A DNA stretch of 64,000 bases from Pseudomonas cremoricolorata. GTDB lineage: Bacteria; Pseudomonadota; Gammaproteobacteria; Pseudomonadales; Pseudomonadaceae. The stretch's first letter is position 1. Each line of letters opens with the position of its first letter. Location: contig NZ_CP009455.1 in NCBI RefSeq assembly GCF_000759535.1, positions 3,224,001-3,288,000 of the forward strand, read 5' to 3'. This document shows positions 1 to 64,000 of this stretch, one piece after another. The notes beneath the pieces are model-generated. The model saw nothing but the letters and a program-made list of their open reading frames with translations, made no database searches and was not told the origin of the DNA. The translations under genes and the position numbers were made by a program.

Positions 1-476
1 CCCTTGATATCCAGATGGTTGGGCATCGGGCTGTCGGAGATCACGAGGTCGAGGCGCTGGATCGCAAGATCGCCCAGCAGGCGTTCGAGTTTGTCCTCCC
101 GACAGCTGATGCGCAGCACACCGTCCAGGGCCATGGCCGGCGCCAGCAGGCGATAGACGATGGACTTGGGCACCATATCTGCGACGCCCACGCGAAAGAC
201 GATCTGCTGTTCTTCCGGTTGCGCGCGCAGCACGGTTTCCAGTTCGCTGGCGATCTGGAACATCTGCTCGGCGTAGCTCAGGGTTTGTCGACCGCTTTCA
301 GTCAGTTCCAGCTGGCGTCCCACGCGCTGAAACAGCTCGATGTTATAGGCCTGCTCGAACAGGCTGATCTGCCCGCTGATGGTCTGTGGCGTGAGGTTCA
401 GTTGCTCGCTGGCGCGCGCGATGCTGCCGGTCTTGGCGACCACCCAGAAGTAGTGCAGTTGTCGATAATTGAGCAT
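1..476 (-). CDS. nhaR: NhaR, LysR-family regulator (3' end outside window)
   Basis: The complement reads MLNYRQLHYFWVVAKTGSIA from a start at 476 and stays open to the window edge, so about 158 N-terminal residues are visible. A LysR winged HTH occupies roughly residues 1-60 (ASEQLNLTPQTISGQISLFE). The start of the effector domain follows (FRVGVADMVPKSIVYRLL, then ISDSPMP). This order and wording closely match NhaR, which activates the Na+/H+ antiporter nhaA in enterobacteria. It is transcribed divergently from the TerC-family gene at 612, with 135 nt between them. Family membership is clear; the target gene in this organism is not visible. Confidence 0.88.
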   Translation of the reverse strand, partial: MLNYRQLHYFWVVAKTGSIARASEQLNLTPQTISGQISLFEQAYNIELFQRVGRQLELTESGRQTLSYAEQMFQIASELETVLRAQPEEQQIVFRVGVADMVPKSIVYRLLAPAMALDGVLRISCREDKLERLLGDLAIQRLDLVISDSPMPNHLDIK

Positions 477-611
477 GGTCGATGTAACAGTTCGTAAAAA
501 GCGAAGTATAGCCGCTGAAAAAACGAATTTTCCTGATGTTTTTGTCAGGCTAGGATGGCCGGTGATCACGCGCCTGCCAGGGCGCCCGACCCCTTTTGCG
601 AGATACGATCA

Positions 612-1364
612 ATGGAATACTTGCTGGAACTGGCTTCAAGCCCTACTGCCTGGGTTGCCCTCGCCACACTGGTGGCGATGGAAATCGTCCTGGGTATCGA
701 CAACCTGATCTTCATCTCCATTCTCACCAACAAATTGCCCGAGGCCTACCGTTCCAAGGCGCGGCGGGTGGGGATCAGCATGGCGTTGGTCATGCGTCTG
801 GCGCTGCTCAGCACCGTGGCGTGGATCGTGCAACTGACCGAGCCGGTGTTCGAGGTGCTGGGCAACGCGTTTTCCTGGAAAGACATGATCCTCATCGCTG
901 GTGGTCTGTTCCTGTTGTGGAAGGCGACCAAGGAGATTCACGAGAACGTCGACCCGCACGGCGCCAAGGAAGAAGACAAAGTCGGCTCGACGATCACCCT
1001 GGGCTTCGGTGCGGCGATCTTCCAGATTCTGCTGCTCGACATCGTCTTCTCCATCGACAGCATCATCACCGCCGTGGGCATGACCCAGCACCTGCCGATC
1101 ATGATCATCGCGGTGATCAGCGCGGTGATCGTGATGCTGGTCGCCGCCGATCCGCTGGCCAAGTTCATCAACGACAACCCGACCGTGGTGATGCTGGCTC
1201 TGGGCTTTTTGATCATGATCGGCATGACGCTGATCGCCGAGGGCTTTGGCGCCCATGTGCCTAAAGGCTACGTGTATGCGGCCATGGCCTTCTCGACGCT
1301 GATCGAAGTGCTCAATATCCTGGCCCGACGCGCCCGCCTCAAGCGCGAAGCCAGCGAAGGTTGA
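612..1364 (+). CDS. TerC-family integral membrane protein
   Basis: This is a 250-aa hydrophobic protein starting [20 protein letters not shown]. It has about seven membrane segments and the TerC signature acidic motifs inside helices: [14 protein letters not shown] near residue 25 and [16 protein letters not shown] near residue 145. TerC/YgdQ proteins are linked to metal-ion efflux or metalation of exported enzymes and to tellurite resistance; no substrate can be assigned here. An in-frame start exists 57 nt upstream, but ATG 612 begins at the usual family N-terminus. A REP-like hairpin follows directly and probably ends the transcript. Confidence 0.85.
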
Positions 1365-1374
1365 GCAAGACATA

Positions 1375-1427
1375 TCGCGGCTAAAGCCGCTGCTACGCGG
1401 CCTTTGCGGGGGCGGTTTTAGCCGCGA
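1375..1427. repeat. REP-like inverted repeat
   Basis: Perfect 11-bp arms TCGCGGCTAAA (1375-1385) and TTTAGCCGCGA (1417-1427) enclose a GC-rich loop with smaller internal complementarities. The sequence resembles the extragenic palindromes common in the Pseudomonas putida group. It lies between the convergent genes ending at 1364 and 1458, so it may also act as a bidirectional terminator, although no T-run is present. Confidence 0.65.
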
Positions 1428-1457
1428 AAGGCCGGTGTAGACCTCTCGGGTTCGAAC

Positions 1458-1619
1458 CTACACCCCAGCTTTCTTCAAGCGCACGCGTGGTGTGTGGGGG
1501 AGGGCTGCAGGACGAGCGGGGGCGTGGCGGCGCAGGATGCGCAGTACGCCCCATAGCATCGCCAGTGCAACGCTGGTCCACATGCCTATCAGCAGGATGA
1601 TTGCCATCGTCAGACTCAT
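1458..1619 (-). CDS. small single-span membrane protein, 53 aa
   Basis: The complement starts at ATG 1619 and reads MSLTMAIILLIGMWTSVALA, then a short arginine-rich tail ending RLKKAGV. One hydrophobic helix spans residues 4-27, and the positive C-terminus suggests an N-out/C-in orientation. A clear ribosome-binding sequence GAGGAGC lies 6 nt upstream of the start, which supports a real gene. The function is unknown. It is divergent from the lipoprotein gene at 1828. Confidence 0.6.
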   Translation of the reverse strand: MSLTMAIILLIGMWTSVALAMLWGVLRILRRHAPARPAALPHTPRVRLKKAGV

Positions 1620-1827
1620 GGTCGGCTCCTCGGCGTCGCTGCCTGGGGGCAGCGCTGATACAGGTGAAGTCTAGCCTGCCGTTGATGACGTTCAATTGAC
1701 CGATGGTCCTGTGACGCCGACGCCTCGTTGCGCGTGCGCTCCGGGGTATACCGTGGCGCCTGCGCCGCCTATGATCGTGGGCCGAGCCTGAGCACCATTG
1801 GCCAGGCGTTGAGACAAGCGAGAAACC

Positions 1828-2508
1828 ATGCCGCAGCATTCATCCATCGCCCGCCACCTGCGCCTTGGCCTGGCGGCGGCCTTGCTGGCCACCACCCTGG
1901 CGGGCTGCTCCAGCGCACCACCGGCGCTGCCCAAGGATCTGGCGCAGCGCGTCGAGATCAGCGGCGTGCCGTTCTTCCGCGGCAACGCCTACCACGGCGG
2001 CGCCTTGGCCCTGGCGACCCTGCTGTCCCAGCAAGGGGTGAATGTCACCCCGGGCCTTTTGGACAAACCCCTCGGCCTGCCGGAGCAGATCGATCATTTG
2101 CAAACCGCCATTCCCCGCGTGGCCCGTGAATACGGCCTAGTCGTGTATCCGCTGGACAAACGCCTGGAAGCCTTGCTGGTGCAAGTGGCCGCGGGCAACC
2201 CGGTGCTGCTGCGTTATCAGGAAGGTTCGAGCTTCTGGTCCGAGCCGCGCTATGCGGTGCTGGTCGGCTATGACCGTTACAAGAAGCGCGTGCTGCTGCG
2301 CGCAGGCATGGACCGCAGGCGCCTGGTCGACTTCGCCGATTTCGACAAGGCCTGGCGCCAGGAGGGCAGTTGGGCGGTGTTGCTGCAACCGCCGCGGCAG
2401 TTGCCGGCCAATGTCGACCGCGAGCGCTGGCTCAAAGGCGCAGAAGACCTGGCCCATGAGGGTCAGGAAGTCGCTGCACGGCAAGCCGTGCGCCGCCTGC
2501 AGGAATGA
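1828..2508 (+). CDS. lipoprotein with degenerate C39-peptidase-like domain
   Basis: The N-terminus is a lipoprotein signal with lipobox TLAGC (Cys27), so the 226-aa product should be membrane anchored. Residues about 45-185 have the shape of a C39 double-glycine peptidase domain: GVPFFRG at the start, then VLLRYQEG and RYAVLVGYDRYKKRVLL. The expected catalytic Cys (after the GVPFF segment) reads HGG. The His normally before VVVGYD is replaced by RY. It is therefore probably a non-catalytic binding or scaffold protein. The C-terminus carries a short TPR-like helix. A hairpin follows at 2519. Confidence 0.7.
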   Translation: MPQHSSIARHLRLGLAAALLATTLAGCSSAPPALPKDLAQRVEISGVPFFRGNAYHGGALALATLLSQQGVNVTPGLLDKPLGLPEQIDHLQTAIPRVAREYGLVVYPLDKRLEALLVQVAAGNPVLLRYQEGSSFWSEPRYAVLVGYDRYKKRVLLRAGMDRRRLVDFADFDKAWRQEGSWAVLLQPPRQLPANVDRERWLKGAEDLAHEGQEVAARQAVRRLQE

Positions 2509-2518
2509 TGGGGAAAGT

Positions 2519-2541
2519 GCCGGGGCAGTCGTTGCCCCGGC
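2519..2541. terminator. hairpin between convergent genes
   Basis: GCCGGGGCA (2519-2527), a 5-nt loop and TGCCCCGGC (2533-2541) form a perfect 9-bp stem. It sits between the convergent ends at 2508 and 2551. No strong T-run follows on either side, so termination is inferred from position. Confidence 0.5.
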
Positions 2542-2550
2542 CAGAAGGTG

Positions 2551-3834
2551 TCAGAAGCCGAGGCGGTCGCGCAGGCTGTAGTACCAGGCGCCCAGGGCGC
2601 TGAAAGGCACGCGCAGCAATTGCCCACCGGGGAACGGGTAGTGCGGCAGGCCGGCGAAGGCGTCGAAACGTTCGGCCTGGCCGCGCAGGGCCTCGGCCAG
2701 CACCTTGCCCGCCAGGTGGGTGTAGGTCACGCCATGGCCCGAGCAGCCCTGGGAGTAGTAGATGTTGTCGCCAATCCGGCCAACCTGAGGCAGGCGCGAC
2801 AGCGTCAGCAGGAAGTTGCCGGTCCAGGCGTAGTCGATCTTGACGTTCTTCAGTTGCGGGAAGGCCTTGAGCATCTTCGGCCGGATGATGGCTTCGATGT
2901 TCTGCGGGTCACGCGCGCCATACACCACACCGCCGCCGAAGATCAGTCGCTTGTCCTGGGTCAGACGGTAGTAGTCGAGCAGGTAGTTGCAGTCTTCCAC
3001 GCAGTAGTCCTGCGGCAGCAGGCTGCGCGCCAGTTCTTCACCCAGCGGTTCGGTGGTGATGACCTGCGTGCCACACGGCATCGACTTGGCCGCCAGCTCT
3101 GGCACCAGATTGCCCAGGTAGGCGTTGCCGGCGACGATGATGAACTTGCTGCGAATGCTGCCTTGCGGGGTATGCACCACAGGGCTTGCGCCGCGCTCGA
3201 TACGAATCGCCGGGCTTTGCTCGTAGATGACGCCGCCCAGCGACTCCACCGCGGCGGCTTCGCCGAGGGCCAGGTTGAGCGGGTGGATGTGCCCACCGCT
3301 CATGTCGAGCATGCCGCCCAGGTAATTGTCACAGGCGACCACTTGGCGAATACGCGACTGGTCCATCAGTTCCAGCTGAGTGTGGCCATAGCGCTCCCAC
3401 AGGCGTTTTTGCGCTTCCAGATGGGCCATTTGCTTGGGGGTGAGCGCCGCGAAGACGCCGCCATCTTTGAGGTCGCAGTCGATGCCGTAGGTGGCGATGC
3501 GCTCGCGGATGATCCGACCGCCCTCGAACGCCATCTCCCCGAGCAGTTGGGCCTGACGCGCGCCAACCGTGCGCTCGATGACATCGATGTCGCGGCTATA
3601 ACTGTTGACGATCTGCCCGCCGTTGCGCCCGGAGGCGCCGAAGCCGACCTTGGCGGCCTCCAGCACAGTGACCTTGAAACCGTTCTCCAGCAGGAACAGT
3701 GCGCTTGAAAGGCCGGTATAGCCGGCGCCGATGATGCACACATCGGTTTCCACCTGCCCTTGCAGCGCTGGACGTGCTGGCACCGGGTTGGCCGAGGCGG
3801 CGTAGTAGGACTGGGGGTAGCGGGTGTCAGCCAT
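2551..3834 (-). CDS. puuB: FAD-dependent oxidase, gamma-glutamylputrescine oxidase-like (PuuB)
   Basis: The 427-aa product from ATG 3834 starts MADTRYPQSYYAAS. It has the Rossmann FAD motif VCIIGAGYTGLSSALFLLE near residue 33 and the DAO-family pattern GASGRNGGQIVNSYSRD. A further glycine-rich stretch, YYSQGCSGHGVTYTHLAGK, lies near the C-terminus. This matches PuuB-type oxidases, which oxidise the gamma-glutamylated amine in putrescine breakdown and release hydrogen peroxide. An upstream in-frame start at 3939 is possible, but the family N-terminus begins at 3834. No other put/puu genes adjoin, so the exact amine is uncertain. Confidence 0.75.
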   Translation of the reverse strand: MADTRYPQSYYAASANPVPARPALQGQVETDVCIIGAGYTGLSSALFLLENGFKVTVLEAAKVGFGASGRNGGQIVNSYSRDIDVIERTVGARQAQLLGEMAFEGGRIIRERIATYGIDCDLKDGGVFAALTPKQMAHLEAQKRLWERYGHTQLELMDQSRIRQVVACDNYLGGMLDMSGGHIHPLNLALGEAAAVESLGGVIYEQSPAIRIERGASPVVHTPQGSIRSKFIIVAGNAYLGNLVPELAAKSMPCGTQVITTEPLGEELARSLLPQDYCVEDCNYLLDYYRLTQDKRLIFGGGVVYGARDPQNIEAIIRPKMLKAFPQLKNVKIDYAWTGNFLLTLSRLPQVGRIGDNIYYSQGCSGHGVTYTHLAGKVLAEALRGQAERFDAFAGLPHYPFPGGQLLRVPFSALGAWYYSLRDRLGF

Positions 3835-3996
3835 GGCGGGGAAAACCTCGTGTTTTATATTTTTAACGGATGCGCCGATGCTATCAACAATAATGAACAC
3901 CTGCCAGTCATGCGGAAAAAAACCCGGACGGCAGGTCATTGCCGCTACTCAAAGAGAAATTGATTAGGATTCAGTGGCTTACCCGTTAAATAAGTG

Positions 3997-4024
3997 TTGA
4001 CAGGGTGATTATTCTGCGTAGAAT
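3997..4024 (+). promoter_or_regulatory. sigma70 promoter of first tRNA-Val
   Basis: TTGACA (3997-4002), a 16-nt spacer and TAGAAT (4019-4024) precede the tRNA by 15 nt. The GC-rich discriminator GCGCCCC is typical of stable-RNA promoters under stringent control. Confidence 0.8.
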
Positions 4025-4038
4025 GCGCCCCACACGAC

Positions 4039-4115
4039 AGGCACATAGCTCAGTTGGTTAGAGCACCACCTTGACATGGTGGGGGTCGTTGGTTCGAGTC
4101 CAATTGTGCCTACCA
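4039..4115 (+). tRNA. tRNA-Val (GAC), copy 1
   Basis: The 77-nt cloverleaf includes an encoded CCA. The acceptor pairs AGGCACA with TGTGCCT, the anticodon stem CCACC/GGTGG holds TTGACAT with anticodon GAC, and the T-loop reads GGTTCGAGTCC. It is identical over 77 nt to the second copy at 4287. Confidence 0.95.
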
Positions 4116-4123
4116 AACACGCT

Positions 4124-4154
4124 AAAAAGGCGATCCGCGAGGGTCGCCTTTTTT
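4124..4154 (+). terminator. rho-independent terminator of tRNA-Val copy 1
   Basis: AAAAGGCGA pairs with TCGCCTTTT around a 10-nt loop, followed by a T-run. Confidence 0.85.
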
Positions 4155-4243
4155 GCATTTTGGTTTCCGGTCGGGGCATTTCCGCGTTCCAACCTGTGGC
4201 CACGGGCTTACGCAAATTTTTGATTACTTTGAAGAAAAAGCGC

Positions 4244-4272
4244 TTTACAGGGAACGCTTTGCTCTCTAATAT
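4244..4272 (+). promoter_or_regulatory. sigma70 promoter of second tRNA-Val
   Basis: TTTACA (4244-4249), a 17-nt spacer and TAATAT (4267-4272) are followed by the same GCGCCCC discriminator and CACACGAC leader as copy 1. Confidence 0.8.
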
Positions 4273-4286
4273 GCGCCCCACACGAC

Positions 4287-4363
4287 AGGCACATAGCTCA
4301 GTTGGTTAGAGCACCACCTTGACATGGTGGGGGTCGTTGGTTCGAGTCCAATTGTGCCTACCA
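4287..4363 (+). tRNA. tRNA-Val (GAC), copy 2
   Basis: This is an exact duplicate of the tRNA at 4039-4115, with anticodon GAC and encoded CCA. It has its own promoter and its own terminator, so it is a separate transcription unit. Confidence 0.95.
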
Positions 4364-4389
4364 TATAAAGTCCTGGTTTCCAGGCAGTG

Positions 4390-4420
4390 AAAGGGCGATC
4401 CGAAAGGGTCGCCCTTTTTC
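4390..4420 (+). terminator. rho-independent terminator of tRNA-Val copy 2
   Basis: AAAGGGCGA and TCGCCCTTT pair around a 10-nt loop, followed by a T-run. The hairpin is a near-copy of the one after tRNA copy 1. Confidence 0.85.
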
Positions 4421-4599
4421 GTTTGCGTGTTTCGTCAGGTCGTCGGCCGCGCAGCCTGCACAGCGCTGCGGCGTTGTGTCGCGCTGCGCTTGCAAAGCCG
4501 TTCAATCGCTCGCTTACAGCCGAGCGGCGCGGCCACGGCGGCCCGGTTCGTACCACTTGGCGTGCTAGAATCCGCCCCTTCGAAACAGGAGGTACACGC

Positions 4600-5169
4600 G
4601 TGCGCAAACTGGCAGTGGTAATGGCAGTGCTGGCCTTGGCTGGCTGTGAGAACGAGGTCGAAGGCATCCACAAGCAAGTTGCCGAGCACCTGCACAACCC
4701 CAAGACCGCCAAATTCGCCAACGTGCGAATCGACACCCAAGGCATGGTGTGCGGCCAGGTCCGCGGCAAGGACGACAACGGTCAGTTCGAAGCCTATCGC
4801 AGCTATGTCGCCGTGAAGCGTGATGGCCAGTACCAGATTCTCGTGGACGACACCGGCAACAACCTGCCGATCCGAGAGTTGTGCGGCGGTGCCGATCTGC
4901 AGCGCCGGGCCGATGCCCTGGCTGACCAGCCGGCGCCCGATGGCTGGGACGTCGAGGTGATTCAAGGCGCCAACATGGGCGCGCTGAGCGACATGACCGC
5001 CCGGCTCATCGAGAAAGGCATCCCTTCCTGGGTCGAATATCGCGCCGGCAAGCCGGTGGTACTGATGGGGCCGTTCCCCAGCAAGGCTGAAGCCGATGCG
5101 CGCAAGGCCGACGTGATGGCACGTTTGGGCACTGACTCAGTGGTCATTCAGCACGGTGTGGAACGCTGA
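4600..5169 (+). CDS. SPOR-domain lipoprotein
   Basis: A GTG start at 4600 follows a strong AGGAGG. The 189-aa product begins VRKLAVVMAVLALAGCENEV, with lipobox LAGC at residue 16. The last 75 residues form a SPOR domain (WDVEVIQGANMGALSDMTAR, then VVLMGPFPSKAEADARKAD). SPOR domains bind denuded glycan strands, so a septal or cell-wall role outside the cytoplasm is likely. The middle (residues 20-110) is a conserved unknown segment. The frame extends upstream to 4387, but that would remove the signal from the N-terminus. Confidence 0.75.
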   Translation: MRKLAVVMAVLALAGCENEVEGIHKQVAEHLHNPKTAKFANVRIDTQGMVCGQVRGKDDNGQFEAYRSYVAVKRDGQYQILVDDTGNNLPIRELCGGADLQRRADALADQPAPDGWDVEVIQGANMGALSDMTARLIEKGIPSWVEYRAGKPVVLMGPFPSKAEADARKADVMARLGTDSVVIQHGVER

Positions 5170-5282
5170 GCGGCCGTGGTACTCCAATGGGCAAGGAAGC
5201 CCGAGTTCAAGCCTGATGCGCCTGCCCTCGGGCGCGTTGACGACTATGCTTGGATGGGCAGACGCTGAAGCGGGGAGGCCTC

Positions 5283-5708
5283 ATGTCTACGTTGGAAAAG
5301 GCCATCATCATCGCCGCCATTGCCCACGATGGGCAGTTCGACAAAGGTGGCTCGCCGTACATTCTGCACCCACTGCGGGTGATGCGGCGAATGCATACCC
5401 AGGAAGAGCGCATCGTCGCGGTGCTGCACGATGTACTGGAAGACACCGCGCTGACGGTCTCGGACCTGGCCCGAGAAGGCTTCAACCTGAAGGTTCTGGC
5501 GGCCCTGCTGGCGCTGAGCCGGCGCGGCGACGAGCCTTATGAATCGTTCGTCCAGCGCCTGGGCAGCGATCCGCTGGCGCGCGCAGTCAAGCTGGCCGAT
5601 CTGGCCGACAACAGCGACATGACGCGCATTCCCACCCCTGGCCCCGCCGACTTGCAACGCCTCAGCCGTTATCGCCAGGCCAGCGCCTACCTGCAAGCGT
5701 TGGCCTGA
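5283..5708 (+). CDS. small HD-domain hydrolase, alarmone-hydrolase (SpoT/MESH1) type
   Basis: The 141-aa product starts after GGGAGG. It has the Mn-binding HD-family residues: HDGQFDKGGSPYILHPLRV near the N-terminus, then VLHDVLEDTALT and VKLADLADNSD. The HDxxED motif matches the hydrolase half of RelA/SpoT enzymes and of stand-alone small alarmone hydrolases, which cleave (p)ppGpp at the 3' position. No synthetase domain is present. The activity is inferred from motifs; the in vivo substrate could be another nucleotide. Confidence 0.72.
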   Translation: MSTLEKAIIIAAIAHDGQFDKGGSPYILHPLRVMRRMHTQEERIVAVLHDVLEDTALTVSDLAREGFNLKVLAALLALSRRGDEPYESFVQRLGSDPLARAVKLADLADNSDMTRIPTPGPADLQRLSRYRQASAYLQALA

Positions 5709-5718
5709 GCCTGGCCCC

Positions 5719-5961
5719 TCAATCCTCCTTCGGCACCGTCCAGAAAATCTGCACGCCGCCATCGTCGCGGTGGGCGAGGGTGACGTTGTCGTTTTCGGCG
5801 ATCTCTTCGAGCAGCGTTTCCCAGTCATCAACGGTTTCGTGCTCAAGACGGAAGATCAGCGCTGTCTTGCTGCGCTGCGCGGCGGTGCCGTTGATGATTT
5901 TCTGGATGCGGACGCCCAACTGCGTGTAGCTGCTTGGGGTCGTGGCGGCGGTGCTGGCCAT
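5719..5961 (-). CDS. DUF1654 protein, 80 aa
   Basis: MASTAATTPSSYTQLGVRIQ is followed by KIINGTAAQRSK and WETLLEEIAENDNVTLAHRD. This pattern is typical of the Pseudomonas DUF1654 family of small cytoplasmic proteins. No function is known. It faces the HD-hydrolase gene with a 10-nt convergent gap. Confidence 0.75.
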   Translation of the reverse strand: MASTAATTPSSYTQLGVRIQKIINGTAAQRSKTALIFRLEHETVDDWETLLEEIAENDNVTLAHRDDGGVQIFWTVPKED

Positions 5962-6028
5962 GGATCGGCTTCCTAGGTGGCTGTATGTGCGTACAGTATT
6001 TCAACGCCAGCCTTTGCGCAACTGCGGC

Positions 6029-6589
6029 TCAGCGCATGAAGTGCACTTTGCCCGTATCGTCGTTGCCCATGTACATGCCGTACACCCCGGCCTTGCGTTC
6101 TAGGATGTAGCGTTCGAGGATCTGCCGGATCGCGGGGTAGTAGATCTCGTCCCAGGGGATGTCGTCGGGGTCGAAGAAGCGGTAGGTGAGGGTCTCAGGG
6201 CCGTGCTCGCCGGTTTCTTCCACAGCCAGGGCGCGGAAGATGATGTACACCTCGCTGATCTTCGGCACGCTGAAGATCGAGTAGGGCGAGACGATGTCGG
6301 CGCGCACTCCGGTTTCTTCCCAGACCTCGCGCAGGGCAGCGTCCTCGGTGGTTTCCCCGGCTTCCATGAAGCCTGCGGGCAAGGTCCAGGTACCGGGCTT
6401 GGGCGGGATGGCGCGCTGGCACAGCAGGTAGCGGCCCTCGCGCTCGATGATGCAGCCGGCGATGATCTTGGGGTTTATGTAGTGAATGTAGCCACACGCG
6501 CAGAACAGGCGTTCATGGGTGTCGCCGCTGGGGATGCCCCGAACGAGTGCCTGGGTGCAATGTGGGCAGTAGCGCGGGGCGATGGCCAT
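6029..6589 (-). CDS. NUDIX hydrolase with N-terminal zinc ribbon
   Basis: The 186-aa product has four cysteines in a ribbon at the N-terminus (YCPHCTQAL, then CACGYIHY). The Nudix box GFMEAGETTEDAALREVWEE lies near residue 75 with all catalytic glutamates. The fold hydrolyses nucleoside diphosphates linked to another moiety; NADH or ADP-ribose-type substrates are common for the ribbon-containing subgroup. The gene lies 2 nt after the GntR regulator stop on the same strand, so the two may be co-transcribed. Confidence 0.8.
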   Translation of the reverse strand: MAIAPRYCPHCTQALVRGIPSGDTHERLFCACGYIHYINPKIIAGCIIEREGRYLLCQRAIPPKPGTWTLPAGFMEAGETTEDAALREVWEETGVRADIVSPYSIFSVPKISEVYIIFRALAVEETGEHGPETLTYRFFDPDDIPWDEIYYPAIRQILERYILERKAGVYGMYMGNDDTGKVHFMR

Positions 6590-6591
6590 GA

Positions 6592-7344
6592 TCAGCGACC
6601 TATGCGCGGGTCTTTCTGGGTCAATGGCTCGGCGATCGGGCGCACCGGGGTGTCGTCTTCCTGCTTCTGGCGCAGGTACTCGAGGGCAACGGCAGCGGCG
6701 GCACGAACATGGTCTACCGAGGCCTGGTGAGCAGCGTGCGGGTCGCCGCTCTTGATCGCTTCGACCATTTTCTCCATTTCCCGGTTACTGGCGCCGCGGC
6801 GATTGTGCTGCGACACCGAGGTGGCTCGCAGGTAGCTGATGCGCGCCTGCAACTGGCGCAGCTGCTGGGCGGCGACGCGGTTGCCTGAGCCTTCGAGCAG
6901 CACGTCATAGAAGCCTTGCACCGATTCGAGCACTTGTTGCAGCTCGCCCTGCTCGAGCGACTCGCGGTTTTCTTCCAGCGCCCGTTCCAGGGCACGGATG
7001 TCCTTGCTCTTGGCATTGAGGGTGAAGAGTTGAACGATCAGCCCTTCGAGCACGCAACGCAGCTCGTAGATGTCGCGGGCATCTTCCAGGGTGATGATGG
7101 CGACCCTCGGCCCCTTGGCGTCGGCGAACTCCACCAGCCCTTCGGACTCCAGGTGACGCAGCGCCTCGCGCACCGAAGTGCGGCTGACCCCGAGACGATC
7201 GCACAGGTCGCGCTCGACCAGGCGGTCGCCTGGCAGCAGGTGGAAATTCATGATCGCGCTGCGCAGCTTGTCTAGCACGATCTCGCGCAGGGTGACGGGG
7301 TTGCGGTTGACCTTGAAGCTGTCGTCGAGGGGCTGGCGTTTCAT
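6592..7344 (-). CDS. GntR-family regulator, FadR/FCD subfamily
   Basis: Residues 18-80 form a GntR winged HTH (LREIVLDKLRSAIMNFHLLPG, DLCDRLGVSRTSVREALRHL). The remaining 160 residues are an all-helical FCD effector domain with metal/ligand-type residues (DIYELRCVLEG near residue 100; ISYLRATSVSQHNR). The length of 250 aa is normal. FCD regulators usually repress a neighbouring catabolic operon until bound by a substrate or intermediate. The likely operators are the ATGGTATACCAT-type sites at 11434, 13317 and 13495, all within the adjacent gene cluster. Confidence 0.85.
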   Translation of the reverse strand: MKRQPLDDSFKVNRNPVTLREIVLDKLRSAIMNFHLLPGDRLVERDLCDRLGVSRTSVREALRHLESEGLVEFADAKGPRVAIITLEDARDIYELRCVLEGLIVQLFTLNAKSKDIRALERALEENRESLEQGELQQVLESVQGFYDVLLEGSGNRVAAQQLRQLQARISYLRATSVSQHNRRGASNREMEKMVEAIKSGDPHAAHQASVDHVRAAAAVALEYLRQKQEDDTPVRPIAEPLTQKDPRIGR

Positions 7345-7381
7345 TGGGTGCGCTCTAATAGAGGCTGTGCGCCCATATCAG

Positions 7382-7408
7382 GGAAGCACCGCGAACCGAG
7401 GTGCTTCC
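7382..7408 (-). terminator. hairpin after the CMD-like gene
   Basis: GGAAGCACC and GGTGCTTCC form a perfect 9-bp stem with a 9-nt loop just beyond the stop at 7433 on the minus strand. There is no T-run, so it may be an RNA-stabilising or partial terminator hairpin before gntR. Confidence 0.5.
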
Positions 7409-7432
7409 TGCAGTGGTTCGAACAGCCCGTTG

Positions 7433-7822
7433 TTATCGGGTTGACTCTGCGTCGGCCTCGGCGAACGCTTCGCGGGCCAGGCGGAAACTGTCCACCGCCG
7501 CGGGTACGCCGCAATAGATGCCGACCTGCAGAAGGATCTCGCGAATCTGTTCACGGCTCAGGCCGTTGCGCAGTGCGCCGCGGATGTGCAACTTGAGTTC
7601 GTGCGGCCGGTTGAGGGCGGAAATCATGGCCAAGTTTATCATGCTGCGCTCTTTGAGCGACAAGCCGTCACGGCCCCAGACATGGCCCCAGCAGTACTCG
7701 GTGACCAGATCCTGCAACGGCTTGTTGAAATCGTCGGCGTTCTCGATCGAGCGATTGACGTAAGCCTCGCCCAGCACTTGCGTGCGGATCGCCAGGCCTT
7801 TTTCGTACTTCTCGTTGCTCAT
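7433..7822 (-). CDS. carboxymuconolactone decarboxylase (CMD/AhpD-like) family protein
   Basis: The start at 7822 (MSNEKYEKGLAIR) has GGAG 7 nt upstream; an ATG two codons earlier lacks spacing. The 129-aa product has the CMD fold signature: YCWGHVWGRDGLSLKERSMI, then ELKLHIRGALRNGLSREQI and GIYCGVPAAVDSFRLA. In 4-carboxymuconolactone decarboxylase this fold decarboxylates a lactone; other members are peroxidase-like. The classic CxxC of AhpD is absent, which favours a decarboxylase or isomerase type. It is the last gene of the minus-strand operon 11395-7433. Confidence 0.8.
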   Translation of the reverse strand: MSNEKYEKGLAIRTQVLGEAYVNRSIENADDFNKPLQDLVTEYCWGHVWGRDGLSLKERSMINLAMISALNRPHELKLHIRGALRNGLSREQIREILLQVGIYCGVPAAVDSFRLAREAFAEADAESTR

Positions 7823-7879
7823 CTGCATGCTCCGAATGAAAACGGGGGCCACAACCGAGGGTGAGTGGGCGCGGCCCCC

Positions 7880-7915
7880 AAAAAAGGCTCTGCCAGACCT
7901 GGCGCAGGCCAGGTC
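7880..7915 (-). terminator. possible attenuator between flavin reductase and CMD genes
   Basis: On the minus strand GACCTGGC, a 4-nt loop and GCCAGGTC form a stem (7896-7915), followed after about ten nt by six T residues (7885-7880). It lies in the 106-nt gap inside the operon and could reduce expression of the distal CMD gene. Confidence 0.4.
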
Positions 7916-7928
7916 GGCAAAGGACGGA

Positions 7929-8414
7929 TCAGCCTAGCGCCGGCAGGGCGCCCAGCTTGCCGCGATGATAGACCATCGGCGCCACGGGCTCTGCCGGCAG
8001 CACCAGGTTTTTCACGGCGCCGACGATGATGGCGTGGTCGCCACCGTCGTACTCGCGCCACAGCTCGCACTCGATGATCGCGGTAGCATTGCTCAGCAGC
8101 GGGTTGCCCAGCTCGCTCAGGTGCCACTCGATGCCTTGCGCCTTGTCTTTGCCTTTGCCGGCGAAGGCATAAGCCTCGGCGGTTTGCCCGGCTGACAGCA
8201 GATGGATCGCAAAGCGCTTGCTGTCGCGCAGGATCGGGTAGGTGTCCGAGGCATAGTTGGGGCAGAACAATACCAGTGCCGGGTCGATCGACAGCGCGCT
8301 GAAGGCGCTGGCGGTGATGCCGACGAGGGCGCCATCGGCGTCCAGGGTAGTCACCACCGTGACACCTGACGGGAACGAGCCCATCACTTCTTTATAGATG
8401 CCAGGTTCGATCAT
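7929..8414 (-). CDS. flavin reductase (copy 1), NAD(P)H:FMN reductase family
   Basis: The 161-aa product is a short-chain flavin reductase (HpaC/RutF-like): GSFPSGVTVVTTLDADG, ITASAFSALSIDPALVLFCP and GDHAIIVGAVKNL. Such enzymes give reduced FMN to a partner monooxygenase. It aligns without gaps to the copy at 12776-13261 with about 70% identity by eye. It sits between the CMD and aldehyde dehydrogenase genes of the same operon, away from the LLM monooxygenase. It may serve a second oxygenase or supply the same one under different control. Confidence 0.88.
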   Translation of the reverse strand: MIEPGIYKEVMGSFPSGVTVVTTLDADGALVGITASAFSALSIDPALVLFCPNYASDTYPILRDSKRFAIHLLSAGQTAEAYAFAGKGKDKAQGIEWHLSELGNPLLSNATAIIECELWREYDGGDHAIIVGAVKNLVLPAEPVAPMVYHRGKLGALPALG

Positions 8415-8429
8415 CTTGGCGTTACCTCT

Positions 8430-9911
8430 TCAGCGCATCACGAATGGATCGGGCATCGGCGCGGTGGACAGGTTGATCCACACGGTCTTCAGCTCGGTAT
8501 AGGCAAGCACCGAATCGATGCCGCTCTCGCGGCCGTAGCCGCTGTTCTTGAAACCACCGATCGGCGCCATGGCCGAGACGGCGCGATAGGTATTGACCCA
8601 GATGATCCCTGAACGCACGTCGCGCGCCAAGCGGTGGGCGCGGCCCAGGTCGCGGGTCCAGATGCCGGCAGCGAGGCCGAACTGCGAGTCGTTGGCCATC
8701 GCCAGGGCCTCTTGCTCGGTCTTGAAGCGGATGACCGCAGCGACCGGACCGAACACCTCTTCCTGCATGATGGTCATCGAATTGCTGTCGCATTCGAACA
8801 GGGTCGGCTCGTAGAACCAGCCATCACCCTCGACCTCGGCGCGCTTGCCGCCCAAATGCAGCTTGGCGCCTTCGGCCTTGGCCGCAGCGACCAGGCCTTC
8901 GACCACCGCCAGTTGCTGCGCGGTGGCCATCGGGCCCATTTCGCTGGCGTCGTCGGCCGGGTTGCCGATGCGAATACGCTTGGCGCGCTCGATCAGGCGG
9001 CTGACGAACTCATCGAAGATGTCATCCTGCACCAGCAGCCGCGAACCGGCCACGCAGCTTTGCCCGGAGGCGGCATAGATACCGGCAACCGCACCGTTGA
9101 TGGCGCTGTCCAGGTCGGCGTCGGCGAAGATGATGTTGGGCGACTTGCCGCCCAGTTCCAGCGACAGCTTGGCGAAGTTCTCGGCGCTGCTGCGCACCAC
9201 GTGACGTGCAGTGGCGGCGCCGCCGGTGAAGGCGATCTTGCGTACCAGCGGGTGACGGGTGAGGGCGGCGCCAGCGCTTGGGCCGTAGCCGGTGACGACG
9301 TTCACCACACCGGCCGGGAAGCCGGCTTCCAGGGCCAGGCGGGCCAGTTCGAGAATGGTCGCCGAGGCATGCTCGGACGGCTTGAGCACGATGGTGTTGC
9401 CGGCGGCCAGGGCTGGGGCCAGCTTGATCGCGGTCAGGTACAGCGGGCTGTTCCACGGAATGATGCCAGCCACCACGCCGATCGGCTCGTGCACGGTGTA
9501 GGCGAACAGGTCGGGTTTATCCAGCGGCAGCGTGCCGCCTTCGAGCTTGTCGGCCAGGCCTGCGGTGTAATGGAAGAACTCGGGCAGGTAACCGACCTGG
9601 CCGCGGGTTTCGCGAATCAGCTTGCCGTTGTCTCGGCTTTCCAACTGCGCGAGGTGTTCTTTGTTTTCCGCGATCAACTCGCCAAGACGGCGCAGCAGCT
9701 TGCCGCGGGCGGTGGCGGTGAGGCCACGCCAGGCACTGCTTTCGAAGGCGCGCTGGGCCGCCTGCACGGCCAGTTCGACGTCCGCTTCATCGGCGTCGGG
9801 CAGCTGCGACCAGGCCTGGGCTGTGGCCGGATTGAGACTGTCGAAGGTCTTGCCATTCTGGGCGTCGACCCATTGGCCGTCGATGCACATCTGGAAACGT
9901 ACGAGGGTCAT
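8430..9911 (-). CDS. NAD(P)-dependent aldehyde dehydrogenase
   Basis: The 493-aa product has a complete ALDH catalytic set: Asn154 in PWNSPLY, Glu252 in LELGGKSPN and Cys286 in SGQSCVAGS. The NAD-binding Rossmann segment (FTGGAATARHVV) lies near residue 230. It oxidises an aldehyde intermediate to the acid. In flavin-dependent ring-opening pathways such as trigonelline degradation, an ALDH acts right after ring cleavage. The start overlaps the stop of the upstream alpha/beta hydrolase by 4 nt (ATGA), indicating translational coupling. Confidence 0.9.
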   Translation of the reverse strand: MTLVRFQMCIDGQWVDAQNGKTFDSLNPATAQAWSQLPDADEADVELAVQAAQRAFESSAWRGLTATARGKLLRRLGELIAENKEHLAQLESRDNGKLIRETRGQVGYLPEFFHYTAGLADKLEGGTLPLDKPDLFAYTVHEPIGVVAGIIPWNSPLYLTAIKLAPALAAGNTIVLKPSEHASATILELARLALEAGFPAGVVNVVTGYGPSAGAALTRHPLVRKIAFTGGAATARHVVRSSAENFAKLSLELGGKSPNIIFADADLDSAINGAVAGIYAASGQSCVAGSRLLVQDDIFDEFVSRLIERAKRIRIGNPADDASEMGPMATAQQLAVVEGLVAAAKAEGAKLHLGGKRAEVEGDGWFYEPTLFECDSNSMTIMQEEVFGPVAAVIRFKTEQEALAMANDSQFGLAAGIWTRDLGRAHRLARDVRSGIIWVNTYRAVSAMAPIGGFKNSGYGRESGIDSVLAYTELKTVWINLSTAPMPDPFVMR

Positions 9912-10741
9912 GCAACTATTCCCTTGGCAGATTCGGTGAGAGTACGGGCTTGCCGGAGGAAGTCCAGCAGCATCTTGTTGACTTCACGCGGCGCTTCCAC
10001 GGGCATCATGTGGCGTTGTTCGGCAAGCACTGCGCATTGCGCATTGGGGATGCGCGCGGCCAGTTGGCGGGCCATGGCCGGGGTCGAACCGGCGTCGAGC
10101 TCGCCAGTGGCGATCAGGGTCGGCACCTGGATGCGGCCGAGGTCATCGGCGCGGTACATGTCCTGGGTGGCGAACAGCGAATAGGTGGTGTGATAACCCT
10201 GCGGGTCGTTGTTGGCCAGCACCTGGCGGAGGGCCGCGACCTGCGCCGGGTTGGCGGCTTTGTATTCACGGCTGAACCAGCGCTCGAGGGCGGCATCGAC
10301 GTTGGCGTCGGGGCCCAGTTCGGCGGCCTGGGCGGCGCGGGCGATGACCCCGGCGCTCTGCTCGGGCGAGCGGTTGAACACGCTGTTGAGCACGACCAGC
10401 GCCGAGACGCGCTGCGCGTAGGCGAGGGCGAAGGCGCGGGCAACCAGGCCGCCCATGGAGAAGCCGATGACCGTGGCCTGCGGGATCTGCAGGTGGTCGA
10501 GCAATTCGGCGAGCTGGTCGGCGTAGCCTTGCAGGGGCGTGTCGGCGGCCGGCACGCGGCTCTGGCCATGGCCGAGCATGTCGTAGCAGATGACCCGATA
10601 ATCGGCCGCAAGACCGACCACCTGGCCACCCCACATTTCCTTGTTCAGACCCACGCCGTGGATCAGCACCACAGGTTGCCCCTGGCCTTGGCTGAAATAG
10701 CTGGTCCCGGCCGGAGTACGTTCAGCGACAGGCTGAATCAT
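9908..10741 (-). CDS. alpha/beta-fold hydrolase
   Basis: The 277-aa product has the oxyanion motif LIHGVGLNKEMWG and nucleophile elbow GFSMGG (Ser95). Asp216 (TGELDAG) and His244 (EQRHMMPVE) complete a textbook triad. It belongs to the RutD/MhpC/3-oxoadipate enol-lactonase-like group. In the Rut pathway the alpha/beta hydrolase speeds carbamate breakdown. In the Tgn and vitamin-B6 pathways it hydrolyses an amidomethylene-succinate. A similar C-N cleavage is a reasonable guess here. Confidence 0.88.
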   Translation of the reverse strand: MIQPVAERTPAGTSYFSQGQGQPVVLIHGVGLNKEMWGGQVVGLAADYRVICYDMLGHGQSRVPAADTPLQGYADQLAELLDHLQIPQATVIGFSMGGLVARAFALAYAQRVSALVVLNSVFNRSPEQSAGVIARAAQAAELGPDANVDAALERWFSREYKAANPAQVAALRQVLANNDPQGYHTTYSLFATQDMYRADDLGRIQVPTLIATGELDAGSTPAMARQLAARIPNAQCAVLAEQRHMMPVEAPREVNKMLLDFLRQARTLTESAKGIVA

Positions 10742-10798
10742 GGATGACGCTCCTTGCGGGATGGAGCGCGCGCGGCGCTCCTTCCCATCTGGTTGTTG

Positions 10799-11395
10799 TT
10801 ATTGAGCGTTGGCTTTTTCAGCAGCCAGTTCTTCCAGATCGATGTAGCGGTTGCCGATACGCGGGTGCAGACGGCCACCGTCGGCAGCGCCCAGGACCAC
10901 GACGATCTCGTCGGCGCGCGGCGCGTCTTCGATCTGCATTTCCAGGGTGATGTAGTGCGAGCGCTGGCCTTCGTCGTCTTTCTGCATCATCGGGATCTGG
11001 ATCGAGGTGCCTGGGCCACCACGCTTGTTGGTGAAGCTCAGGTAGCTCTTGGCCTGTACCGCTTCGCGGTAGTGGTTGCCGAAGCGCAGGGTGTGGATCA
11101 CTGCCGAGGCGTGCTCGATCTCGCCATCGGCGCCGACCACAGCGGCTTTACCGTAGGCTTCGATCTTGTCGGCGCCGCCGATGGCAGCCACCAGACGCTC
11201 GACCATCAGCTCGCCAAGCTCGGAGCAGTTGGCGCGGATTTCCGGCTTCAGATCGTCAACGAACCCGCGGCCCGCCCATGGGTTCTTGATCACCACGGCC
11301 AGGCCGACCATGGTCACGGGCTTGTCAGTGGCTTTGAAACCTTCGATGCGGGTCTCTTCGGAGTAGGTGACGATCTTGCGGATTTCGAAACTCAT
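10799..11395 (-). CDS. AA_synth (DUF1185) family protein
   Basis: The 198-aa product reads MSFEIRKIVTYSEETRIEGF, with later motifs KNPWAGRGFVDDL, YGKAAVVGADGEIEHASAVI and GGPGTSIQIP. These are typical of the AA_synth family. The family is described as having a chorismate-mutase-like fold and no proven reaction. RutC/Rid enamine deaminases share that general fold, so it could act on an unstable enamine or imine after ring cleavage. It is the first gene of the minus-strand operon and has an operator-like site 33 nt upstream. The product seems complete. Confidence 0.8.
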   Translation of the reverse strand: MSFEIRKIVTYSEETRIEGFKATDKPVTMVGLAVVIKNPWAGRGFVDDLKPEIRANCSELGELMVERLVAAIGGADKIEAYGKAAVVGADGEIEHASAVIHTLRFGNHYREAVQAKSYLSFTNKRGGPGTSIQIPMMQKDDEGQRSHYITLEMQIEDAPRADEIVVVLGAADGGRLHPRIGNRYIDLEELAAEKANAQ

Positions 11396-11427
11396 GAGCG
11401 GCTCCTTGGGAGGTTACTGGGTCTTGT

Positions 11428-11450
11428 TGTCTGATGGTATACCATAATAT
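11428..11450 (-). promoter_or_regulatory. operator/promoter 1 of the catabolic locus
   Basis: The perfect 12-bp palindrome ATGGTATACCAT (11434-11445) fits GntR/FCD operators. On the minus strand TTGCAG, 16 nt and TACCAT form a possible -35/-10, so the operator covers the -10 of the AA_synth operon. The site is 21/22 identical to the one at 13311-13332 and shares ATACCATAATAT with the one at 13495. Confidence 0.65.
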
Positions 11451-11558
11451 TTGTTCTGCAAGCGCTGCCTGCAAAAATCCCCACGGCGGGAGACGAAGGG
11501 TCCGCTGCTCCACTGATTTGCGGGCCAGCTGTACTGGCTGTGCACCCCTTCGATATAA

Positions 11559-11602
11559 AAAAAGCCCGCTTGCAAGGCCCATGCGGGCCACCGCAAGCGG
11601 GC
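11559..11602 (-). terminator. rho-independent terminator after the LLM gene
   Basis: On the minus strand GCCCGCTTGC and GCAAGCGGGC form a 10-bp stem around a GC-rich internal hairpin, followed by seven T residues. It ends the flavin reductase 2/LLM operon upstream of operator 1. Confidence 0.8.
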
Positions 11603-11632
11603 CGATCCCGCAATCATTCAGGCAATGGGAAT

Positions 11633-12676
11633 TCAGGCGAACGCAGGCACCACTTCCTTGATGAACAGCTCAAGGGATTTTTTCTTCTCGGCGTGGGGCA
11701 AACTGTTGTCGCACCAGAAGCTGAACTCGTCGACGCCCAGTTCCTGGTAGTACTTGATCCGCGCGATCACCTCTTCGGGGGTGCCGATCATGGTGTTCTT
11801 GCGGATGTTGTCCAGGTCGAACGCCGGCACTTCGGCGAATTTCGATTCCGGGCTTGGCTCGAGGAAGCCGTTGACTGGGGTGGTCTTGTTGCCGAACCAG
11901 GCATCGAAGGTGCGGTAGAAGCGCGAGATCGCCTGGGCGCCGATCTTCCAGCCATCGGGCTCATCGGCGCTGTGCACGTGGGTGTGACGCAGCACCATCA
12001 ATTGCGGGCGCGGCACTTCGGGGTTGTTGTCCAGAGCGGCCTGGAACTTGTTCTTCAGGTCGAGCACTTCTTCATCGCCCTTCATCAGCGGCGTGACCAT
12101 CACGTTGCAGCCGTTCTTCACTGCGAAATTGTGCGAGTCAGGGTCGCGGGCGGCGATCCACATCGGTGGCATGCCGGCTTGCACGGGCTTGGGTACGCTG
12201 GTGGAGGTGGGGAATTTGTACACCTCGCCTTCGAAGGCGTAGTCGCCTTCCCACAGTTTACGTACCACGGGCACCATTTCCCGCAGGGCCTTGCCACCGT
12301 CGGTGGCCGGCATGCCGTTAGCCATGCGGTCGAACTCGAACTGGTAGGCGCCACGGGCCAGACCCACTTCCATGCGGCCATTGCTGATCACGTCGAGCAG
12401 GGCGCATTCACCGGCAACCCGGATCGGGTTCCAGAAAGGCGCAATGATGGTGCCGGCACCCAGGTGGATGGTCTCGGTGCGGGCGGCCAGATAGGCCAGC
12501 AGCGGCATCGGGCTGGGCGAAATGGTGTATTCCATGGCGTGGTGCTCGCCGATCCACACCGTGCTGAACCCGCCTGCTTCGGCCATCAGGGTCAGTTCGG
12601 TGAGGTCTTCGAACAACTGGCGGTGGCTGACCTGGTCATCCCAACGTTCCATGTGCACGAACAGCGAAAATTTCAT
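11633..12676 (-). CDS. LLM-class (luciferase-like) flavin-dependent monooxygenase
   Basis: The 347-aa product starts MKFSLFVHMERWDDQVSHRQ. It has the luciferase-like TIM-barrel signatures GFSTVWIGEHHAMEYTISPS, HLGAGTIIAPFWNPIRVAGE and DVISNGRMEVGLARGAYQFE. Members use reduced FMN and oxygen to hydroxylate or cleave substrates; RutA and TgnB-type enzymes open N-heterocycles. A flavin reductase gene lies directly upstream in the same operon and should supply FMNH2. This is probably the ring-attacking step of the locus. The substrate cannot be read from the sequence. Confidence 0.9.
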   Translation of the reverse strand: MKFSLFVHMERWDDQVSHRQLFEDLTELTLMAEAGGFSTVWIGEHHAMEYTISPSPMPLLAYLAARTETIHLGAGTIIAPFWNPIRVAGECALLDVISNGRMEVGLARGAYQFEFDRMANGMPATDGGKALREMVPVVRKLWEGDYAFEGEVYKFPTSTSVPKPVQAGMPPMWIAARDPDSHNFAVKNGCNVMVTPLMKGDEEVLDLKNKFQAALDNNPEVPRPQLMVLRHTHVHSADEPDGWKIGAQAISRFYRTFDAWFGNKTTPVNGFLEPSPESKFAEVPAFDLDNIRKNTMIGTPEEVIARIKYYQELGVDEFSFWCDNSLPHAEKKKSLELFIKEVVPAFA

Positions 12677-12775
12677 GGGGCATTTCCTCGACGCGTGAAA
12701 GGTGTCGGCTGGCTGGGCCAGCGGCAGATCGAAGGACGGACGCCGTCGGCAACCGTCGTACTAATTAAGGGAAAT

Positions 12776-13261
12776 TCAGGCCAGGGCGGGCAGGCTGGCC
12801 ATCTTGCCGTGGCAGTACACCAGCGGTTGCGGGGCTTGCGCGGGAACGATCAGGTTCTGCACCTTGCCGACCATGATGGCGTGGTCGCCACCTTCGTATT
12901 CGCGCCACAGCTCGCACTCGATGACCGCCGTGGCGCCTGCCAGAATCGGATTGCCCAGCTCGCTCAGGCTCCATTGGATACCGGCTGCCTTGTCCTTGCC
13001 TTTGCGGGCGAAGGCGTAGGCCTCGGCCTGCTGTTCACCCGACAAGAGGTGAATGGCGAAGCGCTTTTTCTGAATCAGCACAGGATAGGATTCGGAGCTG
13101 TAATTGGGGCAGAACAGCACCAGCGGCGGGTCCATCGACAGGGAGGAGAAAGCACTGGCGGTCAGGCCGACGATTGCGCCGTCGTCATCCAGAGTAGTGA
13201 TGACCGTGACGCCGGAGGGGAACGAGCCCAGGACGTGCTTATAGACAGTTGCGTCGATCAT
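12776..13261 (-). CDS. flavin reductase (copy 2), partner of the LLM monooxygenase
   Basis: The start at 13261 (MIDATVYKHVLGSFPSGVTV) gives 161 aa, exactly the length of the paralogue at 7929-8414. The frame continues upstream to 13372, but that segment contains the operator and promoter, so the shorter form is chosen. Motifs: LTASAFSSLSMDPPLVLFCP, RFAIHLLSGEQ and GGDHAIMVGKV. It should reduce FMN with NAD(P)H for the LLM enzyme 99 nt downstream. Confidence 0.88.
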   Translation of the reverse strand: MIDATVYKHVLGSFPSGVTVITTLDDDGAIVGLTASAFSSLSMDPPLVLFCPNYSSESYPVLIQKKRFAIHLLSGEQQAEAYAFARKGKDKAAGIQWSLSELGNPILAGATAVIECELWREYEGGDHAIMVGKVQNLIVPAQAPQPLVYCHGKMASLPALA

Positions 13262-13310
13262 GACGGGGTCCTCGCAGGGGAGAGCGGTAGGCCGCTTTTT
13301 ATCGTTGATG

Positions 13311-13332
13311 TGTCTGATGGTATACCGTAATA
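13311..13332 (-). promoter_or_regulatory. operator/promoter 2 of the catabolic locus
   Basis: TGTCTGATGGTATACC and the following GTAATA match operator 1 at 21 of 22 positions. On the minus strand TTGCAA, 16 nt and TACCAT reproduce the -35/-10 layout of site 1, about 50 nt upstream of the flavin reductase 2 start. The rest of the 315-nt gap 13262-13577 holds the promoters and no further gene. Confidence 0.65.
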
Positions 13333-13478
13333 CCCAATTTGCAAGTGGAAATTTCTTTGCCACATTCGACATGATGAGCGGTAAAAACCCAATGAATACG
13401 GGGTGCTGAAGCGTTTCTTCACCTGATACAGCTCACTCGACAAGCGGATCAGAGACGCATTTCAGATGCGGATCAGTG

Positions 13479-13509
13479 TTGTCAAAAGCTTGGAATACCA
13501 TAATATGGT
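13479..13509 (+). promoter_or_regulatory. promoter/operator 3, upstream of the NCS1 permease
   Basis: TTGTCA (13479-13484), 16 nt and TAATAT (13501-13506) form a good sigma70 promoter. The -10 lies inside the motif ATACCATAATAT (13495-13506) shared with site 1, and ACCATA-A-TATGGT (13497-13509) is a perfect palindrome. A repressor bound here would block the permease promoter. Confidence 0.6.
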
Positions 13510-13577
13510 CTTCAGCAGAGAGGCCGCCCCGATGCGGTTTCCTACAACGATAAAAATGATCTCCGAGCTCAAATCCT

Positions 13578-14990
13578 ATGTCCCAGCCGTCTTCGCAAAA
13601 GCAGTTTGTCGAGAATCACACGGTCGATTACGTTCCACCTGCCGAGCGCCATGGGAAGGCGCGTGACCTGTTCACTCTCTGGTTCAGTACCAACATCGCA
13701 CCACTGCCCATCGTCACCGGGGCGATGGTGGTTCAGGTGTTCCACCTCAATCTGCTTTGGGGCCTGATCGCTATCGCCCTGGGTCATCTGCTGGGCGGTG
13801 CAGTGCTCGCGCTTGCCTCGGCCCAGGGGCCGCAACTGGGCATTCCGCAGATGGTGCAGAGCCGCGGCCAGTTCGGTCGCTACGGTGCCTTGCTGATCGT
13901 GTTCTTCACCGCGCTCATCTATGTCGGCTTCTTCATTTCCAACATCGTGCTGGCGGGCAAGTCGATTCATGGCATCGCCCCCAGCGTGCCGATGCCGACC
14001 GCGATCGTGGTGGGCGCCCTCAGTGCCACGGCCATCGGCGTGATCGGCTACCGCTTCATCCATAGCCTCAACCGGATCGGTACGTGGGTGATGGGTTCGG
14101 CGCTGCTGGCAGGCTTCATCATGATGTTCACCCAGGAGCTGCCGGCCGACTTCTTCAGCCGTGGCGCCTTCAACCTGTCGGGCTTCATCGCCACGGTGTC
14201 GCTGGGCACCATCTGGCAGATCAGCTTCTCGCCCTACACCTCGGACTACTCGCGCTACCTGCCGCGTGAAATCGGCATCGCCAAACCGTTCTGGGCTACC
14301 TACTTCGGCGCTACGCTGGGCACCATTCTGTGCTTCAGCTTCGGTGCCATCGCAGTGCTGAGCGTTCCGGAAGGGGTCGAGGCCATGGATGCAGTGAAGC
14401 AGGCCACCGGCTGGCTGGGCCCGATCCTGATGGTGCTGTTCCTGCTCAACATCATCAGCCACAACGCCCTCAACCTGTATGGCGCCGTGCTGTCGATCGT
14501 TACTGCGATCCAGACCTTCTTCGCCAGCTGGACCCCCAGCGTCAAAGTGCGTGTCGTGCTCGCAGCGGTGATTCTGCTGGCCTGCGGTGCGGTCGCGCTG
14601 AATGCCTCGGCCAACTTCATCAGCCAGTTCATCGGCCTGATCCTGGCGCTGCTGGTGGTGTTGGTGCCTTGGGCTGCGATCAACCTGATCGACTTCTACC
14701 TGATCAAGAAGGGCGAGTACGACATCGCGTCGATCTTCAGCGCCGACGGCGGTATCTACGGCCGCTTCAACCATCACGCGATCATCGCTTACGCCTGCGG
14801 CATTCTGGTGCAGCTGCCGTTCGCCAACACCGCGTTGTACGTCGGTCCTTATTCGAACTTGATCGAAGGCGCAGACCTGTCCTGGCTATTCGGTCTGCTG
14901 GTGACCGCGCCGCTGTACTACTGTCTGGCTACCCGCGCCAAGGCAACCCAGGCGGCCAAGGCGCCCAAACCGGTAACCGTCGGCCACTGA
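13578..14990 (+). CDS. NCS1-family permease (purine-cytosine permease type)
   Basis: The 470-aa product has about twelve membrane helices. Helix-1 residues fit NCS1 transporters (FTLWFSTNIAPLPIVTGAMV), as does the QISFSPYTSDYSRYLP segment near residue 215, a region that binds substrate in NCS1 transporters. Known substrates of the family are cytosine, allantoin, hydantoins, thiamine and pyridoxine, all N-heterocycles or relatives. It is divergent from the flavin reductase 2/LLM operon and shares its operator motif, so it is probably the uptake system for the substrate of the locus. Confidence 0.85.
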   Translation: MSQPSSQKQFVENHTVDYVPPAERHGKARDLFTLWFSTNIAPLPIVTGAMVVQVFHLNLLWGLIAIALGHLLGGAVLALASAQGPQLGIPQMVQSRGQFGRYGALLIVFFTALIYVGFFISNIVLAGKSIHGIAPSVPMPTAIVVGALSATAIGVIGYRFIHSLNRIGTWVMGSALLAGFIMMFTQELPADFFSRGAFNLSGFIATVSLGTIWQISFSPYTSDYSRYLPREIGIAKPFWATYFGATLGTILCFSFGAIAVLSVPEGVEAMDAVKQATGWLGPILMVLFLLNIISHNALNLYGAVLSIVTAIQTFFASWTPSVKVRVVLAAVILLACGAVALNASANFISQFIGLILALLVVLVPWAAINLIDFYLIKKGEYDIASIFSADGGIYGRFNHHAIIAYACGILVQLPFANTALYVGPYSNLIEGADLSWLFGLLVTAPLYYCLATRAKATQAAKAPKPVTVGH

Positions 14991-15012
14991 TCGGCGCATC
15001 GGTGAACAAGGG

Positions 15013-15037
15013 AAGGGCCGCATTGCGCGGCCCTTTT
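15013..15037. terminator. bidirectional terminator
   Basis: AAGGGCCGC, a 5-nt loop and GCGGCCCTTTT lie between the convergent permease and chemoreceptor genes. A/T-runs flank both sides. Confidence 0.8.
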
Positions 15038-15059
15038 CATTGCAGGTGCGTGGCGAAGG

Positions 15060-16685
15060 TCAGACCTTGAACTTGGCGACCAGGCCATTGAGGTCTACTG
15101 CCAGACGCGAGAGGTCCTGGGCGGCGGCGCTGGTCTGGTTGGCGCCGGCAGAGGTCTGCATCGCCAGGTCACGGATGTTCACCAGGTTACGGTCGACTTC
15201 GCGTGCCACCTGCGCCTGCTCCTCCGAGGCGCTGGCAATGACCAGGTTGCGCTGGTTGATCGAGGTGATGGCCTCGGCGATCACCTCCAGCGCCTGCCCC
15301 GCGCCTTGCGCGACCTCCAGGGTGCCGTTGGCGCGCCCCTGGCTGCTGTGCATGGCACTGACCGCGCGCCCGGTGCCAGTCTGGATGCCAGCGATCATCG
15401 CTTCTATTTCCTCGGTCGATTCCTGGGTGCGGTGGGCCAACGCGCGCACTTCGTCAGCCACCACTGCAAACCCGCGTCCGGCTTCACCGGCGCGGGCGGC
15501 CTCGATGGCGGCATTCAACGCCAGCAGGTTGGTCTGCCCGGCAATCGCGCCGATGACGTCGAGCACCCGACTGATTTCGTTGGCGTGGCCGGCCAGTTGC
15601 TCGATCTCTCGAGCGGTGCCGGCCACATCACTGACCAGATGCTCGATCGAGGCCAGCGCCTGATTGACCTGGTCGCGGCCGTCGCGGGTGTTCTGGTCGG
15701 CGCCTTTGGAGGCATCGGCCGTGCTGACGGCATTGCTGGCGACTTCCTCGACCGCTGCCGTCATCTGATTGACCGCGGTGGCGGCCTGGTCGATTTCCGC
15801 GCTTTGTTGATGCAGGCCGCGGCTGGTGTCTTCGGTAACGGTGTGCAGCTCTTCCGAGGCCGAGGCCAACTGATCAGAAGAGGCGGCGATCTGCCGCAAG
15901 GTCTCGCGCAAGCTGTGTTGCATGCCGCTCAAGGCGCGCAACAGCAAAGCCGGTTCGTCGCGACCGTGCACGTGAATGTCCTGGGTCAGGTCGCCGGTGG
16001 CCACACGCTCGGCGACCGCAACTGCATCGGCCAGGGGCACAACGATGCTGCGGGTGAGGAGGGTGGCGATAGCGGCCAGGGCCAGCATGATCAGCACCAG
16101 CGCCGCGATGATTGCAGTGAAGGCTTCATCGGCCACGTCACTCGAATATTGCGAGGCATCCTGGGCGCCTTTGCCGTTGAAGGCGATCAGTGCCTGCAAG
16201 GCGCTCATCATGGCATCGGCGTCCGCTGCCAGTGGGCCGGTAATCAGCGCCTTGGCCTGTGTATCCTGAGTGCTGGCGATCAACTGCTGCACTTGCGTCT
16301 GCAGCGTGCTATAGCGCTGCCAGGCATCTTCAAAGGTCGTGAACAGGGCTTTTTCGTCGGCTTCGTCAAGGGTCTGGGCGTAACGCTGAATCTGCCCAAC
16401 CAGCTCGGTGTTGACCCGCTCGGTCTCGGCCAGGTTGCGGCTGCGTTCACTGGCATCGTCATCGAGCATGGCGCGCAAGGTGAGGGCGCGGACGCGTCCG
16501 ATGTCGGTACCCACACCGCTCAGCGCCAGCACTGCGGGGGTCCAGGTCAGGCGAATTTCGTCGGTGGCTTTGTCCATCTGCTGAGTTTCATAGAGCGCGA
16601 CAAGCCCCATCATCAGCACCAGTGCCCCAAGTAGGGCGAATACGCTCGCGGCCCGTCTACCGATCTTCATGTTGCGAAACTGCAT
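15060..16685 (-). CDS. methyl-accepting chemotaxis protein with four-helix-bundle sensor
   Basis: The start at 16685 ([16 protein letters not shown]) has AGGAG upstream and puts the first membrane helix at residues 12-32; upstream in-frame codons look non-coding. A periplasmic four-helix-bundle-like sensor spans about 33-187, the second helix about 188-212, and HAMP follows. The signalling domain has the conserved hairpin tip [20 protein letters not shown]. Length is 541 aa. It relays ligand binding to CheA/CheW. The ligand is unknown; its position next to the catabolic locus makes a related compound possible but unproven. Confidence 0.88.
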
Positions 16686-17020
16686 GGGTTGCTCCTGAAC
16701 GTTGGCCTGCAGCACGCCAAAGCCTGGAGTGGACGCGCCACCCCTGGTATCTGGCTCCAGCAGCGCTGCGTGGGGTGCGAGGTGGTCCTCACCTCTGGAA
16801 AACTCCGGCAAAATGATTACACATGGCCATCATTATTGACCAGCCATTCAATGTAACCACTCGTACTCGCTTGAGCGTCGCGTGATGACCGTACAGTTAC
16901 AGAAGTTCATGCCGCGACTGTGCTTGCCGGTGGCACACAGACTAGCCGGGCCACTAAGCCGTACCCAATGAACGATCCCTTAGGTACGATGAATCTTTAT
17001 TTTCGAATGTAGAGGGCACT
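16686..17020. other. 335-nt divergent intergenic region
   Basis: The region separates the divergent chemoreceptor and sohB genes. It holds the ribosome-binding site of the former near 16690 and AGAGGG before the GTG start of sohB. I see no RNA gene, repeat or convincing small ORF in it. Confidence 0.6.
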
Positions 17021-18040
17021 GTGGAGTTTCTTGCCGAGTACGCGAGCTTTCTCGCCAAAACCGCCACGCTGGTTATCGCCGTTCTGGTCGTGTTGTCGGC
17101 GTTCGCCGGTCTGCGCGGCAAAGGCCGACGCAAGGCAGGCGGGCAATTGCAGGTCACGCGCCTGAACGATTTCTATAAAGAGCTGCGCGAGCGGCTGGAT
17201 TCGGGCCTTCTGGAAAAGGCGCAGCTCAAGCTGCTGCGCAAGCAACAGGCCAAGGCCGACAAGAAGTCGAAGAAGGCCAAGCCTTCGGACAAGCGCCGGG
17301 TGTTCGTGCTGGACTTCGATGGCGATATCAAAGCCTCGGCCACCGACAACCTGCGTCATGAAATTACCGCACTGCTGACCCTTGCCACCCCTCAGGATGA
17401 AGTGGTGCTGCGTCTGGAAAGCGGCGGTGGGCTGGTGCACAGCTATGGCCTGGCCTCCTCGCAACTGGCGCGCATTCGCCAGGCCGGTATTCCACTGACG
17501 GTGTGCATCGACAAGGTCGCCGCCAGTGGCGGCTACATGATGGCCTGCATCGCCGAGAAGATCGTCAGCGCGCCTTTTGCGGTGATCGGTTCGATTGGCG
17601 TGGTGGCGCAATTGCCTAACGTCAACCGGCTGTTGAAGAAGCACGACATCGATGTCGAAGTGCTCACTGCCGGCGAATACAAGCGCACCCTCACCGTGTT
17701 CGGCGAGAACACCGAAAAGGGCCGCGAGAAGTTCCAGGAAGATCTCGACGTCACCCACCAGTTGTTCAAGGATTTCGTCGGCCGCTACCGCCCCCAGCTG
17801 CACATCGACGAAGTCGCCACCGGCGAAGTCTGGCTCGGCGTCGCAGCGCTGAACCGGCAGTTGGTCGACGAGCTGGGAACCAGCGACGAATACCTCAGCA
17901 CCTGCGCCCGCGAAGCCAACCTGTTCCACCTGCACTACGCCGAACACAAGAGCCTGCCCCAGCGCATCGGCATGAGCGCCAGCGGCGCAGTGGAGAGCGG
18001 CCTGGTATCGCTGTGGAGCAAACTTGGCAGGCTTCGCTAA
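17021..18040 (+). CDS. sohB: SohB-type inner-membrane serine protease (S49)
   Basis: A GTG start at 17021 gives 339 aa with one N-terminal membrane helix (about residues 10-30). A basic linker rich in Lys (QAKADKKSKKAKPSDKRR) follows. The S49/SppA-like domain has the nucleophile in DKVAASGGYMMACIAEKI and the general-base Lys in TAGEYKRTLTVFGENTEKG. SohB degrades membrane-associated peptides and is a multicopy suppressor of htrA mutants in E. coli. It is a single-gene unit upstream of tRNA-Cys. Confidence 0.9.
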   Translation: MEFLAEYASFLAKTATLVIAVLVVLSAFAGLRGKGRRKAGGQLQVTRLNDFYKELRERLDSGLLEKAQLKLLRKQQAKADKKSKKAKPSDKRRVFVLDFDGDIKASATDNLRHEITALLTLATPQDEVVLRLESGGGLVHSYGLASSQLARIRQAGIPLTVCIDKVAASGGYMMACIAEKIVSAPFAVIGSIGVVAQLPNVNRLLKKHDIDVEVLTAGEYKRTLTVFGENTEKGREKFQEDLDVTHQLFKDFVGRYRPQLHIDEVATGEVWLGVAALNRQLVDELGTSDEYLSTCAREANLFHLHYAEHKSLPQRIGMSASGAVESGLVSLWSKLGRLR

Positions 18041-18041
18041 C

Positions 18042-18086
18042 ACCTTGAGTGCCATGGAAATTTTTTCAACCATGGGCTTGCAAGGT
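18042..18086 (+). terminator. stem-loop downstream of sohB
   Basis: ACCTTG...CAAGGT and inner GCCATGG...CCATGGGC form an imperfect stem around a loop containing TTTTTT. It starts 2 nt after the sohB stop and overlaps the -35 of the tRNA-Cys promoter. Confidence 0.45.
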
Positions 18087-18106
18087 GATTTGAATGCAGA
18101 CATAAT
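18078..18106 (+). promoter_or_regulatory. promoter of tRNA-Cys
   Basis: TTGCAA (18078-18083), 17 nt and CATAAT (18101-18106), about 87 nt upstream of the tRNA. Confidence 0.6.
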
Positions 18107-18192
18107 GGCGACCATTGAAACGCAGGCAGCTTTAAAAAGTCGTTTGCTTTCAAGGAGATAGCCAAGCAGTTATGGCTTGATCCAAACTTTGA

Positions 18193-18266
18193 GGCCGAGT
18201 AGCAAAGTGGTTATGCTCCGGATTGCAAATCCGTCTACGCCGGTTCGATTCCGACCTCGGCCTCCA
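18193..18266 (+). tRNA. tRNA-Cys (GCA), prophage integration target
   Basis: The 74-nt cloverleaf has acceptor GGCCGAG/CTCGGCC, anticodon loop ATTGCAAAT and T-loop GGTTCGATTCC, with encoded CCA. The prophage integrase gene starts 138 nt downstream, the classic arrangement when a phage has integrated into the tRNA 3' end. The attL core should lie in the 3' half of this gene; the matching attR is outside the window. Confidence 0.95.
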
Positions 18267-18276
18267 TATTCGAAAG

Positions 18277-18307
18277 CCCCGCAGCCATTGAGGTTGCGGG
18301 GTTTTTT
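18277..18307 (+). terminator. terminator after tRNA-Cys
   Basis: CCCCGCA and TGCGGGG form a 7-bp stem with an 11-nt loop, followed by six T residues. Confidence 0.85.
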
Positions 18308-18322
18308 AATGCCTGCGGATTT

Positions 18323-18387
18323 TGTCCCCCCGCTTGGTTAGGGACAAATCTGGGACACCGATGGAAATTGCGTGTCCCCAATGTCCC
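18323..18387. promoter_or_regulatory. cluster of GGGACA/TGTCCC hexamers, candidate integrase arm sites
   Basis: Five copies of one hexamer occur in 65 bp between tRNA-Cys and int: TGTCCC at 18323, GGGACA at 18341 and 18352, TGTCCC at 18373 and 18382. The three leftmost are followed by two in the opposite order. Such clustered short repeats next to attL are usual for arm-type sites bound by tyrosine recombinases or excisionase. Confidence 0.4.
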
Positions 18388-18403
18388 CGGCAAAATCCGG
18401 TGC

Positions 18404-19381
18404 ATGGCTACTTACGAACAGCGCCCAGGCGGCGCATGGCGGGCAAAGATCCGCCGCAAAGGATACCCGTCGCTGTCGGCGACCTTCGACACCAAGGCAG
18501 AGGCCCAACGCTGGGCAGCCGAGATCGAGGGCGACATGTCGCGCGCGCGGTTCGTGGACATGCGCGAAGCTGAACGCACGACGCTGGCCGAAGCGCTCGA
18601 CCGGTACGTGCGCGAGATCAGCGCGTCGAAGAAGGGCGCCAAGCAGGAGAACACCCGGGCGAACAAGTGGAAGATGCACGCGCTGGCCGGAAAAGGGCTG
18701 GCGGCGCTGCGGTCAAGCGACTTTGCTGCGTACAGGGACGAAGAGCTCAAGGCGGGAAAGTCCACGGCCACAGTCAGGCTCGACCTGGCGCTGATCAGCC
18801 ACCTGTTCACGGTGGCAATCAAGGACTGGGGTATTGAGGGGCTGAGCAACCCGGTGATGAAGCTGCGGATGCCGAAGGGGGCAAAGGAGAGGGATCGCCG
18901 GCCCAAGGCGTTCGAGCTGGCCGGTGTGATCGAGAAGGCGGGAGAAATTCACGCAGAGATGCCGGCGATCATCCAGCTGGCGGTCGAGACTGCGATGCGC
19001 CGCAGCGAACTCATCGGCCTGCGCCGGGAGAACGTGAAGGCGAAGCATGCGCTGCTTGAGGACACCAAGAACGGCACGCGCCGGCTGGTTCCGCTTTCTT
19101 CGAAGGCCAGGGCGCTGCTGGACGGGCTGCCCGCGCGCCTGGACGGCCGCGTCTTCTCGCTGGCTCCGCACTCGGTCAGCCAGTATTTCCATCGAGCCTG
19201 TAAAGCCGCCGGAGTCACTGACCTGCATTTCCACGACCTGCGCCATGAGGGCACGTCGAGGCTGTTCGAGAAAGGGCTGTCGATGATGGAGGTGAGTGCA
19301 ATCACGGGGCACAAGACGATGAGCATGCTAAAGCGCTACACCCATCTGTGCCCCGATACCTTGGCCGACAAGCTGGGCTAG
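18404..19381 (+). CDS. int: phage tyrosine-recombinase integrase
   Basis: The 325-aa product starts MATYEQRPGGAWRAKIRRKG; an in-frame TTG at 18368 is less likely. An N-terminal arm-binding domain and a SAM-like core-binding domain (about residues 58-150) precede the catalytic domain. The latter has Arg200 (AMRRSELIGL), His277 and Arg280 (HFHDLRHEG), His303 (GHKTMSM) and the nucleophile Tyr312 (KRYTHL). It catalyses integration at and excision from tRNA-Cys. The gene ends in a 4-nt overlap with the convergent small HTH gene. Confidence 0.93.
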   Translation: MATYEQRPGGAWRAKIRRKGYPSLSATFDTKAEAQRWAAEIEGDMSRARFVDMREAERTTLAEALDRYVREISASKKGAKQENTRANKWKMHALAGKGLAALRSSDFAAYRDEELKAGKSTATVRLDLALISHLFTVAIKDWGIEGLSNPVMKLRMPKGAKERDRRPKAFELAGVIEKAGEIHAEMPAIIQLAVETAMRRSELIGLRRENVKAKHALLEDTKNGTRRLVPLSSKARALLDGLPARLDGRVFSLAPHSVSQYFHRACKAAGVTDLHFHDLRHEGTSRLFEKGLSMMEVSAITGHKTMSMLKRYTHLCPDTLADKLG

Positions 19382-19623
19382 CGGATGCTGGCGAGCGTCG
19401 GCGGGGCCTGGCGCTTTCGCCCCGGCTTGGCCGGTGCGTGCATGCCCTGCTCGAACTCCTGCAGGAACTTGCGCACGGTGCTGACGCGCCAGCACACCCG
19501 CGTACCCTGCTTGAAGAACGGCGGCAGCCAGGATGCCCCAGCCTGCCGCGCACTGCGAATTGCCGATTCCGAACGGCCAAGCATCTTGGCCAGCTCAGGA
19601 ATGTGGATGATTTCTTGTTCCAT
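19378..19623 (-). CDS. small HTH DNA-binding protein, excisionase/AlpA-like
   Basis: The 81-aa product has a MerR/AlpA-type helix-turn-helix (IPELAKMLGRSESAIRSARQ) and a basic tail (PAKPGRKRQAPP). Small proteins of this kind next to an integrase usually act as recombination directionality factors. It converges on int with a 4-nt overlap and is the last gene of the leftward early operon, so it would be made on induction. The role is inferred from position and motif. Confidence 0.65.
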   Translation of the reverse strand: MEQEIIHIPELAKMLGRSESAIRSARQAGASWLPPFFKQGTRVCWRVSTVRKFLQEFEQGMHAPAKPGRKRQAPPTLASIR

Positions 19624-19662
19624 GAGGTGGTCTCCGCGCCGCCGGCGGCGGCAGGTTGGTGG

Positions 19663-19890
19663 TCAGTCGTTGCCTTCCGTGATCCGATGCTCAACGCCCA
19701 TCGAGCGCACTTCTGCTGCACCCATGAAAACCAGGTCGAGCGCAGCGCCTTGCAGGCTGCCGACGGCGTCGGTGCCTTCGTCGTCTTCTGACAGAACTGG
19801 AAGGGCCAGATGGCGAATCTGGTCGATGCCAACGCCTTCTGGGATGTCGTACCGCGTTGTGACAGTGGTGGTGACGGTAATTACGGGCAT
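19663..19890 (-). CDS. phage protein of unknown function, 75 aa
   Basis: The product starts MPVITVTTTVTTRYDIPEGV and ends MGVEHRITEGND. It is acidic, probably soluble, with no motif I recognise. It is one of the closely spaced leftward early genes. Confidence 0.55.
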   Translation of the reverse strand: MPVITVTTTVTTRYDIPEGVGIDQIRHLALPVLSEDDEGTDAVGSLQGAALDLVFMGAAEVRSMGVEHRITEGND

Positions 19891-19941
19891 GCGAGCTCCA
19901 CGCCCGCGCGCATCGGCGGGCTTGAGTAGTAGGGGAAGGGG

Positions 19942-20142
19942 TTAGGCGAGTTCGGCGGCGGATGCTTCGACTAAGGCCTGACTGGTGAAATTGACCGGGA
20001 GTGCGTCGGTGCTCTTGCCATCGCTTATCACCACCCAACCGTTGCGGTAGAGGGTGCAGGTGTTTCGGCCATGCTGAACCCGAGCTATCGGCAGGCCGCC
20101 GAAGGGAAGCCAGCGATTGATCCGATAGATTATCTTTCTCAC
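19942..20142 (-). CDS. phage protein of unknown function, 66 aa
   Basis: MRKIIYRINRWLPFGGLPIA begins a small basic-N-terminal protein whose start overlaps the stop of the NinX gene by 4 nt (ATGA). The overlap shows it belongs to the same operon. No family recognised. Confidence 0.55.
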   Translation of the reverse strand: MRKIIYRINRWLPFGGLPIARVQHGRNTCTLYRNGWVVISDGKSTDALPVNFTSQALVEASAAELA

Positions 20143-20531
20143 GGCATCAGCTCCTTCGGCACCTGCACATGGCTTCCCAGCTTGCTCTCCACCAGCGAAC
20201 GGCAGAACGCGACCAGCGCCGTCGGCCCGTAGTGCCAGCGCGTCGTGTTACCAGGGCCAGCCCAGTAGCAGGTGTCGCTGCCGCCCATGTTGGCGTTCCA
20301 CTGGAAGCCGCCGCGGTGCTTGTCGATCAGCGGGCCTCCTTGGGCCCAGTTCGTGGACGGCGCGTAGACGGAGCGGATGCTTTCGATCAGCTCGATCCCG
20401 TGACGATCGTGAACTTTCACCAGCTCGCGACCGTATCGCCAGCTTGTTTCCACGTTTTCCGCTTGGGCCACCGCCCAGTCCAGCGCGGCGCCGGTGAGGT
20501 TGGATGCCCTGACGCTGATTGTGTCGGTCAT
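20139..20531 (-). CDS. DUF2591 / NinX-family phage protein
   Basis: The 130-aa product has the family opening SVRASNLTGAALDWAVAQAE and the closing RWHYGPTALVAFCRSLVESK typical of P22 NinX-like proteins. Function unknown; common in early regions of lambdoid phages. It overlaps both neighbours by 4 nt. Confidence 0.75.
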   Translation of the reverse strand: MTDTISVRASNLTGAALDWAVAQAENVETSWRYGRELVKVHDRHGIELIESIRSVYAPSTNWAQGGPLIDKHRGGFQWNANMGGSDTCYWAGPGNTTRWHYGPTALVAFCRSLVESKLGSHVQVPKELMP

Positions 20532-20767
20532 GGCTGCGCCGCCTTGGGCTCCAACCGTGCCAGCCGATCGCGCAGCGAGTTGATTTCGTCCTGATATTCA
20601 TCGGCCAGCTTGGCCAGGTCATCGAAGTTGACCCAGTTGCCATGCTCCGTCGGCACGCGGATCACACTGCCTTTCTCATCTTCCCCGCCCCGCCAGAAAT
20701 TGAACCTGGGCAGCTGGTGCGCTTTGTCCCAGAGGTCATATCCCTCTCGAGTTTTTATATTCCTCAC
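20528..20767 (-). CDS. phage protein of unknown function, 79 aa
   Basis: MRNIKTREGYDLWDKAHQLP is followed by a C-terminal helix that looks like a short coiled coil (LADEYQDEINSLRDRLARLE). Overlaps at both ends (ATGA) place it firmly in the leftward operon. Confidence 0.55.
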   Translation of the reverse strand: MRNIKTREGYDLWDKAHQLPRFNFWRGGEDEKGSVIRVPTEHGNWVNFDDLAKLADEYQDEINSLRDRLARLEPKAAQP

Positions 20768-21024
20768 AGGTCATACCCCCGATGAAGTTTCTGTTGCTGC
20801 GTGTACTCGTCAGCACTGGCCCCGCAGGCAGTACCCTGGCAGCCGTGCTCGTGGCAGGTCGTCAGGTTGCAAGCCTTGCGAAACCCGCTGCCGCCGCACA
20901 TTCCGCAGTCACCTTGGCGGTGATCAGGGCAGGGATATACCTCCCATGCCCTGCGCCATTTTTCATGCGGCCCCAGCATTCCGGCGCCGGTGTCTGGCAC
21001 CAATGCAGTCGATGTTCGACTCAC
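20764..21024 (-). CDS. phage protein with DnaJ-like zinc-binding cysteines, 86 aa
   Basis: The sequence CPDHRQGDCGMCGGSGFRK contains a CxxCxGxGxx-type half-site, followed by ACNLTTCHEHGCQGTACG. Together these could bind one or two zinc ions. Function unknown. Start and stop overlap neighbours by 4 nt. Confidence 0.55.
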   Translation of the reverse strand: MSRTSTALVPDTGAGMLGPHEKWRRAWEVYPCPDHRQGDCGMCGGSGFRKACNLTTCHEHGCQGTACGASADEYTQQQKLHRGYDL

Positions 21025-21248
21025 AGCTCATACCTCTCATCAATCCAGCGCCCAGGCGCCAGTGCGGGTGTAGGTTCGGGTTGTTGTTCGTGCGGGGAGG
21101 GTGGCCAGGCTGCGTCGGTGCGGGCCTGCCACTCGCAGGTGCTGGCGCGGGCCTGGGCGCAGTTCTTGCCGGATGCGTCGAAGCACAGCTCGCCATTGCA
21201 GCCGGCCAGGGTGGCCAGCAGCAGGAGGCAGAGGGCGAGGCGGGTCAT
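21021..21248 (-). CDS. small phage lipoprotein, 75 aa
   Basis: A type-II signal peptide MTRLALCLLLLATLAGC with the lipobox Cys at residue 17 is followed by a short Cys- and Pro-containing tail. Lipoproteins in early phage operons are sometimes involved in exclusion of other phages, but nothing here proves this. It overlaps the next gene by 4 nt. Confidence 0.55.
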   Translation of the reverse strand: MTRLALCLLLLATLAGCNGELCFDASGKNCAQARASTCEWQARTDAAWPPSPHEQQPEPTPALAPGRWIDERYEL

Positions 21249-22051
21249 GCGGTGAGCTCCAGTTGAGTGCCGTCCTTTGGCGCTAGGCTGGCTACTGCTA
21301 CTGCTACGGCGTAGGCTTCGGGGTGCTGTTTGTCGAATGCCGGGGTGCGCACTGTTTCAACCCACTGACCAGCCGCCGGCCCTTTATCCAGCCATGCTTG
21401 GGTGCTGGTGTGCTGGGTCCAGGTGGTGGGGCTCATACCGAGTTCTTTGAGCTGCCGGCTTGTGATAAAGCCTTGGCTTCGCATCAGGGCCAGGGCGCGC
21501 AGCGCCTTTTCCTTCCACGGTGTGAGGCGTGTAGGTGATGGAACGCCGGCTGCCACCTGCGGCACCACCATAGGCACTTGGCAGCGCTCCTCTGGGTTCC
21601 AGTCGAACAGGTCGTGGTCGTTGAAATAGCCGGTTCCGGCCAGAAGCTCGCGCAGCTTGTAGTCTTCAAAGTGCACTCGCTCGATGAGGCCGGCCGGAAT
21701 TCTCACGGTTCCGTGTCGAGGAATCAGGACTGGAACGCCCATGAAGCCGAGCAGCTTGGCAATGCCCGCGCTCGCATCACTGATTTTGCTGACGATCACC
21801 AAGCGGTGGTCGGGGCCTTTAAGTCCGTACCGGTACTGCCAGGGGTTCGGCATGATCTGGTCAGCAACCTTGGCGTTCAGGGCCAGTTTCGCCTCGACGC
21901 CGATCTGACGGCCTTCTTCATGGACTACGAGGATGTCGAAGCCGCCGGTTTCGGGATAGCAGGTCCAGCCAGGCTGAGCATTCATGTCGCGGATGAAAAT
22001 CTCGCACAACTCGGCCTCCGTCTTGATCGGTGTCTTTTCGGTCATGGGCAT
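21245..22051 (-). CDS. phage protein with PD-(D/E)XK nuclease-like core
   Basis: Residues about 35-60 read PETGGFDILVVHEEGRQIGV then EAKLALN. The Asp in FDILV and the Glu-x-Lys in VEAKL have the spacing of PD-(D/E)XK nucleases. Residues 175-265 look like a DNA-binding helical domain (ALMRSQGFITSRQLKELGMS). At 268 aa it is one of the longest leftward genes. A role in DNA processing or in cleaving competing DNA is possible; the assignment rests on a short motif. Confidence 0.45.
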   Translation of the reverse strand: MPMTEKTPIKTEAELCEIFIRDMNAQPGWTCYPETGGFDILVVHEEGRQIGVEAKLALNAKVADQIMPNPWQYRYGLKGPDHRLVIVSKISDASAGIAKLLGFMGVPVLIPRHGTVRIPAGLIERVHFEDYKLRELLAGTGYFNDHDLFDWNPEERCQVPMVVPQVAAGVPSPTRLTPWKEKALRALALMRSQGFITSRQLKELGMSPTTWTQHTSTQAWLDKGPAAGQWVETVRTPAFDKQHPEAYAVAVAVASLAPKDGTQLELTA

Positions 22052-22093
22052 GCCTCGCCGCCATATCGCGGCAGTGAATAGAGGGGAGAGGGG

Positions 22094-22879
22094 TTACAGC
22101 TTTGGTGAAAGCGCGGAGTCGCACAGCTGGTCAATGCGCAAGCTTTCACTTTCCGAGGGCGTTGAGCAATCGGGATGCTCAGCCGGGAAGTCTTCGACCG
22201 TCATGCGATCGCGCAAAAGGCGGTAGCGCTCTGCATCTTTAAGGACGCTCTTGTAGATGTCGGATACTTCTTCCGGCTCAACGCCAAGATCGGCCAGCAG
22301 CGCATGCGCCTCGGCCAGCTGGGCCAGCAATGCAATCTCCAGCTTCGACCACTGCTCTTGGCGCCCACGGAGGGCGGTACGCAGTTGACCGATCTTGGCG
22401 CGCAGCCGCTCAACCTCGGCAGGGTCGGCGTGGGTGTAGGCCCGCTCGATCCTGGCAAAGCTGGCCGGGTTTCCACACAGGTCCGTCATGCTTGAGGGTG
22501 GCACGCCGTCAATCCATTCAGTGACGACTTCTCCCAATTCGTTGATGCCACGCCACGCCACCGGATCGCCCTGAACTGCTGGCGCAGGGTGGTTGTAGAG
22601 CTTGTCGCCCCGCCGCAGTGGATTGCCGTCATCGCCATAGATCAGCTCGACAAACAAGCCGTCATCGCCCTCGTCTACGACCGCTATCGGCTGAACCTGG
22701 TGCTGCTTGGCCGACTGCGCGGCGTTCCAAAGCGCCAGACTCGGCGCTGTTGCGCCGCAACCTTCGCACTCTGGCCCGCGCTGGCCTGCGCCATTCAGCC
22801 ATCCCTCTGGATCGACTTTGCCGCCGCAGAATGGGCAGCGTACGTTCTCTGTATTGCTGGATCGGTTCTCTGTGGCCAT
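22094..22879 (-). CDS. phage protein with Lar-like zinc ribbon and coiled coil
   Basis: The start at 22879 (MATENRSSNTENVRCPFCGG) gives 261 aa. The N-terminal ribbon VRCPFCGGKVDPEG...ECEGCGATAPS resembles Lar restriction-alleviation proteins. The middle has a WIDGVPPSSM segment, and a helical region follows (EVERLRAKIGQLRTALRGRQ). It is probably a fusion of a Lar-type ribbon to an Ea22-like early region. Anti-restriction function is possible but unproven. Confidence 0.5.
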   Translation of the reverse strand: MATENRSSNTENVRCPFCGGKVDPEGWLNGAGQRGPECEGCGATAPSLALWNAAQSAKQHQVQPIAVVDEGDDGLFVELIYGDDGNPLRRGDKLYNHPAPAVQGDPVAWRGINELGEVVTEWIDGVPPSSMTDLCGNPASFARIERAYTHADPAEVERLRAKIGQLRTALRGRQEQWSKLEIALLAQLAEAHALLADLGVEPEEVSDIYKSVLKDAERYRLLRDRMTVEDFPAEHPDCSTPSESESLRIDQLCDSALSPKL

Positions 22880-22887
22880 GGGATACC

Positions 22888-23433
22888 TCAAGCTGAGCGT
22901 TCGAGTTGTTGTTGGAGGCGTTGGCCGATCCAGCGGACGACGGGTACGGCCTTGCTGTTACCGATTGCCTTGTAGCGGGGGCCGTCAGGGCACAAGCCTG
23001 CGACTCGACCGCGATAGGGGATCAGCGTGTAGTCGTCAGGGAAGCCCTGAAGTCGTTCGCACTCGCGCGGGGTCAGCCTACGAACGGCTGAACCTGCAAG
23101 CACGTTGCGCTCTTGAGAGCGACCTCCGTCGCCAGGTGCGGTCAGCGCGTAGGCGATGTCTCCTCCGACCTCCAAAGACCTACCGCCTTCTCGGCCTCGC
23201 TCCTGGAAAGCAATGCAGGGGAGGCCCTGGCCAGGCTTGCCGCCACCAGTTGATAATGTGCCCGCCACTTGCCCGTCACCGCCCTCCAAGCGGACCTCGC
23301 TACGGCTGTTCTCGGCGAATGCGAGAACTGCATTCTCCTGGCCGCTGTTTCTCCCGAGTGCGAATGCTTGGTCGTATCTACGATCAGCAGAAATGGATGC
23401 TGACGGGCATTGGAACTGCATTGCTTGCTGCAC
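22888..23433 (-). pseudogene. truncated C5-cytosine DNA methyltransferase (C-terminal part only)
   Basis: The 181-aa reading frame has only the end of a Dcm-type enzyme: part of the target-recognition region (RSEVRLEGGDGQVAGTLSTG), then motif IX/X, RRLTPRECERLQGFPDDYTL and RYKAIGNSKAVPVVRWIGQR. The SAM-binding motif I, the Pro-Cys catalytic loop and the ENV motif are missing. A stop (TAA) precedes the first GTG at 23433, and the next 120 nt hold no methyltransferase sequence. An internal deletion has therefore removed roughly the first two thirds. Confidence 0.75.
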
Positions 23434-23554
23434 TTACCGCATTGGCCGGAGCGCTGTATAAGACGGTAAATCGAGTGCCCGACTGAAACCGCGCCGCCCT
23501 CGCCGGGCAGGCGTTATCGTTAAATTCCGGAAGGCGCTGGAGGGCAGCGCGGGG

Positions 23555-24268
23555 TCAGGCGGCAGCGGCCCGCTCTTTGATCGCCATGATGGCGTTGGCA
23601 GCGTGGCGCGCGTAGAACAGGCGGGCCATCAGGTTCGGGCATGGCTTACTGATCTTCGTCTCCCATAGGTCGCTGCCGCCGAGCAACGACTCGTTGTTCA
23701 TTAAGAAGTCGTAGGCAAGGACCAATTCGGTATCGCGGCCCTCTGCGAAGGTTTCGACCTCTTCAACGACATCAGCTAGGTCGCTGAATGGCAGGCGCTC
23801 ATCGTCTTCAGCAGCGCGCTCGCGCAACCACTCGACCAGTTCCTCAGCCTGTTCCAGCGTGGCTCCTTGATCGGGAATTCCAGCTATCAATGCCGGTATC
23901 TGATCGGCATCGAACTCCTCATCAATGCGGCCAACGATGCAACTGCAAACCGTATCGCGAATGCTGTCGAAGTCGATGACCTCGCGCTTGCAGGTACTCT
24001 CCAGCTTTTCGTGCAGATACCCGTCGCTTTGGTGGCGCAGGAAGTTGATTCCGTAGTCGGCACCGACATGCCACAGCAGTCCGTCGATATCGCCGAACAT
24101 CGACATACCGTAGGCGGTGACGCAGATATCAAAGTGGTAGACCCGTGTGCCGGGTTGCTGGCAGCGCCAAACCTCGACGCCGTTCTCATTCACCAGCTGG
24201 GTGTATTGGTGCTGGGCCAGGTCTTCAGCGACGCGGGCGGCGAGTTCTGATCGCTCTTGCTCTTTCAT
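23555..24268 (-). CDS. phage protein of unknown function, 237 aa
   Basis: GGAGA lies 6 nt before ATG 24268 (MKEQERSELAARVAEDLAQH), preferred over the ATG four codons upstream. The product is acidic with HFDICVTAYGMSMFGDIDGL, which resembles a conserved segment of phage proteins that sense or handle substrates, and RLFYARHAANAIMAIKERAA at the end. I do not recognise a function. It is in the leftward operon upstream of the methyltransferase remnant. Confidence 0.55.
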   Translation of the reverse strand: MKEQERSELAARVAEDLAQHQYTQLVNENGVEVWRCQQPGTRVYHFDICVTAYGMSMFGDIDGLLWHVGADYGINFLRHQSDGYLHEKLESTCKREVIDFDSIRDTVCSCIVGRIDEEFDADQIPALIAGIPDQGATLEQAEELVEWLRERAAEDDERLPFSDLADVVEEVETFAEGRDTELVLAYDFLMNNESLLGGSDLWETKISKPCPNLMARLFYARHAANAIMAIKERAAAA

Positions 24269-24326
24269 GGCTTTCTCCATGCATGCGCCGCCCTCCGTGG
24301 CCGGATGCGGCTTGATTTGGTGAGAT

Positions 24327-24689
24327 TCAGCCGTTGCCGAGCAGCAAAAGGCCGGTGTCGTCGGGGTCGTCGCCCAGCATCAGGTCGGGCGCTCGCAGCT
24401 CGCGCCCGATGCGGAACTGGTCGAGCCGGCGCGCCACAAAATCCGACACCACGATTTCGTGGCGCGGCGCGCTGAGGAAATGCCGGGCCGCTTCAGGCCC
24501 TAATTCATGGATGCGGTGGATCAGCAGGGTCATAGCCTCTCCGTTTTCCTCGACGCTGGCCCAGGCTTTGATCTCATCAAGAGCCTGGCGGGTGCCGGGG
24601 CGCACCTTCAATCGCAGGTCTTCTTCCTGCAAGCGCTCGGCCTTGGCTCTGCGCTTCTCGTCACGCTGCTGCTGCGTCAGAGCCATCAT
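24327..24689 (-). CDS. phage protein of unknown function, 120 aa, carrying an internal palindrome
   Basis: GGAGG precedes the tandem ATGs at 24689/24686 (MMALTQQQRDEKRRAKAERL). The N-terminal third is a highly charged helix. The C-terminal half contains RHEIVVSDFVARRLDQF, whose coding DNA (24429-24464) is a near-copy of a palindrome also found at 33366 and 39992. The gene overlaps the end of the upstream gene by 29 nt. Confidence 0.5.
   Translation of the reverse strand: MMALTQQQRDEKRRAKAERLQEEDLRLKVRPGTRQALDEIKAWASVEENGEAMTLLIHRIHELGPEAARHFLSAPRHEIVVSDFVARRLDQFRIGRELRAPDLMLGDDPDDTGLLLLGNG
24429..24464. repeat. palindromic element, copy 1
   Basis: GCGCCACAAAATC and GATTTCGTGGCGC are complementary arms with one mismatch, separated by 10 nt. 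The copy at 33366 has nearly the same sequence (one substitution and one indel in the loop), and the one at 39992 has the same arms with a different loop. Here it is inside a coding region. Confidence 0.6.
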
Positions 24690-25026
24690 CGCCTCCATTG
24701 CGCACGAACGTGGAGCCGGGCGCGTATCCCTGCAGGTCACACACTCGATTGATGATCTTGAGCGCGGCGTCAAAGACCTTGGCGTCGTCCGGCTCGCGAG
24801 CCAAGCGCTTCATGTTGGGCTGATGCTCCAGGCACACCTTGTCGACCAGGCGCCGGGCCAGCCTGCGCAGGTGGTCGGCGCTGTCGTGGATGCGGACGCT
24901 CAGAGCAAAGGCCATGGCAACGTCATCGGGCCGGTACTGGCCGCCGCTGCGCGTGTTGTACAGCTTCTTCACCGGGCGATTCAGCCAGCCCGGCAGGGTT
25001 ACCACTCCGGAAGGTGCTTTTTTCAT
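24661..25026 (-). CDS. phage protein of unknown function, 121 aa
   Basis: MKKAPSGVVTLPGWLNRPVK begins a mostly helical basic protein ending GGDDGSDAAAA. No motif recognised. It overlaps the downstream gene by 29 nt. Confidence 0.5.
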   Translation of the reverse strand: MKKAPSGVVTLPGWLNRPVKKLYNTRSGGQYRPDDVAMAFALSVRIHDSADHLRRLARRLVDKVCLEHQPNMKRLAREPDDAKVFDAALKIINRVCDLQGYAPGSTFVRNGGDDGSDAAAA

Positions 25027-25107
25027 GTGGGTGCTCTGTAAGGCCGCTGCGCGGCAAGTGGAACTGCTCTTGCCGCCGGCGCTGGCGGACCAAGGTGCTG
25101 ATGCGCT

Positions 25108-25296
25108 TCATGCGGCGCGCGCCGAGGCCAGTTGGTCGTAGATCTCCACTACCTGCTGAGTGAGGTTTTCGATGGTTGCGGCGCCGCGTTTGCGCTGGGC
25201 GCTGCTCCACTGGCTGCTACGGTAGAAGAGCAGGGCGAGGTGGCGCTGCAGTTCCTGGCGTCGGCTGATGAGCGCCATGGCTTTGGTGATGGTCAT
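25108..25296 (-). CDS. phage protein of unknown function, 62 aa
   Basis: MTITKAMALISRRQELQRHL continues into two predicted helices. GGGGAG precedes the start, and it lies 8 nt after the ssb stop. Its place just downstream of ssb suggests a link to replication or recombination, but nothing in the sequence shows it. Confidence 0.5.
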   Translation of the reverse strand: MTITKAMALISRRQELQRHLALLFYRSSQWSSAQRKRGAATIENLTQQVVEIYDQLASARAA

Positions 25297-25304
25297 GGCT
25301 CCCC

Positions 25305-25799
25305 CTAGAACGGAATATCATCTTCGAAGCTGTCGAAGTCTTGGGCCTGCTGTTGCGGCTGTTGGCGTTGCTGCTGCGCCTGCTGGCCCTGCCGATTGCT
25401 CTGGTGGTGCTGCTGTGGCTGGCGCTGTTGCTGCTGCCCGCCGCCCTGATTTTCCGGCCGGCCTCCCAGCAGTTGCATCGTGCCGTTGATGTCGACATGC
25501 ACCTCGGTGCTGTATCGCTTGATGCCGTCCTTCTCCCACTCGCGGGTCTTGAGCTTGCCCTCGATGTAGCACTGCGAGCCTTTGCGCATGTACTCGCCGG
25601 CGATCTCGGCGACCTTGCCGAACAGCACGACCCGGTGCCATTCGGTTTTCTCAACCTTCTGGCCGGTCTGCTTATCGGTCCAAGCCTCGCTGGTGGCAAG
25701 ACTCAGGTTGGTTACCGCGTTGCCGTTGGGCAGGTAGCGGGTCTGGGGATCCTGGCCGCAGGTGCCTACCAGGATGACTTTGTTTACTCCACGGGCCAT
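25305..25799 (-). CDS. ssb: single-stranded DNA-binding protein
   Basis: The 164-aa product has the complete SSB OB-fold: [56 protein letters not shown] and [16 protein letters not shown] Gln-rich linker follows, then the acidic tip [11 protein letters not shown] that recruits partner proteins. It protects single strands in phage replication and recombination. Together with Gp157 and the annealing protein it forms the recombination module. Confidence 0.95.
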
Positions 25800-25808
25800 G
25801 GGGCCTCC

Positions 25809-26372
25809 TTACTTGATGCGGATCGCGCTCTCGCCGCGCTCCAGGTGAGCCCAGGTCGGTTCAGCGATCAGTTCGTGTTCGCAGTCCTCGCCGGCGTCCA
25901 TGCGCTTGCGCACAGCGTCGTTGTGCTCGCGGTCAGCCTTGAGCTTGGCGGCGATGGCGTTTTTATCCGGGGCGATCTTGGTCACCACCGAGGTCAGGTC
26001 GTCAGGCACCGCCTGCTCGTTGTCGACGATCACCCGCTCTTTGCCGGTAACCAGGCTGATGGTGAAGAGCGGCCGCTTGATCGACTTGATGTTGGCAGCG
26101 TCCATATTCCGGCGCAGGTAGTCGGTGATGGCCGTCACGCTGTTCGCCTTGATGCGCTTGAGCTCGACGAGGCGCTCGATCTCCGCGTCGATCGCAAGGA
26201 TGTCGCCCTCGATGTTGCGACGCAGCATGACGATGCTGTCGGCCTTGACCTCGAACTCGCCTTGTATGCCAGACATGGTGTCTTGAATGGCCTGCTTGAG
26301 GCCTTCATCGTCCGTGTCGCACATGGCTGCCAGGTCGGCCATCTGACCGGTGAGCGCGTATAGCTGGGTCAT
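25809..26372 (-). CDS. Siphovirus Gp157-family protein
   Basis: The 187-aa product starts MTQLYALTGQMADLAAMCDT. It has the long helical Gp157 pattern (LRRNIEGDILAIDAEIERLV, YLRRNMDAANIKSIKRPLFT). Gp157 proteins were first linked to phage resistance in Streptococcus phages and often flank recombinase genes. It overlaps the annealing protein gene by 4 nt. Confidence 0.8.
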   Translation of the reverse strand: MTQLYALTGQMADLAAMCDTDDEGLKQAIQDTMSGIQGEFEVKADSIVMLRRNIEGDILAIDAEIERLVELKRIKANSVTAITDYLRRNMDAANIKSIKRPLFTISLVTGKERVIVDNEQAVPDDLTSVVTKIAPDKNAIAAKLKADREHNDAVRKRMDAGEDCEHELIAEPTWAHLERGESAIRIK

Positions 26373-27100
26373 GCTGCAGCCTCCTGTGTCTTGCCTGCTT
26401 CGAGGTTTTTCAGCTCAAGCGAGATACGCGCGGCGCCTTTCTCGTCCTTGCGGCCGATAAGCTTGCGCACGGCGTGGTCGTGGATTTTCTTGCGCTCATG
26501 CGGCGTTACTGCCTTCTGCATGGTCGTGATGGTGTCGCGGATGAAGTCGAGCCGCTCCTGCTGCTGCCGGTCGATCTCGGCCTGGCGGTCTTCGGCCTGT
26601 TCGATGGCCTGCTCGGCTTCCAGCTGCTGCCGGTAGTTCACGTCGTCGAACATGCCCAGGAACACGTCGGCGCTGAAGCCCAGCATCGACAGCGCCTTCT
26701 TGATGGCATCTGTCAGCGATTTTTTCGGGGCTTCGCCATCAGTGGTAGTGCCGTACTTCGACTTGTACAAGTACTGGGTGCAGCCGTACTGCTCGATCTC
26801 GCCACGCTGGCCGTCGAGCACGAACCAGAACTTGATCTTGATGGTGTGGTTCAGCTCGAAGCCCAGGCTCACGCGTTTTTCACCCTCGCCGCTGAACATC
26901 TCGGCGCCCTTGTCGAAGCGCTCTTCCGCCACATTCCAGCCGAAGCCGATTCCGGCCGGGCCGAATACCTCGGTGGCTTTCATGATCATCGCGGTGCCGT
27001 TCAGGCTGGTGATCTGCTGACCGCCGACCTTGGCCTCTTTGGTGAAGCGGGTGTCGGTGGTCTGCACCTGGTCCCAGATGCGAAGGTTGTTCGTGGACAT
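26369..27100 (-). CDS. Rad52/Erf-superfamily-like single-strand annealing protein
   Basis: The start at 27100 (MSTNNLRIWDQVQTTDTRFT) has GGAG at 7 nt. The 243-aa product has an ordered core (SLNGTAMIMKATEVFGPAGI, IEQYGCTQYLYKSKYG). It also has the pattern KKSLTDAIKKALSMLGFSAD, comparable to the helix of Rad52/Sak proteins. The C-terminal third is a coiled coil rich in Gln/Glu. It would anneal complementary strands coated by the phage SSB. The exact subfamily is uncertain. Confidence 0.65.
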   Translation of the reverse strand: MSTNNLRIWDQVQTTDTRFTKEAKVGGQQITSLNGTAMIMKATEVFGPAGIGFGWNVAEERFDKGAEMFSGEGEKRVSLGFELNHTIKIKFWFVLDGQRGEIEQYGCTQYLYKSKYGTTTDGEAPKKSLTDAIKKALSMLGFSADVFLGMFDDVNYRQQLEAEQAIEQAEDRQAEIDRQQQERLDFIRDTITTMQKAVTPHERKKIHDHAVRKLIGRKDEKGAARISLELKNLEAGKTQEAAA

Positions 27101-27146
27101 GCGAATCTCCCGCGCCATCCTTGCGTAGGGGCGCTGATGTGTTCGG

Positions 27147-27263
27147 TTACTGAGTGATTGAGCCAGCCAGAGCGCTGGCCAGCATGAGGGCGGTACACGC
27201 GAAGAGGGCAGAGAAGGAGCCGCGCCAGATGACCAGGCGGCGGGCGCGCTGGTGGCGAGTCAT
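27147..27263 (-). CDS. small membrane peptide, 38 aa
   Basis: MTRHQRARRLVIWRGSFSAL is followed by a hydrophobic helix ending SITQ. The start overlaps the stop of the upstream gene (ATGA at 27260-27263), and GAGG lies 8 nt upstream. It is too short for most gene finders; the coupling supports it. Function unknown. Confidence 0.5.
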   Translation of the reverse strand: MTRHQRARRLVIWRGSFSALFACTALMLASALAGSITQ

Positions 27264-27436
27264 GGGCATGGCCTCGGCCTAGCGATTGGCCGGCGTTTCA
27301 GCCAGTCCGCCTTGATCGGGTAGGGCAGGTCTGCCACGCGCATGCCTACCGGGAAACGGAGAGTGCCGCGCACCTGGGCGGCGTGCGCTTCCTCGACCTG
27401 CTCGTCGATGAGCGATTTCACGATTGGAGTCGTCAT
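27260..27436 (-). CDS. phage protein of unknown function, 58 aa
   Basis: MTTPIVKSLIDEQVEEAHAA is followed by LRFPVGMRVADLPYPIKADW and a basic tail. A perfect AGGAGG lies before the start at 27436, which overlaps the preceding gene. No family recognised. Confidence 0.6.
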   Translation of the reverse strand: MTTPIVKSLIDEQVEEAHAAQVRGTLRFPVGMRVADLPYPIKADWLKRRPIARPRPCP

Positions 27437-27801
27437 TGCGCCTCCTGCCTTCGGTAGCCTGCGTCATAGATTGCTTCGGCAACTATCCTTCCGCCATCTC
27501 TGGCCCGCAGACCTGTTACCTGGAAGATTTCTGTAACCGCCTTTTCACGCTCTTCCGCTTCAATCTGTTCTGGCGTGCGCATGGGGCGGAAGAAGGAGAA
27601 ATCTCCTATTGCATGAACGCGCCCATCTTCAGTTTTCAGAAGTCCCATCGCGCCGCCATTGGCCGCATAGGCTTTACCAATGAATACACCGGGCACCCAC
27701 TCGTTTAGCGGGCGTCCTTGGTTGGCAGTTTCGGCGTAGATGTAGCCCTCACAGGGCGTACCATCTGGAGGAAGATAGCCTTCCCAGTCAGCTTCGCTCA
27801 T
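27433..27801 (-). CDS. phage protein of unknown function, 122 aa
   Basis: MSEADWEGYLPPDGTPCEGY and DGRVHAIGDFSFFRPMRTPE appear in a small acidic protein typical of Pseudomonas phage early regions. It overlaps neighbours at both ends by 4 nt. Confidence 0.55.
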   Translation of the reverse strand: MSEADWEGYLPPDGTPCEGYIYAETANQGRPLNEWVPGVFIGKAYAANGGAMGLLKTEDGRVHAIGDFSFFRPMRTPEQIEAEEREKAVTEIFQVTGLRARDGGRIVAEAIYDAGYRRQEAQ

Positions 27802-27992
27802 GCAGCCTCCTTGCGCCCATCAACGATCCTGTTGAGGCGCTCGCAGTAGTGGTTGAATTCTTCGATGGTGAGGCGTTGGTCGGCCAGCATCTCGGTGAGC
27901 AGCCTGAGCACCATGGCCTGCCACTCTGGCGGTGTTGCGGGATCGGCCATCGCATCGAGCTCGTTGTCGATCAGCACATGAGGACTTTTCAC
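27798..27992 (-). CDS. phage protein of unknown function, 64 aa
   Basis: MKSPHVLIDNELDAMADPAT leads into a helical region (MLADQRLTIEEFNHYCERLN). Starts and stops overlap adjacent genes by 4 nt. Confidence 0.55.
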   Translation of the reverse strand: MKSPHVLIDNELDAMADPATPPEWQAMVLRLLTEMLADQRLTIEEFNHYCERLNRIVDGRKEAA

Positions 27993-28408
27993 TCTGCCTC
28001 CTCGGCCTGGGCCAGAACTCCTTGTTCAGCGAATGGCATGAGCAGGTCGTGGGCGATCTGCCGCAAAGCTTCGTCAGGGTCAGGCACGGCCAGCAGGTTG
28101 TGCGCAGCTTCCTGCGAGTCGCCGCCGTGCTTGGCGTGGGCGCTGAGGATCAGCCGGCCCAGCAACGTGTTGCCGGTGCCTTGGCAAAGTCGGTCCATGG
28201 CGAACTCCTCGACCGCGACAGCGAATCGCTCCTGCGTCACACCCTGTTGCGGCCGCATGCGGCGCTTGAACACGTAGTCCGCGCCGCGCATCAGCTGGTC
28301 GATGCCTTCCTCGATCCAGCAGCGTTCAGCTTCTTCCTCTGCCGATTCGCTCACCGGTGGAGGCAACTGGTTGTCGTACTGCCATTGTGCTGCTTGAAGT
28401 GCGCGCAT
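27989..28408 (-). CDS. phage protein of unknown function, 139 aa
   Basis: MRALQAAQWQYDNQLPPPVS starts a charged, mostly helical acidic protein. The C-terminus is LLMPFAEQGVLAQAEEAE. No motif recognised. Confidence 0.55.
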   Translation of the reverse strand: MRALQAAQWQYDNQLPPPVSESAEEEAERCWIEEGIDQLMRGADYVFKRRMRPQQGVTQERFAVAVEEFAMDRLCQGTGNTLLGRLILSAHAKHGGDSQEAAHNLLAVPDPDEALRQIAHDLLMPFAEQGVLAQAEEAE

Positions 28409-28428
28409 GGTCGCCTCCAGGTGGTGGG

Positions 28429-28650
28429 TTACTCGGTGGGTGGGGTGAGGTGTGGCTGCCAGTGCGTCACGCGGTGCTCGAAGCGCGAGCCATCCCCGTA
28501 TCGCCAGTCAATGCCGTTCCAGTAGAGGAACCGGGCGCCGTTGAAGGCGCTTTGCGCTTTCCGTGCCGGGGTGTAGACGATGACCCAGGCCTTACCGCCA
28601 CCCTTGGGCAGCTCGGGCATTTGCTCAGAGCACTTGATCCAGCCGCTCAT
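28429..28650 (-). CDS. DUF551 protein, 73 aa
   Basis: MSGWIKCSEQMPELPKGGGK and the ending HRVTHWQPHLTPPTE (family form THWmPLPePP) identify DUF551. It is a common small phage protein of unknown role. It overlaps the next gene by 4 nt. Confidence 0.8.
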   Translation of the reverse strand: MSGWIKCSEQMPELPKGGGKAWVIVYTPARKAQSAFNGARFLYWNGIDWRYGDGSRFEHRVTHWQPHLTPPTE

Positions 28651-28907
28651 GGCTTCACCCGGGCGGCGAGCATGGCGTCGGCGTATCCGTAAGCAGATTC
28701 AGCGGCCTGCTTCGGGGTCATCTCGGCAAAAGAGCCCCACATTTCGTTGCCGGGGTACGGGAGCATCCCCTGTAGCGCCTTGGCCGCTAAGTAGTCGCGC
28801 AGGGTCATGCCCGGATCATCAGTCACGCTCAAACCGATTCCGTTTGCTGCTGCGCCACTGTCGTAGCCGATGGTGGGGAACGCTGGTCCGCCTGTGTCTT
28901 TGCTCAT
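28647..28907 (-). CDS. phage protein of unknown function, 86 aa
   Basis: The start at 28907 (MSKDTGGPAFPTIGYDSGAA) is the usual N-terminus of this small phage family, with MTLRDYLAAKALQGMLPYPG and a C-terminal YGYADAMLAARVK. The pattern GG.AFP...GMTLRDYFA is frequent in lambdoid phages, yet no function is known. Confidence 0.65.
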   Translation of the reverse strand: MSKDTGGPAFPTIGYDSGAAANGIGLSVTDDPGMTLRDYLAAKALQGMLPYPGNEMWGSFAEMTPKQAAESAYGYADAMLAARVKP

Positions 28908-29241
28908 CACTTGAACCTCGGTAGTCAACCGCATTGATCAGGCGCCGGGCACCAGGGACCAAGCTGGGCGTGAAAAGCCAAGCCCGGCACCTGTCGATGC
29001 GGTCGTATGTGAAGGGAAGGGGGTGCGGGGTGTATCGGTGATGCGATCTGACCGGTACTGATCTCCGGCTTGGGTTTAGTCAATAACTCCGGGGCTTTTA
29101 GCCACACCCCCAGTAGGTCCGGCACCATTACCGGCCACGCTGTAAATCCACTGGCGCATCAGCCTGCGCATTCAGATCGCATCCCGATGCACCCTGCGAT
29201 GGGGAGCAGGGCATCGGGCCGTCTTTCCGGCTGTCAGGGAA
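28908..29241. other. 334-nt gap with a distant 12-bp inverted repeat
   Basis: No convincing gene is visible. GATGCGATCTGA (29040-29051) and TCAGATCGCATC (29172-29183) are perfect complements 120 nt apart. The sequence between them contains several smaller palindromes, so a structured RNA or a remnant regulatory region is possible. Confidence 0.4.
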
Positions 29242-29412
29242 CTAAGATCTGCCCAACTCTTCATGCCAGTAATAGGCGATTGGGTAAAAATACCTTTGAA
29301 TGTCCAGCTTTACTCCGTAGCGGAAAATTCCGCCGCCAATCCGTGAATAGAATTCTGTGGCTGCGATAACTCCTTGTCCGTCTGGAGTTTTCACGCGATC
29401 TCCGACACGCAT
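29242..29412 (-). CDS. phage protein of unknown function, 56 aa
   Basis: GGAGGG lies 7 nt before ATG 29412 (MRVGDRVKTPDGQGVIAATE). The short beta-rich protein resembles a KOW/SH3-like strand pattern (GDRV.TPDGQG.I). Function unknown. Confidence 0.55.
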   Translation of the reverse strand: MRVGDRVKTPDGQGVIAATEFYSRIGGGIFRYGVKLDIQRYFYPIAYYWHEELGRS

Positions 29413-29475
29413 CGCATTGCCCTCCATGGTGGTTGGCTTCCCGTCTGGCCCTGTCGCCAAGGCCAGCCAGTGAAA

Positions 29476-29709
29476 TCACTTAATGCCTGAGGCGAGCCTG
29501 AATTCTTTCCAGTCAGCCTCCGTCACATGAATGGTCTCGTCACCGAAGTCTTTTCCTCGATCGATGTCGTCAACCAGATTCTTCGGATAGAAATCAGCGC
29601 GACTATGCGAAGACCCACGAACCTCGCCATCCGGATCACAGAAGAAGTGATCGATTCCTTCTGGCCATTCGCTGACCTCCAAACCCAGTACCGCAATCAG
29701 TCTCGCCAT
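29476..29709 (-). CDS. phage protein of unknown function, 77 aa
   Basis: GGAGG lies 7 nt before ATG 29709 (MARLIAVLGLEVSEWPEGID). It ends DWKEFRLASGIK. Its leader contains hairpin element A (29717-29766). Confidence 0.55.
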   Translation of the reverse strand: MARLIAVLGLEVSEWPEGIDHFFCDPDGEVRGSSHSRADFYPKNLVDDIDRGKDFGDETIHVTEADWKEFRLASGIK

Positions 29710-29716
29710 GCTCATT

Positions 29717-29766
29717 CCTCCAGTGGATTCCCAAAGCACCCGGTCGCCCAGGTGCTTCAGTGAATC
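29717..29766 (-). promoter_or_regulatory. structured leader element A
   Basis: Minus-strand order: GATTCACTG, stem AAGCACC, loop, stem GGTGCTT, then GGGAATCCACTGGAGG, the ribosome-binding site of the next gene. GATTC and GAATC can also pair around the stem. The same flanks with a different stem occur at 29968-30016. Confidence 0.55.
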
Positions 29767-29767
29767 G

Positions 29768-29959
29768 TCAGGCGGTCAGAGCGTTCAGCTTCTGGCGGCA
29801 GTCGCGCATCTCTGCGAGGCAGCGACGACCGTCTTCATGGTCACCCTTGCGAAACGCTTCCAGCGCCCAGCGCTTCCACTCAGAAATGAAGAAGGCGAGA
29901 TCGCCGGCGATGGCTTGTTTCTCGGTGATGAACTGGCCTTTCTCGTTGCGGTAGATCAT
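29768..29959 (-). CDS. phage protein of unknown function, 63 aa
   Basis: MIYRNEKGQFITEKQAIAGD continues as a helical protein (FISEWKRWALEAFRKGDHED). It is bracketed by the two hairpin leader elements, with B directly upstream and A directly downstream. Confidence 0.6.
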   Translation of the reverse strand: MIYRNEKGQFITEKQAIAGDLAFFISEWKRWALEAFRKGDHEDGRRCLAEMRDCRQKLNALTA

Positions 29960-29967
29960 CTGGTTTC

Positions 29968-30016
29968 CCTCCAGTGGATTCCCAATACCGCCTCATCGAA
30001 GCGGCATCAGTGAATC
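29968..30016 (-). promoter_or_regulatory. structured leader element B
   Basis: The flanks GATTCACTG and GGGAATCCACTGGAGG are identical to element A, but the stem is ATGCCGC/GCGGTAT (one G-U pair). Stem bases differ from element A at several positions and stay paired, which is direct covariation. Confidence 0.55.
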
Positions 30017-30218
30017 TCGTGGTGCGCCGCGACCCGCTACTGGCGTCGGTCGCTGGCTTCAATCGTTCTGTCAAAGAGCTTGCTCAGGTCGGGTCCGCTT
30101 GATGCTTTCGCCTTGCGGGGCCTGGATCGACACTTCGCTGTCGTCTGCTATCTGGCGTGTCCAGATGGTTTGAGGCTTGAGGGCCTCCCGAGGGGCTGAA
30201 CCGTCTCGGTGAACAAAA
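30017..30218 (-). promoter_or_regulatory. PL leader with boxA-like nut site
   Basis: This is the untranslated leader of the leftward early operon. AGCTCTTTGACA (minus strand, 30080-30069) resembles boxA of rRNA antitermination (TGCTCTTTAACA). GCGACC/GGTCGC complementarity nearby could be a boxB-like hairpin. No coding sequence is visible. Confidence 0.4.
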
Positions 30219-30257
30219 AGTAGCACTGCTGCTATTGATGAGTCAACAGCAGTGCTA
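30218..30257 (-). promoter_or_regulatory. OL operators and PL promoter
   Basis: TAGCACTGCTG (30221-30231) and CAGCAGTGCTA (30247-30257) are two copies in opposite orientation of the repressor site also found beside cro. On the minus strand TTGACT (30246-30241) could be the PL -35, with TACTTT 18 nt further as -10, so both operators overlap the promoter. Confidence 0.7.
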
Positions 30258-30276
30258 ATATTTTTTCACCGCCCAC

Positions 30277-30304
30277 AAAAAAGCCCGCGCAGTGGCGGGC
30301 TAAG
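30277..30304 (-). terminator. terminator of the cI operon
   Basis: On the minus strand GCCCGC, CACTGCG and GCGGGC form a stem followed by six T residues, 18 nt beyond the last gene of the cI operon (stop at 30322). Confidence 0.8.
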
Positions 30305-30321
30305 TGCTGGATGCCGGATAG

Positions 30322-30876
30322 CTATCGGGACGGGGCTGGATCCACTTTAGGGGATTCCTGCAATTGTTGCTGAACCTGAATTCTCTCCAAAAGCTTTTGA
30401 GTGGCTTGGGACTGGATCTTCGCTGACTCTACAAGCTGTGACGTTTCGCGGCCTGAATCGAAACTTGCAACAGAAAGGCCAATGATCGTACCTATGATGC
30501 CGGAGACGCCGAGAACCGTAGCTGCGGCGGCACCCCATACACTGCGCTTAACGTCTTTGATTTCACCTAGCTGGGACTGAATCAGCTTGAGCTCACCGCG
30601 CATTTCAGCAGAATCCTGGCGGACTGCAGAAAGCGTATCGCGCACGGCGCCTTCGAAGCCGGCCAAACGTGCATCAATCTTGGCTTGGGTGGCTTCCAGC
30701 TTTGCGTCCAACTCTTCACGTGTGATATCGCTCATCAAGCGAGTATCGTCTTCCCGTACGTCTTTGTCACGATCCATTGGTCCGCCAACCCTGGGTGCAG
30801 GCGCAATCATTAGGCGATCAAAGTATCGTCGGGCGTCGAAAGAATAATCATCAAGACTTGCGGCTGAAGGTTTCAC
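30322..30876 (-). CDS. rex-position coiled-coil membrane protein, 184 aa
   Basis: A GTG start at 30876 has GAGGAG 8 nt upstream. A disordered N-terminus of about 45 residues leads to a long coiled coil (about residues 50-110, LDAKLEATQAKIDARLAGFE). One membrane helix follows (about 114-139, ATVLGVSGIIGTIIGLSVAS), then a Gln-rich tail. It is the last gene of the operon that begins with cI, the place of rexB in lambda, although the sequence is not RexB-like. Expression in the lysogen is expected. Function unknown; a role in superinfection exclusion or host sensing is inferred from position only. Confidence 0.6.
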   Translation of the reverse strand: MKPSAASLDDYSFDARRYFDRLMIAPAPRVGGPMDRDKDVREDDTRLMSDITREELDAKLEATQAKIDARLAGFEGAVRDTLSAVRQDSAEMRGELKLIQSQLGEIKDVKRSVWGAAAATVLGVSGIIGTIIGLSVASFDSGRETSQLVESAKIQSQATQKLLERIQVQQQLQESPKVDPAPSR

Positions 30877-31195
30877 GTAGCTTCTCCTCAATCCCTTGAT
30901 GGTCTTCGCTCAGGGCTTGGATCAACAGTGCGCATAACTGTTCCTGCCTATCAGCCTTGTCCCCTAGGTAACCCTGAGAGATCCTAACGCTATCTTCAAG
31001 ATCTTCTTCTAGCCCATCTGATGCTGTCACCATCGGAGTGATCGTCCCTAAGACCATCGACGCAGCAGTAGATGTGAGCATCACCTCAGTGAGAATCATT
31101 GCAAGCGTCCTGTTGATGACATGTTGCCTTGCAAGTCGTTCGTTAAGTCCATTTATAACCGTCTGTAGCTCATCTTTTGTAGCTAATTCCGTCAT
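30851..31195 (-). CDS. rex-position helical protein, 114 aa
   Basis: The start at 31195 follows AGAGGA, 35 nt after the cI stop. MTELATKDELQTVINGLNER begins a protein with an N-terminal coiled coil, a weakly hydrophobic middle (AMILTEVMLTSTAASMVLGT) and a charged end (IEEKLRETFSRKS). It overlaps the next gene by 26 nt, so the two are translationally linked. It occupies the rexA position. No family recognised. Confidence 0.6.
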   Translation of the reverse strand: MTELATKDELQTVINGLNERLARQHVINRTLAMILTEVMLTSTAASMVLGTITPMVTASDGLEEDLEDSVRISQGYLGDKADRQEQLCALLIQALSEDHQGIEEKLRETFSRKS

Positions 31196-31230
31196 TGGAA
31201 TTTCCTCTTAAAGCATAGGAAATCTGCACG

Positions 31231-32034
31231 CTACAGGTCCCCACCGCGCCAGATCACCTGGCCGATAATGCGGTGCTCATTGCCTTGGCTGGCGCCATAC
31301 ATGCGGTCGCCATGGGTATGCTTGTCGCTGTTGTCGCTCCGCAGAATCCATTGGCCCAGCGGAGCCTGAACAAGCCGCTTCACGATCGCGCCATCGGCAC
31401 TGGTCAGCACGAAGACGCTGCTATCGACAGGCTCAATTTTGGACCGATCTACAAGCAGCACGTCTTTGTGGTTGATGGTGGGCTGCATGCTCTGGCCGTC
31501 GGCGTACATTACGATCAGGTGCTCGGGCTTCGCCCCCTTCGAGCGCAGCCAGTTGCGTTTGAATGCCAGGGTCGACTGAATCTCAACGTGCGGGTTCTCG
31601 CTGCCCAGGCCTGCGGCTGCCTTTGCGTCGTACTGCGGAATGAAGGCGTAGAACTCATCGCTGGCATCAGGCAAGTCTTCTGATTCAGGGATCGGGCAGT
31701 TGGCAGCTTCCTGACCCGCAAGTGCTGAGGCGGAAGGATCGAAGCGGCGTATGCCGGCGGCAAGCGACGGGCTCACATCGACAGGCTCGAAGTCGAGCGC
31801 CTCGGCCAGCTTCAGCAGTGCCTCCAAATTCAGTGCAACCTTTCCGGTCATGTACTGACTGACGATGCTCTGGGCAGATTTCCAACCGCAACGCTCGCCA
31901 ACCTCGGCTTGGTTAAGCAAATCCTGATTGGGATCTTCACGGGATTCCTTCTTGCGCTTCAGATAGATGTCATTCAGCCGCTTGGCGTCCTCAAGCTGCT
32001 CGGCAGATAGCGGTGTTCTGATCGGTTTTTTCAT
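31231..32034 (-). CDS. cI: CI-type repressor with S24 self-cleavage domain
   Basis: The 267-aa product has an N-terminal helix-turn-helix (NQAEVGERCGWKSAQSIVSQ, then YMTGKVALNLEALLKLAEAL) and a C-terminal LexA/S24 peptidase domain. Catalytic Ser182 is in YADGQSMQPTI and Lys219 in GAIVKRLVQ. A likely self-cleavage bond is Ala141-Gly142 (KAAAGLG). RecA activation should cause cleavage and induction. It is divergent from cro and binds the TAGCACTGCTG-type sites. Confidence 0.92.
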   Translation of the reverse strand: MKKPIRTPLSAEQLEDAKRLNDIYLKRKKESREDPNQDLLNQAEVGERCGWKSAQSIVSQYMTGKVALNLEALLKLAEALDFEPVDVSPSLAAGIRRFDPSASALAGQEAANCPIPESEDLPDASDEFYAFIPQYDAKAAAGLGSENPHVEIQSTLAFKRNWLRSKGAKPEHLIVMYADGQSMQPTINHKDVLLVDRSKIEPVDSSVFVLTSADGAIVKRLVQAPLGQWILRSDNSDKHTHGDRMYGASQGNEHRIIGQVIWRGGDL

Positions 32035-32047
32035 GCGCGTGATTTAG

Positions 32048-32121
32048 TAGCAGAGCTGATTTATAAGCAAACAGCACTGCTACTGATTCGCTTGAATTAT
32101 GTAAAACAGCAGTGCTAATAT
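32048..32121. promoter_or_regulatory. OR operators with PR and PRM
   Basis: Three sites: TAGCAGAGCTG (32048-32058), CAGCACTGCTA (32072-32082) and CAGCAGTGCTA (32107-32117). PR (plus): TTGAAT (32092-32097), 18 nt, TAATAT (32116-32121), overlapping the third site. PRM (minus): TATAAA at 32065-32060 near the first two sites, with a weak -35. The layout parallels lambda OR. Confidence 0.75.
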
Positions 32122-32148
32122 CAAGCCAAACCATGTGAGGCATGAGTC

Positions 32149-32346
32149 ATGACCACTCTTTCCCTTGAGCAATACCTGGCGGGGCATGGAACCCAGAACG
32201 ACCTGGCCAAGGCGCTCGGGATTCAACAAAGCGCCGTCTCCCAGATGCTCCGCGCCAAGCGCGACATTCGAATCACGATCCATGACGACGGGCAGATCCA
32301 GGCCAGCGAAGTGCGACCGATTCCTGCCCGCAAATCCGCCGCCTAA
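32149..32346 (+). CDS. cro: Cro-type repressor
   Basis: The 65-aa product begins MTTLSLEQYLAGHGTQNDLA with the HTH KALGIQQSAVSQMLRAKRDI. It is the first gene transcribed from PR and is divergent from cI. It should compete for the same operators and commit to lytic growth. Confidence 0.85.
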   Translation: MTTLSLEQYLAGHGTQNDLAKALGIQQSAVSQMLRAKRDIRITIHDDGQIQASEVRPIPARKSAA

Positions 32347-32376
32347 CCCACCAACCCAGCAAGGAGCAGTACCCGT

Positions 32377-32580
32377 ATGGCCTACCAGGACCGCAGTCAT
32401 CTGCATGACCAGATAACGCGAGTTCGCTTGGATCAAGACACCGACGACCTTCTTCGTTGCCTTGCCAAGTTCCACCGCACCCAAAAGGCCGTACTGGCCC
32501 GTGAGCTTCTGGAGGCGAGCCTTCGAAGCATGCTTTCCGAACTGGGCGAAGAAGATACCGAACATGGCACAGCGGCCTGA
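32377..32580 (+). CDS. ribbon-helix-helix-like protein, 67 aa
   Basis: The strand ITRVRLDQDTDDLLRCLAKF followed by two helices (KAVLARELLEASLRSMLSEL) fits an Arc/MetJ fold. It lies directly after cro. Likely a small DNA-binding regulator. Confidence 0.6.
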   Translation: MAYQDRSHLHDQITRVRLDQDTDDLLRCLAKFHRTQKAVLARELLEASLRSMLSELGEEDTEHGTAA

Positions 32581-32598
32581 AGAGCCCGAGGAGGCTCT

Positions 32599-32778
32599 AT
32601 GCCTGAACGAATTACTACCGTCCCGCTGGACGAAGAGTTCGACGGGTTGCTCAGGGAGTTGGCGAGACGCAAAGGGTTTGACCCTGGCGAGCTGGCCGCA
32701 GAGCTGATCCAGAAAGAGCTGAAGAAGAGAACCGCGCCACGCGCGCCACGCGGACCGGTTGTTCCGTTCCGTCGATAG
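32599..32778 (+). CDS. second small ribbon-helix-helix-like protein, 59 aa
   Basis: MPERITTVPLDEEFDGLLRE, then LARRKGFDPGELAAELIQKE, follows GAGGAGG. The strand-helix-helix pattern matches the preceding gene, suggesting a diverged tandem pair. The basic Pro/Arg tail could contact DNA. Confidence 0.55.
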   Translation: MPERITTVPLDEEFDGLLRELARRKGFDPGELAAELIQKELKKRTAPRAPRGPVVPFRR

Positions 32779-32812
32779 CCCCAATAGGGCCTCAAAAGAG
32801 CAGGAGAAGGGC

Positions 32813-32974
32813 ATGAAAACCAGAGAGCCAAGCAAAGCCGAGATCGAAACCTTGAAGGAGGTTTTAGTGGCTTCGCTTCCGAACACGCAGGCGGACTGCC
32901 TGACAGAAATCGCCGTGCGTAGCGCGATCGCCGTCAAGGCAGCCTTTGAAAAGCTAAGTCAAGAGGTTAGCTGA
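32813..32974 (+). CDS. phage protein of unknown function, 53 aa
   Basis: ATG 32813 (MKTREPSKAEIETLKEVLVA) follows AGGAGAAGG. A short, mainly helical protein whose stop overlaps the end of the convergent gene by 8 nt. Confidence 0.5.
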   Translation: MKTREPSKAEIETLKEVLVASLPNTQADCLTEIAVRSAIAVKAAFEKLSQEVS

Positions 32975-33164
32975 GGTCAGTGCTGCTCAAAGGCTCCCCC
33001 TTTGACGTCTCGAAGTATGCAGAGAGCTGTTTGTGGGTAGCGATGATCATCTCGGCTTCTCGACCTGGAATTCCAGCCTTCAGATGGCCTGCTCTGATCA
33101 GCTCAACGACAACCTGAAGAGCAGCAGTAGCAGAAGTTTTGTTCAGATTTACAACGTCAGTCAT
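32967..33164 (-). CDS. phage protein of unknown function, 65 aa, opposing the early operon
   Basis: MTDVVNLNKTSATAALQVVV is preceded by GGAGG at 7 nt. The helical protein is encoded against the direction of the surrounding rightward genes, which suggests its own promoter and expression in the lysogen. Function unknown. Confidence 0.5.
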   Translation of the reverse strand: MTDVVNLNKTSATAALQVVVELIRAGHLKAGIPGREAEMIIATHKQLSAYFETSKGEPLSSTDLS

Positions 33165-33315
33165 GTCCGGCCTCCGATGGCCTTTTCGTGTGGAAGCAAA
33201 AAGCTACCACGGATGCGCCGGACACCCAATGCGGCACCGCATCACCGAAACGCAGGCACAAAAAAGCCGGGATTACGGCCCGGCTATCTGCAACACAAAA
33301 CTCTGTAGAGGAATT

Positions 33316-34137
33316 ATGCATATGCAGACCCCAAGTGTACAGGCCCTAATCCGGCCCGCGCCACAAAATGCGAACCACGATTTCGTGGCGCGCACGATGT
33401 CATCGCGCGAAATCGCCGAACTGACTGGCAAGCAGCATCAGCACGTCAAGCGCGACATCGAAAAGATGCTCGGCGACCTGAAAGAAGATGCGTCCAAATT
33501 TGGACAGATCTATTTCGACTCGCAAAACCGGGCTCAGCGCGAGTACTGCCTGGACCGCGAGCATACCGACTGCCTGCTCACCGGCTACAGCGCAGCGATG
33601 CGCATGGCCGTCATCAAGCGCTGGCGCGAGCTGGAATCGCAAGTCGCCCTGGCACTGCCCGACTTCACCAACCCGGCCGCCGCCGCGCGCGCCTGGGCGG
33701 ATCAGGTCGAGCAGAAGCAGGCCGCCGAGCAGGCACGCTTGCTACTGACAGTCGAAGTCCAGGCCCAGGCCACCAAGATCGAGCACCTCGAAAACCTGTT
33801 CAAGGAAGGCATGACCGCCACCCAGTTCTGCAAGGGCCTCAATGGGGTCAACGTCATGCAGGTGAACGCCTTCCTCAAGGCGCGGAATTGGCTCTACGCC
33901 GAAGGCCGCTCTGGCACGCGCTACCGCGTTGCTGCCTACGCCCGCGACAAGTACATGACCGAGCACCAGCACGAAGTGACCCCGCACGGCAAGGACGCCT
34001 TCATCAGCTACACGCCGATCCTGCTGCGCAAAGGCGCGACTCGACTGTACGAGCTGTACCTGTCTGGCGACCTGCCCATGAAGAAGAACTGGGACGGCCT
34101 GCACACCCACGACAAGGCCGTGCGGGGTGCAGCATGA
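33316..34137 (+). CDS. Rha-type regulator with C-terminal KilAC antirepressor-like domain
   Basis: The 273-aa product has an N-terminal Rha domain (TMSSREIAELTGKQHQHVKR) and a coiled-coil middle. A KilAC-like C-terminus follows (ATQFCKGLNGVNVMQVNAFL, NWLYAEGRSGTRYRVAAYAR). Such proteins often interfere with repressors or control lytic genes. A second ATG at 33322 has better spacing from GAGG. The first residues overlap palindromic element copy 2. The stop overlaps the next start by 4 nt. Confidence 0.75.
   Translation: MHMQTPSVQALIRPAPQNANHDFVARTMSSREIAELTGKQHQHVKRDIEKMLGDLKEDASKFGQIYFDSQNRAQREYCLDREHTDCLLTGYSAAMRMAVIKRWRELESQVALALPDFTNPAAAARAWADQVEQKQAAEQARLLLTVEVQAQATKIEHLENLFKEGMTATQFCKGLNGVNVMQVNAFLKARNWLYAEGRSGTRYRVAAYARDKYMTEHQHEVTPHGKDAFISYTPILLRKGATRLYELYLSGDLPMKKNWDGLHTHDKAVRGAA
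33366..33400. repeat. palindromic element, copy 2
   Basis: GCGCCACAAAAT and ATTTCGTGGCGC with the loop GCGAACCACG nearly repeat the element at 24429. It is translated in the Rha gene as APQNANHDFVAR. Confidence 0.6.
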
Positions 34138-34313
34138 GCCCTGAAGACCGCGCTCGGATACAGCAGCTCTTTGACGATCAGCGCGCGCAAGCCATGACGA
34201 ATCTGATTCGTGCGCACAAGGCTGAAAGCGATGCGCGGATTTTCCGAGCGCTCGCGTTGACCGGATGGCTCGTAGTGATCGGCTTGGCCCTGCAGTTGGG
34301 GGTATCAGCATGA
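34134..34313 (+). CDS. small membrane protein, 59 aa
   Basis: MSPEDRARIQQLFDDQRAQA forms a soluble helix and ALALTGWLVVIGLALQLGVS one membrane span. ATGA overlaps at both ends couple it to the antirepressor and O genes. Function unknown. Confidence 0.6.
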   Translation: MSPEDRARIQQLFDDQRAQAMTNLIRAHKAESDARIFRALALTGWLVVIGLALQLGVSA

Positions 34314-35041
34314 GCATGGAACTGATGGTCAAGGCCATGAAGACCAAGGTCGGCAATCCCCTGCGCAAGCTGGTGCTGATCAAGCTGGCCGACAATGCGA
34401 GCGACCAAGGCGAGTGCTGGCCGTCCTACCAGCACATTGCGGACCAGTGTGAGATCGACCGCAGCACCGTTCGCAAGCATATCAAGCAGCTGGAAATGCA
34501 GGGCCTGGTGCGCATCGAGAACCGCGAAGGGCCGAAGGGGAATAGCTCGAACCTCTACCGCATCACCCTGTGCCGACCTGTAGGCCCAAACAGCACCCCT
34601 GTAGGCCCAGAAAGCACAGGTGTAGGCCCACAGCCTACAGGGGGTGTAGGCCCAGAAAGCACCAGAACCAGTCACTCTTTTGAACCAGTCACTGAACTAG
34701 TAGAGCAGGCGGTCGCTGCCGCTCCCTTGGCGAAGAAGAAGGCCCCCAAGTTCGACCCGCTCACCTGCAAGCCGATCAACGTCAGCGAACAGACCTGGGC
34801 CGACTGGTGCCAGCACCGCCGCGAGATCGGCAAGCGCCTGACCAAGACCACCTGCGAGCGCCAAGCCAAGACCCTGGCCGGCCACCACTCGCCTGACGCC
34901 GTGATCAACCAGTCGATCAGCAACGGCTGGACCGGCCTGTTCCCAGAGAAGGTGCTGCCGGGTGCCCAGCCGGGCCAGCGCCGCAACGGCCCCGACTTCA
35001 ACGACACCAGCTGGCGTCACGACACGAGCGATGACCTATGA
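34310..35041 (+). CDS. replication initiator, lambda O-like
   Basis: Start 34310 (MSMELMVKAMKTKVGNPLRK) overlaps the preceding stop. The 243-aa product has a winged-helix domain (ADQCEIDRSTVRKHIKQLEM). Next is a repetitive stretch of VGPxST units encoded by iterons, then a C-terminal part likely to bind the P protein (SEQTWADWCQHRREIGKRLT). O proteins bind the origin inside their own gene and load helicase through P. Confidence 0.75.
   Translation: MSMELMVKAMKTKVGNPLRKLVLIKLADNASDQGECWPSYQHIADQCEIDRSTVRKHIKQLEMQGLVRIENREGPKGNSSNLYRITLCRPVGPNSTPVGPESTGVGPQPTGGVGPESTRTSHSFEPVTELVEQAVAAAPLAKKKAPKFDPLTCKPINVSEQTWADWCQHRREIGKRLTKTTCERQAKTLAGHHSPDAVINQSISNGWTGLFPEKVLPGAQPGQRRNGPDFNDTSWRHDTSDDL
34579..34654 (+). 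other. putative phage replication origin (iterons)
   Basis: Four direct copies of TGTAGGCCCA start at 34579, 34600, 34621 and 34645, spaced 21, 21 and 24 nt. The third is part of the palindrome TGTAGG...CCTACA. Two copies of GAACCAGTCACT and an AT-richer stretch follow. The arrangement copies lambda ori inside gene O. Confidence 0.6.
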
Positions 35042-35775
35042 AAAACGTCACTCAACTGGTGCCTGCCGCTGCGCGGGCGCTGCGTACCACTGGCCAGGTG
35101 CCGGTCGCTTCCCAGCCGTTGGGCGTTGTCGACGACCAGACCGGCGAGGTGGTGGAGAAGATCTTCCGCCAGCTGCAGGGGATTTTCCCGGCCTACAAGC
35201 AGGCCTGGCCTGATGACCGCGCGCTGAACACTGCTCGGCGCAACTGGACCGCAGCCCTGGTGGACGCCGGTATCAGCAGCATCGAGCAGGTGCGCTACGC
35301 CATCCTGCAATGCCGCCGCAGCGGATCGCCGTTCGCCCCGAGCGTTGGCCAGTTCATCGCCTGGTGCAAGCCGACGCCAGAGCAGTTGGGCCTGCCAGAG
35401 GCCGAGGACGCCTGGATGCAGGCGCTGATGGCCAAGTACAGCCACGAAGCCGTGCGCCTGGCCGCCATCGAGACCGGCGTCTTCGACCTGCGCGCCGCCC
35501 GCCAGGACGACAAGAGCCTGCGCAGTCGCTTCGACCGGGCCTACGAGATCATCGTGCGACGCGCCCAGGAGGGCAAACCCCTCGACGGCAAGATCGCCAC
35601 CGGCATCGGCCACGACAGCCAGAAGAGCCTGGCCCAGCTCGCAGAGGAGCACGCCGCCCAGCGCCAGGTGCGCCTGCTGGAGATCCAGGGGATCCCAACC
35701 ACCGCAGCCGCTGCCCGAGCGCAGTTGCTGGCCAAGTTCAAGCGCGGGCCTGTGGCCGGCAAGGAGTGCAAGTGA
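35038..35775 (+). CDS. replication protein P-like helicase loader
   Basis: The 245-aa product overlaps O by 4 nt. It has the P-family segments IFRQLQGIFPAYKQAWPDDR, NTARRNWTAALVDAGI and PSVGQFIAWCKPTPEQLGLP. P recruits host DnaB to the O-origin complex. Confidence 0.8.
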   Translation: MKNVTQLVPAAARALRTTGQVPVASQPLGVVDDQTGEVVEKIFRQLQGIFPAYKQAWPDDRALNTARRNWTAALVDAGISSIEQVRYAILQCRRSGSPFAPSVGQFIAWCKPTPEQLGLPEAEDAWMQALMAKYSHEAVRLAAIETGVFDLRAARQDDKSLRSRFDRAYEIIVRRAQEGKPLDGKIATGIGHDSQKSLAQLAEEHAAQRQVRLLEIQGIPTTAAAARAQLLAKFKRGPVAGKECK

Positions 35776-35969
35776 TGCGCAAGTTCAAAGCTCACGGCCT
35801 GAATTCGTGGATGATCCGCCGCCCATGGCTGGCTCGTCTGTACCTGCTGGCACTGCTGCCGTTCACTCCGATCATTTTCTCTGTCGCGATCCTTTGGCAA
35901 AACCGTCGAGATTTCCGGGAGATCCCCGAGTTGATTTCAGCCATTTTCCTGCCTTGGGAGCAGCACTGA
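35775..35969 (+). CDS. small membrane protein, 64 aa
   Basis: Its ATG overlaps the P stop (TGATG). MRKFKAHGLNSWMIRRPWLA leads to a membrane segment (YLLALLPFTPIIFSVAILW). Function unknown. Confidence 0.55.
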   Translation: MRKFKAHGLNSWMIRRPWLARLYLLALLPFTPIIFSVAILWQNRRDFREIPELISAIFLPWEQH

Positions 35970-36226
35970 TGGACACCAACAAGATGCGCGCAGAGTTTGA
36001 GGCCAGCCCGAAGTTCAGGGGAATGGATTTCACTCGGTCGTCCACGCACCCCGAGTTCTACGAAAGCCCATACGCGAATGGCGCCTGGGATGGCTGGCAG
36101 GCCTCACGCGAGGCCGTAGTGGTGCAACTTCCGGCGACCGGCACTCTGCTTGCGCCTGGCTGGAATCAGGGTGTTCGCGCCTGTGGCGAAGCAATCGAGG
36201 CCCAAGGCCTGAAGGTGAAGTCATGA
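35969..36226 (+). CDS. phage protein of unknown function, 85 aa
   Basis: MDTNKMRAEFEASPKFRGMD and ANGAWDGWQASREAVVVQLP show the W-containing repeat pattern (Y..W.GW.A) frequent in small phage proteins. It overlaps both neighbours. Confidence 0.6.
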   Translation: MDTNKMRAEFEASPKFRGMDFTRSSTHPEFYESPYANGAWDGWQASREAVVVQLPATGTLLAPGWNQGVRACGEAIEAQGLKVKS

Positions 36227-36354
36227 AGCGCACCTGGACCATAACCGTAGGCACCCGCCGGTTCTCGATGGTGCTGTTGGAGCAGGCCCTGGATCACGCC
36301 GGGGCTCTGCGTGAGGCGCAGTTGATCTGGCCTGAGTGTGAGGTGCTGGCATGA
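36223..36354 (+). CDS. phage protein of unknown function, 43 aa
   Basis: MKRTWTITVGTRRFSMVLLE continues to ECEVLA, with ATGA overlaps at both ends. Coupled translation supports it as a real small gene. Confidence 0.5.
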   Translation: MKRTWTITVGTRRFSMVLLEQALDHAGALREAQLIWPECEVLA

Positions 36355-36638
36355 GCAAAAGACACCCAATGCAGCCTGTAGTGGTGGCGGCCGACGGCGT
36401 TATCCGCTTCAAGGCAAATCAGATCGTCAGCGACATGCTTGAAGTTTGCCGGAAGCATGGCCTCGACCTGAATGAGATCGCCGCGCGCGATTATGAAAAA
36501 GATGATCGGTCGCAGCTCATGCAGTTGATCGGCTACAGCGTCAGCGGCTACGGCAATCTGGAGTGCTCACGCGCCAAGCATGTGATGCGGGCCGATCAAA
36601 AGGCTGAGGCCATGGCCAAGGCGGTGAGCCATGACTGA
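36351..36638 (+). CDS. conserved phage protein, 95 aa
   Basis: MSKRHPMQPVVVAADGVIRF and the stretch QLMQLIGYSVSGYGNLECSR are typical of a conserved family found just before NinB in Pseudomonas phages. Function unknown. Confidence 0.6.
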   Translation: MSKRHPMQPVVVAADGVIRFKANQIVSDMLEVCRKHGLDLNEIAARDYEKDDRSQLMQLIGYSVSGYGNLECSRAKHVMRADQKAEAMAKAVSHD

Positions 36639-37101
36639 CCGCATCAGTGTCAACAGCACCACCAAGCTATCCGAAGCCATCAGCAAGCTGACCAGCATGT
36701 TCCGCGACAAGAAGTTCGTGGTAGTCAGCCTGCGCCCGGGCAGAGACCGCACCCTTGACCAGAACGCGCTGTGGTTCGCGTTCTACAAGCGCATCGCGGA
36801 GATGACCCAGATCGGCGACGCCGCAGATGCCCGACGCTACTGCAAGCTGCACATCGGCGTGCAGATCCTGCTCAACGAAGACGTCGAGTTCCAGCAGGCC
36901 TGGTACCGGGTCATGCGCCACCTGCCATACGAGGAGAAGCTGGCGATGATGGGGGAGTGCAAGCTCTTCGGCCCGGACGGGTTCCCGGTGACCAGTCTGT
37001 TCAACCGCGCCCAGGGCGTGGCGTACACCGACCGCATCCTGGCCGAGTTCACGCCCAAGGGTGTTTTCTTCGGCGACCTGGTGGGCGAGGTGGCGGCATG
37101 A
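36631..37101 (+). CDS. ninB: NinB-family recombination protein
   Basis: The 156-aa product has the NinB pattern LRPGRDRTLDQNALWFAFYK and ARRYCKLHIGVQILLNEDVE. In lambda NinB (Orf) it aids loading of recombinases on SSB-coated DNA. It overlaps both neighbours. Confidence 0.82.
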   Translation: MTDRISVNSTTKLSEAISKLTSMFRDKKFVVVSLRPGRDRTLDQNALWFAFYKRIAEMTQIGDAADARRYCKLHIGVQILLNEDVEFQQAWYRVMRHLPYEEKLAMMGECKLFGPDGFPVTSLFNRAQGVAYTDRILAEFTPKGVFFGDLVGEVAA

Positions 37102-37397
37102 AGGCACAGGAGAAGAACCTTCCTCGCAACAACGATACAGGCACCTGGGAGAGCGATGGCTGGATCGGCTGCTATGGACGCGGCGTCACGCGCAGGGCTA
37201 CTCAGTTCCTGGTGCTGGTGGCCGCCGGGCTGAACTCGAAGACCATCGCTCAGCGCTTTTGCATGAGTCATGAGTCGGTCAACCAGCGGCTAAGCGATGC
37301 TCGGTTTCATCTCGGCGCCAAGACTCGCGCGGAACTGGTGGCCAAGGCCATGGCGCGCGGCGTGATCATGCCCAAGGAGGCCGAGCCATGCGCGTAG
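37098..37397 (+). CDS. LuxR-type HTH protein, 99 aa
   Basis: Residues 40-85 form a LuxR-like HTH (LVLVAAGLNSKTIAQRFCMS, SVNQRLSDARFHLGAKTRAE). No receiver or ligand domain precedes it. It is probably a phage-encoded regulator of the nin region. Confidence 0.65.
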   Translation: MKAQEKNLPRNNDTGTWESDGWIGCYGRGVTRRATQFLVLVAAGLNSKTIAQRFCMSHESVNQRLSDARFHLGAKTRAELVAKAMARGVIMPKEAEPCA

Positions 37398-37603
37398 TCA
37401 TGCCTCACCAATGCGAATGTCACCGCTGCATCGAAGAGCACCGGTTAGGCATGGAAGGTCCATTCGGCTGGGTGCCGTTGTCGTCCACCAAGATGATTCT
37501 GTGCCCGGTGTGTGGCTGCAAGCGCTGCCCCCGTGCGAGTGATCACGACCTGGCGTGCACCGGCAGCAATGAGCCAGGCCAGCCAGGGAGCGTGTACCAA
37601 TGA
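37388..37603 (+). CDS. Cys-rich phage protein, 71 aa
   Basis: Cysteine pairs CECHRC and CPVCGCKRCPR suggest one or two zinc sites. It starts 10 nt inside the end of the previous gene. Function unknown. Confidence 0.55.
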   Translation: MRVVMPHQCECHRCIEEHRLGMEGPFGWVPLSSTKMILCPVCGCKRCPRASDHDLACTGSNEPGQPGSVYQ

Positions 37604-38199
37604 GCCTCCTCAAGCCATCAAAGCCGAAGAAATGCCGCGCCCCAGGCTGCGGCAAGCCCTTCCATCCAACCATGAGCACTCAGAAGGTGTGCAGCATTGC
37701 CTGTGCTCGCGCAATTGCCAAAGACCCAAAGCTGCAGAAGGTTGCGGCCAAGGCCATCACCAAGCAGAAGCGCCAAGACCTGCAGGAGCGCCGCGAGAAG
37801 CTCAAGACGAAGGGTGAGCACCTACGAGAGGCCCAAGCCGCGTTCAACGCTTACATCCGCGAGCGGGACCGTCTGGCGGGGTATGCGTGCATCTCCAGCG
37901 GCCGACCACTGGACTGGAACGGCAATGCGGTCGACGCCGGCCATTACCGCAGCACCGGCGCCGCCCCGCACCTGCGCTTCGACGAAAACAACTGCCACGC
38001 CCAGTCGAAGCACGATAACCGCTACCTGTCCGGCAACGTGGCCGAGTACCGCCTGGGCCTGATCCAGCGCATTGGCCTGGCCGCCGTTGAAGCGCTCGAG
38101 GCCGACCAGGCACCGCGCCGCTACACCATCGAAGACCTTCAGGCCATCAAGGCCACCTACCGCCAGAAACTCCGTGACCTGAAGAGGGCCGCAGCATGA
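37600..38199 (+). CDS. ninG: NinG recombination protein
   Basis: The 199-aa product has the zinc-binding N-terminus KKCRAPGCGKPFHPTMSTQK, then CSIACARA, and the central HNH-like part (CISSGRPLDWNGNAVDAGHY, NCHAQSKHDNRYLSGN). NinG (Rap) is a Holliday-junction endonuclease. Confidence 0.88.
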   Translation: MSLLKPSKPKKCRAPGCGKPFHPTMSTQKVCSIACARAIAKDPKLQKVAAKAITKQKRQDLQERREKLKTKGEHLREAQAAFNAYIRERDRLAGYACISSGRPLDWNGNAVDAGHYRSTGAAPHLRFDENNCHAQSKHDNRYLSGNVAEYRLGLIQRIGLAAVEALEADQAPRRYTIEDLQAIKATYRQKLRDLKRAAA

Positions 38200-38786
38200 A
38201 ATTGAACAGTGCACGTCAGGCCTGGCACGACTGCTACTACTCGGCCTGGGACAGCCAGGGGGCATTCATCGAAAACCTGGGACTGCTCGGGGCCATGGTC
38301 CAGACCACCGAGAAGCAGCGGAAGGCGAGCCACGCCATGCACCAGGCCCTGGCCGGCTGCATACAGCAGGCGATCAGCACGCTGCCTGATCCGCTTCGGG
38401 CGTTTGGAAGCTGGATGTACAACCCGGTCGAGAACCACGACGACCGCGAGCAGGCCGAGGAGATGGTGTTTCTCGTCGCGTACAACGCAGGTCCGAAGAT
38501 GTATGCCAAGAAGTTCGAGAAGGCTCGCACGGTCGCTGCCGGGGTGCTGCACCGGTACCGCCGACTGCACCAGGGAGGGCAGAGCGAAGGTATCGACCCA
38601 TGCCCAACGCCTGAGGTGTTCCGCGCCTGGCTGCTGGCCATCCATGGGCTTGAGCTTTCATCCGAGCAGTGGGGAAGGGAGTGGGAGGGGTTCATCGACG
38701 CTTGTTTCGCCGCATGCAGCGACCTGGACCGTGACGCGCTGGTGCCCATTTCCCGGGTTTTGAAAGAGATGAAAATGGCCGCTTGA
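38196..38786 (+). CDS. Q-position protein, putative late antiterminator
   Basis: The 196-aa mostly helical product (MKLNSARQAWHDCYYSAWDS) is the last rightward early gene. It is immediately upstream of a promoter and terminator that look like pR'-tR', the place of lambda Q. I do not see a clear Q-family motif, so the role is positional inference. Confidence 0.5.
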   Translation: MKLNSARQAWHDCYYSAWDSQGAFIENLGLLGAMVQTTEKQRKASHAMHQALAGCIQQAISTLPDPLRAFGSWMYNPVENHDDREQAEEMVFLVAYNAGPKMYAKKFEKARTVAAGVLHRYRRLHQGGQSEGIDPCPTPEVFRAWLLAIHGLELSSEQWGREWEGFIDACFAACSDLDRDALVPISRVLKEMKMAA

Positions 38787-38811
38787 CGAAATGTCCGGCT
38801 GGTGACACTAT
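38783..38811 (+). promoter_or_regulatory. candidate late promoter (pR'-like)
   Basis: TTGACG (38783-38788), 17 nt, CACTAT (38806-38811). It overlaps the stop of the Q-position gene and points at the late region. Confidence 0.45.
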
Positions 38812-38853
38812 TTCGCCATTCTGACAATTTTGCCTTTGGCAAACGCATCACAT

Positions 38854-38877
38854 GACCCGGCCCTCGCGCCGGGTTTT
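38854..38877 (+). terminator. terminator before late genes (tR'-like)
   Basis: GACCCGGC and GCCGGGT with a 6-nt loop, followed by six T residues. A polymerase starting at the promoter above would stop here unless antiterminated. Confidence 0.75.
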
Positions 38878-38917
38878 TTATTGCCCCGAGAGGCCCTCAA
38901 GAGTCCCCGGAGGCTCA

Positions 38918-39175
38918 GTGACCCGATCCACCTGCTGGAGCCTACTGGCCCTTGGCCTGGCGATGCTCAACTTCGTCATGCACCGCGACATCAGCAGCAA
39001 CATTTTCTTTGCTGCGTTCATCTTCATCCAGGCCGTCATTAGCCCTTCTGCAGAAGTCGCAGTGATATCGCGCAAGCTGATCAACTTCGTATTTTGCGCA
39101 GGATCAGCGCTGCTGACCTTTGGCGTCTTGGCTCGCCTGATGGGCTTCGAGTGGCAACACCCGGCCTCATGGTAG
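38918..39175 (+). CDS. small membrane protein, 85 aa, holin region
   Basis: A GTG start follows CGGAGG. The product has three short hydrophobic segments (LALGLAMLNFVMHRDISSNI, FAAFIFIQAVI, FVFCAGSALLTFGVLARLMG). It could be a holin or antiholin; no family recognised. Confidence 0.5.
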   Translation: MTRSTCWSLLALGLAMLNFVMHRDISSNIFFAAFIFIQAVISPSAEVAVISRKLINFVFCAGSALLTFGVLARLMGFEWQHPASW

Positions 39176-39212
39176 GCCGCATAACACCGAGATCGCTCGG
39201 TCTGGAGCGAGC

Positions 39213-39626
39213 ATGAGCGCAGAAGGCACAGCCGGCGCACTCACGATGGGACTGGCGAATGGCGCGGGCATGGCGGTTGCCACGCAGATTCCACTGGATT
39301 ACGGGCTTCTTCTTGGCGCGGCCGGTGGTTGCTGTGGATTCCTGGCTGCTTCCGCCAAGATTCCTCTGGGTAGCAGATTCCTTTACGGTGTCTTTTCCTT
39401 CGTCGCCGGCTACATCGCTGGCGTAATCGCCATGAACTTCACAGACTACAACGGCGTGACCGCAGGCGTAGCGCTTGTGGTCTCCTCCATCGCCTCCTTC
39501 ATGCTCGGATCCCTCAAGGACTGGCGAGACGGCGGGCCGAAACCCGAATGGCTGGATTGGGGCCGCGATCTCTTGGGAGGGCTCATCCCGCCTTTCTTCA
39601 AGAGAGGGAAGCGCGAAGATGGATAA
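39213..39626 (+). CDS. holin-like membrane protein, 137 aa
   Basis: The small protein has about four hydrophobic segments (YGLLLGAAGGCCGFLAASAK, YGVFSFVAGYIAGVIAMNF, AGVALVVSSIASFMLGSLKD) and a charged C-terminus with KRGKRED. Size and layout fit a phage holin. It overlaps the next gene. Confidence 0.6.
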   Translation: MSAEGTAGALTMGLANGAGMAVATQIPLDYGLLLGAAGGCCGFLAASAKIPLGSRFLYGVFSFVAGYIAGVIAMNFTDYNGVTAGVALVVSSIASFMLGSLKDWRDGGPKPEWLDWGRDLLGGLIPPFFKRGKREDG

Positions 39627-39990
39627 CATCTCCTACGCACTGACCATGGCTGGGGTTTACTTCCATGCTTTTGCCATGTGGCTTGATGGCGTGATCCCCG
39701 ACGCGCTACTCACAATCCGTGGTAGCTGTCATTTCCTGATTTTCTTGGCCGTAGCTGGATATAGGAAGGCTACTGGTAAGCATAGGCGCGTTATTGGTGG
39801 CATCGCCTTCGCATTCGCTGGCGCGAACTTCACAGAGTCGATTCGGGTGATTTACAAGTTCAACGAGTTCTCAAGCGTCGTTCAGCCACCGCTGACGATC
39901 ATCATGCTCTGCATCCTGTTCTTTGTGCTGTATGCCCGAGGCAACATGGCTCGCCTCCTGCCTCCACGCCTGAGCGACATGCTGAGGTAG
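39619..39990 (+). CDS. second holin-like membrane protein, 123 aa
   Basis: MDNISYALTMAGVYFHAFAM begins a protein with three hydrophobic segments (CHFLIFLAVAGYRKATGKH, VIGGIAFAFAGANFTESIRV, PLTIIMLCILFFVLYA). It resembles phage proteins annotated as holin partners. A holin/antiholin pair with the preceding gene is possible. Confidence 0.55.
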   Translation: MDNISYALTMAGVYFHAFAMWLDGVIPDALLTIRGSCHFLIFLAVAGYRKATGKHRRVIGGIAFAFAGANFTESIRVIYKFNEFSSVVQPPLTIIMLCILFFVLYARGNMARLLPPRLSDMLR

Positions 39991-39991
39991 C

Positions 39992-40027
39992 GCGCCACAA
40001 AATCGACATGCGCCGTTTTGTGGCGCG
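39992..40027. repeat. palindromic element, copy 3 (intergenic)
   Basis: GCGCCACAAAAT and the complementary arm GTTTTGTGGCGC with a different loop. It lies in the gap between the holin-like gene and terminase. Confidence 0.6.
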
Positions 40028-40036
40028 AGGTATCCC

Positions 40037-40561
40037 ATGACAACCAAGCAACCCGACTGGGAGGCGATTGAACGTGCCTACCGGGCCGGTTCGCTTTCCA
40101 TCCGCACCATCGCTGAGCGGAACAGCATCAGCGACACCGCGATTCGCGCCAAGGCGAGGAAGAACGGGTGGGCGCGTGACCTCACTGACCAGGTCCGCCA
40201 AGCCGCCAAGGCCAAGCTGGTTCGCACCGAGGTTCGCGCGGGAGGTTCGCACTGCGAACCGCGAACTGACGATGAGATCGTAGAGGAAGCTGCTACCGAG
40301 GCCGCCTCTGTCGTTCTGGCTCACCGCACTGGCCTGGCGAACTGGCGCTCCATTGCCGACAAGCTGTCCGTGGCCCTGGCTGAGATCGATGTCAACGAAG
40401 ACAACTTGGGCGACTTCTCCCGAGCGCTGAACGCGGGCGTCGATGCCCAGCTCAAGGTCATTAAGGGCGAGCGCCAGGCATACGGCCTCGATGCCGAGGA
40501 AGGCGACAAGACGGTCGACACCCTGGCCAGCCTGATGGATGAACTATCGAAGGAAGCCTGA
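40037..40561 (+). CDS. terS: terminase small subunit
   Basis: The 174-aa product has the TerS-type HTH near the N-terminus (IERAYRAGSLSIRTIAERNS, IRAKARKNGWARDL), then a helical oligomerisation region. It recognises phage DNA for packaging and lies directly before the large subunit. Confidence 0.8.
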   Translation: MTTKQPDWEAIERAYRAGSLSIRTIAERNSISDTAIRAKARKNGWARDLTDQVRQAAKAKLVRTEVRAGGSHCEPRTDDEIVEEAATEAASVVLAHRTGLANWRSIADKLSVALAEIDVNEDNLGDFSRALNAGVDAQLKVIKGERQAYGLDAEEGDKTVDTLASLMDELSKEA

Positions 40562-40563
40562 CC

Positions 40564-42051
40564 ATGAAGCCCGAGCACCTGAAACTGCTCCGGGATCGGT
40601 TCTGGCGGCTGAACAACCTGTATTTCATCACGGACAAGCAGGGCAAGAAGGTCCGCTTCCGGATGACGCAGGAGCAGATCGACTACTTCCAGGGGATGCA
40701 CACCCGGAACATCATCCTCAAGGCGCGGCAGTTGGGGTTCACCACCCTGGTCTGCATCGTCCAGCTCGACGCCGCTCTCTTCGAGGCTGCCAAGTGCGCC
40801 TTGATCGCCCACACCCTGAGCGACGCCAAGCGCCTGTTCCGCGAGAAGATCAAGTACGCCTACGACCACCTGCCCAAGGAGATCAAGGCGGCCAACCCGG
40901 CGCGTAACGATGCCGCTGGCGAACTGGTGTTCAGTAAGGGCGGCTCGCTCTACGTGTCCACCTCCTTCCGGGGCGGCACGCTGCGCTACCTGCACGTTTC
41001 CGAGTTCGGGAAGATCTGCGCTAAGTTCCCGCACAAGGCGCGAGAGATCGTCACCGGTGCGTTCGAGGCTGTGGCCGCTGAGTGCTTTGTTACGATCGAG
41101 TCGACGGCAGAGGGACGGGCTGGGTACTTCTTCGACTACAGCCAGTCTGCCGAGAAGCAGCAGTTGGCTGGCGTATCCCTGGGGCTGCTCGACTGGAAGT
41201 TCTTCTTCTTCAGCTGGTGGCGCAACGCGCTGTACTGGTTGGACCCGAACGGCGTGGTCATCCCCGACCGCCTGACCAAGTATTTCGACGACCTGACCGC
41301 CAAGCACGGCATCGTCACCAATCCAGGCCAACGCGCCTGGTACAGCGCCAAGGAAAAGACCCTCGGCGACGACATGAAGCGCGAGTACCCGTCGATCCCT
41401 GCCGAAGCATTCCAGCAGACCATCGAAGGCGCGTACTACGCCAAACAGTTCACCAAGCTCTACGCCGCCCAGCGGATCGGCAAGCTGCCAGACAACAGCC
41501 ATCAGCCCGTGCACACCTTCTGGGACATCGGCGTGGGCGACTCGACGGCGATCTGGTTCGTGCGGATCGTGGGCGAGGAGTTCCACGTCATCGACTTCTA
41601 CCAGAACAGCGGCGAAGGCCTGCGGCACTACATGAAGGTGCTGAAGGATCGTGGATACACCTACGGCGAGCACTGGGGCCCGCACGACATCGATAACCGC
41701 GAGTTTGGTAGCGACGGCAAGACCAGGCGCGAAATCGCGCGTGAGGGCTACGAGATCGACGGACAGCGCTATTCGCTGACCTTCCAAGTGGTGCCCAAGC
41801 TCAGCATCGACGAAGGCATCGAGCAGGCTCGCGAGATCCTACCCCGCTGCGCCTTCGACGAGGCCAAGTGCGAGGAAGGCATCACTGCCCTGGAGAGCTA
41901 CCGCAAGGAGTGGGACGACAAGCGCGGCTGCTGGAAAGACAAGCCGCTCCATGATTGGTCATCCCACCCAGCCGACGCCTTCCGCTACTTCGCCGTAGCC
42001 AAGACCAAACGCTCGCGGGTCGAGCACATACCCGTCACGTTCACATTCTGA
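40564..42051 (+). CDS. terL: terminase large subunit
   Basis: The 495-aa product has a deviant Walker A (ILKARQLGFTT), Walker B (LHVSEFGKI) and the motor-coupling motif (IESTAEG). The RNase-H-like nuclease domain has acidic residues at DIGVGDSTAIW and HPADAFRYF. It drives DNA into the prohead and cuts concatemers. Confidence 0.9.
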   Translation: MKPEHLKLLRDRFWRLNNLYFITDKQGKKVRFRMTQEQIDYFQGMHTRNIILKARQLGFTTLVCIVQLDAALFEAAKCALIAHTLSDAKRLFREKIKYAYDHLPKEIKAANPARNDAAGELVFSKGGSLYVSTSFRGGTLRYLHVSEFGKICAKFPHKAREIVTGAFEAVAAECFVTIESTAEGRAGYFFDYSQSAEKQQLAGVSLGLLDWKFFFFSWWRNALYWLDPNGVVIPDRLTKYFDDLTAKHGIVTNPGQRAWYSAKEKTLGDDMKREYPSIPAEAFQQTIEGAYYAKQFTKLYAAQRIGKLPDNSHQPVHTFWDIGVGDSTAIWFVRIVGEEFHVIDFYQNSGEGLRHYMKVLKDRGYTYGEHWGPHDIDNREFGSDGKTRREIAREGYEIDGQRYSLTFQVVPKLSIDEGIEQAREILPRCAFDEAKCEEGITALESYRKEWDDKRGCWKDKPLHDWSSHPADAFRYFAVAKTKRSRVEHIPVTFTF

Positions 42052-42058
42052 GGCCAGC

Positions 42059-43510
42059 ATGCCGAATTACAGCGCAACCCGGAAGGAGTACAGCGATGCT
42101 CTTCCGAGCTGGCGCCTGGTCAAGCGATGCGTGGCCGGCGCCAGGGAGGTCCGCAAGTGGGACGAATACCTGCCCATGCCGGACCCTACGAATCGGTCGG
42201 ACGAGAACCTGGAGCGCTATCAGCAGCTGAAGAAGCGCGCGATGTTCCTCAACATCACGGGCCGGACGCGCACTGGACTGCTGGGCGCCGTGTTCCGCAA
42301 GACGGCCGAAGTCGACCTGCCGTCTCAGGTCCAGTACCTGCTTGAGAACGCCAGCGGCGACGGTACCAGCCTTGAGCAACTGTCCAAGGATGCTGTGGGC
42401 GAGTGCCTGGATACAGGTCGCGGTGGTTTCCTCACCGATTACCCCAAGATCGAGAGCGACGGGCGCCCGCGCACTAAGGCGGATTCTGGCGGCATGCAGG
42501 CCTGGGTTCACCATTACCCGGCGCTGAGCATCATCAACTGGCGAGAGGACGTGATCCAGGGCCGCAAGCGCCTGGCGCTGGTCGTGCTGCATGAGGTGCT
42601 GAACGAGCCGACCGCTGATGGCTTCGAGTTCAAGCTTGTCGACCAGTATCGCGCCCTGGTGCTGGAGGGTGGCGTCTACAAGCAGCGCGTGTACCGTGAA
42701 GACCAGCCTGATGGCGAGGAAAGCGTCCCGACCGACCACAACGGCAACACGCTCGACCACATCCCGTTCCACTTCTACGGCGCCGAGAACAACGACGCAG
42801 CCATCGATAAGGGTCCGCTCGAAGACATCGCCGACGTGAACATCCTGCACTACGGCAACAGCGCCACAGTGGAGGAGGCCGGGTTCATCGTTTCTCAGCC
42901 CACTTTGTTCATCACCACAGATATCACTCCTGAGGACTTCAAGAAATTTAACCCCAACGGGATACACGTAGGCTCCCAATGCGGTATCAATCTTGGCAAG
43001 ACCGGCACGGCCACGCTCCTCCAGGCTAGGGAAACCCAGTTGGCCCGCGAGCTGATGAAGGACAAAGAGACGCAGATGCAGATGATCGGCGCGCGCATTG
43101 TCCAGCAGGCGGGTGGCGCTGAGACGGCAGAGGCCGTGCGCATCCGCTACAGCTCCGACAACAGCGTGCTGGGCACCATCGCCGGCAACGTGTCCGAGGC
43201 ACTGAAGCTGGCCATCCTGGATGCCGAGCTGTTCATGATCGGCCAGGCCAACATGGACGGCACGGTCTTCTGGCTCAACCAGGAGTTCTTCGACGACCAG
43301 ATGGACGCGCAGATGATCCTGGCTCAAGTCCAGCTGTGGCAGCAGGGCATCATCGCCAAGGCCGACCTGCGCACCAACCTGCGCCAGGCAGGGGCGATCG
43401 AATCGGACCGCACCGACGAGGATATCGACGAAGACATCGAGGCCCAGCCGCCGGTGAGCGGCAGCGATACGGGCAACGACCTGCCACCAGGTGAAGATGA
43501 TGAGCAGTGA
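42059..43510 (+). CDS. portal protein (DUF4055 family)
   Basis: The 483-aa product begins MPNYSATRKEYSDALPSWRL. It has RTGLLGAVFRKTAEVDLPSQ, YPALSIINWREDVIQGRKRL and HIPFHFYGAENNDA, typical of DUF4055 phage portals. It forms the ring through which DNA passes. The end overlaps the next gene. Confidence 0.82.
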   Translation: MPNYSATRKEYSDALPSWRLVKRCVAGAREVRKWDEYLPMPDPTNRSDENLERYQQLKKRAMFLNITGRTRTGLLGAVFRKTAEVDLPSQVQYLLENASGDGTSLEQLSKDAVGECLDTGRGGFLTDYPKIESDGRPRTKADSGGMQAWVHHYPALSIINWREDVIQGRKRLALVVLHEVLNEPTADGFEFKLVDQYRALVLEGGVYKQRVYREDQPDGEESVPTDHNGNTLDHIPFHFYGAENNDAAIDKGPLEDIADVNILHYGNSATVEEAGFIVSQPTLFITTDITPEDFKKFNPNGIHVGSQCGINLGKTGTATLLQARETQLARELMKDKETQMQMIGARIVQQAGGAETAEAVRIRYSSDNSVLGTIAGNVSEALKLAILDAELFMIGQANMDGTVFWLNQEFFDDQMDAQMILAQVQLWQQGIIAKADLRTNLRQAGAIESDRTDEDIDEDIEAQPPVSGSDTGNDLPPGEDDEQ

Positions 43511-44543
43511 AGGCTATCTGGCCGACGCGACCACCCGGCACCAGGTGTACGTGCAGCGATACGCTGGGGGAAACATCAAGCGGGTAGCCAAGTTCATCAC
43601 CAAGGCCATCAGCAGGGCAAGGGAGGCGCTACGCGGCGGGCTGAGCGAATATGGCACCCAACGGTTCAACAGCCAGCTTGGAGCGCTCCAGCGAGACCTG
43701 CAGGGCATCTACAGCGACATGAAGAACCAAGCCATGCTGGACCTTGGCGAGTTCGCCGGCTACGAGGCCTCTTTCAGCGCTCGAATGCTTGGCCAGGTCG
43801 TCACCGCGCTGGTACAGACACATGTGCCATCAGCCGATCTTGTCGCTGCTGCCGCTCTCGCAGACCCGATGCTGCTCGAAGCAAGGGCGGGGGTGCAGCG
43901 CATCAGCATCGCCGGCGCGCTGGACCAATTCGGCACAGCTAAGTCCGCGCAGATCGTGGGAGAGATCCAGATCGGGTCGGCGCTCGGCGAAACAACGCAG
44001 CAGATCAGTCAGCGCTTAACCAGCGTGCACCAGCTCCAGCGGGACCAGGCGTCAGCATTGGTGCGCACCATGACGAACCATGTGGCAAGCACGGCAAGGG
44101 CTGAGACGTTCAAGGCCAACGACGACATCCTGGCCGGCAAGCGCCGCATCGCCACGCTGGACGGTCGCACATCGCCGTTCTGCCGCTCGATCGACAACAC
44201 GGTGGTGCCGTTCAGCGCGCCATCGCCGCCTTTCCACTGGAACTGCCGGACTTCAGAGATACCAGTCCTCAAACCTTTGTTCGAGCGGGAGATTCCCGGC
44301 TCGGGCAGGCCGGCAGTAGGCCCGGATGGTGCTGAGCAGGTGTCGAGCAAGACCACCTACCAGCAATGGCTCGCCCGCCAGCCTGCCGCGTTCCAGATCG
44401 ATGTCCTGGGCCCGGCCCGCTACAAGCTGTTCAGCAAGGGCCAGCTCACCCTGGACCGGTTCGTCGACGACAGCGGCCACCAGATCACGCTGGACGAGCT
44501 AAGGCAGCTTGAACCGCGCGCCTTCGAGCGTGCAGGAATTTGA
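43500..44543 (+). CDS. head morphogenesis protein (SPP1 gp7 / Mu F-like)
   Basis: ATG 43500 has AGGTGA at 5 nt; an ATG three nt earlier is also possible. The 347-aa product has the Mu F-type end: ARAETFKANDDILAGKRRIA, LDGRTSPFCRSIDN and FHWNCRTSEIPVL. It is a minor head protein that follows portal in many phages. Confidence 0.82.
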   Translation: MSSEGYLADATTRHQVYVQRYAGGNIKRVAKFITKAISRAREALRGGLSEYGTQRFNSQLGALQRDLQGIYSDMKNQAMLDLGEFAGYEASFSARMLGQVVTALVQTHVPSADLVAAAALADPMLLEARAGVQRISIAGALDQFGTAKSAQIVGEIQIGSALGETTQQISQRLTSVHQLQRDQASALVRTMTNHVASTARAETFKANDDILAGKRRIATLDGRTSPFCRSIDNTVVPFSAPSPPFHWNCRTSEIPVLKPLFEREIPGSGRPAVGPDGAEQVSSKTTYQQWLARQPAAFQIDVLGPARYKLFSKGQLTLDRFVDDSGHQITLDELRQLEPRAFERAGI

Positions 44544-44547
44544 ACAG

Positions 44548-44569
44548 CCGGCCATGAGCCGGTTTTTTT
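44548..44569 (+). terminator. terminator after head morphogenesis gene
   Basis: CCGGC, 5-nt loop, GCCGG, then seven T residues. Confidence 0.75.
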
Positions 44570-44611
44570 ACGCCCGCGGCTGAGCCAACGGCAAATCATC
44601 CGGGGGATGAC

Positions 44612-45319
44612 ATGAAATACCTGATCGACAAAGCAGCATTCGATGCACTCGAGCCAGCCCTGCAAGCGCTGTACAAGGCCCAAGGCGATAACTACGTGCT
44701 GACGGTAGAGGGCTTGCCGCAGAACGAGGACTTGGAAGGCCTCAAGCGCCAGAACCAGACCCTGCTCGACGAAGCGAAGGCGGCCAAACAGCGCGCCCGG
44801 GATGCTGAGCAGCAGCGAGAGCAGCAAGCCGTGGAGGCTGCGAAGGCAAAGGGCGATTACGAGTCGCTCTACGCCAGCAGCGAGCAAGCCCTGGCCGCCG
44901 AGCGCCAGAAGCTGGCAGACCTGCAGGCCGGCATCGAGAAGCGCGACCTGAGCGGTGCGGCCTCCAAGGTCGCGGCCCAGATCGCTGACGGACCGAACGC
45001 CGAGATCCTGGCCGAGTTCCTCGAGCGCCGGCTGCGCATTGTCGATGGCCAGGTACGTGTCACCGACTCCAGCGGCAACCTCACGGTTTCGACGCTGGAG
45101 CAGTTGGGCAAAGAGTTTCAGGAAGAGCCGCGCTACGCATCCCTGGTGCGCGGATCTCAGGCGGGTGGCGGCGGGGCCGCTGGTTCGCCGGGTGGCGGGG
45201 CCGCCCCGAAGTGGGAAGAACTGAGCGGCATGGAGCGTGTAGAGCTCCGCCGAAATAACCCTGCCGAGCATGCGCGCCTGAAGGAAGCGCATGAAAAGGC
45301 CTCGAAAAAAGGAAAGTAA
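44612..45319 (+). CDS. putative scaffold protein
   Basis: The 235-aa product has a short N-terminal domain, a long charged coiled coil (about residues 40-105) and a Gly-rich linker (GSQAGGGGAAGSPGGGAAP). A basic C-terminus (HARLKEAHEKASKKGK) could bind capsid protein. It lies just before the capsid gene, the usual scaffold place. Confidence 0.7.
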   Translation: MKYLIDKAAFDALEPALQALYKAQGDNYVLTVEGLPQNEDLEGLKRQNQTLLDEAKAAKQRARDAEQQREQQAVEAAKAKGDYESLYASSEQALAAERQKLADLQAGIEKRDLSGAASKVAAQIADGPNAEILAEFLERRLRIVDGQVRVTDSSGNLTVSTLEQLGKEFQEEPRYASLVRGSQAGGGGAAGSPGGGAAPKWEELSGMERVELRRNNPAEHARLKEAHEKASKKGK

Positions 45320-45322
45320 CCA

Positions 45323-46354
45323 ATGCCAACCATCCTATCGGACGTGGTATTCCGCGACGAGCTGCGCGACTACATGCGCGTCAACACCGTCGAGAAGACC
45401 GCGTTCTTCCAGTCCGGCATCCTGGTAAGCAACAGCGATATGTCGCAGCTGCTGGCCAGCCCGTCCAACACCTTCACCATCCCGTGGTGGGTCGACCTGG
45501 ATGCGTCCATCGAGTCGAACTACTCGAACGACGTTTACACCGACATCGCGGTTCCGCTGGCGGTGACCAGCGCCGAAATGCAGGCCCGCGCCGCCTACCT
45601 GAACGAAGGCTGGGCTGCGATGAACCTGGTGAAGAACATCACCAACCAAGATCCGCTGGACTTCGTGGCCAGCCGCCTGACCAGCTACTGGCAGCGCGTA
45701 GCCCAGCGCCGGACCATTGCCACGGTTGTCGGTATCTACAACGGCAACGTTGCCGGCAACGACGGTGACATGGTGGTGGACGCTGGCGGCCCGATCACAG
45801 CAGCTTCGGTGATCCGTGCTCGGGCAACCATGGGCGACTACACCCCGCAGATCGTCACCCCGAACGGTACCAAGGCACTTAGTTCGATCGTGATGCATTC
45901 GGCGGTCTATGCAGAACTGTCGATCCTGAACCTGATCGACTTCACCCCTATCGCCGACCAGGTTCCTGAGTTCGGCCGCTACCAGAACATGCTGGTGGTG
46001 ATTGACGATGGCATGCCGGTCATTGGCACTGGTGCAGACGCCAAGTACCTGTCGATCATCTTCGGGCCAGGCGCCATCGGTTACGCGGAAGAGCAGGACG
46101 AGAACGACATCGCCTACGACCGCGAAGAGGCCCGCGGCAACGGTGGCGGTGCTGAAACCCTGTGGACCCGTCGCAACTTCGTTGTGCACCCGCTGGGCTA
46201 CTCGTTCCTGTCGGCGACCATCACCGGAACCCCAGGCACCACCCGTCCGGTATCGGCCAACTGGTCCGACCTGGCCCTGGCTACCAACTGGCAGCGCAAG
46301 TGGGCGCGTAAGCAGGTGCCGCTGGCGTTCATCACTTCCACCCTGGGCTCGTAA
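45323..46354 (+). CDS. major capsid protein
   Basis: The 343-aa product (MPTILSDVVFRDELRDYMRV) has the middle NLVKNITNQDPLDFVASRLT. This and the C-terminal WTRRNFVVHPLGYSFL match phage capsid proteins of this coat family. The order scaffold-capsid-connector supports the call. Confidence 0.85.
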   Translation: MPTILSDVVFRDELRDYMRVNTVEKTAFFQSGILVSNSDMSQLLASPSNTFTIPWWVDLDASIESNYSNDVYTDIAVPLAVTSAEMQARAAYLNEGWAAMNLVKNITNQDPLDFVASRLTSYWQRVAQRRTIATVVGIYNGNVAGNDGDMVVDAGGPITAASVIRARATMGDYTPQIVTPNGTKALSSIVMHSAVYAELSILNLIDFTPIADQVPEFGRYQNMLVVIDDGMPVIGTGADAKYLSIIFGPGAIGYAEEQDENDIAYDREEARGNGGGAETLWTRRNFVVHPLGYSFLSATITGTPGTTRPVSANWSDLALATNWQRKWARKQVPLAFITSTLGS

Positions 46355-46378
46355 CAGAGCCCTTTCGAGGAGATCACC

Positions 46379-46804
46379 ATGGCACTTGCAAAGGACAACT
46401 ACATCGACCCGGAAAGTAAAGCTCGCTGGGGCTTCGGTGGTACGGCTGGAAAAATCATCGTGGGCCCAGAAACCGTTGGTGAAACAGGCGGTGTAGACCA
46501 TGTCCGCACCGAACCGGACAACCCAGGGGCTCATGGGAACGGCGGCGGCGCAGAGCAGGTTGAACAGCTCCAGCGCGCCAATGCCCAGCTGGCGGCCGAG
46601 AGGGAAGATCTGCAGAAGCAGCTGCAGTCCCTCCAGCAAGCAGACCAAGAGCGGCAGGCACGCGACAAGGAAGAGCAGGACCGGCTGGCGGCCGAGAAGG
46701 AAATCGACGAGCTGAAGGCCAAGCTCGACGCCGCCAACGTCAGCTACCGCGCCAACGCGTCGAAAGAGTCGCTGCAGAAGCTGGTAGACGACCTGCCGAA
46801 GTAA
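46379..46804 (+). CDS. phage head protein with coiled coil and HeH domain, 141 aa
   Basis: A structured N-terminus is followed by a coiled coil (LQRANAQLAAEREDLQKQLQ) and a C-terminal HeH/LEM-like segment (ELKAKLDAANVSYRANASKE). It sits between capsid and connector genes, so a decoration or accessory role is possible. Confidence 0.55.
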   Translation: MALAKDNYIDPESKARWGFGGTAGKIIVGPETVGETGGVDHVRTEPDNPGAHGNGGGAEQVEQLQRANAQLAAEREDLQKQLQSLQQADQERQARDKEEQDRLAAEKEIDELKAKLDAANVSYRANASKESLQKLVDDLPK

Positions 46805-46843
46805 CGCCGGGGCTTCGGCCCCACTCATTCAAGCGGAGGCCTG

Positions 46844-47236
46844 ATGGCTACGTACATCACCGTGGCGGACGTTGACGCCCTCCTTGGCAGCGCCTGGTCG
46901 CCCGAGGAAAAGAAGGCGCTGGCGGTCATGCAGGCCAACGCATACCTCACCTCGCTCAGTCTGGTGGGCATCGACATGGATGCCATTCCGGAAGAGGTGA
47001 AGATGGCCGGCGCGCAGCTTGCCCAGGCCGCTGCCGCCGGCACGCTCTACCAGCAGCACACCGAAGGCTCGCTGGAGGCCAAGACCGTCAAGGCTGGATC
47101 GGTATCGACCAGTCGCACCTACGCATCACTCGACCGCACCAGCGCCAGCGCGCAGCCCGAGGCGATCCAGTTCGCCTTGGTCCTCCTGACGCCCTGGCGC
47201 GGCAATGCATTCAGCTTCGCCGTGAACAGGGGGTGA
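46844..47236 (+). CDS. head-tail connector, DnaT-like domain family
   Basis: MATYITVADVDALLGSAWSP and ALAVMQANAYLTSLSLVGID, with helical repeats, match the phage family annotated as DnaT-like. In this position it is most likely an adaptor fitted below the portal. Confidence 0.65.
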   Translation: MATYITVADVDALLGSAWSPEEKKALAVMQANAYLTSLSLVGIDMDAIPEEVKMAGAQLAQAAAAGTLYQQHTEGSLEAKTVKAGSVSTSRTYASLDRTSASAQPEAIQFALVLLTPWRGNAFSFAVNRG

Positions 47237-47239
47237 GCC

Positions 47240-47620
47240 GTGGGCCTGCGCAATGACATCCAGGTCGATCTGGCTGCTGCCTTCGACGAAGACCTGGCAG
47301 ACGCTGTCGTAGCGTTCACTGGACATTACCTCGGCCCAGGCGAGACCGACCCGCTGACCGAGATCAGCACGCGCCAGCAGGTCACCTACACCGGGCGCGG
47401 CGTGCTCGACGAGTACGACAGCCGGCGCATCGACGGCATCAACATCATGTCCGGCGATGTGCTGCTGATCTGCCTGGCCAACGAGGTGACCGACCTCCCG
47501 GCCATAGGGCACCGGATCACCGCTGCCGACCTGATCACAGGCGAGCCAGTCACCTACGAGGTGGTCAAACCCGGAATTGACCCGGCCAAAGCCCACTATG
47601 AGATCCAGCTGAGGAGGTAG
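47240..47620 (+). CDS. head-tail joining protein, 126 aa
   Basis: A GTG start follows the preceding stop by 3 nt. The beta-rich product ends VVKPGIDPAKAHYEIQLRR, as in head-closure proteins (stopper). Assignment is by position and size. Confidence 0.6.
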   Translation: MGLRNDIQVDLAAAFDEDLADAVVAFTGHYLGPGETDPLTEISTRQQVTYTGRGVLDEYDSRRIDGINIMSGDVLLICLANEVTDLPAIGHRITAADLITGEPVTYEVVKPGIDPAKAHYEIQLRR

Positions 47621-47622
47621 TC

Positions 47623-48183
47623 ATGGCCAAGCCCAAGGGCAGGGGATGGACTACGCCGCCGACGCTATTCCGCGAGGAGGTAGACGAAGCGGTCGCCACT
47701 CGATCGCGCGTCATCGCAATGGCCCTTCTCCGCGAGATCGTGACTCGCTCACCGGTCGGCAATCCTGATCTGTGGCAGGCGAACCGCGCCCAGAAGTCGA
47801 AGAACCTGGCCTTGGCCGATGCCTACGACGCCCGCGCGCTTGCTGCTGGACGTAAAAAGCTGACCAAGAAGGAGCGGGACCAGAACTATTTCGTCAACGA
47901 TTTGGCAGCCGGTAAGGGCTACATCGGCGGCCGCTTCCGGGGCAACAACTTCGTCACGGTTGGCGCACCGAGTGACGCCCAGCTCGACGTCATCGACAAG
48001 GTCGGCAGCGCAACCATCGCGAATGGCGAGGCTGCACTGCAAGGGCTTCAGGCTTACACCCTGGTCTACATCCAGAACAATCTGCCATACGCAGAGAAAC
48101 TGGAGGATGGCCACTCAACCCAGGCGCCAGGCGGCATCTACGCGGTCTCATTCAATGGCGTTGCACAGGCCTACAGCACATGA
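47623..48183 (+). CDS. tail completion/neck protein, HK97 gp10-like
   Basis: The 186-aa product has the gp10-type sequence VIAMALLREIVTRSPVGNPD and ends NNLPYAEKLEDGHSTQAPGG. It overlaps the tail terminator gene by 4 nt. Confidence 0.75.
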   Translation: MAKPKGRGWTTPPTLFREEVDEAVATRSRVIAMALLREIVTRSPVGNPDLWQANRAQKSKNLALADAYDARALAAGRKKLTKKERDQNYFVNDLAAGKGYIGGRFRGNNFVTVGAPSDAQLDVIDKVGSATIANGEAALQGLQAYTLVYIQNNLPYAEKLEDGHSTQAPGGIYAVSFNGVAQAYST

Positions 48184-48587
48184 CCCTCGAACAGATTCGG
48201 GACATCATCATCGTCAGGATGAGCGAATGGATTGGCCTGCCCCGGAAAGACATAACCTACCCCAACGACCGAGATGGACCATTCGATGCGAAGGGCCGCG
48301 CACTCTGGGCCAGATTTAATCATGTGCCAGGCCTTCCGAGCTCGCCTGAGATCGGCGCGGGGCCAGTTGTACGGCGCACCGGCCTGATAATCGTCCAGCT
48401 TTTTGTGCCGCTCGACACTGGCGACCTCGCCATCACCCGAGCCGCTGACACACTGGTCAGCCACTTCCAGTTCTACACCGCGCCTGACGCCCAATTCGAG
48501 TGCTTCGAGGCCTCGGCAGCCGTGATCGGTAACGAGGGCAATGGCTGGTGGCAGGTCAACGTTTCGATCCCCTACCGAGCCTATTGA
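48180..48587 (+). CDS. tail terminator (DUF4128 family)
   Basis: The 135-aa product has LEQIRDIIIVRMSEWIGLPR and the family ending WWQVNVSIPYRAY. It caps the growing tail tube. Confidence 0.75.
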   Translation: MTLEQIRDIIIVRMSEWIGLPRKDITYPNDRDGPFDAKGRALWARFNHVPGLPSSPEIGAGPVVRRTGLIIVQLFVPLDTGDLAITRAADTLVSHFQFYTAPDAQFECFEASAAVIGNEGNGWWQVNVSIPYRAY

Positions 48588-48601
48588 GGCTCGCAACATT
48601 C

Positions 48602-48624
48602 ACCGCCGCCTGGCGGTTTTTTTT
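48602..48624 (+). terminator. terminator before tail tube gene
   Basis: ACCGCC, 4-nt loop, GGCGGT, then eight T residues. Confidence 0.75.
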
Positions 48625-48649
48625 CGCCTGTCGATAGGAGAAACGCCCG

Positions 48650-49819
48650 ATGAGCAGCGGCGCCAAGGTCCAAACAGCATTCATCCGTGAGATCACGCCG
48701 GGCGTCACCCCGCCAGGCCCATGGAGCGTGCTCACCCGTATCAGCTTCGGGTTGATGCCCACCTACAACACCGAAGAGAACAACGAAATCGGCTTCACGC
48801 GCATGGCGCAGGGCACCACCCAGACCACCGTCGACGTAGGCGGCGATGTTGAGACCAAATGGCGCTACGGCGTCCTCGACGATCTGCTGGCATCCTGCTT
48901 CGGTAGCGAATGGGTCAACGACACCCTGACCATGGGCGACAAGCGCATCACGTTCTCTGTGGCGTCCTACGCGACAGATATCGGCGTTGCCGGCGTTGCT
49001 CGCGGCGCGCAAGTCTCAACCATGGCTTTCGATTTCCCCGGTGACAATGAGATCACCGTCACCACGACCCTGGCGGCGCGAGGATGGGATGACAAGGGCG
49101 ACAACACGTCTTATATCGTCAATGCCCAGACCGAGCAGAGCCAGCGCCGCTACACCTTCAAGGACATCAGCGGCCTGAAGATCAACGGAGTACAGGTGGG
49201 CGAAGACAACGCCTGCGTCGACAGCTTCAACCTGCAGTTCGACAACGAGGTGCAGACCCAGCGCTGCATCGGCAACGGCAGCCCTTACCCCGGCAACATC
49301 ATCCCAACCCGGTTCACGCCGTCCGGCTCGATCACGATTGCCTGGTCGAAGATGGCTTACAACCTCTGGCGGGCCCAGCAAAACGGCGATGCGATCAGGC
49401 TCGAGTTCACCGTTGCCAACGCCGATGGCGGCTATGACTTCGTGATCCCTGAACTGGAAGTGACCGGCGACTGGCCGGACGGTGGCGCGACCGACATCAT
49501 CCAGGTCGAGCTCAACTTCACCGCCCGCCGCGTACCGCCGACCATCACTCGTCTGCCGGCGCCGGTAGCCATTGGCACCGTGACCATCACCCCAGAGACG
49601 TTGTCGGTCAAGGTGGGCGCTACCGCGGACCTGGAAGTGGTCGTGACCCCGACGGGCGCCAGCCAAGCCGTGCGCTGGACTACCTCCGACGCAACGGTTG
49701 CCACGGTGAGCGAAACCGGCCTGGTCACTGGCGTGAAGGTCGGCACTGCAACCATCACCGCCACCAGTGTTGCCGACGGCACCAAGACCGACACCAGTGC
49801 AGTGACCGTCACCGCCTAA
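48650..49819 (+). CDS. major tail tube protein with C-terminal Big2 Ig-like domain
   Basis: Residues 1-300 resemble siphophage tail tube proteins (QTAFIREITPGVTPPGPWSV). Residues about 306-389 form a bacterial Ig-like (Big2) domain: TITPETLSVKVGATADLEVV, WTTSDATVATVSETGLVTGV and GTATITATS. Such domains decorate the tail surface and may touch the host cell. Confidence 0.85.
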   Translation: MSSGAKVQTAFIREITPGVTPPGPWSVLTRISFGLMPTYNTEENNEIGFTRMAQGTTQTTVDVGGDVETKWRYGVLDDLLASCFGSEWVNDTLTMGDKRITFSVASYATDIGVAGVARGAQVSTMAFDFPGDNEITVTTTLAARGWDDKGDNTSYIVNAQTEQSQRRYTFKDISGLKINGVQVGEDNACVDSFNLQFDNEVQTQRCIGNGSPYPGNIIPTRFTPSGSITIAWSKMAYNLWRAQQNGDAIRLEFTVANADGGYDFVIPELEVTGDWPDGGATDIIQVELNFTARRVPPTITRLPAPVAIGTVTITPETLSVKVGATADLEVVVTPTGASQAVRWTTSDATVATVSETGLVTGVKVGTATITATSVADGTKTDTSAVTVTA

Positions 49820-49877
49820 CCCCTTCGCCTGGCGCGCCCTGCGGTGCGTGCTGGGCCATTTACCGCAGAGGAATACC

Positions 49878-50321
49878 ATGGGCATTACCATTGCCAAGAA
49901 ACCCGAGCTTGACGTGAACGGCGAGCGTTGGGTGCAGATCGCACCGGGCGCCGAGATTCTGGTCGGCTCGATCGCCAACCCCATCTACAAGTCGCACCAG
50001 GCGCTGGTGCGCCGGCACTTGGCCGCGATCAACCAGCAGGCGGGCATCGGCACCGACGAGTTCACAATCGCCGCGCTGCCTGAAGCCGCCAGCGAGACCG
50101 ACGACGATCTGTTCATCGATCTGGCCTCGCGCCACCTGATCAAGGACTGGAAGGGCATCGACGAGGAGGCCAACCCGGGCGTCCCCGCGCCGTACACCCC
50201 CGAACGTTGCCGTGCACTGATCGAGCAGATGCCTGAAGTTTACTTCCTGGCTCTGCGCACTGCTGTGGACATCGCCAAGCGGGTAGAGCAGCAGGCGGTG
50301 GCCACCGCGGAAAAGCCCTAG
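49878..50321 (+). CDS. tail assembly chaperone, gpG-like
   Basis: ATG 49878 (MGITIAKKPELDVNGERWVQ) gives 147 aa. It lies between tail tube and tape measure genes, as in lambda. A -1 frameshift near the end makes the longer form annotated separately. Confidence 0.75.
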   Translation: MGITIAKKPELDVNGERWVQIAPGAEILVGSIANPIYKSHQALVRRHLAAINQQAGIGTDEFTIAALPEAASETDDDLFIDLASRHLIKDWKGIDEEANPGVPAPYTPERCRALIEQMPEVYFLALRTAVDIAKRVEQQAVATAEKP

Positions 50322-50686
50322 CGGCATATCGCTGGGGGCGGGAGTGGACTGGTCCTGGCGCCGAGAAGAAACGCCATCAGCATGAGCGACTGGTAGGCAT
50401 GGTGCCAGAAGCGCCAGAGATAGACGGCGTGGTCGCCCAGATACTGGAAGCCTATGGCTGGATCAGTCGAACACGTCAGTACGTGGGCATGGCAGGTGCT
50501 CCGGCGCCAATATCTCCGATGTCGATTGGCGACTATCTGGACCGCTACCCTTCAGCGATATGCCGCGAGGAGTTCGAGGCAGGGATCTTCGCCATCGATG
50601 ACGAGTTCCGTAGGCAGTGGGATGAGCAGCAGGAGAAGGAAAGAAAGGGCGACGGGATTTCGCGATCAATAGCCGGCAGGCGATGA
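49878..50686 (+). CDS. gpGT-like fusion via -1 programmed frameshift
   Basis: The G frame ends GCG GAA AAG CCC TAG. The -1 frame is open from before this point through 50686 with no stop. Slipping on AAG (50313-50315) yields the join 49878..50315, 50315..50686: ...EKALAAYRWGREWTGPGA and on through LVGMVPEAPEIDG. The T part is about 124 aa. The site GGAAAAG is a non-perfect heptamer but ends with the slippery AAAAG. The fusion binds the tape measure during tail assembly. Confidence 0.7.
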
Positions 50687-50737
50687 CTCCCTAGGCATCC
50701 AATGATAAATTGGGATTCCTAACACGGAGATTAGCCA

Positions 50738-51058
50738 ATGCTTGATACCGGTACAGCCGGCGCTTTGATGCTCGGGATTATGGGTTTTGTTATCTACTTT
50801 TTGCCAACTATCAATGCGAAAAGCAGGAAGCATCCAAATCGAGGAAGCATCTTTGCCCTCAATCTGTTTCTCGGCTGGACCCTTATCGGATGGGTTGCAG
50901 CTGTAGTCTGGTCCGCCTCATCAATAAACAAAGATGTGAAGCAAATGCCTGGATCGAGTAAATATAAGGATCTAGATAGGCTGGTATCTATGAAAGAGCG
51001 CGGACATATCACAGATGATGAGTTCGAAATAGAGAAAAAGAAGCTCCTAGGGGGCTAA
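50738..51058 (+). CDS. superinfection-immunity (Imm-type) membrane protein with SHOCT domain
   Basis: The 106-aa product has two membrane segments (MLGIMGFVIYFLPTINAKSR, GSIFALNLFLGWTLIGWVAA) in the Imm pattern of superinfection-immunity proteins. A C-terminal SHOCT motif follows (DLDRLVSMKERGHITDDEFE). It is AT-richer than its neighbours and ends in its own terminator, marks of a moron. Imm proteins block DNA entry of related phages at the membrane. Confidence 0.72.
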   Translation: MLDTGTAGALMLGIMGFVIYFLPTINAKSRKHPNRGSIFALNLFLGWTLIGWVAAVVWSASSINKDVKQMPGSSKYKDLDRLVSMKERGHITDDEFEIEKKKLLGG

Positions 51059-51072
51059 AGGAACAAAAAATC

Positions 51073-51096
51073 AAACCCGCTTCAAGCGGGTTTTTT
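51073..51096 (+). terminator. terminator after the Imm moron
   Basis: AAACCCGCTT, 2 nt, AAGCGGGTTT with a T-run. Confidence 0.85.
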
Positions 51097-51114
51097 AATG
51101 CCCGGAGAAAAGCG

Positions 51115-54100
51115 ATGTCGCAGGAATCACGCCTATCGATAACCATCGACTCGAGGCCCGCCAAGAAGAATGCTGACGATCTCAGCCAGGCACTGGAAAG
51201 GGTAGAGCAGACCGGTGACGATGCGGCATCTTCTGCTCAGCACCTCAGCCAAGTATCTGTCACCCTTGGGTCTAGCCTAGGGAAGATGGCCTCGGCAGCT
51301 AGCCGCGCACTCAGCCAGATTGAAAAATCCTCGGCCTCGACTGATCAGCAGATTGCCGCACTGACTACGCAGGTGGGACGGCTGTCGAGTGGGTTCGGGG
51401 CGTTCTCTGCAACCCAGTCTTCAATCAATGCCCAACTGACAAGGCTCGCATCTTCGCTTGAGCAATGCGCCAGCGGGTCTCGGCAGGCAGAAACGTCCAT
51501 GGACGGACTGGCGCGCAGCTCTCGCGCAGCGGAGCAGTCCGTCGATCAGCAACGTCAAGAACTGGCGCGGCTTATAGGCCAGATCAACCCAACAGTTGCC
51601 GCGCTCGACCGCCTGGATACCATGCAGGATCGCTTGCGACGGTATCGAGATACCGGGCTGATCGATAGGGACACCTATCGTGAGTACACTCAGCGCATTG
51701 AAACCATGCGCGAGGCCGTGGGTGAAACTGCCGAAGGGATGAACAGAGCAGGAATGTCCGCGCGAGCTTATAACGCCGCACTGCGCGGACTGCCGGCGCA
51801 GTTCACAGACATAGCAGTAAGCCTTCAAGCCGGGCAAGCGCCACTGACAGTTTTCCTTCAGCAGGGTGGGCAGCTCAAGGATATGTTCGGAGGCATCGGT
51901 CCCGCAGCGCGCGCCATGGGCGGATACATACTCGGCTTAATAAATCCATTCACATTGGCTGCGGCAGCCGCAGCGACGTTAGCGATAGTCTTCTATGACG
52001 CCGAAAAAACCATCGGCGCCTTCAACAAATCTTTGTATTCTGGGGCGGCAAACTCTGGCCAGACGGTTGAGGGGATGGCCAGGATCGCCCTCTCTGTGGC
52101 AGAGCTTACTGGCAGCATTTCTGAAGCCAGAGATGCTGTTATGGCGCTTGCCGCCTCAGGTAAATCAGGAGAGATTCAATTCAAGAATCTAGCCCAGGCA
52201 GCTGCAGCTGTAGGCCAATTCACCGGACAAAGCGCGGCTGAAGTTGCAAAATCATTCGGCTCATTAGGAGATAGCGCGACTAAGGCTGCTCAGAAGATTA
52301 GTCAGCAATACGGTCTGATAGCCGCCGAACAATATGAATTAATCCGGTCGCTTGAGGAGCAGGGCAGGACTGAGGAGGCAAATGATAAGCTCAGCGAGTC
52401 TCTAAACTCTAATGCACAGGCAAGGCTACGTCAGTACCGACAATCTCTTTCTGAGGTTGAGAAGGATTGGAATTCCATAGGTACAGCCATAAGCAATGCC
52501 TATACGAAAGTAAAGGCAGAGCTATTTCCTGACCAGAACAAAGAAATAGAAATCGCTCAGCGAATTCTTGATAGACGGAAAAACGGTGGGTTCATAGGTG
52601 CTCTATCCAATCTATTCAGCTTTGGAGACAATACAAATCAGGCCCTAAAATCTAAGGTTAAGCTTCTCACTGAAGGCAGGGAGCAGTATGCAAAGGCAGC
52701 ACAAGAAGCGGCAGCAGAAACAAGAGCAAACCAGGAAAGAATAGATGCAGAGGGTCGCTGGGAAAGCTCACAGCTCGAATATCTGGACAAGCAGTCTAAG
52801 AAAAGAAAGGAGATTGCCGATGCTAGAGAGTTGGGGCTCAAGGCCGGCCGAAGCGAAGAAGAAATAGCCAAGCGCATTTCTGCTATCGAAGAAAAGTACG
52901 CTGACAAGCGAAAGCCTAAAAAACCCAAGACGCCACGGGAAGACAACCGCGGCGTATCCGAAGCAGAAAACACCTTCTCCCGTCTCTATGGCCAGTATGA
53001 TCCGGCTGCTCAAGCGGCAAGAGATCTCGCCAAAGAGCAGGGTCAGCTCGATCTGGCTTTGAGCAAAGGCAGGATCACGCAGGAGGAGTATGGCAAGGCG
53101 CTGGCGCAGGCCTCGACCAACTATGCCGCCGCGATCAAGGGCGCCCAAGGCTTGACAGCAGTCGAGCAATACCGCGCCCAACTGCAGCGTCAGCTGGTCA
53201 ACGAGCAGACCCAGTACCAGTTGGATGCCGCAAGTGTTGGGATGGGCGACTTGCAAGCCTCGCGCATGCAGCAACGCCTCAATCTGGAGATGCAGACGAA
53301 TGACCGTCTGCTGCAACTACAGACGGAGCTGGCAACTGCTTCTGACGAAAAGCAGAGGCAGGCGCTGCAGGGCCAGATCAATGCGATCAACGAGTTCCTG
53401 CCCCAGCAAGTTGCAGCAATGCAGGCCGGCTGGGCGCAGATGGATCAGGCCATGCTCAACCCTATCAACGGGTGGACTGCGGCAGTCCAAAACTTCGGCA
53501 ACCAGGCTCGTGATATCGCAGGGCAAACCCAGTCAATCTTCTCGAGCGCGTTCAATACGATTTCGACCGATGTGACCGACGCGATCATGAACGGGCAGCT
53601 TTCGTTCAGCACCCTCGGCAACATCGCTCGAAACGTGGCGCGGGACATCATCTCCGGGTTTGTAAAAATCGGAGTTCAGATGGCGGTGAACGCTGCCCTG
53701 AACGCGACTCTTGGCGCGGCTGCGGCAGGCGAGAACATTGTTCTTGCAGGCACCACAGCGGCTGCCTGGGCGCCAGCTGCTGCAATGGCCTCCCTGGCAA
53801 CCCTTGGCACCAACTCCGTGCCTGCCGCCGCCGCGCTGACCTCAACGACTGCACTTGCAAGCACGCTGGCTGTGATACCTGGATTCGCCACGGGCGGCCT
53901 TGTGTCTGGGGCGGGAACTGGCACTTCGGACAGCATCATGGCCCGCCTAAGTGATGGTGAGTTTGTGGTGAACGCATCGGCTACCAAAAGGAATCGAGCG
54001 CTCTTGGAGGCCATCAACTCAAACGAGCGCATCTCACCGGCTGGCATGTCGAGAACGACAAGCTCGGCCCAGGCATCTGGCGGCCCTAGCGCTTACGGCA

Positions 54101-54303
54101 TCAATCAAAACATCAACATCATCAATCAGCACACCGGCGCTCAAGTTGAGGCGCGCAGGATGCCGAATGGCGATGTTGAGGTGATCATCCAAGAGGCCGT
54201 GAAGCGGTCGGTGGATGAAGTTGCCGGCCAGCTATCCAACGGATATGGGCCGGTAGTTGATGCCGGCGTAGGTGCATACAAGTGGCGCCGTCCTGGCGAA
54301 TAA
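51115..54303 (+). CDS. tail length tape measure protein
   Basis: The 1062-aa product is helical in its N-terminal half, with coiled coils and many Gln/Ser. A typical TMP segment reads GLPAQFTDIAVSLQAGQAPL, TVFLQQGGQLKDMFGGIG. Hydrophobic C-terminal stretches (VKIGVQMAVNAALNATLGAA) and FATGGLVSGAGTGTSDSIMA follow. Its length sets tail length. The middle (about 51940-53000) is markedly AT-richer than both ends, as if exchanged by recombination. Confidence 0.88.
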   Translation: MSQESRLSITIDSRPAKKNADDLSQALERVEQTGDDAASSAQHLSQVSVTLGSSLGKMASAASRALSQIEKSSASTDQQIAALTTQVGRLSSGFGAFSATQSSINAQLTRLASSLEQCASGSRQAETSMDGLARSSRAAEQSVDQQRQELARLIGQINPTVAALDRLDTMQDRLRRYRDTGLIDRDTYREYTQRIETMREAVGETAEGMNRAGMSARAYNAALRGLPAQFTDIAVSLQAGQAPLTVFLQQGGQLKDMFGGIGPAARAMGGYILGLINPFTLAAAAAATLAIVFYDAEKTIGAFNKSLYSGAANSGQTVEGMARIALSVAELTGSISEARDAVMALAASGKSGEIQFKNLAQAAAAVGQFTGQSAAEVAKSFGSLGDSATKAAQKISQQYGLIAAEQYELIRSLEEQGRTEEANDKLSESLNSNAQARLRQYRQSLSEVEKDWNSIGTAISNAYTKVKAELFPDQNKEIEIAQRILDRRKNGGFIGALSNLFSFGDNTNQALKSKVKLLTEGREQYAKAAQEAAAETRANQERIDAEGRWESSQLEYLDKQSKKRKEIADARELGLKAGRSEEEIAKRISAIEEKYADKRKPKKPKTPREDNRGVSEAENTFSRLYGQYDPAAQAARDLAKEQGQLDLALSKGRITQEEYGKALAQASTNYAAAIKGAQGLTAVEQYRAQLQRQLVNEQTQYQLDAASVGMGDLQASRMQQRLNLEMQTNDRLLQLQTELATASDEKQRQALQGQINAINEFLPQQVAAMQAGWAQMDQAMLNPINGWTAAVQNFGNQARDIAGQTQSIFSSAFNTISTDVTDAIMNGQLSFSTLGNIARNVARDIISGFVKIGVQMAVNAALNATLGAAAAGENIVLAGTTAAAWAPAAAMASLATLGTNSVPAAAALTSTTALASTLAVIPGFATGGLVSGAGTGTSDSIMARLSDGEFVVNASATKRNRALLEAINSNERISPAGMSRTTSSAQASGGPSAYGINQNINIINQHTGAQVEARRMPNGDVEVIIQEAVKRSVDEVAGQLSNGYGPVVDAGVGAYKWRRPGE

Positions 54304-54399
54304 CGAGAAGCGGGCGAGCGGGCTCAGGCGCTTGAAGCGGCCACAACCTGAAACGCCCTGGCTCATAACTAGAGATCATCAGCCTCAAGAGGGATTCAC

Positions 54400-54579
54400 A
54401 TGGAAAAGCATCACGAAGAGCTGGGTTCGCATCAAGGTTCCGCTCCTAAGACGAGGCTGAGGCCTATTGACTGGGAAAAAATTGAGCAGTCGCGGCAAGA
54501 ACATGTAAGGCAAGCCGAGCTGCTGGAGCGCAGGCTTGCCCGCATCGAAGATCAGATAGGGCTGAAGCCGCTGACCTAG
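54400..54579 (+). CDS. phage protein of unknown function, 59 aa
   Basis: MEKHHEELGSHQGSAPKTRL precedes a helix (LLERRLARIEDQIGLKPLT). AGAGGGA precedes the start. Its stop overlaps the convergent gene by 4 nt. Confidence 0.55.
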   Translation: MEKHHEELGSHQGSAPKTRLRPIDWEKIEQSRQEHVRQAELLERRLARIEDQIGLKPLT

Positions 54580-54833
54580 CGCTTGATTGATTTTCCCTCG
54601 GCCACTGCCTTTATCAAGGCTATGTCCGACTCGATTCCTCCGGTCAGTATCATCGATCTGGCTTCGGTTATCGCCGCCTCAACAGCGACTGCTACCGCTT
54701 CCTCACCTCCCGCCGCCCTGACTTGTTGGCAAAGCCCGGACACCAGGCATGTGAGCGAGGCGATCTCTTTGTCCATCCGCTCGAGCATCTTTCGGGCATC
54801 AATTTCGAAATCTGATGGGTTGTCGTAGCTCAT
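54576..54833 (-). CDS. phage protein encoded against the late operon, 85 aa
   Basis: MSYDNPSDFEIDARKMLERM continues as a helical protein (VEAAITEARSMILTGGIESD). AGGGA lies before the start. It is the only minus-strand gene in the tail region, probably with its own promoter. Function unknown. Confidence 0.5.
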   Translation of the reverse strand: MSYDNPSDFEIDARKMLERMDKEIASLTCLVSGLCQQVRAAGGEEAVAVAVEAAITEARSMILTGGIESDIALIKAVAEGKSIKR

Positions 54834-54938
54834 CGTCTATCCCTGTTGGTTTGGTTTGAATCCCCGCCGGCTCCTACACCTTGGGGATTCAGGAGGATAG
54901 ACAGAGCAGTGACGATCAGCCATCACACAGGAGCGGCA

Positions 54939-55409
54939 ATGATTCAGTACCCGGCGCAATTGCCACTCCCACTTCAGGAGGGATATGGGCTCAGCACTGT
55001 TGATCCTATGATGGCAACGCGATTGGTAACCGGACGGACCCGGTATCGTGTTGTTCACGACTATGTCCCGACCGAGGCGCGATTCAACTTCAACTTCAGC
55101 CAGAAGGAGGCGGCGCTCTTCGAGGGATGGTATGTCTACGAGCTGAAAAACGGCATCGAATGGTTCGAGATGGACCTGCAGACGCCGTTGGGCATGAAGA
55201 AATGCAGGGCGCACTTCAAGGGCATTCCTCAAGGCGGTGAGCTGACACAGATCACCCGCTGGCGATATTCGGCTGTGATCGAGCTGCGCGAGCGCCCGAT
55301 CTATACCGAGGAAGAATACCTGGGCGCAATCATCGACATGCCGCTCGACCAATTCACCACTGAGTTCCAGAACATCCTGGAGAAATGGCATACGGGGTAC
55401 TTCGGATGA
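54939..55409 (+). CDS. minor tail protein, 156 aa
   Basis: The start 54939 (MIQYPAQLPLPLQEGYGLST) has AGGAG upstream. Residues RYRVVHDYVPTEARFNFNFS and EWFEMDLQTPLGMKKCRAHF resemble phage tail-tip components. It overlaps the next gene by 4 nt. Confidence 0.65.
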   Translation: MIQYPAQLPLPLQEGYGLSTVDPMMATRLVTGRTRYRVVHDYVPTEARFNFNFSQKEAALFEGWYVYELKNGIEWFEMDLQTPLGMKKCRAHFKGIPQGGELTQITRWRYSAVIELRERPIYTEEEYLGAIIDMPLDQFTTEFQNILEKWHTGYFG

Positions 55410-55900
55410 ATCCAATCGAAGTGTGCTACGCCTCTAGTGGCGGACCGGACATGATGCTGGTGGACACCATTGAGGTGTGGGAGGAGGGCAGCAGCTTCCG
55501 GCACCTTTATGCCTCTGGATACAGCGACAGGGTGTGCACCACCGAAGACGGCAGGACGCTGACGTTCACTGCGCTGGCCATGGAGCTGGGCTGGCCGAAG
55601 AACGACAACAGCGGCTTCCAAAGCATCATCATCGGCCTGGACAACACCACCGGCGAGCCGCAACTGGCCGTTGAGGCAGCCAGGCGGTCAGGAAACAAGG
55701 TGTGGGGCACTCTGCGCCGTTACCTGGCTGGCGATCTGTCGTTTCCGCAAGAGCGCTTCCGCATGCAGTTGCTGAGCCGCGACTACGAGCCTGACAGCCA
55801 GGTCGCCAAGCTCACCTTCGGATTCTTCGACCTGCTCAACACCACTGGCAACCGCCGCATTCTCACCGCCGAAGACGCCCCAGGCCTCAGGTACACCTAA
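55406..55900 (+). CDS. DUF1833-type minor tail protein, 164 aa
   Basis: MNPIEVCYASSGGPDMMLVD is followed by NTTGEPQLAVEAARRSGNKV and KLTFGFFDLLNTTGNRRILT, typical of DUF1833. The order after tape measure corresponds to lambda M/L. Confidence 0.7.
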   Translation: MNPIEVCYASSGGPDMMLVDTIEVWEEGSSFRHLYASGYSDRVCTTEDGRTLTFTALAMELGWPKNDNSGFQSIIIGLDNTTGEPQLAVEAARRSGNKVWGTLRRYLAGDLSFPQERFRMQLLSRDYEPDSQVAKLTFGFFDLLNTTGNRRILTAEDAPGLRYT

Positions 55901-55902
55901 CC

Positions 55903-56301
55903 ATGATCGAGAAATTCATGCGCGCCCCGTATCGCGAGGGTGCACGGGGGCCTATTGCCTTCGATTGCTGGGGTCTGTGCATCGCTGTTCGCCACCAGGT
56001 GTTCGGCTTGGCGCCGATGCCCAGCCTCGGCGCCGTGGGCAAGAACAGAATCAAGGCCAATACCGAGGCCTATCACGACCTGCGCGGCGGGATGGAAGAG
56101 TGCGCGCCGGAGCCTGCCGCGATTGCGGCGGTTTTCCGGGGCGAGCTCTGCCTGCACGTCGGTGTGGTCGTCGAGAGCGATGGGCGTCTGAAGGTGCTCG
56201 ACACAAACCCCGGAGGCGCCTGCCTGCGGACAACCGGCGAATTCGAAGCCGCTCACCCGAAGGTGGTGTACTACCGTGACCGTCGAATTCTTCCCGAATA
56301 A
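55903..56301 (+). CDS. tail-tip NlpC/P60-like peptidase
   Basis: The 132-aa product has the Cys motif IAFDCWGLC (Cys22) and the His strand LHVGVVV (His85), as in lambda K-type tail proteins. It would cut peptidoglycan peptides during entry. It overlaps the next gene by 26 nt. Confidence 0.75.
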   Translation: MIEKFMRAPYREGARGPIAFDCWGLCIAVRHQVFGLAPMPSLGAVGKNRIKANTEAYHDLRGGMEECAPEPAAIAAVFRGELCLHVGVVVESDGRLKVLDTNPGGACLRTTGEFEAAHPKVVYYRDRRILPE

Positions 56302-59300
56302 GATCAGCGACACCGCACCGATAGGTGTGTGGAAGACCGACCGGCGCATGACGATCGAGGACTGGCTGAAAAGTCAGGCGCCGTCTTACGAACGCCGCGA
56401 AAGCCCGCCGCACAGCGTCATCCTTAACGACGAAATCATCGATCACGCCGACTGGCACAAGGTCAGCTTCAAGCCCTCCGACCTAGTGCAGATATACCGG
56501 GAGCCTAAAGGCACAGACCCGTTCTCGCTCAATCTGGCGCTGTTCGGCGCCGCCAAGCTGGCGCTCAAGGCACTCATGCCGCCCATGCCAGGCCTGCCGA
56601 GCAATGCAGGGTCAGAGCAGGGCGACCCAATCAATGAAGCCAGCGCCAAGGGCAACAAGGTCAAGCTGGGCGAGACAGTCCGGCAGATCGCCGGATACCA
56701 GCGCACCTACCCGTCCTACCTGGCTCAGCCTCGGCGCCGGTATGTCAGCCCACGCGACCAGCGTGTGCAGATGCTGCTCTATCTGGCCGAGGGTGAGCAC
56801 CAGCTCTCCAATGGCCGTGTGGGCGAGACCTTCCTGCTCTCCCTGGGCAGCGACGTCGTCTACAAAATCTATCAGCCAGGCGAAGACCTGTCCGCCGACC
56901 CGGCCCACCTGCTCTGGTACAACGCGCCGGAAGTGGGCGCAAGTTCAAGCGGCGCGGGCGGCCTTGACCTGACTGTCGCGGTCGACCTGACTCGATCCGC
57001 CCAGGCATCTGCCTACCAGTTCAACGGCAACACCATCGGCGTGCCGGCCAACGCCGGCCAGTTCCCGGAGGACTGGACCGACAGCATCATCGTGCGGGTC
57101 GTGGCGCCGTACACCTACACCGTGGTTGATGGTGGCGACGGCCGAGATATCGTGCGCGGGCCGCTGGAGATGCTGAACCCCTACGTCGGGATGTCCATCG
57201 AGGTGGCTGGTGCGAACGCCGGGTACTACGTCATCCACAGTTGGACGCCATACTCGCCTGGAACGCCGGCCAACGCCGGCACCGCCTCGACGCTCACCGG
57301 TTCGTCAGCACCAAGCCGCTACGACTTCAGCACCAGCCCGCTGACGTTCACGCTCTCGCGGGGCGCGTCGAGCTATTCGGTCACCCTCAACACCCAGACC
57401 AACGACCTGGCCGGCCTGGTCACTGAGCTGAACAACCAGCTCGGCAGCACACCAGTTCGGGCTGATCAGGCTGGCGGTCGTCTGCGCTTCATTGAGCAGG
57501 CGCCATTCTCCGGGCAGGCAATCGGCTCGAGCAATGCTGATGTCATCCTTGGCGCGGCACCGGTGGCCACCACCGGCACGGCCACTACCGACGCAGTTCC
57601 TGAGCAGCCAGCACAGATTACGCTGGACTACGAGGGCGGTGCGCCGGTCACCGGCCTGACGCTCGGCCAGGGCCAGGCATCCATCGGCCCGAAGGGTCTG
57701 CGCTATCGCATCACGGCGGCCAGCACTTCGCTGTTACAGCTCGAGCGACTGACCTCATCGGGCAGCACGGACGGAAACTGGCCTGGCTTCAACAACATGG
57801 AGTCGGTGAACGCCTCGCTCACGCTGGACCCATCGAACCTGCAGGGCGGCTACCGTGGGCCTTTTGCCCTGTGCCCGGAAGGCGAGAAGATCACCAAGAT
57901 CGAGTGGTCGGTCACCTACCAGAACGGCCTTCTCGGCATTGGCCGGGAGGGCCAGTTCTACGAGATCCCGGCGTATCACGCGCTGGAATACCGCGACATG
58001 GACATCGCAGGCGACTGGACGGTGATCGAGAAGGAGTGCGTGGGTGGATCTCTGGATGCACAGGGGTTCTCGTTCCAGCAGGACAGCCCTTACCCAATGC
58101 GGGCCGAGGCGCGCATCCGCAAGCTGTTCGTAGATCGCGGCGGAAGGGTGAACGATGAGGCGCGCGACGACGTCACCTGGACCGACTTGCGCGGCCAGTT
58201 GCAAAACTCGCCCACCAGCTACCCGGGCCTGACCGTCATCACCGTGGACATTCGCGGCGGCGACCGGCTGTCCGCCCAATCCGAGAGCCGCATCAGCTTT
58301 GAGTCGGTCAGCATCCTGCCGCGCTTCGAGAACGGTCAGTTCCTGCCCAAAGGGCCTACACGGGATATCGTGCCGTGGTGCTTGGCCAAGCTCTTGGGTC
58401 GGGGCTACACGGTCGATCAGTTGGATCTTCCAGAGTGGTCCGCCTTCCACGCCAAGGCGGTGGCCAGAGGCGACACCTACGACGAGACCATTGACTCGCC
58501 AATGACCGTCAAGGACATGGTCAACAATGCGCTGGCGTGCAGTTTCGGCGAACTGGTCACGTATCGCGGCCTGCTCAGGCCGGTGCGGGACGAGAAGCGC
58601 GAAGTCTTCACCGTCGAGTACGGCCCGAAGACGCAGACCTACTCCCCGCAGAACATGACGCGGATGCTCAAGATCACCGGCCCGATGCCGTCGATCAATG
58701 ACTTCGACGGCGTCGACGTTGAGTACTTCTCGACGAAGACCTGGGCGTGGGAGACGGTCAAGTGTCGGTGGCCAGGCGATCAAGGGTTGAAGGTCGAGAA
58801 GATCAAGCTGCCTGGTGTGGGCGACAAGGCCCGGGCCTGGCGCTTCGGCATGCGCCGCCGAGGTCACCAGAAGTTCCGCACCGACACCTATAGCTGGGAA
58901 ACCGAGCTGGATGGCAGGAACAGCGGCTACCTGACCTTCGCGGCGGTAGCGGACGATCTGCCGAAGGGATGCCAGAGCGCGATTCTTCTGGATTTCCAGG
59001 CCACCCCATCTGGTGTGCTGCTGACCTCGTCGGCGCCGCTGGACTGGGGCGCCGGCGGCGAGCACAGGATCGGCATTCGTCGGCCTGACGGCACGCTGTC
59101 TGGCCCTTACACGGCCACCCGCCAGGGCGACTACGTGGCCCGCGTCGACGCGATCGACTTCACACCGGACGTGGACACGCCGTACGAGCCGCCGCACCTG
59201 CTGTTCGGGCCGGCGACCCGCTGGGCATATCCGGTGCTGATCACCAGCTCCGACCCCGCCAACGGCAACGTCGCGCTTAAAGCCATGCCCTACGACGACC

Positions 59301-59338
59301 GCGTCTACACCTACGACGACCAGTTCCCGCCGGAGTGA
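56276..59338 (+). CDS. tail tip protein J-like (host specificity)
   Basis: The 1020-aa product starts with a GTG. The N-terminal part is MTVEFFPNKISDTAPIGVWK; HSVILNDEIIDHADWHKV and a long central part follow (YEIPAYHALEYRDMDIAGDW, FVDRGGRVNDEARDDVTW). Repeats and phrasing fit TipJ-type tail proteins, which form the tail tip and contact the host receptor. Confidence 0.75.
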   Translation: MTVEFFPNKISDTAPIGVWKTDRRMTIEDWLKSQAPSYERRESPPHSVILNDEIIDHADWHKVSFKPSDLVQIYREPKGTDPFSLNLALFGAAKLALKALMPPMPGLPSNAGSEQGDPINEASAKGNKVKLGETVRQIAGYQRTYPSYLAQPRRRYVSPRDQRVQMLLYLAEGEHQLSNGRVGETFLLSLGSDVVYKIYQPGEDLSADPAHLLWYNAPEVGASSSGAGGLDLTVAVDLTRSAQASAYQFNGNTIGVPANAGQFPEDWTDSIIVRVVAPYTYTVVDGGDGRDIVRGPLEMLNPYVGMSIEVAGANAGYYVIHSWTPYSPGTPANAGTASTLTGSSAPSRYDFSTSPLTFTLSRGASSYSVTLNTQTNDLAGLVTELNNQLGSTPVRADQAGGRLRFIEQAPFSGQAIGSSNADVILGAAPVATTGTATTDAVPEQPAQITLDYEGGAPVTGLTLGQGQASIGPKGLRYRITAASTSLLQLERLTSSGSTDGNWPGFNNMESVNASLTLDPSNLQGGYRGPFALCPEGEKITKIEWSVTYQNGLLGIGREGQFYEIPAYHALEYRDMDIAGDWTVIEKECVGGSLDAQGFSFQQDSPYPMRAEARIRKLFVDRGGRVNDEARDDVTWTDLRGQLQNSPTSYPGLTVITVDIRGGDRLSAQSESRISFESVSILPRFENGQFLPKGPTRDIVPWCLAKLLGRGYTVDQLDLPEWSAFHAKAVARGDTYDETIDSPMTVKDMVNNALACSFGELVTYRGLLRPVRDEKREVFTVEYGPKTQTYSPQNMTRMLKITGPMPSINDFDGVDVEYFSTKTWAWETVKCRWPGDQGLKVEKIKLPGVGDKARAWRFGMRRRGHQKFRTDTYSWETELDGRNSGYLTFAAVADDLPKGCQSAILLDFQATPSGVLLTSSAPLDWGAGGEHRIGIRRPDGTLSGPYTATRQGDYVARVDAIDFTPDVDTPYEPPHLLFGPATRWAYPVLITSSDPANGNVALKAMPYDDRVYTYDDQFPPE

Positions 59339-59355
59339 TTCGGCGCCCGTTCAAG

Positions 59356-59379
59356 AGCCCGCCATGTGCGGGCTTTTTC
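59356..59379 (+). terminator. terminator after tail tip gene
   Basis: AGCCCGC, 5-nt loop, GCGGGCT, then a T-run. Confidence 0.8.
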
Positions 59380-59395
59380 ATTTAAGGAAACCGGA

Positions 59396-61237
59396 ATGAG
59401 CGGCCAAGACACCCTCAATCAGCTCGACCAGACCGTTGCTGCGTTCAATGAGCTGGCGCTTTCGCCAGAGGCAAAGATGGTCACTTTGCCGAGCGGATCG
59501 CAAAAGCCAACCAACGCCAAGATCATCGCTGACCTGGCCACGCAGATGGCTGGGGCGCAGATCTACACCACCGTAGCGCTGGGCCTCCAGGCCACGCGGG
59601 CGGATGGATATTTCAGCGTGGTGTCGGCATCGGACGCTGACTACATCGACCTGTACCGGAACAACAATGGCAGCGCTGCTCTCGTCGATACCTACCCAAA
59701 TTCCAAGGCGGTGAAGGCGGTGAAGCAGCAAGTCGACTCAGCGACTGCCGCCATCGGCCAAATCGCAGAGGTTGTTCAAGACCCGTCATCTATCCCAATT
59801 GCTGATGACGAAGCAGCGATAGTGGCTGTCGATCAAGAAGGGGGAGAGTTTCTTTCCATTACGGCAAAGCGTACGCGGACTCCGGCGCTGGATGCGGTCA
59901 GTCACGCAGTCGAGTCGGGGATTTATGACGCTGAAGGTGGCGCGGTTCTTCACGCCGGCGCTGAAGAAATTTCCATTGGTCCGCTGACGATCGGCCTGAC
60001 TTCGCTGCCTGGAATCTATGTCGTCGACGCCGAAGGGAGCATTCTTCAGGATCTGACCTATCCGGGGGAAGCTCCAGTATCTCAAGCAACGCCAGGATTT
60101 CCTCTGGCTGATGGTGCGTATTTCGCTCCGAAGTTGGTGACTGCTGCAGGATCGCCATTGCATATCAATGTCCCAAGCCTGATATCAAATCGTGATCTCG
60201 CAGCTGGGTTGGTGGCCTCAATCTGGAGCACCACCACAGCCGCTTCGACGACGTCCAATTCGGATCTGGTTATCCAATGTTCTGATTATGGAGCAGCTGC
60301 AAGGCTCAAGCTGCGCGACCCCATGAACGGGACATACGAGCACTTGCTGGATCTTCAGATGATTGATTTGCCAGTGGCTTCAAGTGCTGGAAAAGTGCCC
60401 AATGTGCTGCTGATCGGCGACAGTATCAGTAATCGACAGGGCGCCCAGATCATGAAGGCTGCCATCCAGCGCAATGGCCGGGACTCGAACTGGATAGGCA
60501 CCATAGGCGGGTCAGGGGTCGAAAACCAGGCCTACAACGAGTCTGGTCCCCTTGGCGAAGCCCGTGAAGCTTACGAGACTGCCAACTTCACCTACGCCTC
60601 CATTACCGAAATAACAATTCCAGTGCCCGCTGGCGGGGAATCCGAGTATTTGGCTCTCTCAAAAATAGAAAGACGCAACCGGAATCCCTTCATCCGTCCA
60701 GCAACATCGAACGACGACCCTGCCATTGTGCGCAATGGCTATGTTCTTGACTTCGCTTTTTACCAGTCCAGGTTCAACCTTCAACCGCCTGATGTGATTG
60801 TCTACGGTCTTGGCATGAACGACTTTGGCAAGTTGTCCGGAACCAGCGCAATCCAGAACTATGTGAATGACAATGAGGGGTTGATGTTTGCCCGCATGAG
60901 AGCTGCCTGGCCAAACGCAAAAATCATTCGCTTTCTACCAGGCCTGCCCTATCAAACTGTTCGTAACGCAGACTGGACGAACAAGTACATCCCGCTGATC
61001 CGATCAATCATGGCGCTTCACAAGGGACTGGCTAACCCCAATACCGTCATCGTGCCTTCATGGGCTTTCTCAGATCCAGAAGTCGGCTACCAAACCGCAG
61101 CAGGCACTGTAGATCCAGTAACCGGATTCGCTGTTGTCCAGCTTTCTGACTACACACATCCTGGCCAAGCCAACCGACAGAGACTCTTTAACAGCATCGC
61201 CCCTTACATCAGCGCGTCAAACTTGGGATTAATTTAA
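59396..61237 (+). CDS. tail fibre with SGNH/GDSL esterase domain
   Basis: The 613-aa product has an N-terminal fibre-attachment part (about 1-150), a beta-rich middle and a C-terminal SGNH hydrolase domain. Block I is LLIGDSIS with Ser343. GLGMND has Asn475, and DYTHPG has Asp585 and His588. The full catalytic set is present. It probably deacylates host surface sugars such as O-antigen. Confidence 0.82.
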   Translation: MSGQDTLNQLDQTVAAFNELALSPEAKMVTLPSGSQKPTNAKIIADLATQMAGAQIYTTVALGLQATRADGYFSVVSASDADYIDLYRNNNGSAALVDTYPNSKAVKAVKQQVDSATAAIGQIAEVVQDPSSIPIADDEAAIVAVDQEGGEFLSITAKRTRTPALDAVSHAVESGIYDAEGGAVLHAGAEEISIGPLTIGLTSLPGIYVVDAEGSILQDLTYPGEAPVSQATPGFPLADGAYFAPKLVTAAGSPLHINVPSLISNRDLAAGLVASIWSTTTAASTTSNSDLVIQCSDYGAAARLKLRDPMNGTYEHLLDLQMIDLPVASSAGKVPNVLLIGDSISNRQGAQIMKAAIQRNGRDSNWIGTIGGSGVENQAYNESGPLGEAREAYETANFTYASITEITIPVPAGGESEYLALSKIERRNRNPFIRPATSNDDPAIVRNGYVLDFAFYQSRFNLQPPDVIVYGLGMNDFGKLSGTSAIQNYVNDNEGLMFARMRAAWPNAKIIRFLPGLPYQTVRNADWTNKYIPLIRSIMALHKGLANPNTVIVPSWAFSDPEVGYQTAAGTVDPVTGFAVVQLSDYTHPGQANRQRLFNSIAPYISASNLGLI

Positions 61238-61247
61238 GGAAAATCGC

Positions 61248-61988
61248 ATGGGCATCAAGTTGGTTTCACCGGGCGCACTGGCGCCTTGGTACACGAAGGT
61301 AATTCCACCAGTATCCCGGGGCCTTGAGGGTTGGTTCTGCTTCGACACTTCTCTGGATCGAATCGGCTACAACCGTGCTTCTGGCAAGGCCAATGCGAGG
61401 CTGGTGGGGGTTCCATCAGTATTCAGCACGCATGCCAGGTTCAAGGGTGGGGTCAACTTCCTTGAAACGGCTATCGCGGAAACTGAAGAATTCACGGTGA
61501 TCGTAGTCGGCAAGTCAGCCGGGCCTCTCGGTGGTACAGGTACCGCCACGGCGGTACCTTACGTGGGCAACTATGCAGGGGCATCGCCTGGATTGGCGGG
61601 CGGATTGCAGCTCTACCACATCAGCGACACGACGCTCACTGGGCAGGCGAACCGTCTCAATTCAACGGGTGATGGTTCGACCAGCGCGCAATCGCAAATC
61701 TCGGATGTGGCCGCTAACTGGGGGATTCGTTGTCTTCGATCTTCGGGGTCAGGGGGCAACCAGACCTGGAACCTGACCACAGGCGTGAGGGGTAATCAGC
61801 AACTGGCCACGAAGCGACTCCTTGCCTCAGTCCCTTTGCGGATCGGCGGCACCTATGCCTCGACATTCGGCGGAGAGTCGGACGTAAGTCACGTGGCGGT
61901 ATATTCCGTGGCACTGAGCGACGATGAGATCACGGTCGTTGCTGCCGCCATGCGTAAAAGGATGGCGCGGCTTGGCGTGATCGTCTAA
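61248..61988 (+). CDS. LamG-like tail fibre protein, 246 aa
   Basis: MGIKLVSPGALAPWYTKVIP begins a beta-rich protein with a jelly-roll pattern (ETEEFTVIVVGKSAG, SDVSHVAVYSVALSDDEITV). It is probably a sugar-binding fibre tip or accessory protein that follows the esterase fibre. Confidence 0.6.
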   Translation: MGIKLVSPGALAPWYTKVIPPVSRGLEGWFCFDTSLDRIGYNRASGKANARLVGVPSVFSTHARFKGGVNFLETAIAETEEFTVIVVGKSAGPLGGTGTATAVPYVGNYAGASPGLAGGLQLYHISDTTLTGQANRLNSTGDGSTSAQSQISDVAANWGIRCLRSSGSGGNQTWNLTTGVRGNQQLATKRLLASVPLRIGGTYASTFGGESDVSHVAVYSVALSDDEITVVAAAMRKRMARLGVIV

Positions 61989-62015
61989 GTCGACGCTGAA
62001 CGCGCAAGTTCCCGG

Positions 62016-62075
62016 CCGCCTCGAGCGGTTTTTTTGTGCCTGCAATCCGAATAGCCCGCCCAGCGCGGGCTTTTT
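62016..62075 (+). terminator. tandem terminators after the fibre genes
   Basis: CCGC, CTCGA, GCGG with seven T residues (62017-62035), and AGCCCGC, CCA, GCGGGCT with five T (62053-62075). Confidence 0.7.
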
Positions 62076-62092
62076 CACGCCTGGAGAAACCC

Positions 62093-62632
62093 ATGCCACG
62101 AATCTCTGCTGCCGACGCCGGCGGCATCAACGTGCTCGCTTTCCTCGACATGCTCGCCTGGTCGGAAGGCACCTCAACCATCAAGGCCAGCGACGACGGC
62201 TACAACGTCCTGGTGGGCGGCACGCTGTTCACCGACTACAGCCAGCACCCGCGCGTGCTGGTACCGCTGCCGCGCTACGGCATCAAGTCGACGGCTGCCG
62301 GTCGCTACCAGTTCCTGGCCCCCACCTGGGATGCCATCGTCAAGAACTACGGTTTCAAGGGCCGCTTCATCCCAGAAGCCCAAGACCTGGCCGCGATCAA
62401 GCTGCTGACCGAATGTGGCGCGCTGCCGCTGATCAAGGCCGGGCGGATCAGTGACGCGATCGCCAGGGCTGCGCCGATCTGGGCCAGCCTGCCTGGCGCC
62501 GGATACGGCCAGCGCGAGCACAAGCTGGCGGCGCTGCTGGGGATCTACGAAAGCGAGCGTGCCGCCGATGCCAAGCCGGCTGGTGACCTTCTGTCGATGT
62601 ACGCCGCGTGCGGTGGCGAGGCCGTAGCGTGA
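62093..62632 (+). CDS. endolysin, lambda R-type transglycosylase (GH104)
   Basis: The 179-aa product aligns in order with lambda R: FLDMLAWSEGTS with catalytic Glu25, YNVLVGGTLFTDYSQHPR, KSTAAGRYQFLAPTWDAI and APIWASLPGAGYGQREHK. It cuts glycan strands by transglycosylation. No signal sequence is seen, so it needs a holin. Confidence 0.9.
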   Translation: MPRISAADAGGINVLAFLDMLAWSEGTSTIKASDDGYNVLVGGTLFTDYSQHPRVLVPLPRYGIKSTAAGRYQFLAPTWDAIVKNYGFKGRFIPEAQDLAAIKLLTECGALPLIKAGRISDAIARAAPIWASLPGAGYGQREHKLAALLGIYESERAADAKPAGDLLSMYAACGGEAVA

Positions 62633-63162
62633 TCGGCGCGCCGCTGATTCCAAGGGCTGTTCCTGCCTGGGTCTGGTGGCTGGCCGTCCTGCTGCTGGTC
62701 GCCGGCGGGCAGCAATACCGGCTGGTGCTGGCGCAGCGTGACGCCGGCGCGGCGCGTGCCGACTTGGCCGACTACCGACTGCTGGTTGCCGAGCGCGATC
62801 AGCACGCCGCGGCCCAGGCCAGAACAGAAGAGCAGCGCCGCCAGCAGGTGGCTGATCGGGAGGGTGAGAATGCACGTCAGAAACTGGAGGCGGTTGCCGG
62901 CCGCGCCGCTACTGCTGAGTCTGCTGCTGACGGCCTGCGCGGGGAAATCGCCCGACTGCGCGCCGGGCGAAGCGCAACCTGCGGTGCCATCGCTGCCCAG
63001 CAGCGCCAGGCAGAAACCTCTGCCGTCGTGGTGCTCGGGGGACTGCTTGAAGAAGCTGACCGAATGGCGGGAAGCCTCGCGGCAGCGCTTGAGCGAAGCC
63101 GAGTAGCAGGCATGGCCTGTGAACGTGTGATCGATGGAATTCGGCCTGCCGCTGAGCGGTAA
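62629..63162 (+). CDS. Rz-like inner-membrane spanin
   Basis: A GTG start at 62629 overlaps the endolysin stop. One membrane helix (AWVWWLAVLLLVAGGQQY) and a long coiled coil (RTEEQRRQQVADREGENARQ) fit an i-spanin. It links the inner to the outer membrane with Rz1 at lysis. Confidence 0.8.
   Translation: MIGAPLIPRAVPAWVWWLAVLLLVAGGQQYRLVLAQRDAGAARADLADYRLLVAERDQHAAAQARTEEQRRQQVADREGENARQKLEAVAGRAATAESAADGLRGEIARLRAGRSATCGAIAAQQRQAETSAVVVLGGLLEEADRMAGSLAAALERSRVAGMACERVIDGIRPAAER
62870..63106 (+). CDS. Rz1-like outer-membrane spanin lipoprotein, nested in Rz
   Basis: In the +1 frame inside Rz, GGAGG precedes MHVRNWRRLPAAPLLLSLLL and lipobox TAC (Cys23). A Pro/Ser-rich middle follows. The 78-aa protein is the o-spanin partner; nested order is typical of Rz/Rz1. 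Confidence 0.8.
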   Translation: MHVRNWRRLPAAPLLLSLLLTACAGKSPDCAPGEAQPAVPSLPSSARQKPLPSWCSGDCLKKLTEWREASRQRLSEAE

Positions 63163-63190
63163 TTGTCGGGTGGCCGAAATACTGGCTAGG

Positions 63191-63212
63191 ATACTGTTCG
63201 CATATACAGTAT
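63191..63212. promoter_or_regulatory. LexA box near the promoter of the last genes
   Basis: CTGTTCGCATATACAG (63194-63209) fits CTG-N10-CAG; ATACTGT and ACAGTAT arms extend it. It overlaps the end of a candidate promoter, TTGTCG (63163) and TAGGAT (63187-63192). Confidence 0.65.
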
Positions 63213-63222
63213 TTGGTGCCCT

Positions 63223-63519
63223 ATGTATTTCTTTGTCGTGCGCCGTCGCTCTCACGGCGCGGCACTGTCCTCTGAGCAATTGCGCCAGCAAACCCCCATT
63301 CGCGCTGACGTCCACATCGGAGAGCATCAGAGCGAACTGCTGGGCCGCGTGTCGACACAGGCCTGGGTCTTCAGTCCAGCGCCTGGCGCCGACGTGATAC
63401 CTCGGCTGCACGATGCGAAGATCACCGGCATGGCCCAGCAGGGCATGAACATCAGCGGCGTTGAGGAAATCGACGGGGTGCTGTACGCCCAGTCGTGGTG
63501 GTGCAGGGTGGACTCATGA
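63223..63519 (+). CDS. LexA-controlled protein of unknown function, 98 aa
   Basis: MYFFVVRRRSHGAALSSEQL and NISGVEEIDGVLYAQSWWCR. The LexA box lies 14 nt upstream of the start. It overlaps the next gene by 4 nt. No family recognised. Confidence 0.6.
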   Translation: MYFFVVRRRSHGAALSSEQLRQQTPIRADVHIGEHQSELLGRVSTQAWVFSPAPGADVIPRLHDAKITGMAQQGMNISGVEEIDGVLYAQSWWCRVDS

Positions 63520-63863
63520 ACCGAATCCCTACGGCGTGGATGCACGAACTGGATGACGAAGGTGCCTTCCTGATCGACCCTGAGGGCCGCGAAGCAGTGC
63601 TCAGCGAAATGGCGCTTGCGGCGCACCGGGCCGGCCGCATCGATGCCTGCGTTCTTGCCGACATGCTGGAGCTGGCAGAGGCGGGCAGGCTATGGGCGAT
63701 GGAGGACTTGGAAACAGTTTTTCCGATGCCTGCTGGTGCTGAGCAACAAGACGGGTGGGGTGTACCGCTTTCCAGGACGGAGCGCGGCGAGCCTGTACGA
63801 GTCTCGGGCGGGTGGCGAGACTTGGATATTCCAGTGGTGGGCAATGTCTTCGACATAGGGTGA
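63516..63863 (+). CDS. LexA-operon protein of unknown function, 115 aa
   Basis: MNRIPTAWMHELDDEGAFLI continues as an acidic helical protein (LADMLELAEAGRLWAMEDLE). It is coupled to the preceding gene and should share its SOS control. Confidence 0.6.
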   Translation: MNRIPTAWMHELDDEGAFLIDPEGREAVLSEMALAAHRAGRIDACVLADMLELAEAGRLWAMEDLETVFPMPAGAEQQDGWGVPLSRTERGEPVRVSGGWRDLDIPVVGNVFDIG

Positions 63864-63988
63864 TCGCTCTTTGTCACGCTCGCTATGCGCACAATCCAGA
63901 ATACCGAGTCCGGCACCTGGCCGAATGCGACGACTTCGAAGTCTGGGGTGTGGTCAGGTATAGCGTGAGGGATCATGCGAAGGATTAA
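63860..63988 (+). CDS. small protein of unknown function, 42 aa
   Basis: A GTG start (63860) overlaps the preceding stop as GTGA. The product runs VIALCHARYAHNPEYRVRHL to VRDHAKD. It is short, and no ribosome-binding site is clear; coupling is the only support. Confidence 0.4.
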   Translation: MIALCHARYAHNPEYRVRHLAECDDFEVWGVVRYSVRDHAKD

Positions 63989-64000
63989 GGCGCTGGGACA

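Follow-up and report, generated by a model that had tools for sequence, protein, structure and literature searches.

A probable trigonelline-type catabolic locus in Pseudomonas with separate flavin reductase and NUDIX genes

Introduction

Ten genes at positions 6029-14990 of the window, i.e. of the whole 64,000-nucleotide stretch of Pseudomonas cremoricolorata DNA analysed here, probably constitute the Pseudomonas form of a trigonelline-type (tgn) catabolic locus. Judging from gene content and homology, the most likely function of this locus is the uptake of trigonelline and its oxidative ring opening to succinate semialdehyde, although the substrate may instead be a close N-methylpyridinium carboxylate. 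An earlier note had proposed that flavin-dependent enzymes oxidatively open an N-heterocycle here, and this is still the best reading, whereas its suggestion of a new route falls away, since the AA_synth and CMD proteins on which it was based belong to the tgn set. The trigonelline degradation locus TgnA-F of Acinetobacter was reportedly described by Perchat et al. in 2018. Among the listed matches of a literature search (e.g. the best 12 of 1,120), no title or abstract describes the locus presented here. An apparently unknown locus, whose luciferase-like monooxygenase (LLM) is encoded by over half of the Pseudomonas genomes sampled, is thereby turned into a directly testable prediction, namely the use of the plant metabolite trigonelline. 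Furthermore, AA_synth, CMD, NUDIX and DUF1330, all four of them poorly understood, and a riboflavin gene are tied to one pathway or operator.

Gene content and the annotated tgn locus

The locus encodes all the families named before, i.e. an LLM, two flavin reductases, an aldehyde dehydrogenase (ALDH), an alpha/beta hydrolase, AA_synth and CMD proteins, an NCS1 permease and a GntR regulator, each of which scores above its Pfam cut-off, plus one NUDIX protein. The latter's gene (6029-6589) is part of the set, although it lies outside the interval first assigned to the locus (6592-14990). Each of these gene types has a homolog, at 36-77% identity, in a plasmid locus of Acinetobacter sp. PK01 (L115), which is annotated, by homology, as tgnA-tgnB-tgnC (trigonelline monooxygenase) and holds together genes for DUF1330, GntR, AA_synth, hydrolase, TgnA, TgnB, TgnC, NCS1, succinate-semialdehyde dehydrogenase (SSADH) and CMD; the NUDIX protein matches the C-terminal part of TgnA. 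The comparison with Tgn was thus the right lead, and the route can hardly be called uncharacterised.

All genes except that of the permease are located on the reverse strand. The regulator (6592-7344; Pfam GntR and FCD) is 36% identical to the GntR protein of the tgn locus and is probably a ligand-responsive repressor of the regulon. It is followed by the PcaC-like CMD protein (7433-7852; Pfam CMD), a possible decarboxylase, which is 77% identical to its tgn counterpart and, with 154.9 bits, lies just under the PcaC cut-off of 155.7. The TgnC-like ALDH (8430-9911; Pfam Aldedh) shares 53% identity with the annotated TgnC, as opposed to 37% with the SSADH of the same tgn locus. The alpha/beta hydrolase (9908-10741; Pfam-confirmed) occupies the place of TgnD and shares 37% identity with the tgn-locus hydrolase, within a large superfamily; its top PDB match is the 3-oxoadipate enol-lactonase 2xua. 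The TgnF-like AA_synth (DUF1185) protein (10799-11395; Pfam AA_synth) is 56% identical to the AA_synth protein of the tgn locus, and passages of a paper on coumarin degradation equate AA_synth with TgnF of the trigonelline pathway (PMC7913881). The earlier view that AA_synth and CMD fit neither known pathway exactly is thereby contradicted.

The LLM (11633-12676; Pfam Bac_luciferase), a putative TgnB-type ring-opening oxygenase, is 50% identical to the annotated TgnB over its full length. On the forward strand, the NCS1 permease (13578-14990; Pfam Transp_cyt_pur), probably the substrate importer, shares 56% identity with the permease of the tgn locus. The succinate-semialdehyde dehydrogenase TgnE was not found in the window cluster; its nearest relative (62% identity) is encoded elsewhere in the genome, and one related locus (L104) has an SSADH gene inside the cluster. 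No model named after TgnB or TgnF is among the listed NCBIfam matches.

Reductase and NUDIX genes

The two TgnA-type flavin reductases are both single-domain proteins with 36-38% identity to TgnA. Reductase 1 (7929-8414; Pfam Flavin_Reduct; 36%) is TgnA-like without the C-terminal domain. Reductase 2 (12776-13261; Pfam-confirmed; 38%) has an open reading frame that extends to 13372, whereas its start, judged by homology, lies at 13261. The NUDIX-like part is encoded separately, in the gene at 6029-6589, whose product has an intact Nudix box and the Pfam domains NUDIX and Zn_ribbon_Nudix. We consider it a homolog of the TgnA C-terminal domain, which it matches in a profile comparison with 99.6% probability over 135 columns (controls, 0.1% and 0.6%); the C-terminal alignment contains 15 rows, including two reductase fragments that stem from wrongly placed starts (L128 and L089) and one duplicate (L101, of L102). 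The match was repeated by per-locus profile searches, and the rows of the NUDIX profile include L103 and L104.

A common operator and a second locus

The presumed transcription units share a palindromic operator, TGGTATACCATAATA. With up to 3 mismatches allowed, it has 5 matches in the window versus 0.20 expected, and none of 100 shuffles reached 5 (maximum, 2), which bears out the earlier claim of a common operator. These five matches correspond to three sites. The one before AA_synth (11430-11449) is an exact match on the forward strand with a 2-mismatch copy on the reverse strand, and 86 of 88 loci retain it with no more than 2 mismatches. The one before reductase 2 and the LLM (13313-13332; 1 mismatch on the forward strand, 3 on the reverse) falls outside the reductase gene, given its start at 13261; here, 24 of the 99 rows for reductase 2 have no operator; many of them represent reductase 1 from loci in which no reductase 2 lies close by, an explanation that does not cover the misses in L132 and L134. 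The third site, before the permease (13491-13505, forward strand), has 1 mismatch, and the region upstream of the permease contains a 1-mismatch match in 65 of 68 loci. Together with the gene order, these operators suggest three transcription units.

The operator is also found before AA_synth in tgn loci and, in the genome analysed here, upstream of a second locus, which encodes RibBA, DUF1330 and an ABC transporter. The binding protein of this transporter, or a close relative, is present in all 139 Pseudomonas genomes with the LLM, in three of them just as a 64-66% identical relative.

Distribution and relatives

Among 249 sampled Pseudomonas genomes, 139 encode the LLM and 138 encode it together with AA_synth, often unlinked; only three have AA_synth and only one has the LLM without the other, so that the two are co-inherited. 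The idea that non-putida Pseudomonas, in which the AA_synth module lacks an adjoining LLM, have swapped it for another oxygenase was discarded, as 138 of the 141 AA_synth-encoding genomes have the LLM, often at another place. AA_synth is found in all 19 relatives compared (6 retrieved through AA_synth, 13 through the LLM), NCS1 and CMD in only 6 and 7 of them, respectively. AA_synth alone is not diagnostic, given that family members also occur in a coumarin cluster and, according to passages of the AA_synth structure paper (PMC2954203), beside branched-chain amino-acid transport genes.

The type of transporter differs among the loci. In keeping with a quaternary betaine as the substrate, BCCT betaine transporters are encoded in the window-type loci L103 and L104, the TgnB-type locus L105 and L069, a Pseudomonas module locus; relatives also have methylamine-type neighbour genes. 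Such surroundings, like the match of the LLM, ALDH and AA_synth to the tgn set, argue against a Baeyer-Villiger-type pathway, in which the LLM would act on a ring without nitrogen (lactone- or coumarin-like) and the hydrolase and CMD protein would be lactone enzymes of the PcaD/PcaC kind. These two proteins do score nearest to PcaD and PcaC, the type II Baeyer-Villiger monooxygenases include members of the LLM family (PMC4631483), and an AA_synth protein, HcdD, occurs in 7-hydroxycoumarin degradation (PMC7913881); even so, we regard this pathway as highly improbable.

Position of the oxygenase and possible substrates

In a phylogenetic tree of 52 rows picked from the fetched loci and proteins, including five of the seven own-genome paralogues (L003 and L007 were left out), the LLM clusters with TgnB and is separated from RutA and from these five paralogues. 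A comparison with the rutA and tgnB phylogenies had been set beforehand as a check; the LLM does not group tightly with a characterised family acting on non-heterocyclic substrates, but groups with one named for a heterocyclic substrate. NCS1 family members transport nucleobases and hydantoins. The permease might therefore point to ring opening of a pyrimidine, as in the Rut pathway, or of another uracil- or hydantoin-type compound, and the flavin reductase and hydrolase are weakly similar to RutF and RutD. However, the LLM matches RutA with just 26% identity over 170 residues (E 8e-5), the permease matches RutG only in a chance-level stretch of 24 residues, and none of the locus proteins matches RutB, RutC or RutG with an E-value better than 0.05. 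We consequently reject this reading, which has very little probability left, and the comparison with Rut drawn earlier fails.

Within its group, the window LLM falls outside the well-supported TgnB clade. The 24 window-type rows do not resolve into a separate clade, and a long-branch warning concerns L104. Window-type and TgnB-type LLMs have 100 nearly invariant positions in common and differ by 15 fixed differences. Given this position and an identity of only 50% to TgnB, the substrate may have shifted: ancestry and chemistry would be those of tgn, but window-type enzymes would act on another pyridine-type compound, such as homarine, N-methylnicotinamide, N-methylpyridinium or an unmethylated pyridine carboxylate. 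The different reductase architecture, the variable transporters and an Arthrobacter relative (L089) with a tautomerase and two AA_synth genes are consistent with such a shift. By contrast, AA_synth, CMD, permease and operator are as in tgn, this genome, too, has an operator-preceded DUF1330 gene, and in none of the 249 Pseudomonas genomes do two LLMs of the family occur (at E 1e-100), i.e. there is no sign in them of a division of labour between two enzymes. On balance, we think a shifted substrate unlikely.

Similarly doubtful, in our estimate, is a more elaborate proposal, in which the window-type loci represent a second, distinct tgn branch: its oxygenase would open another N-methylpyridinium or a free pyridine ring, and a catalytic NUDIX protein, RibBA and the two reductases would form a flavin-supply module, with the NUDIX domain fused to the reductase and its catalytic box lost in TgnA.

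Proposed pathway

For the preferred trigonelline-type reading, the following route can be envisaged from homology. The NCS1 permease, assisted by the operator-linked ABC transporter encoded elsewhere in the genome, would import trigonelline (N-methylnicotinate) or another N-methylpyridinium carboxylate very close to it. With reduced flavin from reductases 1 and 2, the LLM would oxidatively open the ring, yielding an N-methylformamido aldehyde/hydroxybutyrolactone. The ALDH would oxidise the ring-opened product, and the hydrolase, perhaps together with the CMD protein as a decarboxylase, would cut the enamide to give succinate semialdehyde, which a GabD-like enzyme encoded outside the cluster would oxidise to succinate. 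GntR would keep all units repressed via the common operator as long as neither the substrate nor an intermediate is present.

Comparison with known systems

The Rut system of Escherichia coli is alike in principle, combining LLM-type ring opening with a flavin reductase and an alpha/beta hydrolase, but RutA is distant, RutB and RutC have no counterpart here, and RutG is unrelated. Arthrobacter sp. 68b reportedly degrades pyridine through a pathway (pyr) with a PyrA-type LLM; no sequence of that name came up among those compared here. The 7-hydroxycoumarin (hcd) cluster of Pseudomonas mandelii has the AA_synth family in common through HcdD, and its first step, going by the title of the paper, is catalysed by an alcohol-dehydrogenase-type enzyme (PMC7913881).

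A locus on pSymA of Sinorhizobium meliloti (L090) encodes AA_synth, hydrolase, reductase, LLM and ALDH as here, as well as a related ABC transporter, whose binding protein is 61% identical to the operator-linked one, and has operator-like sites with 2 mismatches. Its LLM is of the TgnB type (72% identity to TgnB, 50% to the window LLM), and the stretch holds a NIPSNAP gene but no NCS1 or CMD gene. An S. meliloti strain deleted for pSymA does not grow on trigonelline, according to a methods passage that names none of the genes (PMC4207669).

The tgn locus of Acinetobacter likewise comprises an LLM oxygenase, a flavin reductase, a TgnC-type ALDH, a hydrolase, AA_synth, GntR, NCS1 and CMD, with the operator before AA_synth. 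It differs in its fused TgnA, in place of which we find two single-domain reductases and a separate NUDIX protein, and in including an SSADH gene, which the window cluster lacks; the ABC transporter, RibBA and DUF1330 are here encoded in an unlinked locus. Both the separation of reductase and NUDIX genes and the spread of the regulon over two loci are apparently new.

Gene content and likeness to trigonelline loci

The locus comprises ten genes at 6029–14990 of a 4.78-Mb, single-contig genome, and all ten are 98–100% identical (AA_synth 99%) in the named relative P. cremoricolorata (L009). Pfam confirms each gene family named in the earlier note: luciferase-like monooxygenase (LLM), two flavin reductases, aldehyde dehydrogenase (ALDH), hydrolase, AA_synth, PcaC-like CMD protein, NCS1 permease and GntR regulator. 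The extent proposed there did not hold, as a NUDIX gene lies just beyond it, and homology places the start of the second reductase at 13261 rather than 13372.

Among the best 120 of 1,311 matches to the LLM, Pseudomonas proteins rank on top (up to 88%), and four at 76–81% carry one source name; when an Acinetobacter relative served as the query, three proteins with that same NCBI name came up. A plasmid record of Acinetobacter sp. PK01 (L115) annotates tgnA, tgnB and tgnC of the trigonelline pathway by name, surrounded by genes for DUF1330, GntR, AA_synth, hydrolase, NCS1 permease, a porin-like protein, succinate-semialdehyde dehydrogenase (SSADH) and CMD. Identities between the window and this locus are 77% for CMD, 56% for both AA_synth and the permease, 53% for ALDH (to TgnC), 50% for the LLM (to TgnB), 36–38% for both reductases (to TgnA), 37% for the hydrolase and 36% for GntR. 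HcdD, another AA_synth protein, is described as homologous to TgnF (PMC7913881). Because of this homology and the presence of both genes in the PK01 locus, neither AA_synth nor CMD, previously regarded as extra, is foreign to a known pathway.

Likeness to the E. coli K-12 pyrimidine (Rut) pathway did not stand, and a Rut-type pathway was rejected: the LLM matches RutA at 26% over 170 residues (E 8e-5), the permease matches RutG over 24 residues only, which is chance level, and for RutB and RutC no window protein gives an E-value below 0.05. In a tree of 52 chosen oxygenases, the 46 sequences of window or TgnB type group together (95/93), separate from RutA and from five paralogues of the window's own genome; the nearest of these paralogues (L005) has a very long branch. 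Inside the group of 46, the TgnB-type sequences, 22 in number, make up a clade (100/100); the 24 window-type sequences fall outside that clade but do not resolve as one of their own. Comparison of the two types leaves 100 nearly invariant positions out of the 347 in the window's LLM and shows 15 fixed differences, of which many are, in our judgement, conservative.

Conserved core and co-inheritance

Nineteen relatives outside the close Pseudomonas set were hand-picked from hit lists; absence here means absence from the fetched stretch. LLM, ALDH, hydrolase and AA_synth occur in all 19, the reductase in 17, GntR in 16, CMD in seven and NCS1 in six. Six relatives (L109–L114) were found through AA_synth itself, and AA_synth is present in all 13 found through an LLM. 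No flavin reductase was detected in the fetched stretches of L104 and L105, which hold the four core genes. The importer varies between NCS1, ABC systems and BCCT betaine transporters, the last in L103, L104, L105 and the AA_synth module of a Pseudomonas locus (L069); such interchangeable betaine transporters would match a zwitterionic quaternary substrate. Plasmid pDCT5 of Arthrobacter dokdonellae (L089, 342–11068) carries a 77% LLM, SSADH, riboflavin kinase, NUDIX, NCS1, two AA_synth genes and a tautomerase.

In 249 Pseudomonas genomes, which are related so that counts are not independent events, AA_synth (counted only if of the 79–100% type) occurs in 141 and the LLM in 139. Both occur in 138, AA_synth alone in three and the LLM alone in one (73% complete); of the 107 that have neither by this count, two hold a 53–54% AA_synth. 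The starts of the two genes are no more than 3 kb apart in 30 of the 138; in 83 they lie farther apart on one contig, and in 25 on different contigs. Since the link outlasts physical separation, it argues for one pathway. Each of the 139 genomes with the LLM is among the 141 in which the binding protein of the operator-linked ABC transporter is found (E 1e-130); G425, G470 and G526 have only a 64–66% relative, and the match in G416 is partial, with a stop. Eight genomes (G334, G407, G338, G417, G492, G516, G436, G466) hold a distant AA_synth (53–54% or 71–73%), either as a second one or as their only one, perhaps belonging to hcd-type or other pathways.

A probable regulon of two loci

The common operator noted earlier, TGGTATACCATAATA, is borne out: it has three sites in the window, and five matches with up to three mismatches were found against 0.20 expected, a number reached in 0 of 100 shuffles. 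Across the whole genome, seven matches at up to two mismatches (one for a reversed control pattern) represent five sites, of which three lie in the window and the other two in a second locus (L139, 8472–14100, outside the window). One of these two sites lies between divergent DUF1330 and RibBA genes; the other precedes the genes of an ABC transporter (binding protein, two permeases, ATPase).

Among 88 loci with an AA_synth of at least 60% identity, 86 have the operator upstream of this gene with up to two mismatches; shuffled upstream regions never gave fewer than three. Both exceptions (L099, L104) are cuts of one genome, in which the unit starts with the LLM and the operator stands before that gene. 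It lies directly upstream of the LLM in 14 of 83 regions, including two cuts of one genome (L097, L106). In distant stretches, tgn loci included, 17 of 19 have a match at up to two mismatches, the exceptions being L089 and L105; matches at up to three are not unusual there by chance (mean 1.2 per stretch in shuffled Acinetobacter DNA).

A methyl-accepting chemotaxis protein with a 4HB sensor (15060–16811) adjoins the permease and may sense the substrate. Homologues of its sensor domain occur in 36 of 139 fetched loci, beside the permease in 32 of these. Paraburkholderia sprentiae likewise has a chemoreceptor gene within its tgn-type locus (L116).

The NUDIX protein and TgnA

The window's NUDIX protein resembles the C-terminal half of TgnA (26%, 49 bits), where Pfam does not detect the domain. 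When the two profiles were compared, the probability was 99.6% over 135 columns; the reductase profile reached 0.1% and a reversed control 0.6%. Each of the 15 TgnB-type loci that have a reductase matches the NUDIX profile in the reductase's own frame and nowhere else in the stretch (E 5e-5 to 1e-14); in window-type L089, L103 and L104 the match lies in a separate frame; L105 gave neither kind of match in the profile search of its stretch. The Nudix box is intact in the window (GFMEAGETTEDAALREVWEETGV), while aligned TgnA C-terminal domains are without the REVxEExG core. Judged from sequence, the NUDIX gene is part of the set, with a possible flavin-related role. A single 595-residue protein of Mesorhizobium amorphae (L091, 8208–9995) joins hydrolase and flavin reductase to a NUDIX-like tail.

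Substrate and proposed pathway

On pSymA of Sinorhizobium meliloti (L090), the gene set has a nodulation gene on one side and a nif gene on the other. The oxygenase of this species shares 72% identity with TgnB, and its ABC binding protein matches the operator-linked one in the window's genome at 61% identity. A passage of PMC4207669, which leaves the genes unnamed, reports no growth of a pSymA-deletion strain on trigonelline. TgnB-type loci also have methylamine-type neighbours, which fit an N-methyl substrate: sarcosine oxidase and FolD/PurU in L115, and FMN-binding glutamate synthase and type III glutamate-ammonia ligase in L112. Because of these observations, trigonelline is our best guess, and the LLM identity of 50% leaves room for a sister substrate. 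The TgnB-type locus L102 (185–19478) is flanked by sarcosine-oxidase, FolD and glutamate-synthase-type genes, suggesting use of released methylamine or an N-methyl amino acid.

The substrate would be imported by the NCS1 permease, and probably also by the ABC system; by homology, the LLM would open the ring with flavin from the reductase. ALDH would then carry out an oxidation analogous to that of TgnC, which the PK01 record calls (Z)-2-((N-methylformamido)methylene)-5-hydroxybutyrolactone dehydrogenase. In the tgn pathway, hydrolysis and decarboxylation yield succinate semialdehyde and set free formate and methylamine; the same steps would follow here, the part given to CMD being our own proposal. 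The last step would fall to an SSADH from outside the cluster, the nearest (62% identity) being encoded elsewhere in the genome. AA_synth has no settled role. According to PMC7913881, TgnF stimulates TgnE-dependent oxidation of succinate semialdehyde, and no such effect was observable for HcdD. Other AA_synth proteins occur, for example, beside branched-chain amino-acid transport genes (PMC2954203).

The earlier interpretation is partly supported, its underlying observation being confirmed. No description of the two-locus regulon appears among the literature matches listed. The window's locus is a known kind of system, with the distinct architecture and two-locus regulon outlined here.
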